The notes under the pieces were generated by a model. It was not told the origin of the DNA, made no database searches, and worked only from the letters and a program-made list of their open reading frames with translations. Source: a virus. Taken from it: DNA of 26,593 nt. Location: positions 1 through 26,593 of IMG/VR virus record IMGVR_UViG_3300046463_000836. One strand, given 5' to 3'. This document shows positions 1-26,593 of this stretch, piece by piece (position 1 is the stretch's first letter; every line of letters begins with the position of its first letter). Made by a program: the position numbers and the translations under genes.

Positions 1-2
1 CC

Positions 3-719
3 AATCCGGATGCACTGGTGGCAGCGTCAGGAGTGAAAACGATGGCAGATACAGATACAGAAATAACAGGTCCAGTAAAAGACGGCAAAGAGAAGCCGCA
101 ACGAAAAGACTTTGATACGCTCTTTGAGGCCACCAAGGCCGCTGATTGTCTGGAAGATTGGTCCGATCTGATCAACACACTCACGCAGGCCATGCTCCAG
201 CTCTTTACGATAGGTGATACGCCTGCAACAGACATGAAAGATTGCTTGGAGCAGTTCAACGTGGCCGTGACTGCCTGGACAGAAAAGGGTGTTGAGTGCA
301 ATCTTTCGCAGTATATCAGCGATCAGGGCTATTGCGGACAAGAGACGCCTTACGTTCCGTATTCGTTACGAGTTGGTTCCATGACCCGCTCGGCACCTCT
401 GCAAGGGAGTAAGGTGGGGGCAACGATCTCAGCAGCCACACAAGGAACGCTTGAGCAGCATCAGCAAGAAATGAAAGACTCGCTTGCTGCTGTGGCTGGT
501 CACATCAAGACCATGCAGCAAAAAGTTTCAGACCTGACACAACTCTGGCATGAAACAGGCCAGGGAGACGCCTATACCAATGATAAGTCACGCGTCACGC
601 GTCGTGAGCCGCCGCAAACACTCGCACGTCAAGACGATAACCAGCCGCTCCACAAGAGCACTGCCAGTGATCCCGTCATCGACATAGCCGACTTAGAGGC
701 ATTACTTACCACCATTTAG
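3..719 (+). CDS. Prohead protease, C-terminal end (partial) with scaffold-like extension
   Basis: The frame is open from the first base of the window, so the gene is probably cut at its 5' end. The first readable residues are NPDALVAASGVK. With the partial codon before them this fits the (P)ANPxAL(V/I) stretch that closes the catalytic domain of HK97-type prohead proteases, and the position directly before the major capsid gene is where that protease is expected. The remaining roughly 225 residues are acidic and largely helical, with a likely coiled coil around LEQHQQEMKDSLAAVAGHIK, so they could act as a scaffold-like or maturation-cleaved tail. The alternative is a separate scaffold or assembly gene starting at ATG 42, which has AGGAG eight bases upstream. 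The catalytic His and Ser lie outside the window, so the protease assignment is an inference from context and this short motif. Confidence 0.5.
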   Translation, partial: NPDALVAASGVKTMADTDTEITGPVKDGKEKPQRKDFDTLFEATKAADCLEDWSDLINTLTQAMLQLFTIGDTPATDMKDCLEQFNVAVTAWTEKGVECNLSQYISDQGYCGQETPYVPYSLRVGSMTRSAPLQGSKVGATISAATQGTLEQHQQEMKDSLAAVAGHIKTMQQKVSDLTQLWHETGQGDAYTNDKSRVTRREPPQTLARQDDNQPLHKSTASDPVIDIADLEALLTTI

Positions 720-720
720 A

Positions 721-2049
721 ATGACACACATGGGGGAAATGAATGATATGGGAGCATTACAAGAACTAGCAACGAAAAACGCCAACGTTGCGCATCTCTT
801 TACGCAGGTGTTGGATGAGGAAGTCGGACCGATTCGCACAAGCCTGAAAGACGTTGAGGAGCGTCTGGGTGCAGAGACCAAGCAGCATATTGAGCGTTTA
901 GAGGGACAGATCCGCACCAATGAAGCGGAAATGAAAGCGCTCAAGACGATCATCAATCGGCCCGGCACGGTCGGCGGATTTGATGACCATGAAGAAAAGG
1001 CCAATGCCAAGGCGAGGAGCGCTGCATTTCTCAAGGCACTCAAGTACAACTGGGGTGCGCTCTCTGCGGAAGAGAAGAAACATGTGCCACATGATAACGT
1101 GTTTGGGTTGGCGCAAGGCGAAAAGGTTGGGCACGGGCAAAGCGCCGAACATAAGACAATGTTCGGGTCAGATGCAACAACCGGTGGATTCCTCGCCACT
1201 CCAGAGGTGGCGGACGAACTGATCAAACTGGTCGTGCAGATCTCCGATTTCTACAGCCTAGTGACGGTCAGAATGACCGCGAACCCTTGGGTCATGATCC
1301 GAAAACGTATCCAGACCGGCTCAGCAAGCCGCACGCCTGAGCAAGCCACACGTACCGAAACCCAGACACCAAAATTCGGCATGGTACAGGTGACACCGTA
1401 TACCGCCTACGCGTTGACGAAGATCAGCACGCAAGATCTGGACGACTCTGAGCTTGATCTTCCTGCTTTCATCATGGCTGAATTTGCCGAGCAGTTTGCC
1501 AAACTTGTCGGCTACGAAATCGCGAATGGGACCGGTTCAGGGGCCAACCAGTGTCAAGGATTCTTGCAGGATGCTGACATTACGGGCACAGCCTATAGCG
1601 GATCAGGCGGCGCAACTGGCTATACCACCTCTGCGGCTGTCGGTGGATTTGGCTATGCCGACCTAATTGACCTGGTCCATGCCACGAAACCAGCCTACAG
1701 AAAAGGCGCTTCCTGGGCATTTACGACCGAGACGCTGGGGGATATGCGCAAGCTCACTGACAGCATGAATAGGCCGTTATGGGGTCCGATGGGCGGCGAT
1801 CTCCCTGGCCAACTCCTGCAATATCCGTACGAGGAAATGATCGACATGCCAAGTGTCGCATCTGGCAACTTTCCTATCGCATTTGCGAACTGGCAGAAGT
1901 GGTACACAATTGTTGTCCGTAAGCAGGTAAGCGTACGTGTGCTCCAGGAGCGCTACGCTGATGAAGACGCTATGGGTTACATGGGCTACTACCGGTTTGG
2001 AGGGAATGTCACTCTTTCTGAAGCCGGCCATGTGTTGAAGATCGCCTAA
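721..2049 (+). CDS. HK97-fold major capsid protein
   Basis: This is the shell-forming protein of the head. The 442-residue length fits an HK97-type capsid precursor. Residues ~15-80 are a charged coiled coil, as in the N-terminal delta scaffold domain removed by the prohead protease. A linker follows, and the mature domain probably begins near residues 140-150 (TMFGSDATTGGFLATPE), the usual GG(F/Y)L-x-P start. The segment ending near residue 290, with DSELDLPAFIMAEFAEQFAK and GYEIANGTGSG, is the typical spine-helix and P-domain pattern. The start is uncertain: ATG 721 follows the upstream stop by one base and lacks a good ribosome site, whereas ATG 748 has GGGGGAA about nine bases upstream. 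ATG 730 and 739 are also in frame. Confidence 0.93.
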   Translation: MTHMGEMNDMGALQELATKNANVAHLFTQVLDEEVGPIRTSLKDVEERLGAETKQHIERLEGQIRTNEAEMKALKTIINRPGTVGGFDDHEEKANAKARSAAFLKALKYNWGALSAEEKKHVPHDNVFGLAQGEKVGHGQSAEHKTMFGSDATTGGFLATPEVADELIKLVVQISDFYSLVTVRMTANPWVMIRKRIQTGSASRTPEQATRTETQTPKFGMVQVTPYTAYALTKISTQDLDDSELDLPAFIMAEFAEQFAKLVGYEIANGTGSGANQCQGFLQDADITGTAYSGSGGATGYTTSAAVGGFGYADLIDLVHATKPAYRKGASWAFTTETLGDMRKLTDSMNRPLWGPMGGDLPGQLLQYPYEEMIDMPSVASGNFPIAFANWQKWYTIVVRKQVSVRVLQERYADEDAMGYMGYYRFGGNVTLSEAGHVLKIA

Positions 2050-2072
2050 CAGGCAGAAAGGGGAAACACAGT

Positions 2073-2537
2073 ATGAAAGATGCGATGAACATGAACTCAT
2101 TTAAGCACGCACTCGGCAATGGTGCATTGATCACGAGTACTGCTACTGGTGACAGCATCGACGTGACCTCGCTTAACGGCGGTAACGACGGGCTGGAATT
2201 TGCTGTGGATATTACTGTCACTGATGGGACCCATACATTCAGCCTCCAGGATTCGATTGACAACGGTTCCAACTGGGTAACCGTGTCGGGTGTCTACCTA
2301 CAAGTTCCCACTGGCCAAAGTGCGGTAGCCACGAGCGCTACCCCCGCGAAGACCGTCAAGAAATTTGGCTACCTGGGGAATGCCAATGTAGGCACACTTG
2401 CAAACAGTGTTACGCCTACATCGGGCGGGAAGGTATTAGTGCGAATCGTCGATACGGTCACAGGTTCTCCATCGACCGGGGCCTATATCACTGCTATTGC
2501 ACATTTTGCCTACCCGCAGAACGAGCCCGCTGCATAG
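2073..2537 (+). CDS. Beta-rich head protein, possible decoration protein
   Basis: The product has 154 residues. It has no signal peptide or membrane segment and is rich in Gly, Ser, Thr and Val. The central part (FAVDITVTDGTHTFSLQDS) alternates in the manner of beta strands, consistent with an immunoglobulin-like or jelly-roll fold. Small proteins of this kind placed directly after the capsid gene are often head decoration or fibre proteins, but I recognise no specific family. AAAGGGG lies about twelve bases before ATG 2073. A second ATG three codons on (residue 5) is also possible. The spacing to the capsid gene (23 bases) supports co-transcription. Confidence 0.75.
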   Translation: MKDAMNMNSFKHALGNGALITSTATGDSIDVTSLNGGNDGLEFAVDITVTDGTHTFSLQDSIDNGSNWVTVSGVYLQVPTGQSAVATSATPAKTVKKFGYLGNANVGTLANSVTPTSGGKVLVRIVDTVTGSPSTGAYITAIAHFAYPQNEPAA

Positions 2538-2564
2538 CCTGAGAAGGAAGGATGGTTTGCCTGT

Positions 2565-3218
2565 ATGCCAGTCTCTTATAAGATCACAACGCTGCCAAGT
2601 GCGGAGCCTATCACGCTCACAGATGCAAAAGACTACTTAAATGTAGATTTTGCCAGTAAGGACGCGCTCATCACGCGACTGATCACGGATGCACGTCGGT
2701 ATGCAGAGAATCTGCTGCATAAGAGCCTGGTCACGCAAACCATCCAACTCATCTACGAGCCTGAACGGGCTGCATCTGGCGAGCTTTCGGGGCCGGTGGG
2801 CATTCGTTACGATGAGGATCTCTGGGAACGGCCCAATGTACCACTGCTGGGTACGGCGCGTATTGTCATCCCGTGCCTCATGGGGCCAGTGCAGACATTC
2901 ACGAGTCTGGAATACCAGCTCACCAGAATGGACAATCCAGAGTGGACGCTCGTTTCAGCGACTGATTCAGGTGGCAATGCGAATTATCGCCTGGATAGCT
3001 ATGCTGAGCCGAACGAAGTCAATGTGTTTACGATCCTTGCGGCGTCTCGCTATCGGCTCACTTATGTTGCAGCAGCAAGCACGATTGATCCGAAGATTCT
3101 GGATATCAGGACTGCGCTCTTCTCGCTCATTAACTTCTGGTATGAACACCGCGAAGGTGATGCAGTGCCTGATGGTATTAGGCAGCAGTTCGCTGAACGA
3201 AGAGTATTTATGTTGTAG
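2565..3218 (+). CDS. Phage gp6-like head-tail connector protein
   Basis: This protein probably forms the adaptor ring under the portal. The first ~60 residues carry the family pattern: LPSAEPITLTDAKDYLNVD, then a helix with DALITRLITDARRYAENLL. This matches the start of HK97 gp6/SPP1 gp15-type connectors, in which the phrase 'lt-eAK-yLrid...Dd-lI--li-aAr-yaE' recurs. The C-terminal part ends in a helix around DPKILDIRTALFSLINFWYEHREG, also typical of the family. The length of 217 residues is usual. A purine-rich GAGAAGGAAGG site precedes ATG 2565 at a slightly long spacing. Confidence 0.85.
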   Translation: MPVSYKITTLPSAEPITLTDAKDYLNVDFASKDALITRLITDARRYAENLLHKSLVTQTIQLIYEPERAASGELSGPVGIRYDEDLWERPNVPLLGTARIVIPCLMGPVQTFTSLEYQLTRMDNPEWTLVSATDSGGNANYRLDSYAEPNEVNVFTILAASRYRLTYVAAASTIDPKILDIRTALFSLINFWYEHREGDAVPDGIRQQFAERRVFML

Positions 3219-3240
3219 AAATGAGGAATTATGAGGAATT

Positions 3241-3492
3241 ATGAGTATCAAAGTACGGTTTAAGGTAACGCAAACGCAGCGTACCGCACTTTTTCAGCAA
3301 TCGTCAAAAAGAGATTTTGACCAAACGGGCTGGGGGACAACCGTGAAGCTTACTCAGGTGCGTGAAGATGCGATGACCGTTCCCATGCAGCTTGTCCTGA
3401 ATGGTATTGAAGCAAAGATGTTTGACGATGCGCCAGTTGGGGCGGAGTTTGACATCGTGATTTCTCCTTCGGTATCGATAAAGGCGGAGTAA
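3241..3492 (+). CDS. Small protein of unknown function between connector genes
   Basis: The product has 83 residues, is basic at the N terminus, and has no recognisable domain. It begins MSIKVRFKVTQTQR and looks like a small beta-rich protein. It sits between the gp6-like connector and the head-tail joining gene, so a minor virion or assembly role is plausible but unproven. The start region is unusual: the decamer ATGAGGAATT occurs twice in tandem (3221-3240) before ATG 3241, so each GAGGA could serve the next ATG. The stop overlaps the next start as TAATG, implying coupled translation. Confidence 0.75.
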   Translation: MSIKVRFKVTQTQRTALFQQSSKRDFDQTGWGTTVKLTQVREDAMTVPMQLVLNGIEAKMFDDAPVGAEFDIVISPSVSIKAE

Positions 3493-3887
3493 TGGCTCGT
3501 GCTGTCAGTAATCCCGATATCGGCAAGTACAACCGCCCGGCGCTCATTCAAGCACCTGCCACACGAGTTGACGACGGACAAGGCGGCAATAGCGCAGCGG
3601 GGAGCTGGGTTACGGTTCGCGGAGGCGGAAGTACTCCGCTCATGATTTTGTTGGACTCAGGCAATTTCGGGCGTGGATTGAAGCGTATATTCCAGTACGG
3701 GCAGCTCTACCCGGAAGCTAGTCATTGGGCTGAATTCCTTTATGCAAGTGATGTGGCAATTGACGCCACAATGACGCTCCTGGTGGACAATAGGCGTTTT
3801 CAGATCCTGGGGGCGGAAGACGTGAAGCTTTCACATATGATTACACTTTTAGCCCTGGTGGAATACCAGGCGAAAGGAAGCAAATAA
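3492..3887 (+). CDS. Head-tail joining (adaptor/closure) protein
   Basis: The 131 residues fit the SPP1 gp16-like head-closure family. The N terminus (IGKYNRPALIQAPATRVDDGQGG, given here only as key residues) matches the usual 'iGkl-kri-Iq....D--G' opening. The C-terminal part has VDNRRFQILGAEDVK, then a strand ending in ALVEYQ, corresponding to the 'y-g--y-I-gv-d......L---e' end of that family. Position after the connector and before the tail-terminator gene agrees. It overlaps both neighbours by one base at TAATG junctions (3492 and 3887). The assignment rests on motif pattern and synteny. Confidence 0.7.
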   Translation: MARAVSNPDIGKYNRPALIQAPATRVDDGQGGNSAAGSWVTVRGGGSTPLMILLDSGNFGRGLKRIFQYGQLYPEASHWAEFLYASDVAIDATMTLLVDNRRFQILGAEDVKLSHMITLLALVEYQAKGSK

Positions 3888-4888
3888 TGAGTGTTATCGT
3901 GCCTGCACCAGTAGGCAGTACACCGATGGATCTCTCATCAGAGCGAGTAGCGACGCTATTGAGTCAAACAACCGTGGCAGATGCCACCGGTACAGATTTC
4001 GATGTCACCAGCATGGCAACGGCTCGCCTCACGATTATACCGGTTTCGTATACCGGCACTATCACCTTTTACGCCTCGGCTGATGGCACAAACTTTGATG
4101 TCATCAGGGGATACAAGCAAGGCACAACGACCGTTGCAACGAGCCTTGCACCTAGTGGCAGTTCAACCAATACCATTTGGGAGTTTCCCGTTTCTGGCCT
4201 CAAGAAGCTGAGAGTTATCACTTCCGGTAGCAGTAGTGGCACGTCCATCAACATTGTTGGTCGCGCCTCACCAATTCCAAGTGTTGAGCCGATTGGTGTC
4301 ACACTTTCCTCTGCGGTGCTTGCAGCCGGAACGGCGGTCATCGGTAGTGCCATGATTCAGTCGGTCAGCGGCACGGCCCTGGGTGCTGATGTCTCGAATT
4401 CGGAGTTAAAGGTCTCCAATTACGTCAAGAGTTCGGCAGCGGGCGATACGGCCTTGACGCTTGGGCAAACGACCATGGCCGCGTCACTGCCTGTGACCAT
4501 GGCGAGTGACCAGCCGACCGTCTCCTCAAATGTCACCTGCTATGCATCAGCAGGCCGTACAACGACACCAACGGCCATGGCAGATCAGACCAACATCGGT
4601 GCAAAAGGTCTGCGGGTTGTGGTTGATGCAACAGTCAACGCCGGCGGGAGCGGGAGTATCACGGTGACTATCCAAGGGAAGGACGCGGTCTCTGGAAAAT
4701 ACTACACGATATTGGCGAGTGCGGCGATTGTCACGGTAACGACGAATGTCTACACCGTGTATCCAAGCATTACCGCTGTAACCAACACCATTGCGCAAGA
4801 TGCATTGCCAACGACCTGGAGAGTTATTGTCACGGCAAACAACGCAAACCCTGTGACATACAGCGTCGGAGCCTCCTATCTGGCATAA
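3887..4888 (+). CDS. Beta-rich virion protein, two-domain, function unknown
   Basis: The product has 333 residues dominated by Thr, Ser, Val, Ala and Gly. There appear to be two beta-sandwich-like domains. The first, at about residues 25-130, contains TGTITFYASADGTNFDVI. The second, at about 220-330, contains LRVVVDATVNAGGSGSITVT. They are joined by a low-complexity linker with TMAASLPVTMASDQPTV, a phrase I associate with phage and viral structural proteins. A decoration, neck or whisker protein is plausible because it lies between the head-closure and tail-terminator genes. No enzyme motif is visible. The start overlaps the preceding stop (TAATG), and GAAAGGAAG provides the ribosome site. 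Confidence 0.75.
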   Translation: MSVIVPAPVGSTPMDLSSERVATLLSQTTVADATGTDFDVTSMATARLTIIPVSYTGTITFYASADGTNFDVIRGYKQGTTTVATSLAPSGSSTNTIWEFPVSGLKKLRVITSGSSSGTSINIVGRASPIPSVEPIGVTLSSAVLAAGTAVIGSAMIQSVSGTALGADVSNSELKVSNYVKSSAAGDTALTLGQTTMAASLPVTMASDQPTVSSNVTCYASAGRTTTPTAMADQTNIGAKGLRVVVDATVNAGGSGSITVTIQGKDAVSGKYYTILASAAIVTVTTNVYTVYPSITAVTNTIAQDALPTTWRVIVTANNANPVTYSVGASYLA

Positions 4889-4973
4889 GACTGAGACAGA
4901 TAGTGTCAGGTCAGGAGACGAAATACTACTACTATTGTTGCCTATGGATACAGTATAGTCCAAGGAGGGATGA

Positions 4974-5216
4974 GTGAGATTGAATTTAGCACTACCTGTT
5001 ACGAGCAGCGATATTGCATCAGTGCTGAAGGCTGTGTATGCGTTTGCGCCAACCTATCAGTTTACCTACAACACCGATGCCAATACGCTAGAAACGGTCA
5101 TCGATGCATCGCAGGACTTGACGCCTGAGCAATTGGCAATTGTTACGAGCGAAAAATACAGTATCTCTTTTGTCTTGCCTGCACCAGTACCAGCACCAAT
5201 ACCACCAGCACCTTAA
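4974..5216 (+). CDS. Small protein with proline-rich tail, GTG start
   Basis: The product has 80 residues and begins MRLNLALPVTSSDIASVLKA. It ends in a Pro/Ala-rich tail (APVPAPIPPAP). A strong AAGGAGG at 4962-4968 lies six bases before GTG 4974. The nearby ATG 4970 is in another frame that soon closes, so GTG is the better start. No family is recognised. An 85-base gap separates it from the preceding gene; I see no convincing promoter there. The position among neck genes suggests a small virion or assembly protein. Confidence 0.7.
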   Translation: MRLNLALPVTSSDIASVLKAVYAFAPTYQFTYNTDANTLETVIDASQDLTPEQLAIVTSEKYSISFVLPAPVPAPIPPAP

Positions 5217-5226
5217 GGAGTTGTAA

Positions 5227-5664
5227 ATGAGCTTGCCGACCGCTGCGATCCAGACCGGATTCATCGCACGTTACCGGGCCGACACACCCCTGCAAGGCTT
5301 GCTTGCAGGAAGCACGGCACCAACGTGGAGCATCTACGATCAGAACGGCGTGCCAACCAATCAGGCATTCCCATACGTCGTGCTTTTCCCGATTACATCG
5401 CAGTCAGGAACAGCACTCGCATTTGGAACGGACGCGGTGGATACCTTCATGCAAGTGTCTGTGTTCACGCAATCCGGCGGTCTCGCACAAGCCAGAGCCA
5501 TAGCAAAGCGGATCTACGATATCAGCCAGGGGAAGGCGCTCGACCTGTCAGGCAGCGGTTTCAATCAATTCTTTCTCCTGTTCGATAACGAGCAGGAAAG
5601 TCCAGAGTTAGACGGGATTACGCAACAGATTGCACACAGATATAAGCTCATGACGACCGGGTAA
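5227..5664 (+). CDS. Tail completion/terminator protein, DUF3168-like
   Basis: The protein probably caps the tail tube and joins it to the head. The 145 residues match the shape of DUF3168/gp17-like tail terminators. An N-terminal helix is followed by DTPLQGLLAG, then a conserved FPYVVLFPITSQ strand, a helix with QARAIAKRIYDIS, and a final strand before the C terminus. AAGGAG precedes ATG 5227 by a normal distance. It stands before the HK97-gp10-like gene (6566), whereas in most siphoviruses the gp10-like gene comes first. Confidence 0.75.
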   Translation: MSLPTAAIQTGFIARYRADTPLQGLLAGSTAPTWSIYDQNGVPTNQAFPYVVLFPITSQSGTALAFGTDAVDTFMQVSVFTQSGGLAQARAIAKRIYDISQGKALDLSGSGFNQFFLLFDNEQESPELDGITQQIAHRYKLMTTG

Positions 5665-5677
5665 GGAAGGTTGTATA

Positions 5678-5878
5678 ATGGAACAAATACCAGAGCAGAA
5701 GCGTATTCAGCTTCATTGTGAAGCAACCCGTAAAGTGCTAGCGAAAGCAGATGAGCAAGGGATATGGCTCTGGTGTAGGGCTTGCCATAGAGAGCATCTT
5801 ATCTCTTGGTCGAATATATCGCTGCCTAAGCATGTTGCAGAGTCTGCGTTCGATAGGAACGCCTTAACGCAAACGTAG
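5678..5878 (+). CDS. Small Cys-containing protein, degenerate Com-like zinc ribbon
   Basis: The product has 66 residues. The pattern LHCEATRKVLAKADEQG followed by IWLWCRACHREHLI resembles the two-knuckle zinc ribbon of small phage Com-like regulators (C-x2-C ... C-x2-C). However, the first knuckle retains only one Cys (Cys14) while the second is complete (Cys33, Cys36). It could be a degenerate zinc ribbon or use other ligands. TAAGGAAGG precedes ATG 5678. An intrinsic terminator begins 36 bases after its stop, so it closes the first part of the operon and may be an added cargo gene. Confidence 0.65.
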   Translation: MEQIPEQKRIQLHCEATRKVLAKADEQGIWLWCRACHREHLISWSNISLPKHVAESAFDRNALTQT

Positions 5879-5913
5879 TAGCCATTTCAACAATTCAATA
5901 AACCGGAGCCTTG

Positions 5914-5952
5914 AGCCATACATGAATCGTTCATGTATGGCTTTTTGTTTTT
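5914..5952 (+). terminator. Intrinsic terminator inside the structural operon
   Basis: A perfect 13-bp stem (arms 5914-5926 and 5930-5942, arm sequence AGCCATACATGAA) has a 3-base loop. It runs straight into a T-rich tract, TTTTTGTTTTT. It lies between the Com-like gene and the next small gene in the same direction, so downstream tail genes need read-through, antitermination or a promoter I cannot identify. Confidence 0.85.
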
Positions 5953-5955
5953 AAT

Positions 5956-5979
5956 GACGCAAGGACGCAAGGACGCAAG
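5956..5979 (+). repeat. Triplicated octamer GACGCAAG
   Basis: Three exact tandem copies of GACGCAAG sit directly between the terminator tail and the ribosome-binding site (GTAGGAGG) of the next gene. They could be a simple slippage repeat or a binding site. The sequence alone does not decide. Confidence 0.85.
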
Positions 5980-5994
5980 GGTAGGAGGCAGTGT

Positions 5995-6186
5995 ATGGCA
6001 AGTTCAGAGACAACTATTCGCGTTGAACCATCAGAAGAGATGAGAGCGATTGCAGAGGCGATGAAGGGGAGTGTTTCAGTGCTCTCAGACGCTATTCGTG
6101 CCATTGTTCGCGAGGAGATCGAAGCACACGAGAAGCGGCAATTGACACGTGCACGTCTTGGGCCACGTCGCTATGAGGTGAAATGA
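5995..6186 (+). CDS. Small helical protein, unknown, possibly DNA-binding
   Basis: The product has 63 residues and begins MASSETTIRVEP. It continues as two likely helices: EEMRAIAEAMKGS, and SVLSDAIRAIVREEIEAHEKRQ. The short N-terminal strand followed by two helices resembles a ribbon-helix-helix protein, though I cannot assign it firmly. It would be an odd member of a tail gene cluster and may be a regulator carried as cargo with the preceding small gene. GTAGGAGG lies eight bases before ATG 5995. The stop overlaps the start of the next gene. Confidence 0.7.
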   Translation: MASSETTIRVEPSEEMRAIAEAMKGSVSVLSDAIRAIVREEIEAHEKRQLTRARLGPRRYEVK

Positions 6187-6569
6187 TGGCACGTTACGAG
6201 TCCGATTCTGAACAGCTCTTGAAAGATCAGCTTCGCGTGGCCTGGTCACGACTTCGGCAGCTAGAAGATGCGGCACTCATTCGTGACTCTACCGTGAGTG
6301 ACGATCTCGCGAAGGAGCTGATAGGGCGCACGATCAAGATTGTCTGTCCCGATCTCACCGCTCACACAGGTAATCTCACTTTTGCTGATACAGGTGAGCC
6401 TGTTCCTGGTATCCGACGCGTTGAAATCACTCTAGATGCACAGACAAATGAGGTGACAGCCCGATTCTATCGCTGGAAACATAATGATCAAGCGGCATCA
6501 TCACTTGAACATGCAGAAACGAGCAGCATTGAGCTTTCCACCCTTGCAGCGGTAAAGGAGGTGCTATGA
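6183..6569 (+). CDS. Hypothetical protein in tail cluster
   Basis: The product has 128 residues. The N-terminal third is helical and charged (EQLLKDQLRVAWSRLRQLED). The rest looks like beta strands, with GRTIKIVCPDLTAHTGNLTF and VRRVEI-like segments. Two adjacent ATG codons (6183 and 6186) are available, the first overlapping the previous stop. I recognise no family. Coupled overlaps on both sides (ATGA-type at 6183 and 6566) place it in the same translational unit as the HK97-gp10-like gene, so a minor tail or neck role is possible. Confidence 0.7.
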   Translation: MMARYESDSEQLLKDQLRVAWSRLRQLEDAALIRDSTVSDDLAKELIGRTIKIVCPDLTAHTGNLTFADTGEPVPGIRRVEITLDAQTNEVTARFYRWKHNDQAASSLEHAETSSIELSTLAAVKEVL

Positions 6570-6898
6570 CTGGCGACGTTGAGATTGATGGCATGTCAGC
6601 TTTGTTTGTCGCGTTGGATGCGTTTACGGAAGCATTGAAAGCAAAAGCGAACGAAGCAGTGCAATCGGCTGGCATCGAATGTGAGGCAGAAGCAAAGCAG
6701 GCCTGTCCAGTGGATACAGGGCGGCTCAGAAGCAGCATTGCTTACACACCTGGAGATCTGGAGTGCACCGTAGGGACACCGGTTGAGTACGCGGCTTTTG
6801 TTGAGCTTGGGACGAGTAAGCAGAAAGCACAACCCTATCTTTTCCCGGCATTCCTGAAAGCCAGCCAGAGTTTTCAAGATGAGATGAAAGCATTATAA
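6566..6898 (+). CDS. HK97 gp10-like minor tail/neck protein
   Basis: The 110 residues show the two signatures of the HK97-gp10 family. One is CPVDTGRLRSSI, the 'apvdTG-LR-SI' box near residues 47-58. The other is YAAFVELGTSKQKAQPYLFPA, the 'YA-fvE-GT---~aqPFl-pA' box near the C terminus (shown as key residues). These proteins act in head-tail joining or tail assembly. GTAAAGGAGG precedes ATG 6566, which overlaps the previous stop. The length is close to the family norm. Confidence 0.9.
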   Translation: MTGDVEIDGMSALFVALDAFTEALKAKANEAVQSAGIECEAEAKQACPVDTGRLRSSIAYTPGDLECTVGTPVEYAAFVELGTSKQKAQPYLFPAFLKASQSFQDEMKAL

Positions 6899-6913
6899 GG
6901 AAGGAAAAGGAAA

Positions 6914-7306
6914 TTGCCTACAGCAGGATATTTAGCAACAATCAAGGCAGGTGGCACCGCTGTCAAGGATATTCTGACGATTGATTGGCCCTTGAAAATG
7001 AATACCGATAATACCACATCCTTTTCAGCGACCACGCCCGGTGCGGAAACCGCGATCGTGACGACGAGCAGCGGCACGATTAAGCTGTCTGGCAACCGCA
7101 ACAACAGCGATACCGGACAAAACAACATCAGGACTGCATGGATCAATAGGACAGCAGTGACCATGGTTTTTGACCCGGACGGCACCGGGACAGAGACCTA
7201 CACCGCCTCGTGCTGGGTCACGGACTGGGCGATAAAAGCTGATCCCAAAATCGCTGCAAAACTGGATATCTCTTTGGTGGTCAATAGTGGCACAACGATC
7301 GTGTAG
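6914..7306 (+). CDS. Tail tube-like protein A (TTG start)
   Basis: The product has 130 residues and begins PTAGYLATIKAGG after the initiator. TTG 6914 is preferred because TAAGGAAGGAAAAGG lies just upstream and the next ATG falls inside the conserved fold. Its second half is clearly related to the C-terminal part of the next gene. Here: TTSFSATTPGAE, SSGTIKLSG and ASCWVTDWAIKADPKIAAKL. There: TTVFSTTGAE, FSGTVKLS and GYCWATDSDIKTDPKKATL. Small size, beta-rich content and position before the chaperone and tape measure suggest the tail tube or a tube-like subunit. Confidence 0.7.
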   Translation: MPTAGYLATIKAGGTAVKDILTIDWPLKMNTDNTTSFSATTPGAETAIVTTSSGTIKLSGNRNNSDTGQNNIRTAWINRTAVTMVFDPDGTGTETYTASCWVTDWAIKADPKIAAKLDISLVVNSGTTIV

Positions 7307-7320
7307 GTGCAGGAGTTGAC

Positions 7321-8238
7321 ATGGCAACAGCAGCATATAACGCAACGATCCGTGCCACGTCTCAGCCATCCATTGCTTTCACAGATGAAGCAATGACGGA
7401 CTCAGGAGATCACACCACGTATACGATCACCAATGCGGCAAAGCAGTTTCTTGATCGTGATGTGGCGGTGGTGACGCAGGCCCGGTACGATGAAATCCAA
7501 ACCGTGACCATCACCGGCGGCCCGACTGGCGGCACGTTCACGCTCACATTCGGGGCGAACACGACTACAGGGATTGCATACAATGCAGCGGCTTCTGCTG
7601 TGCAGTCAGCCCTTGTGGCACTGGCTTCTATTGGTGCTGGGAACGCGACCGTCTCAGGATCAGCAGGTGGGCCGTATACGGTAGACTTCACAGGATCGCT
7701 GGGCTATACAGCACAATCCTTGCTTACAGCATCAGGGGCTAGTTTGACTGGTGGCTCCTCACCGGGGGTCGCGATTGCACGCGTAAAGGGTGGCGCAACC
7801 TGGGCAACCATCACAACTGGATTCACACTCTACCGTGTCTATGCCCGTGTGACGTTCCTGGTGGCTCAGGCAACAACAACACAAGTGCGACTGCACAGTG
7901 GCAACTATTACGCGATCATCAGCATTGGCAATGCAAAAACTGCTGAATTTGCAGGCAAGATGGCCATGGATGACACGACGGTATTCAGCACGACCGGGGC
8001 TGAGTCTAGTATTCCGACGACCTTCTCCGGAACGGTCAAGTTGAGCACTGTCTGGCTCAATACAACGCGGGTAAAGTCGCTGAACGCTCGCGATCTCATT
8101 ATTCTTGACTTCTCGGTAGCTGGGGATAAATACAGTGGCTACTGCTGGGCAACAGACTCGGATATTAAGACCGATCCCAAGAAGGCGACACTGGAGAGTC
8201 TGACGTTCCTTTTGACCGACGAATTTTTTGAATCCTAA
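7321..8238 (+). CDS. Tail tube-like protein B with inserted Ig-like domain
   Basis: The product has 305 residues. It opens MATAAYNATIRA, like its neighbour. Residues ~57-155 form an inserted module with VTITGGPTGGTFTLTF, AYNAAASAVQSALVAL and GGPYTVDFTGSL, a recurring Ig-like domain of phage tail and surface proteins. Next comes a tube-like stretch, YRVYARVTFLVAQ, then the C-terminal part shared with the 6914 gene. It is therefore either the decorated major tail protein or a second tube subunit. GGAG lies just before ATG 7321. The function assignment combines paralogy with synteny (chaperone next). Confidence 0.75.
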   Translation: MATAAYNATIRATSQPSIAFTDEAMTDSGDHTTYTITNAAKQFLDRDVAVVTQARYDEIQTVTITGGPTGGTFTLTFGANTTTGIAYNAAASAVQSALVALASIGAGNATVSGSAGGPYTVDFTGSLGYTAQSLLTASGASLTGGSSPGVAIARVKGGATWATITTGFTLYRVYARVTFLVAQATTTQVRLHSGNYYAIISIGNAKTAEFAGKMAMDDTTVFSTTGAESSIPTTFSGTVKLSTVWLNTTRVKSLNARDLIILDFSVAGDKYSGYCWATDSDIKTDPKKATLESLTFLLTDEFFES

Positions 8239-8274
8239 TAAATGACCAGAGAGAGAGAAGGATGATGACACACG

Positions 8275-8643
8275 ATGAACGCACATGAAGCGAGAGTTTT
8301 ACTCTTCCAGCGTAAACTGGCCTACGAAGATTACAACGAGACGATACCCGGTGTGCCTGAGCTCAATGGCCAGCTCGGCATCTTAGAGTTGCGCGCAAGC
8401 GATACCGTGCATGCTGGCAAACTTGCGATGAATGAAAACGGAGAGAAAGACGAAGCGCTTGTACTTGGTGCTGTTGTCGCAAAGGCGCTTGTGTTGCGAG
8501 AGACAAAAGAGCGACTGTGCTCTGATACTGATATTGAGGCCGTGTCCAATTGGGGCATGCGTGTCTTGAAGCCACTGAGTGAGAAGATCGCGAAGCATTC
8601 AGGTTTGTCACCTGAGGCACTGGCTATTTCAAAAAAAAGTTAG
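8275..8643 (+). CDS. Tail assembly chaperone, short form (gpG-like)
   Basis: The 122-residue zero-frame product corresponds to the short chaperone made just before the tape-measure gene in siphoviruses. It is mostly helical and ends ...LAISKKS at TAG 8643, directly after an A8 run. GAAGGATG lies twelve bases before ATG 8275; upstream ATG codons at 8262 and 8265 lead only to a very short frame. In lambda and many relatives this protein coats the tape measure during tail assembly. Position and the frameshifted extension give the assignment; I see no strong sequence signature in the short form itself. Confidence 0.8.
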   Translation: MNAHEARVLLFQRKLAYEDYNETIPGVPELNGQLGILELRASDTVHAGKLAMNENGEKDEALVLGAVVAKALVLRETKERLCSDTDIEAVSNWGMRVLKPLSEKIAKHSGLSPEALAISKKS

Positions 8644-8816
8644 ATGAGGATAACAGACTCAGATTTTCTTTCCTGCTTGCAAAGGATCTGGGGGGAGGAA
8701 CGCACGAAGAGCTGATGGACAGAATGTCCAACAACGAATTTACGTATTGGCAAGCATTCTATGAGCTACAGGAACGCGACGAGAAACAAGCGATAAAGGA
8801 TGCACCGGGGAAATAA
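8275..8816 (+). CDS. Tail assembly chaperone, long -1 frameshift form (gpGT-like)
   Basis: After the A8 run the -1 frame stays open to TAA 8816. It reads KLDEDNRLRFSF, then HEELMDRMSNNEFTYWQAFY and ELQERDEKQAI, a typical T domain (the 'ms--e---w-a---i' pattern). No good start codon or ribosome site exists for this frame alone, so it should be made as a fusion of about 180 residues. The T domain recruits the tail-tube protein while the G part binds the tape measure. The frame ends five bases before the tape-measure ATG. Confidence 0.85.
8631..8638 (+). promoter_or_regulatory. Programmed -1 ribosomal frameshift slippery site (A8)
   Basis: Zero-frame codons are TCA AAA AAA AGT TAG, giving the canonical heptamer A AAA AAA at 8631-8637. 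A slip of one base back yields AAG TTA GAT and enters the T domain. The zero-frame stop is two codons downstream. I did not find an obvious strong pseudoknot nearby. Confidence 0.85.
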
Positions 8817-8820
8817 TGTA

Positions 8821-11800
8821 ATGTCAGGACTTCTTGGAGATTTGACCGTTAAATTTGGCATTGATTTGTCGAATATGACGAGCGGCATTGCACAAACAAA
8901 AGACCAGATGAGCTCACTTGCGCAAAGTGTCTCGTCTGCAACCTCTGTGTTCAAAACACTGGAGGGTAGTGCGAATGCTGGAAAGATCATCTCCAATACT
9001 GATGTTGCTCAAGCGCAATTGACGCTGATCGAATCGAAAGTAGACGAAGCCAAAGCCAAATTACAAACATTGCAAGATTCTGCGAATGCTGGCCAGGCGG
9101 TGACTGGTATTCCAGAAGCAGAGGCAAATCTGACGCTCCTTGAAGCAAAAGCACAGGAAGCACGTGGTGCGCTTTCGGACTTGCAAGGCGGGGAGGCACA
9201 GCTCTCGGTACAGTCTGAAGAAACCGCTGCCTCCAGCATATCGTTTGGGGAGCGGCTCACTGGGCTCGGAAGCAACTTGCTTGATATTGGCTCCAAGGTT
9301 GGGATGGCCGTCATGGGCTTTCAGGCGCTTGGACAAATGGCCATGCAAACCGCCTCATCCTTGCTTCAGCCTGCCATGACGGCGGAAACGACGCAGCTCA
9401 GTTTCGAGACACTCCTGCATTCAACAAGTGCAGCAAAAGACATGATGCAAAGTCTCAATACCTTTGCATCAGGCACGCCCATGCAGACCCAGTGGATCGA
9501 TGATGCAGCGGCAAAAATGCTGGCGTTTGGCTTCAAAACAACCTCTGTTATCCCCGATATCACCGCGATTGGTGACAGTCTCTCTGGACTTGGCAAACTC
9601 TCTTCCGCCTCGCTTGGGAGCATCGTTGACATATTCGGCAAGGTCCAAGCGGCGGGGAAGCTCACTGGCGGGGATATGATGCAGCTCTCCAACTGGGGCA
9701 TCCCTGCCTGGCAAGCACTCGCGGATTCTATGCATAAGCCAATCCCTGAATTGCAGAAAATGGTGTCATCGGGGTTGATACCGGCGGCTCAGGCGCTTCC
9801 AGCTCTCCAGCAAGGCATGGAATCGGTGTTTGGCGGGGGCATGGCCAAGCAGGCCAATACCATGACCGGTATCATTAGCACGCTCCAGTCTAATTTCCAG
9901 ATTGCTATGGCGGCGCTGGGCTCTCCGCTTATCAAAGTAGCTGAGCAGGGGCTGGGGCATATCAGCGATATCCTGGCCAGTAAAAGTTTTCAGGATTTTG
10001 CGACCCAGATGGGAACCAATGTCGGAAATGCCTTCACCTCGCTTCTTCCCATGCTATCTAATTTTGGAGCTGAAGCATCGAAGGTGTTCGGGATTCTCAA
10101 TGATGAAGGGCTCGGTGTCCTGATCGGGAGTTTCCAGACGCTCGGTTCTGCGGTCGGGAACCTCATCTCCCCATTCGGCCTCGTGGGGCAACTCCTAGCC
10201 AGTATTTTTACCAATGGCAATATAGAGAGTGGAGCACTCTCATTAGAAGGATCTTTTTATGATATAGCCGCCGCTATAGATCTTTTAAGTGCTGGTATTC
10301 AATCCGTCACAAACTTCTTCAAGGAAAATAGCATTCAGGCACAAATCGTCGAGGATCTGATGATTGGTATCGGGGTAGCAATCGCAACGATCCAAATCGG
10401 CGCATTTGTAGCAACGATCCCCGCCCTGGTCGCTGGGTTTATCGCCTGGGCAGGGGCAGCAACCGCAGCGGCCATTGCTACGATAATCGCAGCGGCTCCG
10501 ATCGTGCTTATCGGGCTGGCCATCGCGTTGGTTGTGGCTGGAATAATACTCGCTGTGCAGCATTGGGGCGATATCTCTAAGTGGTTGGTTGGTGCCTGGT
10601 CAAATGTTTCTGGCTTCTTTGCAGGCATGTGGGCAACTATCCAGGGCTTCTTTGGGGGCATGGGCCAGTGGTTTCAGGACCGATTTACCGATGCATCTAA
10701 CGGCGTGAAATCAGGGTTCCAAGGTGCACAAAGCTTCTTTGGTGGGCTTGGGCAATGGTTCAACGCCAAAGGGGCGGAAGCTGGGCAAGGGGCGAAAACG
10801 GGCTTGCAATCGGTGACAGATTCCTATATGGCCATGGCTCATAGCGCCGCTGATTCTATGATCTGGCTCTACAACCACAACTACTACGTCAAAGCGACGG
10901 TTGACGCGATTACGAAGTGGACCGGGGACGCGGGCGCGTGGCTACAATCCACTTGGTCAAGTATAACCGGGTGGATATCATCAGAGTGGCAGGCATTAGG
11001 GGCAGCGGCTACGCTCTACTGGGGCCAAATGACCACATTCATCTCTCAAAAGCTCCAAGAGGCTCAAGCATTTATCACGTCCATATGGAACGCTGTTACT
11101 GGATGGCTTGGGGCGAAATGGGCGGTCATCTCCCTGGCTGCCACGTTGTACTGGACGGCTATTTCTGCAATCATCTCTCAGAAACTCCAAGAGGCGCAAG
11201 CGTTTATCATGTCCATCTGGACAGCCGCAGCGGGTTGGATAGGGGCGCAATGGAATCTGCTCGCAGGGATGGCGAATGCGGCCTGGGTCCGTGTCTCAGG
11301 CGTGTTTGCTTCTATTTGGACGACCTACATATCAGGTCCACTTGGCAGTCTTTGGAATCAGATCGTTGGCTGGTTCGGGAACCTGAGCAACCAGGCGTAT
11401 AGCTCAGGAACCAATTTCATAAATATGCTCGTGTCGGGTATCCAGTCAGGCGCGGGGTCCATCTGGAATGCAGTGCTTGGAATAGCAAACCAGATATGGA
11501 AGGCGCTCGGATTTCACAGTCCTGCAAAGGCTGGTCCGGGAGCTGATGCTGATACATGGATGCCGAACCTTGTCAATATGCTCTCAAGTTCCCTCATCGC
11601 CCAGCAACCCAAAATGTCACTCGCGGTTCAGACGATCGCACAGCCCCTGGCCATGATGAATGCAGGTTCGTATCCAGCACAAAGCGGGGGGAGTAGCGTA
11701 CCACTGCAAGGCGGCTCGTCAGCGGGTTCTACAGCAACAGGAGATCAGCACTTTCACATCTATATTGGCAATGAAGAGTTTGCGCATATGGTCGGAAATG

Positions 11801-11844
11801 CGCAGATGCGAAATACCAGGCTGAGAACGGGGATGAGAATATGA
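8821..11844 (+). CDS. Tail tape-measure protein
   Basis: The product has 1007 residues from ATG 8821. ATG 8800 is in frame but lies inside the chaperone T domain, and GGGGA sits before 8821. The N terminus is helical, with Ala- and Gln-rich coiled coil to residue ~140. Residues ~185-380 hold the conserved tape-measure domain, with FETLLHSTSAAKDMM, IGDSLSGLGK and GGDMMQLSNWGIPAWQAL. A long hydrophobic stretch at ~513-581 is the usual membrane-active region. The C-terminal part carries Trp-rich repeats. At about 1.5 angstrom per residue, the known rule, the tail would be near 150 nm. The stop overlaps the next start (ATGA). Confidence 0.95.
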   Translation: MSGLLGDLTVKFGIDLSNMTSGIAQTKDQMSSLAQSVSSATSVFKTLEGSANAGKIISNTDVAQAQLTLIESKVDEAKAKLQTLQDSANAGQAVTGIPEAEANLTLLEAKAQEARGALSDLQGGEAQLSVQSEETAASSISFGERLTGLGSNLLDIGSKVGMAVMGFQALGQMAMQTASSLLQPAMTAETTQLSFETLLHSTSAAKDMMQSLNTFASGTPMQTQWIDDAAAKMLAFGFKTTSVIPDITAIGDSLSGLGKLSSASLGSIVDIFGKVQAAGKLTGGDMMQLSNWGIPAWQALADSMHKPIPELQKMVSSGLIPAAQALPALQQGMESVFGGGMAKQANTMTGIISTLQSNFQIAMAALGSPLIKVAEQGLGHISDILASKSFQDFATQMGTNVGNAFTSLLPMLSNFGAEASKVFGILNDEGLGVLIGSFQTLGSAVGNLISPFGLVGQLLASIFTNGNIESGALSLEGSFYDIAAAIDLLSAGIQSVTNFFKENSIQAQIVEDLMIGIGVAIATIQIGAFVATIPALVAGFIAWAGAATAAAIATIIAAAPIVLIGLAIALVVAGIILAVQHWGDISKWLVGAWSNVSGFFAGMWATIQGFFGGMGQWFQDRFTDASNGVKSGFQGAQSFFGGLGQWFNAKGAEAGQGAKTGLQSVTDSYMAMAHSAADSMIWLYNHNYYVKATVDAITKWTGDAGAWLQSTWSSITGWISSEWQALGAAATLYWGQMTTFISQKLQEAQAFITSIWNAVTGWLGAKWAVISLAATLYWTAISAIISQKLQEAQAFIMSIWTAAAGWIGAQWNLLAGMANAAWVRVSGVFASIWTTYISGPLGSLWNQIVGWFGNLSNQAYSSGTNFINMLVSGIQSGAGSIWNAVLGIANQIWKALGFHSPAKAGPGADADTWMPNLVNMLSSSLIAQQPKMSLAVQTIAQPLAMMNAGSYPAQSGGSSVPLQGGSSAGSTATGDQHFHIYIGNEEFAHMVGNAQMRNTRLRTGMRI
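10987..11250 (+). repeat. Tandem 132-bp repeat within the tape measure
   Basis: Two adjacent 44-codon units (10987-11118 and 11119-11250) encode near copies. Both contain AATLYW, ISQKLQEAQAFI and SIWxAxxGW(L/I)GA. A diverged partial unit (WLQSTWSSITGWISSEW) precedes them. The exact multiple of 44 codons suggests a recent in-frame duplication, a known way for tape measures to change tail length. Confidence 0.8.
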
Positions 11845-14800
11845 CGCTTACTATCACTATTGGAGGCAACCCGGTTAATCCACTGTATCAGTCGGTCAAG
11901 CCACATGATACGGTAGATCTGCGCTCAACGCTCTCATTTGTGGTTCGTGACGATAGCGGAACCGCGAATTATCAGCCAGGAGAGCCGGTCACACTGCTTG
12001 ATGACGTGTCGGGTTACAGGTTCGATGGTTTCGTCAATGATACTCAGGCCATAAATATCTATCCGAATAGCACCAACTTTATCACGGTCACCTGCTCAGA
12101 CAATCACGCAATAGCAGACTGGGTCTACTCGAAGAAGGATTATGAGCATCAGTTCGCAGGTGATATTGCATCCGATCTTCTGAGCAACTATCTTGCAGCG
12201 GAAGGGGTGACTGCGCACTATGCGATTCGTAGGGATACGACACAGGCGCAATTTTCGCAAGGGACACTGAGCGGCACAGCGGCAACGAACAATGTGGTCG
12301 ATGGAGATCTGGAGTTGGCTCCGGCTGGGTCATCTGTCGAAATTGTTGAAGCAACGACCGCTCAATTCTCAACAGGCACGCTCACCAATACAGTGGCAAC
12401 GAATAACACGCTGATGGCCAGTGCAGATCAGGTCATTAAATTTACAGGAACGATGAACATCCCAAATTTCACAAATGGAGTAGCTCAATATAAAATTTGG
12501 AGTGGTAATTATACGGTCGTATTGGCAGATCGGCTTAACTGGACTACTCTTATTGATTCGGTTTCGTCTGAAATAAAAGCAACTTTAGATATTATCTTTA
12601 GTGACGGTAGTAATTATCTAGCCACTGACGTACAAAGTGATAAAAACTCACTTTTGCCAGCCGCGTCTACAGATTTGAGTGGGTATGCAGACAGCAAATG
12701 GTATGACCGGAGCGTCTTGTTTACGTATGTAGGTAAAACCGTTGTGGCCGTTGTGGCCGTTTTAGGCGGAACGAAAACGGGTCCATATACAGCGTATTTT
12801 AAAAATATATCAATTGGTTCTCAGACGATATTTAATGGTACTTTACAGATGGTACAGCAGTTGCAAATTGTAGGATACACGAATTTAAGTTTATCTCAAG
12901 TGCCTGCGTATAATTTGCAGAAAGCACTCACAGGGACAATCATAGGGAATGAGGCGGACCTCAGTAGCAGTGTTGTCCATCAGCGTATAAGCACGGCATA
13001 TGACATAAGTAGCACTGTCCTTCTCAGAGATAGCTTTATTTCTTGGAATGCTATAGTACCATCTGGCACTATTTTCGCTGTAAAATGCAGTTTGAACGGT
13101 GGTCCAGCTATAGATTGCGTGAACAATGCGCCAATTCCTGGCTTGCTCCCAGGAATGAACACATCAGGCTGTACCCTCACGTTCTATGAGCAATTTTACA
13201 GAATTCCAGGAGCCAGTCCAGAAGTAGCACCGACATTGAATGCGCTAGAAGTCACCATCAATCCATCATTCCCTTGCACGAAAAATGATCTCATCTACGA
13301 TACGCTCTTCTCAGGAAGTGAGGCGGGCGCTGTATTTTCAGGGACAGTGGGAGATGGAGCGGGGGCGAGGCTGCTGTCATTGCAAGGGATTACAAGAAAT
13401 TGGGACGATATAAACATCTCAAATCAAACGGGATACTTCGGTTCTCTCGCTTTTCAAACAATATCACAGCGTTCTTTGTCAATAATTAATATAATATCTA
13501 CGAATGGTGAGCAAAAAATAAGGTTCGACTTTGCTGGCCAGTATCAAAATTTTACATCTGAAATGGACGTACAGATTACTTCAGATGTAAACTTACAAGC
13601 CGGTCCGCTCTATAGATGTACAAATCTAAGCACGAATGCAGGGAGTTTTGCGTATGCGGTCTATTTGTCCCAGTCCGGAATATCGTTGCGCAGGGGAACA
13701 AATACGACAGGTGGTGGGAGTATTACCACCGTTGCAACGGTCGCCCTTACATTAACCGCGAATTCCTGGCATCGGGTAAAAACGGTGATATCCGGTACGA
13801 ATCATAAGATATATTTAGACGATGTATTACAAATCAATGCAACGTCTACAAACTTCAATGCGGCGGGGTATCTGGGTGTTATCGCATTAACCAGTACAAG
13901 TACAGATTATCAAGGCGTGAGCTATGATAATTTCGGTGTCATGCCAGCACTGACAGGCACCTGGACCTCTCCGAGCCTGTCACTTTCAAGCTTGGCTACC
14001 TATGGCAATAGCTACCTCTACTGGCGTGATCGTTCGGATTCACCGAATGCAGATGATAGCGTTGTGATGCAGATATCTACCGATGGTGGCAGCACGTACA
14101 CCCCATGCATTAATGGACAGCCTTTGCCCATCTTCACGTCAGGCCAATCCCTCGCAAGTGTGAGTTTGCTTTTGCAAGTTGTCCTCACGACAACAACAGC
14201 CACGCGTATGGCGGCTATGGATATGCCGCATCTTCTGATTATCGGCGGCTATAGTAGCTCTGGTTCCCGACTCTCGCCTGCTTTATCGCTCGACTCAGTG
14301 GCGGGTGCAGCCGGCTCCACACTCGTTTCTTGGGACGCCATTCTTTTTCCGGGGACTGCGCTTTTTATCGACGCCACGCTTGATAATGGCGTGACATTCA
14401 CCAATGTTGGTGGTGGCGCGTCAGGGAGTGCATCAATTCCTGGTATCATCACACAGCCAGATCCAATTATCGATGAATTCGATACAGCACGCATACGCTA
14501 CGTTCCACGCGTCTTTGGTGGCACGCTTATCCTGACCATCGCCAACCCGAACTACACGTTATATTCACTTGGCTCAGGCGTTGCGGTCATTGCCTATGAC
14601 GTCGCTCATAGTCGTATTGCCTGCACCGGGTCGAGTGGGAACAATACGCTGTATCGATCGGATCTCGTCTCCTCTGCCGATATGAGTATCCAGGCTGATT
14701 TTGATGAGGCAAATAATAGCGGCTTGGCTGTTCGTATCACGAGCACGAATAGCTGCTACCTTGCCTCCCTCTCGGATAGTGCAGCGGGCAACACGTTTTC

Positions 14801-16055
14801 GCTGTATTCTGTGGTGAATGGCACGGTGTTTACCCAGCTCGCGGCAGGATCACTCAGCTTCACCCGTGATACGCCACATCGCTTTCTCCTCTCAGCAATC
14901 GGTACAACCATCATGCTGAGCATGGACGGGGTGACACTGGCCAGTGTTACCAACAATGCGGTTATGGGGACTGGCAAAGCAGCCCTGCTCCTCAATCAGC
15001 TTTTACGTTGTTACGGGTTACGCATCCAAGGCCTGGGTGCTTCTGTCGTGGGCACACGCGTCTCAACAAGAGCAAGGCTGATCAGCACAAGTCCGTCGGT
15101 GACGCCACAACTGACTGATCTCACGGTGAGCGTGCACAATCCAAACATTGCTAATGGCGCATTCATCCCGCTTGCACAATACTCTGTCTTGTCAGGCTCA
15201 AGCAACACCCTTGCCCAGGACTTTGATGATCTGGCAAAACGGAGCAATTACGTCTGGGATATTGATACCAATTTTGATTTCTTCATGGGGCCACGCCATG
15301 CAAAACCCGCGCCCTGGATACTTACAGGCCCTGATGTTCTTGTTGCCAATTGCCAGTTGCACACCATCAACGACTTGTATCGCAATGATCAGTTTGGCGT
15401 GGGTGGGAAAGACATTATCCCGTTCACAAAAACATTTGTGGGGGATGGCAGCACGACGAACTGGACCATGGATTATCCAGTCGATAGCCTGATCAGCGTA
15501 TCGATTAACAACGTGGCCGCCACCGTCGGGGTGAAGGGGGTAGACACGGGCCGGGATTTCTACTATGAGCAGGGGAGCCTGGTCATCATACAAAGTGCAA
15601 CTGCGCTCCCTCGCGTGAACACACAAACGCTTGTCTTTGCGTATAACGCGCAGGTCAATACGGTTGTTGAAATGCGGAGTGATGCACAGATCGCACTTCG
15701 AGCGGTGATCGATGGAACAAACGGCATTATTGAGATGACTGAGACGATGGCTGGTCTGAGTAAAACAGCAATGATCCAGTTGGTCCAGTCACGACTGAAT
15801 CAATATGCCGTGGTCGGCCAAACGCTCACCTGTACCATCATGCGTAGTGGCCTAGCTGCCGGTATGCTCATTCCGGTATTCTTCTCTCGGTTCAACATTC
15901 TGGACGGGCAATTCTTGATTACCGATGTCTCGCCAACCTGGTCAATATCGCGGGGAACGCTTCAGCAATATTATGCGCTCACGATGACAAGTGGGCCGGT
16001 TATCGGGGATTATGCACGCTTCCTCTCCAATATCGCAAAGGGGGGATTATCGTGA
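11841..16055 (+). CDS. Large mosaic tail-tip/baseplate protein with lectin-like insertions
   Basis: The product has 1404 residues and directly follows the tape measure with an ATGA overlap, the position of distal tail or tail-associated proteins. Residues 1-130 look like a baseplate hub start (MTLTITIGGNPV, GEPVTLLDD, GYRFDGFV). Residues ~1110-1404 resemble a hub C terminus (YVWDIDTNFDFFM, SRFNILDGQFLITDVSPTWS). Between them lie beta-rich modules, including two LamG/concanavalin-like domains. One is at ~530-697 (WHRVKTVISGTNHKIYLDDV), the other at ~905-1065 (PHRFLLSAIGTTIMLSMDGV). These folds often bind glycans, so host-surface recognition is plausible. Parts are distinctly AT-rich compared with the flanks, suggesting acquired modules. 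Confidence 0.8.
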   Translation: MTLTITIGGNPVNPLYQSVKPHDTVDLRSTLSFVVRDDSGTANYQPGEPVTLLDDVSGYRFDGFVNDTQAINIYPNSTNFITVTCSDNHAIADWVYSKKDYEHQFAGDIASDLLSNYLAAEGVTAHYAIRRDTTQAQFSQGTLSGTAATNNVVDGDLELAPAGSSVEIVEATTAQFSTGTLTNTVATNNTLMASADQVIKFTGTMNIPNFTNGVAQYKIWSGNYTVVLADRLNWTTLIDSVSSEIKATLDIIFSDGSNYLATDVQSDKNSLLPAASTDLSGYADSKWYDRSVLFTYVGKTVVAVVAVLGGTKTGPYTAYFKNISIGSQTIFNGTLQMVQQLQIVGYTNLSLSQVPAYNLQKALTGTIIGNEADLSSSVVHQRISTAYDISSTVLLRDSFISWNAIVPSGTIFAVKCSLNGGPAIDCVNNAPIPGLLPGMNTSGCTLTFYEQFYRIPGASPEVAPTLNALEVTINPSFPCTKNDLIYDTLFSGSEAGAVFSGTVGDGAGARLLSLQGITRNWDDINISNQTGYFGSLAFQTISQRSLSIINIISTNGEQKIRFDFAGQYQNFTSEMDVQITSDVNLQAGPLYRCTNLSTNAGSFAYAVYLSQSGISLRRGTNTTGGGSITTVATVALTLTANSWHRVKTVISGTNHKIYLDDVLQINATSTNFNAAGYLGVIALTSTSTDYQGVSYDNFGVMPALTGTWTSPSLSLSSLATYGNSYLYWRDRSDSPNADDSVVMQISTDGGSTYTPCINGQPLPIFTSGQSLASVSLLLQVVLTTTTATRMAAMDMPHLLIIGGYSSSGSRLSPALSLDSVAGAAGSTLVSWDAILFPGTALFIDATLDNGVTFTNVGGGASGSASIPGIITQPDPIIDEFDTARIRYVPRVFGGTLILTIANPNYTLYSLGSGVAVIAYDVAHSRIACTGSSGNNTLYRSDLVSSADMSIQADFDEANNSGLAVRITSTNSCYLASLSDSAAGNTFSLYSVVNGTVFTQLAAGSLSFTRDTPHRFLLSAIGTTIMLSMDGVTLASVTNNAVMGTGKAALLLNQLLRCYGLRIQGLGASVVGTRVSTRARLISTSPSVTPQLTDLTVSVHNPNIANGAFIPLAQYSVLSGSSNTLAQDFDDLAKRSNYVWDIDTNFDFFMGPRHAKPAPWILTGPDVLVANCQLHTINDLYRNDQFGVGGKDIIPFTKTFVGDGSTTNWTMDYPVDSLISVSINNVAATVGVKGVDTGRDFYYEQGSLVIIQSATALPRVNTQTLVFAYNAQVNTVVEMRSDAQIALRAVIDGTNGIIEMTETMAGLSKTAMIQLVQSRLNQYAVVGQTLTCTIMRSGLAAGMLIPVFFSRFNILDGQFLITDVSPTWSISRGTLQQYYALTMTSGPVIGDYARFLSNIAKGGLS
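12247..12413 (+). repeat. Degenerate 114-bp duplication in tail-tip gene
   Basis: The codons for AQFSQGTLSGTAATNN (from about 12246) recur 114 bases on as AQFSTGTLTNTVATNN (from about 12360). The offset is exactly 38 codons. This marks a duplicated strand or linker at the edge of the AT-rich insertion. Confidence 0.7.
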
Positions 16056-17485
16056 CCGCACTGACGCTCTATGGCTCAAATGTTGCCTCAACAACGCTCT
16101 CGACCGCGTGTAAACTAAGCACGACCACAGGTGGCACGGAAACCTCGAATACCACGACTGCACCAAACGATGCAACGCAGAACTATATGGAAGTGCTGAG
16201 CCAGGGCGGGACCGGGACTGATAATGCAAGCATTCCAGCCCCAACGGGCAAGGGTTGGCTGTTCGATGTCACAACACTCGAAGGTCAAACGATTGCAACT
16301 GGAAATTGGTCAGCCGTCATTAGGCAAAATGACACGGCCAATTTCACGGCGGTCACTTTCCTCTTGAGGGCGTGGAAGCGGTCATCAGGTGGCACGTATA
16401 CATCTATAGGAACACTCACACTGACCGGGCAGAGTATGAGTTCGACAACGACGGCGTATACGTTGCCGTCCACATCGTTTAGCACCGTCTCGTTTGCTAC
16501 TGGAGACAAGCTCTATTGTGATCTGTTCATTTTGCCGACAACCGGGCACTGGGCGGGCGATCCGATCAAGAATTTCTTGAGCAATAGCGGGACCGCCGGC
16601 GTAGTCAATGACTTTGTGGTCACAACGCCAGGATATAGCCCGACTGCTGCGGATAAGAAATACATCACACGTTTCTTTCAGTTTGCAGTCGCTGACAAGA
16701 AGTTCGCGACTCGCTTCAATCAGCAGATTGCAGTACAGAAGAAGTTCGCAACTCGCTTCAACTCTGCTGATTATCACAAAAAATACGCCACGCGCTTTTT
16801 TCAGTATGTAACTGCTGATAAGAAGTTCGCGACTCGCTTCAAGCAGTATGTGGCCACGCAAAAATCATACGCCACGCGCTTCAACCAGTACGACCCGACC
16901 AGCACGACGCAGATGCTCTATGACGATCTGCACACACAATACAATCGCTTACGTGCATCTGCTCTCAACAGCCAGATCACCACGCTGGCATTTGTGTATT
17001 ATCCGCCAGCGGTTGTACTCAGCGAGCATAGTGTGCCGGGAGAGCTTGATGTGCTCCTAGCAGGGGAGACCATAGACGAGATCCATGCACTACGAAGCGT
17101 GCAGGATGTTACAGATTTCATCGAGGAGTATATGGGAGCAACAACACTTTACGTTCAGCCAAGCCAGCTCATCACTGCAACCAGCGGCAATAGCGGGCCG
17201 CTCTCTGTCAGCGGCTTCAAAGAGCTTGCAGTTGACATCAATATCTCTGGGAAGCAGGGGACGAGTCCGACTATACAGTTCTACATCGATCGTATCGATG
17301 CGGCCAACGTAGCCAACAACCTCTGGACAAGTAGCAGCTTCACCACGAGACCACAGGCGGTCAGCAAAGATCTTGGAGCTGGTCTCTCCAGTCAGTCACT
17401 AGCGGGAATTATTCAGTACCGTTGGGTGATTGGTGGAACGTCCACGCCTGGATGGACATTCAGTGTTTCTTTGATAGCAAAATAA
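16052..17485 (+). CDS. Tail protein with six KK(F/Y)ATRF repeats (GTG start)
   Basis: The product has 477 residues and starts at GTG 16052, overlapping the previous stop. Residues 1-190 are a beta-rich domain (GKGWLFDVTTLEGQ, FTAVTFLLRAWKRSSGG). Residues ~200-291 hold six repeats of about 14 residues built on KKFATRF or KKYATRF. The rest comprises a helical segment (MLYDDLHTQYNRLRASALN), a strand-rich section and a final sandwich (FKELAVDINISGKQG). The repeat block may form a fibrous or trimeric linker between tail tip and fibre. Adjacent genes encode tail-tip and fibre proteins. I know of no function for the repeat. Confidence 0.8.
   Translation: MTALTLYGSNVASTTLSTACKLSTTTGGTETSNTTTAPNDATQNYMEVLSQGGTGTDNASIPAPTGKGWLFDVTTLEGQTIATGNWSAVIRQNDTANFTAVTFLLRAWKRSSGGTYTSIGTLTLTGQSMSSTTTAYTLPSTSFSTVSFATGDKLYCDLFILPTTGHWAGDPIKNFLSNSGTAGVVNDFVVTTPGYSPTAADKKYITRFFQFAVADKKFATRFNQQIAVQKKFATRFNSADYHKKYATRFFQYVTADKKFATRFKQYVATQKSYATRFNQYDPTSTTQMLYDDLHTQYNRLRASALNSQITTLAFVYYPPAVVLSEHSVPGELDVLLAGETIDEIHALRSVQDVTDFIEEYMGATTLYVQPSQLITATSGNSGPLSVSGFKELAVDINISGKQGTSPTIQFYIDRIDAANVANNLWTSSSFTTRPQAVSKDLGAGLSSQSLAGIIQYRWVIGGTSTPGWTFSVSLIAK
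16646..16894 (+). repeat. Six-copy ~42-bp coding repeat, KK(F/Y)ATRF motif
   Basis: Successive units begin at residue 202 with spacings of 14, 14, 13, 14 and 14 codons: KKYITRF, KKFATRF, KKFATRF, KKYATRF, KKFATRF, KSYATRF. Nucleotide copies such as AAGAAGTTCGC(A/G)ACTCGCTTC are close but not identical, and codons differ more in some units, so selection acts on the protein. Confidence 0.9.
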
Positions 17486-17508
17486 CCCTTGCAAGGGAGG
17501 TTTGTTTT

Positions 17509-18270
17509 ATGAGTGATTATTCAGCGGCAACAATCGGATACAACAAAGGCACGGACGCAAGCCCAGACTGGTCAGGTACCGAGATTGCTACCGGGGGAAC
17601 ATCAGGGGCGAATGAGTTCCGCTGGTGTGCAAGTGGAGCAGGCGGCGTTTCTACTGCCTCTGCCAACTGGCCAGGCTACGCGCGTCCTGGGTCTGCGGGT
17701 GCTGTGCCTGAGTTGTGGGCATTCTCAGCCGACACCACGGGCTTAAAGGTCGCGACGTATGATGGTACCAATGCAAAAGCCAATGTGTTTCGGTTCCATT
17801 TGACCAATGATGGAACGGCAGCCTCAGCGCCGCAATTCTCGTTTTTCGCGACCACCAGCTTACCAACACCGGTTGCAGGCACGCAACCAAGCTCACCATC
17901 TACTGACGGCTCAGGGATTGTGAATGGCCAGTCATCGGATACCAGCTCACATGCCTACGCGAAAATCAACGCGTATGGGCAAGGCATTACGAGCGGGGGG
18001 ACGCAACAGACGCCAAGCGCAGGGAGCGTGGGCACGCTGCCAACCGCAACCACACAAAACACAGCCGGGGCGGCAACGCCCGGAAGCGCCGCATGGCTGA
18101 CGACATGGCAAGACGCACAAGGCTGGACCGATTACATCTTGGGTGGCGCAACGTGGCAAGCCCTGACGCTAGTGTATTGGTACTTTTCCATGATCCTGTT
18201 CTCAGGACCGAATCTTTGCCTGGGCACCAACATCGGACCTATTCAGGTCCTACAGTACAACTATACCTAG
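17509..18270 (+). CDS. Putative tail fibre/appendage protein
   Basis: The product has 253 residues from ATG 17509, which has GGGAGG eight bases upstream. The open frame reaches farther up (to 17422), but that part overlaps the previous gene and lacks a ribosome site. The sequence is low in charge and rich in Gly, Ser, Thr and Ala (TGGTSGANEFRWCASGAGG), with a Pro/Ser/Thr linker around residues 120-200. It ends in an aromatic C terminus (QALTLVYWYFSMILF). Composition and neighbours suggest a fibre or tip accessory protein. No family is recognised. Confidence 0.75.
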   Translation: MSDYSAATIGYNKGTDASPDWSGTEIATGGTSGANEFRWCASGAGGVSTASANWPGYARPGSAGAVPELWAFSADTTGLKVATYDGTNAKANVFRFHLTNDGTAASAPQFSFFATTSLPTPVAGTQPSSPSTDGSGIVNGQSSDTSSHAYAKINAYGQGITSGGTQQTPSAGSVGTLPTATTQNTAGAATPGSAAWLTTWQDAQGWTDYILGGATWQALTLVYWYFSMILFSGPNLCLGTNIGPIQVLQYNYT

Positions 18271-18281
18271 AAGAGGTGCAT

Positions 18282-18773
18282 ATGCTCTTAACGCCGCTTT
18301 TACAACAATCATACTGGCAAGTCGTCTTGTCCACTGGTCGCAGGCTGAGTGAACGAGACATCTTGTCCAATCCGCAAACACAGGAACCGCATCCTCGCAG
18401 ACCGGCGGACTGGACGCTCGACCTGATCAGCACAGACGATATCTTGAAGGTCAAGGAAGTCCACTTGATTTATCCTGGCTTCCTGACCAGGCCCGCTGCA
18501 CTCAAGATCATGGAGCCTGGCACTGTGTTCCAATTCAAGACAGCTTCAGCCATGGCATTTGGGGCAAATGAGCGAAGGATGGAAGCCCAGGTCATCGGGA
18601 GGATCGATGACAAAGCCACGGGGGAATGTACGTGTTGGATCTGGGATCGAGTTCTTGGTCTTATCTCCTACAAGACCAATATCGGGATGGGCGATAAGAC
18701 ATTCGGGAGCTGGCATCCCCGCATTGCGCCCATACAATCGCTTGCCCATAGCGTCATCGGGTTGCGGTTATGA
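18282..18773 (+). CDS. Hypothetical tail-region protein
   Basis: The product has 163 residues. ATG 18282 follows AGAAGAGGTG; in-frame upstream ATGs fall inside the preceding gene. It is richer in charged and aromatic residues than its neighbours (TLDLISTDDILKVKEVHLIYPG and CTCWIWDRVLGL as key parts) and looks like a compact globular domain rather than a fibre. Co-directional packing in the fibre block suggests a structural or assembly role, such as a fibre chaperone. That is inference; I recognise no motif. Confidence 0.7.
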   Translation: MLLTPLLQQSYWQVVLSTGRRLSERDILSNPQTQEPHPRRPADWTLDLISTDDILKVKEVHLIYPGFLTRPAALKIMEPGTVFQFKTASAMAFGANERRMEAQVIGRIDDKATGECTCWIWDRVLGLISYKTNIGMGDKTFGSWHPRIAPIQSLAHSVIGLRL

Positions 18774-18804
18774 CAGTAGGACGAGGAAAGGAGCACAATA
18801 CACG

Positions 18805-19248
18805 ATGACATCGTATGGAACAACGCCAGTAGGCGATGATTCGGTACCTTTATCTTCTGCATGGGTGCCCGGCGGTGTCAATCCGGTCCCAGTCGGTGGA
18901 TCAGCCGGATATACCGATGGAGCCAGGACCTATACGCACGCCGCAATCAATGATATAGAGCCGTCAGGCTACATTGCGCTCACGAGTCCAGCAGCCACGA
19001 CCACCGCCAATACAGATACGCCCTATACCTTTAGTAGCCAGGTGAACCATGTCATTTTACAGAACAATACGAGCGCTCTTCTGCACTTTGCGTTCGACGT
19101 GGCCGCTACCAATGGCTCATTAGTGCTCCAGCCTGGCGCATTCCTTATATATGCAAAACGGGTGACGGTCGTGCATCTCCTGACCGTGGCTGCACAAAAC
19201 GTCAATGGCTCGGCTGCTGGGAATATCGTGCTGCTAGGAGTCAATTAA
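18805..19248 (+). CDS. Small beta-rich virion protein before the tailspike
   Basis: The product has 147 residues from ATG 18805, with GAAAGGAG upstream. The longer open frame (from 18559) would overlap the previous gene heavily. The C-terminal part, VNHVILQNNTSALLHFAFDV followed by GSLVLQPGAFLIY (key residues), resembles small phage proteins that form a beta sandwich and attach to virion or fibre. The stop overlaps the tailspike start (TAATG), so the two are probably made together and may interact. Confidence 0.7.
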   Translation: MTSYGTTPVGDDSVPLSSAWVPGGVNPVPVGGSAGYTDGARTYTHAAINDIEPSGYIALTSPAATTTANTDTPYTFSSQVNHVILQNNTSALLHFAFDVAATNGSLVLQPGAFLIYAKRVTVVHLLTVAAQNVNGSAAGNIVLLGVN

Positions 19249-20684
19249 TGCCGACACAACTCTTCCAGCAACACGCGCCCACTGTTGTCAACGTCAAAGA
19301 TTTCCCAGTTCTGGGCGACGGGATACATGACGAGACGAGTGGCATTCAGGCTGCACTCGCATCATTGCCGACGGTAACAGTGTACGCAAATCCGACCAAC
19401 AATACAGGATCAAGCGCGGTGTTCCACAAAGGCGCGCTGTTTTTCCCACCCGGTACGTATAAGATCGGGAGCAGCGGGGACATCGGCAATATTGGGCCGT
19501 TTGTGTCGCTCCTCGGCCCGGATCACAACAGCGTCGTTCTCGACTACCATGGCTCAGGTGATGCGATCCGGCTCTACAACAGTGTCAACCCAACAAGTGG
19601 GACATTTGACACGCTTGCTGGGTGGGCTGGCAAGATTGATGGCCTGACCATCGACGGGACTAATGCCAGTGCAGGAGCCAAGGGCCTGCACTACGGAGAC
19701 ACCGAAGGCGGCGTACTGGGGCCAGACCTGCATATTCGCAATTTTAGTGGGTCAGGGTCCGTGGGTCTGTACATGGATAATTCCGTGAGCTGGACGGAAA
19801 ACATATGGAGCCGTGTAACAATTTTCAATTGCAAGACGGCAGTGATCTTCGACGTGACCAGTGCCGGGGCTAGCTTCAGTTTCGAGTACAATCATTTGAT
19901 ATTCAAGATCTACGCATTCTCTGGCCAGAACGGCGTTGTTCTGCAAAACGGCGCGTGGTTCAGGAACGGCTCATTGTCGGTGCTTGGCAACTTTGAGCTT
20001 GCCACATCTCCACAGAGCAATTCCTGCCTGACGATAACCGGGAATTATAATGGGGGCCAGCCCTATTCTCAGCTCACCTTGTCACGCTTGGATATCCAAG
20101 TAGAGACGAACAGCACGCTGCTGAGTGGCACCAATCCACCGACAACGATCACCTATGGCGATGTGCTCAACAATGCCATTTACAATTGCGTTGGCGTCCT
20201 CAACTTTGGCGAATTATGGAATGCATCGAATTGGTCCGTTGCAAACAGTTTTGCAGGCGGTAATTTTACCTTTATGGGGCAAACCAACGGTGACACTAAT
20301 ATAGGGCCAGACGTACACGGGGCATTCGCCGCACTGGGTGCAATCATTTATAGTCCATCGCAGGGCTTTTCCAATGGCGGTATGCCCCTGTGGCAAGGTG
20401 ATTTCTTCACGGTCACTTTAACCCAGAATATGACGGTGGCGTTGCAGCACAACACCGCAGGCCCCCAGCGCAAAACATTTCTCTTCACGCAGGCAGCGTC
20501 AGGCGGGCCGTACACGGTCACCTGGCCGAAGCCCGGAAGCCCAACCACAAGCAGTCCTGCCGTGTATTGGGCGGGCGGCACGGCTCCAACGATGACCGCG
20601 ACAGCCGGGGCAACTGATATGTATGCCCTCGAAACCATGGATGGCATTCACTGGTATGGTAGAACGTCGCAAAACATGTCGTGA
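19248..20684 (+). CDS. Tailspike/tail fibre with pectate-lyase-like beta-helix
   Basis: The product has 478 residues. Residues ~13-75 show the entry motif of right-handed beta-helix proteins of the pectate lyase superfamily family 3 type: VNVKDFPVLGDGIHDETSGI, then GALFFPPGTYKI. Regular beta-helix-like turns follow (IDGLTIDGTNASAGAKGLHY, LHIRNFSGSGSVGLYMDN), and a distinct C-terminal domain from about residue 380 ends in the last gene of the tail block. In phages such proteins bind, and often cut, surface polysaccharide. Whether this one is catalytic cannot be seen. The TAATG overlap couples it to the preceding gene. Confidence 0.85.
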   Translation: MPTQLFQQHAPTVVNVKDFPVLGDGIHDETSGIQAALASLPTVTVYANPTNNTGSSAVFHKGALFFPPGTYKIGSSGDIGNIGPFVSLLGPDHNSVVLDYHGSGDAIRLYNSVNPTSGTFDTLAGWAGKIDGLTIDGTNASAGAKGLHYGDTEGGVLGPDLHIRNFSGSGSVGLYMDNSVSWTENIWSRVTIFNCKTAVIFDVTSAGASFSFEYNHLIFKIYAFSGQNGVVLQNGAWFRNGSLSVLGNFELATSPQSNSCLTITGNYNGGQPYSQLTLSRLDIQVETNSTLLSGTNPPTTITYGDVLNNAIYNCVGVLNFGELWNASNWSVANSFAGGNFTFMGQTNGDTNIGPDVHGAFAALGAIIYSPSQGFSNGGMPLWQGDFFTVTLTQNMTVALQHNTAGPQRKTFLFTQAASGGPYTVTWPKPGSPTTSSPAVYWAGGTAPTMTATAGATDMYALETMDGIHWYGRTSQNMS

Positions 20685-20685
20685 T

Positions 20686-20707
20686 GCTGTTCCATATATG
20701 GAACAGC
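20686..20707. repeat. Perfect 22-bp palindrome between tailspike and lysis genes
   Basis: Half-site GCTGTTCCATA is followed without a gap by its reverse complement. It starts two bases after the tailspike stop and ends before the AAGGAGGT of the lysis cassette. It may be a protein-binding site, or in RNA a hairpin of about nine pairs. No T tract follows, so it is not a clear terminator. Confidence 0.8.
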
Positions 20708-20736
20708 TACGAGAGGAAGGAAGGAGGTCTAGGAGC

Positions 20737-21063
20737 ATGCAGCCACCCGATCCGCTGACAGCGATATTATTTCGACTCACTGGCGTGGAAGAAAACGTCA
20801 AAGAGTTGCAAACGAAGCTCAACTTCTATGTTCCCGAACGGGAAAACGACTTGAAGTTGAAGAATATTCTTGACTCTCTGACCCACATCGGCGGCAATCT
20901 ACAGGAAGTCAAAGACGCCTACAAAGAGCTCAGCAACAAGCTTATAGAGCAGCAGGATAATCAGAATAAAGTACAGATCCGCGTCCTGCTCGGTGCAATC
21001 TCGACCGTGGTTACAGCTCTCGGCGGTGTCCTGGTTGGCTATATCACGCATTTTTTTCGATGA
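20737..21063 (+). CDS. XhlA-like haemolysin/holin-associated membrane protein
   Basis: The product has 108 residues from ATG 20737, with AAGGAGGT at 20720-20727 and a second AGGAG just before. Upstream in-frame ATGs fall within the tailspike gene or palindrome. The N-terminal ~80 residues form a charged coiled coil (VEENVKELQTKLNFY, LQEVKDAYKELSNKLIEQQ). One membrane helix (~83-105, LLGAISTVVTALGGVLVGYI) ends the protein. This architecture matches XhlA, which works with a holin and an amidase in PBSX-type lysis. It opens the lysis cassette. Confidence 0.75.
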   Translation: MQPPDPLTAILFRLTGVEENVKELQTKLNFYVPERENDLKLKNILDSLTHIGGNLQEVKDAYKELSNKLIEQQDNQNKVQIRVLLGAISTVVTALGGVLVGYITHFFR

Positions 21064-21076
21064 GGGAGGAGGAAAA

Positions 21077-21676
21077 ATGAAGATGGATAATCTAAAAAAG
21101 ATACGCAGGCTCTTTTGCATCATTGTGCCATTCGTTCTCGTGCTTTCTCTGCTCCTGATCGGCTTTCAGTCAATCCTGGTCATCCAAGGGAGCACCGCAC
21201 TTGCCATCGATAATGCTGGTTTGCAGCGCTCACGCTCAACGGCTATTGCCAAGAATGCGCTCATCCTGGCGTATCGCACAGACATAAAAGAGCGCGTACA
21301 GGCCATCAGCGATCTCCAAGTGATTGTGCCACTCTTTGAGCAAGAGCAAGGCGTGCTCAACAGCTACAGACCAACAGACATCCAACTGCTAATGAGCTCA
21401 TCACGCTCGGATTATCTCGCTTTAGATGCTGCACTCAAGTCCATCATTCTGCACCAGGACCGACCAATTGATCAAATTCAGGTCGACATCATTTTGGCAC
21501 ACACAACATCCTACAACGTGGCCATCAATCAGGTGGTTATCGCCATCCAGAACCATGTAGATGACGAGGTCCGTATGCTCTTCCTCATCGAGGTGGTGAT
21601 AGATGCATTACTCATCATTCTGGCAATTGTGCTCTTTGTGAGTGTTTTACGTATGACGAAGGAGAAAAAGATATGA
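21077..21676 (+). CDS. Membrane protein with PilJ/NarX-like sensor domain, no output domain
   Basis: The product has 199 residues from ATG 21077, preceded by GGGAGGAGG. Topology appears to be N-in/C-in with TM1 ~12-34, an external helical domain ~36-165, TM2 ~168-192 and a 7-residue basic tail. Just after TM1, AIDNAGLQRSRSTAIAKNAL matches the 'iN-AG-qRm-sqr-ak-al' element of the PilJ N-terminal and NarX-type sensor domains. Chromosomal relatives continue into HAMP and kinase or chemotaxis output; here there is nothing after TM2. It lies between an XhlA-like gene and a peptidase gene with an ATGA overlap. It may regulate lysis, block receptors, or act as a holin-like protein. Function is unproven. 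Confidence 0.65.
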   Translation: MKMDNLKKIRRLFCIIVPFVLVLSLLLIGFQSILVIQGSTALAIDNAGLQRSRSTAIAKNALILAYRTDIKERVQAISDLQVIVPLFEQEQGVLNSYRPTDIQLLMSSSRSDYLALDAALKSIILHQDRPIDQIQVDIILAHTTSYNVAINQVVIAIQNHVDDEVRMLFLIEVVIDALLIILAIVLFVSVLRMTKEKKI

Positions 21677-22416
21677 ATGCACAACACATTTACAATTTAC
21701 ATGCTCAATTACCAGACATTCGAGATCATGAATATGAAGCCCCTGAAGGCATTGTTCTACCTACGGAGGTAGACTACCGTCCTATCTGCATACCCGCATT
21801 CGATCAGCTTCAATTAGGCTCCTGTACATCCCAGAGCGCCATATTCGCTCTCTGGTTTGCTGCTCACAAGCAAGGTGAGCAAGCAGTGATGCTTTCGCGG
21901 CTCATGCATTATTATCTTGCGCGCTCGAACAAACGCAAGGATACAGGCTCTACTGTCAGACAATCGGTCAAGGTGGCCGTCAAGTATGGTGTGTGTCCTG
22001 AGACGGAATGGCCGTATGACATCACTCAATTCACGAAAAAACCGCCACAAGCCTGCTACGATGACGCCGCACAACATGAAGCGAAGGAGTATAAGGCTGT
22101 TGCCCAGGACATGACAACGATGAAAACGTGCTTAGCCTCTGGCTACCCTATCCTTATCGGATTTACGGTCTACACCAGTTTCGAGAGCCAGGCCGTCGCG
22201 TCAACTGGAATTATGCCTCTGCCTCAGAAAACCGAAAGCGTCTTAGGTGGTCATGCGGTCTCTCTTGTCGGTTATCAGGATGATACGCAGTGTTTCATTG
22301 CGAGAAACTCCTGGAGTGCATCATGGGGTGACAATGGGTATTTCTATATGCCCTACGAGTATGCCCTTAGCCCGAAATTATCTACTGATTTCTGGATGAT
22401 TCAAACCGTATCCTAA
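21673..22416 (+). CDS. Papain-like (C1A) cysteine peptidase
   Basis: The product has 247 residues. The catalytic set is complete: Gln45 and Cys51 in QLQLGSCTSQSA (Q at Cys minus 6, as in papain), His194 in LGGHAVSLVGY, and Asn212 in ARNSWSASWGDNGYF. The opening LPDIRDHEYEAP and VDYRP follow the pattern of bacterial C1A enzymes without a long propeptide. There is no signal peptide, so it would act in the cytoplasm, on lysis, or after release through the holin. It overlaps the PilJ-like gene (ATGA) and precedes the endolysin by 13 bases. The substrate could be peptide cross-links, cell-surface protein or a phage protein; the sequence does not tell. Confidence 0.9.
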   Translation: MNAQHIYNLHAQLPDIRDHEYEAPEGIVLPTEVDYRPICIPAFDQLQLGSCTSQSAIFALWFAAHKQGEQAVMLSRLMHYYLARSNKRKDTGSTVRQSVKVAVKYGVCPETEWPYDITQFTKKPPQACYDDAAQHEAKEYKAVAQDMTTMKTCLASGYPILIGFTVYTSFESQAVASTGIMPLPQKTESVLGGHAVSLVGYQDDTQCFIARNSWSASWGDNGYFYMPYEYALSPKLSTDFWMIQTVS

Positions 22417-22429
22417 AGGAATATATATA

Positions 22430-23434
22430 ATGCAAGATCCACAATCAGTATGGATACCAAATAATAATTTCTTTGTCGGGCGTAATGCCAATAGAGCATA
22501 TTATATTATCCTCCATGGCACGGCTGGGGGTACAAGTGCGACAGGTATAGCCAACTACTTCAAGTCTACAGAAGGCACTACCAGCCCCGTTTCATCTCAT
22601 TACATCATCGATCAGGCGGGTACTATCGTCTGCTGTGTCGCGGAGGAGAACAGCGCGTGGGCCAATGGAGCATATTCAATAGGCCATGATCCATGGTGGA
22701 ACATAAACGAAAATCCAAATCACCTGACAATATCAATTGAGCATGTGAAGCAAAACGCGGATAATGGCAACCAGCTCACGCCCTTGCAGCAACAAGCTTC
22801 ATTTGGCCTTGTCCAGCGAATCTGCCAACGCTGGAGTATCCCGATGCAATCTGCTACCGTACGAGGCGGTATTACTGGCCATTACTCAATTGATCCCGTA
22901 AACCGTAGCAATTGTCCAGGCCCGTATCCCTGGCAGGCACTCTGGACTTTCCTGCAAGGAGGAAACAATACTATGCTTGATTTGACTGATCCCGTTGTCG
23001 CCAGATACTTTACGGATGGTGGCAATGGCACATGGAAGTGTAATAATGGCGTGATTTTGCTTGGTGGAAATCTTACCTTCTACCGCTCCAACGGTGGCCC
23101 AGCTCTGCTCGGTCTGCCCCTGGCTAATGAGATTCATCTTGCCCAATATCCCAATACAGCCATTGTCCCCTGTGAACGAGCATTGATTGTTTATGATCCG
23201 AATCGCGTCATTGATCATCCACCGATGGACGGTCCCTGCTACTTGCTTCATATCAACGCTGGTATCGGACAACAGATCGTTGCCAAGGCACTGACCGATC
23301 CACTGAACACACAAATAGCGGCATTGCAGGCTCAGCTTAAGAAAATACCGTCTCTCTTAGGCATGCCGACCCAGATAGAGGATTATAAGCAGCGATTGCA
23401 GCAAATATATGAACTATCGAGGATACCATCATGA
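22430..23434 (+). CDS. Endolysin: N-acetylmuramoyl-L-alanine amidase (Amidase_2) with C-terminal domain
   Basis: The product has 334 residues. Residues ~20-175 are an Amidase_2/T7-lysozyme-like domain that cuts the bond between muramic acid and the stem peptide. Zinc ligands appear to be His29 (YIILHGTAGG), His151 (ITGHYSIDP) and Cys162 (NRSNCPGPYPW), with Glu104 in the conserved SIEH. Residues ~183-260 form a second domain (LDLTDPVVARYFTDGG, GPALLGLPLANE), likely wall-binding. The end is a coiled coil (IAALQAQLKKI, EDYKQRLQQIYEL). There is no signal peptide, so release depends on a holin. The start ATG 22430 follows TAAAGGA. Confidence 0.95.
   Translation: MQDPQSVWIPNNNFFVGRNANRAYYIILHGTAGGTSATGIANYFKSTEGTTSPVSSHYIIDQAGTIVCCVAEENSAWANGAYSIGHDPWWNINENPNHLTISIEHVKQNADNGNQLTPLQQQASFGLVQRICQRWSIPMQSATVRGGITGHYSIDPVNRSNCPGPYPWQALWTFLQGGNNTMLDLTDPVVARYFTDGGNGTWKCNNGVILLGGNLTFYRSNGGPALLGLPLANEIHLAQYPNTAIVPCERALIVYDPNRVIDHPPMDGPCYLLHINAGIGQQIVAKALTDPLNTQIAALQAQLKKIPSLLGMPTQIEDYKQRLQQIYELSRIPS
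22956..23434 (+). promoter_or_regulatory. Internal ribosome site and in-frame ATG for endolysin C-terminal part
   Basis: AAGGAGG at 22956-22962 lies ten bases before ATG 22973, which is in frame with the amidase. The predicted extra product has 153 residues and begins MLDLTDPVVARYF exactly at the domain boundary. Some phage endolysins are known to make such separate binding-domain subunits, which assemble with the full-length enzyme. Confidence 0.6.
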
Positions 23435-23814
23435 TGGACATCTTCAGAAAAGCTCAAAAACATGCAAGTCTGACGCCTAGTGAGCGAGCACTGCTCAAGC
23501 TCTTATGGTCGCTCACCATCAACGGCCTCACCACTGGACTTCTTGCAGCTGGAGGCTACCTCATGGCTCCCGGTATGATCGATCTGCAAAACCTGGCCTA
23601 TATCGTGATCATTGCCGTTGTCTTCTCAATCGCTCATGGCGTCGCAAAGTACGTCTCAGCACATGGCGATCCACCGCTAGGAGCTGCTATAGACGTAGCG
23701 GTAACAGCAGCAGAGCAACGTGTACCACTGCCTCGTGTGCGCAATCCGGCATCGATGGACACGCTACCGAACGTGCCGATTACGCAGCCTCCACGACCGA
23801 CACAACATCTGTAA
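23431..23814 (+). CDS. Putative holin, two transmembrane segments
   Basis: The product has 127 residues. The N-terminal region is basic and helical (MMDIFRKAQKHASLTPSER). Two hydrophobic helices follow, ~24-45 (LWSLTINGLTTGLLAAGGYL) and ~52-76 (LQNLAYIVIIAVVFSIAHGV). The tail is Pro-rich and probably cytoplasmic. Size, topology and position right after the endolysin (ATGA overlap) fit a class II holin. ATG 23431 and ATG 23434 are both possible, and a choice of two neighbouring starts is known in some holins. No family-specific motif was seen, so this is a contextual call. Confidence 0.7.
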   Translation: MMDIFRKAQKHASLTPSERALLKLLWSLTINGLTTGLLAAGGYLMAPGMIDLQNLAYIVIIAVVFSIAHGVAKYVSAHGDPPLGAAIDVAVTAAEQRVPLPRVRNPASMDTLPNVPITQPPRPTQHL

Positions 23815-23821
23815 ACATACG

Positions 23822-23859
23822 AAAGACGCCTCGCTCAAACCAGTGAGCGAGGCGTCTTT
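23822..23859. terminator. Hairpin terminator between convergent operons
   Basis: A perfect 16-bp stem (arms 23822-23837 and 23844-23859) has a 6-base loop AACCAG. The arms begin AAA and end TTT, so each strand carries a short T run at the hairpin foot. It lies between the holin stop and the end of the minus-strand operon and probably serves both, although the T tracts are weak. The remaining 68 bases to 23928 show nothing else. Confidence 0.75.
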
Positions 23860-23927
23860 GGGGATACTGGACTAGGCCAACAACTGCCATTCATACTGTG
23901 TCGTTACGTTTATCTAATTCAATGCTA

Positions 23928-24356
23928 CTATACAGGCCAATGGTAAGAGGTTCGAGGATTTTTAAAAATGTGTTCCTCTTCCTCGTATTTGCGATGTGAC
24001 TCTGTTTGCAGGGCTATAATCTCTTCCCAATCCTCTAAAGTCTGCGGAAAATGTCCGTCCATTAGAACCAATTCTAAGAATATTTTCAACCCCCTATAAT
24101 CATCAGGGCTATCCGTTTTTTGCGGAGGCGTGCCCCTGTCACCAATCCCAACCAGGGAGACCACTGACAAACGGTCCCACATTTCTTCGTTCGGGATCAC
24201 GATGATTTTTCTTCCAAGCCCCATTTCATGTGTCCGGGCAGTTGAAACGCTCGTATTCATGATTTTTCTATATCCGTCTATGACGATAAAATCATCGATT
24301 GCCTTAATCTCATAATCGATGGGCATGTACGAACTCGTTGCGGTAAAACGCATCAT
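23928..24356 (-). CDS. Hypothetical protein, last gene of minus-strand operon
   Basis: The product has 142 residues. ATG 24356 overlaps the HAD gene stop (TAATG) and has GGGAG upstream; ATG 24353 is also possible. It starts MMRFTATSSYMPIDYEIK. The middle contains beta-rich elements (FIVIDGYRKIMN, GRKIIVIPNEEMWDR) and the C-terminal half is acidic and helical (LEDWEEIIALQTESHRKYEEEEH). No catalytic motif or family is recognised. Tight coupling to the phosphatase suggests a shared task or co-transfer as accessory cargo. Confidence 0.7.
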   Translation of the reverse strand: MMRFTATSSYMPIDYEIKAIDDFIVIDGYRKIMNTSVSTARTHEMGLGRKIIVIPNEEMWDRLSVVSLVGIGDRGTPPQKTDSPDDYRGLKIFLELVLMDGHFPQTLEDWEEIIALQTESHRKYEEEEHIFKNPRTSYHWPV

Positions 24357-24838
24357 TATTCTCCCTTCGCAGCGACGGCTGCACTCAAAGACTCGAACCA
24401 TACAATAGGTAGTCCAGTGTTGCGTGCGATGATCTCATCGGCGTTTGCTGGCTCATCTTCTATAAGCAAAATGTCTGTTGCCCGATATTCGCCCACAAGC
24501 TCGCCAACGCGCCGGGCTTTCCACGCTTTCGTTTTTGTGCGCTGTTCGGATGCTGGCTTCATTTCCAGCCTCGCCAACGCGACGCCATGGGTATAGAGCC
24601 ACTCAACCGTGCAGCTCCGCATGGGGTTCGATGGGCGGTTCGTTAGAAAGACGAGCGTATACCGACGCTCTAACTTTTCCAGTGCCTCTACCGCACCGGG
24701 GATAACTACATCCAGATGGACGTACTGGCTGCTTAGGGCCAGATTCCAGTTCACCTTGCCATCCGTCGTACAGCGAGCAAATCGCTCCTCTGAATTACAA
24801 ACAACGCCATCAATGTCCACTATTGCGAGTCGATTCAT
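24356..24838 (-). CDS. HAD-superfamily phosphatase, PNK 3'-phosphatase-like
   Basis: The product has 160 residues from ATG 24838, which has GGTGGAGG upstream; a farther in-frame ATG (24874) would lack this site. HAD motif I is DIDGVVCNS (Asp8, Asp10) near the N terminus, motif II is VFLTNRPSN (Thr66), and motif IV is LLIEDEPANADEI (around Glu127/Asp128). A Lys near 94-107 could supply motif III. The cap is small. The size and DIDG form resemble phage HAD proteins related to the 3'-phosphatase half of T4 polynucleotide kinase, but the kinase half is absent. A role in nucleotide, tRNA or DNA-end dephosphorylation is possible; the substrate is unknown. Confidence 0.85.
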   Translation of the reverse strand: MNRLAIVDIDGVVCNSEERFARCTTDGKVNWNLALSSQYVHLDVVIPGAVEALEKLERRYTLVFLTNRPSNPMRSCTVEWLYTHGVALARLEMKPASEQRTKTKAWKARRVGELVGEYRATDILLIEDEPANADEIIARNTGLPIVWFESLSAAVAAKGE

Positions 24839-24854
24839 GCTACATCCTCCACCT

Positions 24855-25160
24855 TCATAATATAATTGCGCCATCGCGCTTGATCATCTCATCTGTTTCT
24901 TTCATTGCTTGCAGGAACTTCAAAAGTTCTGGTAACGACTGGAAACTTTTTGCTTTGTTGGCTAGAACCGCATTATCATTCGGGCTGACAAACGGGGCTA
25001 TCCAGTACCGACGCTCCTCAATATGTGAGTCGATGTTGATGTACTTCTCAGATGACGACAGCCAATTCCAACCTATTTCAGCAAGGAGTATGTCACAACG
25101 CTCCTTTACCTTTGGGCGACCTGCACCGGAACGAGCGCCACCATGATTTACGCTAACCAT
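24855..25160 (-). CDS. Small protein with GGARSGAGRPK N terminus, possible DNA-binding
   Basis: The product has 101 residues. ATG 25160 overlaps the previous stop (TAATG). The N-terminal GGARSGAGRPK is a basic Gly-rich tag seen on many phage small terminase-like and other DNA-associated proteins, where the usual form is GGARxGAGRK/RP. The rest (LLAEIGWNWLSSSEKYINID, ELLKFLQAMKETDEMIKRDG) has no family I recognise. It is shorter than a small terminase and sits far from the packaging genes, so I call it only a possible nucleic-acid-binding protein. Confidence 0.7.
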   Translation of the reverse strand: MVSVNHGGARSGAGRPKVKERCDILLAEIGWNWLSSSEKYINIDSHIEERRYWIAPFVSPNDNAVLANKAKSFQSLPELLKFLQAMKETDEMIKRDGAIIL

Positions 25161-25432
25161 TATTTAACCTTCTTCACTAAAGAATTGCGAGGATCTTCTA
25201 CATCCAGATAGCGGTAATCGTATTCCGTCTGAGTGCCATCATCCAATTCTATGAATATCCATTGAGGGATGCCATAAGAATTCCATTTATGATGGGAAAC
25301 AGCGCCCTGCTTCCATTTACCAGGAGCCCACTCAACCTCACACCACACTCTTGTGCCCACAGGAAGATACGCTGGGTACGCTTCATAATCTCCATTCCGT
25401 TCTGCTTCAGTGATTTCAAGCCCTGTGCTCAT
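25160..25432 (-). CDS. SH3-like small protein, first gene of minus-strand operon
   Basis: The product has 90 residues from ATG 25432, with AAGGAGA nine bases upstream. Residues ~23-80 look like an SH3/Tudor-type barrel: LPVGTRVWCEVEWAPGKWKQ, WIFIELDDGTQTEYDYRYLD and a closing DVEDP. Such small barrels in phages may bind nucleic acid or protein. Transcription probably starts at the palindrome-covered promoter at 25470-25498, so this gene and the three after it are likely regulated together. No precise function is supported. Confidence 0.7.
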   Translation of the reverse strand: MSTGLEITEAERNGDYEAYPAYLPVGTRVWCEVEWAPGKWKQGAVSHHKWNSYGIPQWIFIELDDGTQTEYDYRYLDVEDPRNSLVKKVK

Positions 25433-25463
25433 TTAGTGTCTCCTTGCTCGTATTTCTTCTTAC

Positions 25464-25485
25464 TTGAATAGTATATACTATTCAA
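25464..25485. promoter_or_regulatory. Palindromic operator over the -10 box
   Basis: A perfect 22-bp palindrome (half-site TTGAATAGTAT followed by its reverse complement) contains the -10 hexamer of the minus-strand operon promoter. A dimeric repressor bound here would block that promoter. No obvious repressor gene lies in the window. Confidence 0.65.
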
Positions 25486-25498
25486 TTTGAATATGCAA
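25470..25498 (-). promoter_or_regulatory. Promoter of the minus-strand four-gene operon
   Basis: Read on the minus strand, TTGCAT (25498-25493) and TATACT (25475-25470) are separated by exactly 17 bases. Transcription would begin around 25463, about 30 bases before the first start codon. The same two boxes with the same spacing occur again at 25689-25717. Confidence 0.75.
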
Positions 25499-25549
25499 TA
25501 GGTATTCATGTTAGTTTTGCAAGTTACACAATAACCCGTTTCACACGAC

Positions 25550-25682
25550 AAAAAAGCCTCACGCAAATGTGAGGCTTTTGCCCGCTTGGTTAATATTTCA
25601 ATCCCAACTGGGTTCAACATGCCATTTGTGTATTCTCTCTTTCAATCTCAGATGAGAGAGGAGAGTGCATTTCTAACGGCAC
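25550..25682 (-). ncRNA. Candidate small RNA with two CRISPR-repeat-like hairpins
   Basis: Between the promoter at 25689-25717 and an intrinsic terminator at 25552-25579 lies about 130 bases with no credible ORF. On the minus strand the RNA would begin near GUGCCGUUAGAAAUGCAC, able to fold with a 4-bp stem. Two similar units follow: CTCATCTGAGATTGAAAG (about 25657-25640) and CCCAGTTGGGATTGAAAT (about 25612-25595). Each is a 10-base hairpin palindrome directly followed by ATTGAAA. The stem differs by a compensated pair (CTC/GAG against CCC/GGG). Many CRISPR repeats end in ATTGAAA(C/G). The 44-base period is too short for a normal array. It could be an RNA anti-CRISPR mimic, a decayed mini-array or another structured RNA. 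Confidence 0.6.
25552..25579 (-). terminator. Intrinsic terminator of the candidate small RNA
   Basis: On the minus strand an 11-bp stem (AAAAGCCTCAC ... GTGAGGCTTTT) with loop ATTTGC ends in a run of T residues (TTTTTTG, with the T run continuing to about 25550). It lies before the promoter of the next minus-strand operon, so it isolates the small RNA from it. The symmetric A/T runs would let it work on both strands. Confidence 0.85.
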
Positions 25683-25688
25683 GTCTCT

Positions 25689-25717
25689 AGTATAGCCTAT
25701 AGAACCGTGCAATGCAA
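25689..25717 (-). promoter_or_regulatory. Promoter of the candidate small RNA
   Basis: On the minus strand, TTGCAT (25717-25712), a 17-base spacer and TATACT (25694-25689) form a good sigma70-type promoter. Both hexamers and the spacing are identical to those of the downstream operon promoter while the spacers differ, so the match is unlikely to be a simple duplication. The 22-bp palindrome is absent here. Confidence 0.75.
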
Positions 25718-25732
25718 GTATTTCAGCACAAC

Positions 25733-25772
25733 AAAAAGCCCACACTAGGGGCATGATCCCCAGGCGGGCTAG
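25733..25772 (-). terminator. Terminator-like hairpin after the 108-aa gene
   Basis: On the minus strand AGCCC ... GGGGATCATGCCCC ... GGGCT forms a two-part stem that ends in TTTTTG. A further inverted repeat, CAGCACAAC/GTTGTGCTG (about 25724-25732 and 25777-25785), encloses it. It lies between the 108-aa gene and the small-RNA promoter. Positions of the inner arms are approximate. Confidence 0.7.
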
Positions 25773-25853
25773 CAGTGTTGTGCTGCTCTCTCATTCTCGC
25801 TGATCTCGCAAAAAGCGGCAATGCTCAGACTCGCGGCTCAGTGCTATTTTGCG

Positions 25854-26180
25854 CTACGTGAGAGAGTGGGGCGATTGCCAGGCCTTGTACGGATTATCGT
25901 TGCCCTTTACGTCCCAAAGGGTCCTTACGTCTACTGCTTGCCCATATTCCCACTCCAATATTTGATCCTCACTATACGCCTGATCCGTTGGCGTGTAGGT
26001 ATTGCGATCATAACGACGCTGCAAGTATGCCAGTTCCCTCGCTTGCTTCAACTCAAGACGACGAGCCAGGTCTCGTGTGTGCGTTGCAACGTCTTGAGGC
26101 ACCATTGTTTCATATTCACGGATAGGTGCCACAGGTGGCCGTACAGGTGGCCTAGTCTTTGCTTCTTTTCTGCCATTCAT
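25854..26180 (-). CDS. Hypothetical charged protein, own promoter
   Basis: The product has 108 residues from ATG 26180, with AAAGGTGA upstream. The N terminus is basic and Pro-rich (KEAKTRPPVRPPVAP). The middle is a charged helix (RDLARRLELKQARELAYLQRR) and the C terminus is polar and aromatic. No family is recognised. It is the first minus-strand gene of the accessory region, with a promoter about 65 bases upstream, and is followed by a terminator-like hairpin, so it appears monocistronic. A small regulatory or host-directed early protein is possible. Confidence 0.65.
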   Translation of the reverse strand: MNGRKEAKTRPPVRPPVAPIREYETMVPQDVATHTRDLARRLELKQARELAYLQRRYDRNTYTPTDQAYSEDQILEWEYGQAVDVRTLWDVKGNDNPYKAWQSPHSLT

Positions 26181-26243
26181 CTACTGTCACCTTTCTTGTG
26201 CAAAATTAACATATACTCTCATCTCGACATCAGTAGTACTCAA

Positions 26244-26271
26244 AGTATACGCAATTCTGCGAGAAATTCAA
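26244..26271 (-). promoter_or_regulatory. Promoter of the 108-aa minus-strand gene
   Basis: On the minus strand, TTGAAT (26271-26266), 16 bases and TATACT (26249-26244) lie about 65 bases upstream of ATG 26180. The -10 is the same TATACT as in the other two minus-strand promoters. Confidence 0.6.
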
Positions 26272-26322
26272 TAGCGAACACGTGTACTACGCGGGGAGAA
26301 ATGCCAGATAGCTCGTGGATGA

Positions 26323-26352
26323 TTGTCTTTGAGTGCAAAAACATGGTATAAT
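26323..26352 (+). promoter_or_regulatory. Divergent plus-strand promoter with extended -10
   Basis: TTGTCT (26323-26328), an 18-base spacer and TATAAT (26347-26352) preceded by TGG give an extended -10. It points to the gene starting at 26402. Together with the promoter at 26244-26271 it forms a divergent control region of about 220 bases between the two coding regions. Confidence 0.7.
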
Positions 26353-26401
26353 AGTGTCCACAAATGTCAATTTATGTACTATATAAAAGTAAGGAATGGA
26401 C

Positions 26402-26593
26402 ATGGAAAGCGAGAAAATAAGGACGATTGGATACGAGAAGTGGCAGGGAAAGATAGAAGAGAAGCCAGTTGTCATCAAGAAGAGCGGGGAGACGAAGCAA
26501 ACCTCACTCATCGGTTTTTGTTGGGCATGCGGTAATGCCCACATTAAAGAGCATGTTCACAGAGATAAGGTTGACAAGCGCCTCTACTGCAAT
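26402..26593 (+). CDS. Zinc-ribbon-like protein, 5' part only (runs off window)
   Basis: The reading frame is open from ATG 26402 to the window end (64 codons), so the gene is cut at its 3' side. TAAGGA lies six bases before this ATG; ATG 26396 is also in frame but overlaps that site. The N terminus is charged (MESEKIRTIGYEKWQGKIEE). Then FCWACGNAHIKEHVH supplies a Cys-x2-Cys knuckle and possible His ligands, and RLYCN a third Cys at the edge. A zinc ribbon or zinc-finger protein expressed from the strong promoter upstream is likely, perhaps an early regulator. The domain cannot be completed from this window. Confidence 0.65.
   Translation, partial: MESEKIRTIGYEKWQGKIEEKPVVIKKSGETKQTSLIGFCWACGNAHIKEHVHRDKVDKRLYCN

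Follow-up and report, generated by a model that had tools for sequence, protein, structure and literature searches.

RNA anti-CRISPRs (Racrs) inhibit CRISPR-Cas systems via repeat mimicry, and those tested concern types I-C, I-E, I-F, and V-A (Camara-Wilpert et al., 2023; PMC10651486). For example, Cas6f binds and cleaves RacrIF1, and the upstream cleavage product holds Cas6f and Cas7f (PMC10651486). The SRUFinder search for solitary repeats accepts a sequence if its identity to and coverage of a known repeat reach 90% and if no further (partial) repeat lies within 100 bp. In CreA, Cas6 cleaves each of the two degenerate repeats, where the first gives an 8-nt 5′ handle and the second a 3′ handle (PMC8501985), and divergence is greater in the first repeat (PMC9458426). 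Additionally, mini-CRISPR arrays are known in viruses (PMC6858448). In type I-D systems, Cas6d cuts after the stem of the repeat, leaving handles of 8 nt and 29 nt (PMC10212523).

The unit described here is located at positions 25550-25717 of a 26.6-kb virus record (the whole stretch of DNA analyzed, hereafter the window), in an intergenic region of the phage contig, between two terminators of the minus strand. It probably encodes a two-repeat RNA anti-CRISPR that imitates the type I-D (and type III) repeats of the Ktedonobacteria. It shares with Racrs the apparent features of a small RNA encoded between phage genes behind a promoter, which imitates the stem and handle of host repeats and is not accompanied by cas genes. 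Unlike Racrs, it consists of two units 44 nt apart, its best identity among the Ktedonobacteria repeats compared is 76% rather than at least 90%, and type I-D is not among the types tested. Hence, the solitary repeat unit proposed in the first-pass annotation gives way to a two-unit gene with a gap of 7 nt.

The minus-strand gene upstream (25854-26180) has its own terminator at 25737-25770 (minus strand), with a TTTTTG after a fold of -26.7 kcal/mol (z of -3.3), and the unit is therefore isolated from it. A putative promoter, TTGCAT-N17-TATACT (25689-25717, minus strand), lies within 250 bp upstream of the repeat-like sequences. Its putative -35 element TTGCAT (25717-25712) matches the consensus at three of six positions, and its putative -10 element TATACT (25694-25689), at a spacing of 17 nt, at five of six. 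The promoter is thus weak, with 8/12 consensus positions, and it fell below the threshold of the promoter scan and was not called. Transcription would yield a predicted non-coding RNA of about 130 nt (25550-25685, minus strand), as delimited by the promoter-like sequence and by an intrinsic terminator with an 11-bp stem (AAAAGCCTCAC-ATTTGC-GTGAGGCTTTT-TT; 25550-25579, minus strand; fold z -4.3). This terminator was probably missed by the pattern scan because its T-run lies partly within the stem. No credible ORF was found in the unit, as a frame of 63 amino acids (25620-25429) reads through the terminator. The first-pass annotation had placed the unit, the promoter-like sequence, the transcript of about 130 bases, and the 11-bp terminator at these same minus-strand positions and had noted the absence of an ORF, all of which is borne out.

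The predicted transcript includes two repeat-like units with a period of 44 nt. Unit 1 (GTTAGAAATGCACTCTCCTCT-CTCATCTGAG-ATTGAAAG; 25639-25677, minus strand) is repeat-like mainly in its stem and handle, which are formed by the hairpin CTCATCTGAG (25656-25647) and the handle ATTGAAAG (25646-25639). Unit 2 (ACACAAATGGCATGTTGAA-CCCAGTTGGG-ATTGAAAT; 25595-25631, minus strand) appears to mimic a 37-nt CRISPR repeat over its full length, with the hairpin CCCAGTTGGG at 25612-25603 and the handle ATTGAAAT at 25602-25595. The two are separated by the 7-nt gap AGAGAAT (25632-25638, minus strand), at the position of the approximately 36-nt spacer of a crRNA. Each hairpin is directly followed by ATTGAAA, and the two differ by one compensated pair (T-A and C-G). 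These features had been reported together with 10-base palindromes, which are in fact 3-bp stems with 4-nt loops. In an Rfam search, no family, CRISPR repeats included, reached the cut-off for the unit; at a loose cut-off, four of the six matches in a 141-nt stretch were to CRISPR direct-repeat models, without significance. Matches of the locus obtained by blastn among phages, plasmids, and 47 host genomes were short and rejected as chance only, with several located in coding sequences or 5′ leaders.

The capsid protein of the window is 77-82% identical to those of five viral contigs and 77% identical to the capsid of a brp13 prophage (Ktedonobacteria bacterium brp13, AP024096), which assigns the host to the Ktedonobacteria at the class level only. 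No recognised acr gene was found near the unit, the neighboring genes matched no cas family in Pfam, PHROGs, or NCBIfam, and the flanking genes 25854-26180 and 25160-25432 and the amidase had no protein relatives in viral contigs. Elsewhere in the window, a Papain-family (C1) peptidase gene (21673-22416) directly precedes an N-acetylmuramoyl-L-alanine amidase gene (22430-23434), and the two are perhaps a two-enzyme lysis cassette (21673-23434). The minus-strand gene at 24359-24874 encodes a HAD-fold protein that matches phage polynucleotide kinase families (phrog_415, E 3.7e-18). Additionally, an intergenic motif around TTGCAAAACTAA, located upstream of promoter-like sequences, is common to the window (about 25496-25525) and the related phage G001 (59551-59580), and this motif of two Ktedonobacteria-related phages is possibly an operator.

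A pattern search of the Ktedonobacteria revealed two copies of GATTGAAA spaced 64-92 nt apart in about half of 47 genomes, while control matches were almost nil. The repeats of this class are 37 nt long, form a 3-bp stem, and end in ATTGAAAC or ATTGAAAG; their length fits the sum of the two type I-D handles. One family, GGCTAAATGG, adjoins cas10d, cas3d, cas6d, cas1d, and cas4d in contig C24 of genome G026 (type I-D), and also a type III-like locus with RT, Cas1, Csx1, Csx3, and Cas6 in contig C44 of the same genome. Type I-D genes were found within the class in genomes G007, G026, and G030. The arrays next to the type I-D cas10d of G030 carry both the CCC/GGG and CTC/GAG stem versions, which are also the two versions in the phage RNA. 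The phage units resemble the type I-D repeats of G026 and G030, which combine a length of 37 nt, a 3-bp stem, and an 8-nt ATTGAAAC handle, and unit 2 is close to the GGCTAAATGG family. In contrast to these repeats, the units end in G or T rather than C, and they are located outside an array. In strain brp13 itself, the arrays are relics with three degenerate repeats, the cas6 genes are orphans, and neither cas1 nor cas10d was detected.

Among the 449 host spacers, the median length was 36 nt (range 29-50 nt), as opposed to the 7-nt gap of the phage unit. One of these spacers, from a GGCTAAATGGC array of G026 that belongs to the family of unit 2, matches the phage G005 at 31 of 35 positions (E 2.8e-5), where the best reversed spacer reached 0.002. 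The capsids of G005 and the window share 47% identity, and systems with repeats similar to unit 2 therefore do target this phage group. No spacer from the Ktedonobacteria arrays matched the window itself above the control. A further element was observed beside a CRISPR array on a Ktedonobacteria chromosome (contig C2 of G048; L148:10060-10330). It includes a promoter-like sequence and two degenerate repeats separated by 16 nt (53-nt period), is located just upstream of a gene with a start that by eye is HIT-family-like, and is a possible CRISPR-derived regulatory element.

Comparison with the repeats of candidate hosts supported the link to CRISPR repeats that the first-pass annotation had marked as inference. 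The 37-nt repeats of the Ktedonobacteria end in a stem followed by ATTGAAAC, and in an ungapped alignment 28 of the 37 positions of unit 2 agree with GGCTAAATGGCCTGCTGAACCCATTGGGGATTGAAAC, a repeat of brp13, for a host known to class level. The 19 nt located 5′ of the unit-2 stem, which that annotation had not used, agree with the brp13 repeat at 13 positions. The frequency of such agreement over 607,408 phage positions gave a P of 2.8e-4 against the three brp13 repeats and of 0.004-0.005 against the whole repeat set. With a matrix derived from the three brp13 repeats, the highest score over about 716,000 phage positions was that of unit 2 (25.1 bits); the runner-up, with 18.2 bits, is a sequence fetched for a similar pattern. 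A covariance model (R1) was constructed from 16 Ktedonobacteria repeats, without the window sequence, and 53,000 window positions were scanned. Both units were its top matches: with E-values from a short calibration, unit 2 was the best in the window (19.9 bits, E 0.012), unit 1 was the second (14.3 bits, E 0.19), and the next place had an E of 2.0.

The 5′ part of unit 1 did not resemble the host repeats above chance (P 0.18). As the 5′ half of the first unit in the second phage described below is also at chance, neither is claimed as a full repeat. An exact copy of the stretch CTCTCATCTGAGATTGAAA of unit 1 occurs near a contig end in genome G052 (G052:C826), at a distance of 2 kb from a type I-D-like cas1. 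This site may be either a CRISPR repeat or a single element, since the contig ends 63 nt later.

When 2.9 million viral contigs were scanned, GAGATTGAAAN{20,48}GGGATTGAAA matched 30 stretches, most of them in long reading frames. The only one that was non-coding and carried both hairpins, a feature outside the search pattern, was an intergenic locus (L166) in a second phage (IMGVR_UViG_3300002910_000003; G053). It consists of CTCATATGAG+ATTGAAAC, followed 46 nt later by CCCGTTTGGG+ATTGAAAC, a third CCCGTTTGGG without a handle, and a hairpin with TTTTT (terminator); upstream is a TTGACA with no clear -10. The second unit resembles the type I-D repeat of G030, GTTGCAGAGGGAAGAGCATCCCGGTAGGGATTGAAAC, and its 5′ part GTAGCATAGGGAAG is similar to the repeat GTTGCAGAGGGAAG of G030 (P 0.02). 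In both phages, the first unit retains only the stem and handle, while the second has the appearance of a complete repeat. The second phage shares proteins with G001 and the brp13 prophage and therefore probably infects the same host group, and tblastx revealed no similarity between it and the window. When 1.58 Mb of DNA was searched for tandem pairs of a 3-bp hairpin plus ATTGAAA located 34-58 nt apart, the pairs found were the window locus and that of the second phage, which had entered the 1.58 Mb via a pattern scan; 40 permuted words gave no occurrence. The layout thus recurs in the second phage, and it was not observed in the related phages G001, G002, G004, and G005.

Two further patterns were tried and rejected. 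The pattern AAATGGC..CCC..GGGATTGAAA had a single match among all viral contigs, within a coding gene. Four viral matches were found for GAACCCNNNNGGGATTGAAA, of which two were coding-like, one was in a 5′ leader, and one was a real mini-array in another phage.

The preferred reading suggests the following mechanism. The unit would be transcribed into an RNA in which the first repeat is degenerate (stem and 8-nt handle) and the second almost complete, and which the Cas6 of the host would bind and cut after each stem. Since type I-D Cas6 cleavage leaves handles of 8 nt and 29 nt (PMC10212523), a product of 44 nt is predicted (25603-25646, minus strand), composed of the handle AUUGAAAG, 7 nt, and a 29-nt 3′ handle with its stem. 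This product, of 44-46 nt across both phages, would amount to a crRNA with both handles, where 7 nt replace the guide of approximately 36 nt. It thereby differs from the RacrIF1 inhibitor, which is the product upstream of the cut and has no 5′ handle. The decoy and the flanking cut products may tie up Cas6d, Cas7d, and possibly Cas5d/Cas10d in short blind complexes, which would keep these proteins from real crRNAs to the benefit of the phage.

The weakest points of this reading are the modest identity of the repeats, a host placed at the class level only, and a competing fold. The predicted fold of the whole transcript had a z of -5.0 and that of the body alone a z of -2.4, so that much of the former is due to the terminator. 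In the lone transcript, an 11-bp stem is predicted (pair probabilities 0.83-1.0) between a 5′ arm, GACGTGCCGTT (25675-25685, minus strand), and a 3′ arm, AATGGCATGTT (25616-25626, minus strand), that overlaps the 5′ part of unit 2. This part is thereby paired away, and the unit-2 hairpin is absent from the predicted whole-transcript ensemble (pair probability 0.0). The predicted fold calls for caution about repeat mimicry and does not refute it, because the 3-bp stems of repeats are presumably weak in general.

The same outer stem, which competes with the repeat hairpins, and the absence of an Rfam family at the cut-off are what would be expected if the locus were an ordinary structured small RNA of the phage with a terminator, and its hairpins with ATTGAAA were CRISPR-like by chance. 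Such a coincidence has some small likelihood, as it would have to account for the ranks of unit 2 and unit 1 under the covariance model and of unit 2 under the matrix, the P values for the previously unseen 19 nt, the permuted-word control, and the second phage. An eroded virus-borne mini-CRISPR array, which has lost its function but in the past held a spacer directed at other phages, would likewise place repeat-like units in a phage with no cas genes, as known viral mini-arrays do. However, the repeats of mini-arrays are host-like and accompanied by a leader and full spacers, whereas the units here are degenerate (76%), have 7 nt instead of the host minimum of 29 nt, and end in their own intrinsic terminator. 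Nor would decay produce the period of 44-46 nt, the order of the units, and the terminator that are common to two phages with no detectable mutual similarity, and this origin is very improbable.

A Cas-guided regulatory RNA of the CreA/CreR kind, where a short guide steers the host Cascade to a partly matching promoter of the phage itself, the host, or a rival phage, is closer in anatomy. As is typical of creA, the two repeats are divergent, and the 5′ handle is retained in the first (for unit 1, the stem and handle only), as is the 3′ handle in the second; moreover, the G048 element indicates that such elements exist in the class. In contrast, just 7 nt are available for a guide, the inter-unit sequence is itself largely repeat-like, and the unit is in a phage with neither adjoining cas genes nor creT. 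No target was found in its own contig, and no 10-nt seed match for the inter-unit or tail sequence was found elsewhere in either phage. Judged within the sequences of the two phages, a guide role is therefore less likely, and this explanation as a whole is unlikely.

With the preferred reading of a two-repeat RNA anti-CRISPR, a broader proposal can be made tentatively: the loci may constitute a class of their own among RNA anti-CRISPRs, with members in at least two different Ktedonobacteria phages, where tandem degenerate repeats with a nearly fixed period of 44-46 nt would be converted by Cas6 into a guide-less double-handle crRNA, around which type I-D (or III) effectors would assemble complete but blind. 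If true, a two-repeat, double-handle decoy against type I-D/III systems would join the known single-repeat Racrs, and the targeted systems would be those of a soil group with little-studied phages. Published searches, requiring at least 90% identity and no second repeat within 100 bp, would overlook such elements. The proposal also implies a simple testable design, namely a crRNA with handles and without a guide.

Degenerate repeats were also observed away from arrays in Ktedonobacteria, where GGCTAAAAAGGCCTGGCTTCTCATTTGAGATTGAAAC and GGCTAAATGCTTTAGCAAGCCCGACCGGGGTTGAAAT flank one spacer-like stretch in contig C12 of G026 (L154:7097 region), as well as in L125. In addition, a viral contig (IMGVR_UViG_3300005851_000021; L085:13640-13880) includes an apparent CRISPR mini-array with four repeats of the GTGTAAACTGAACCCGCGAGGGATTGAAAC type.
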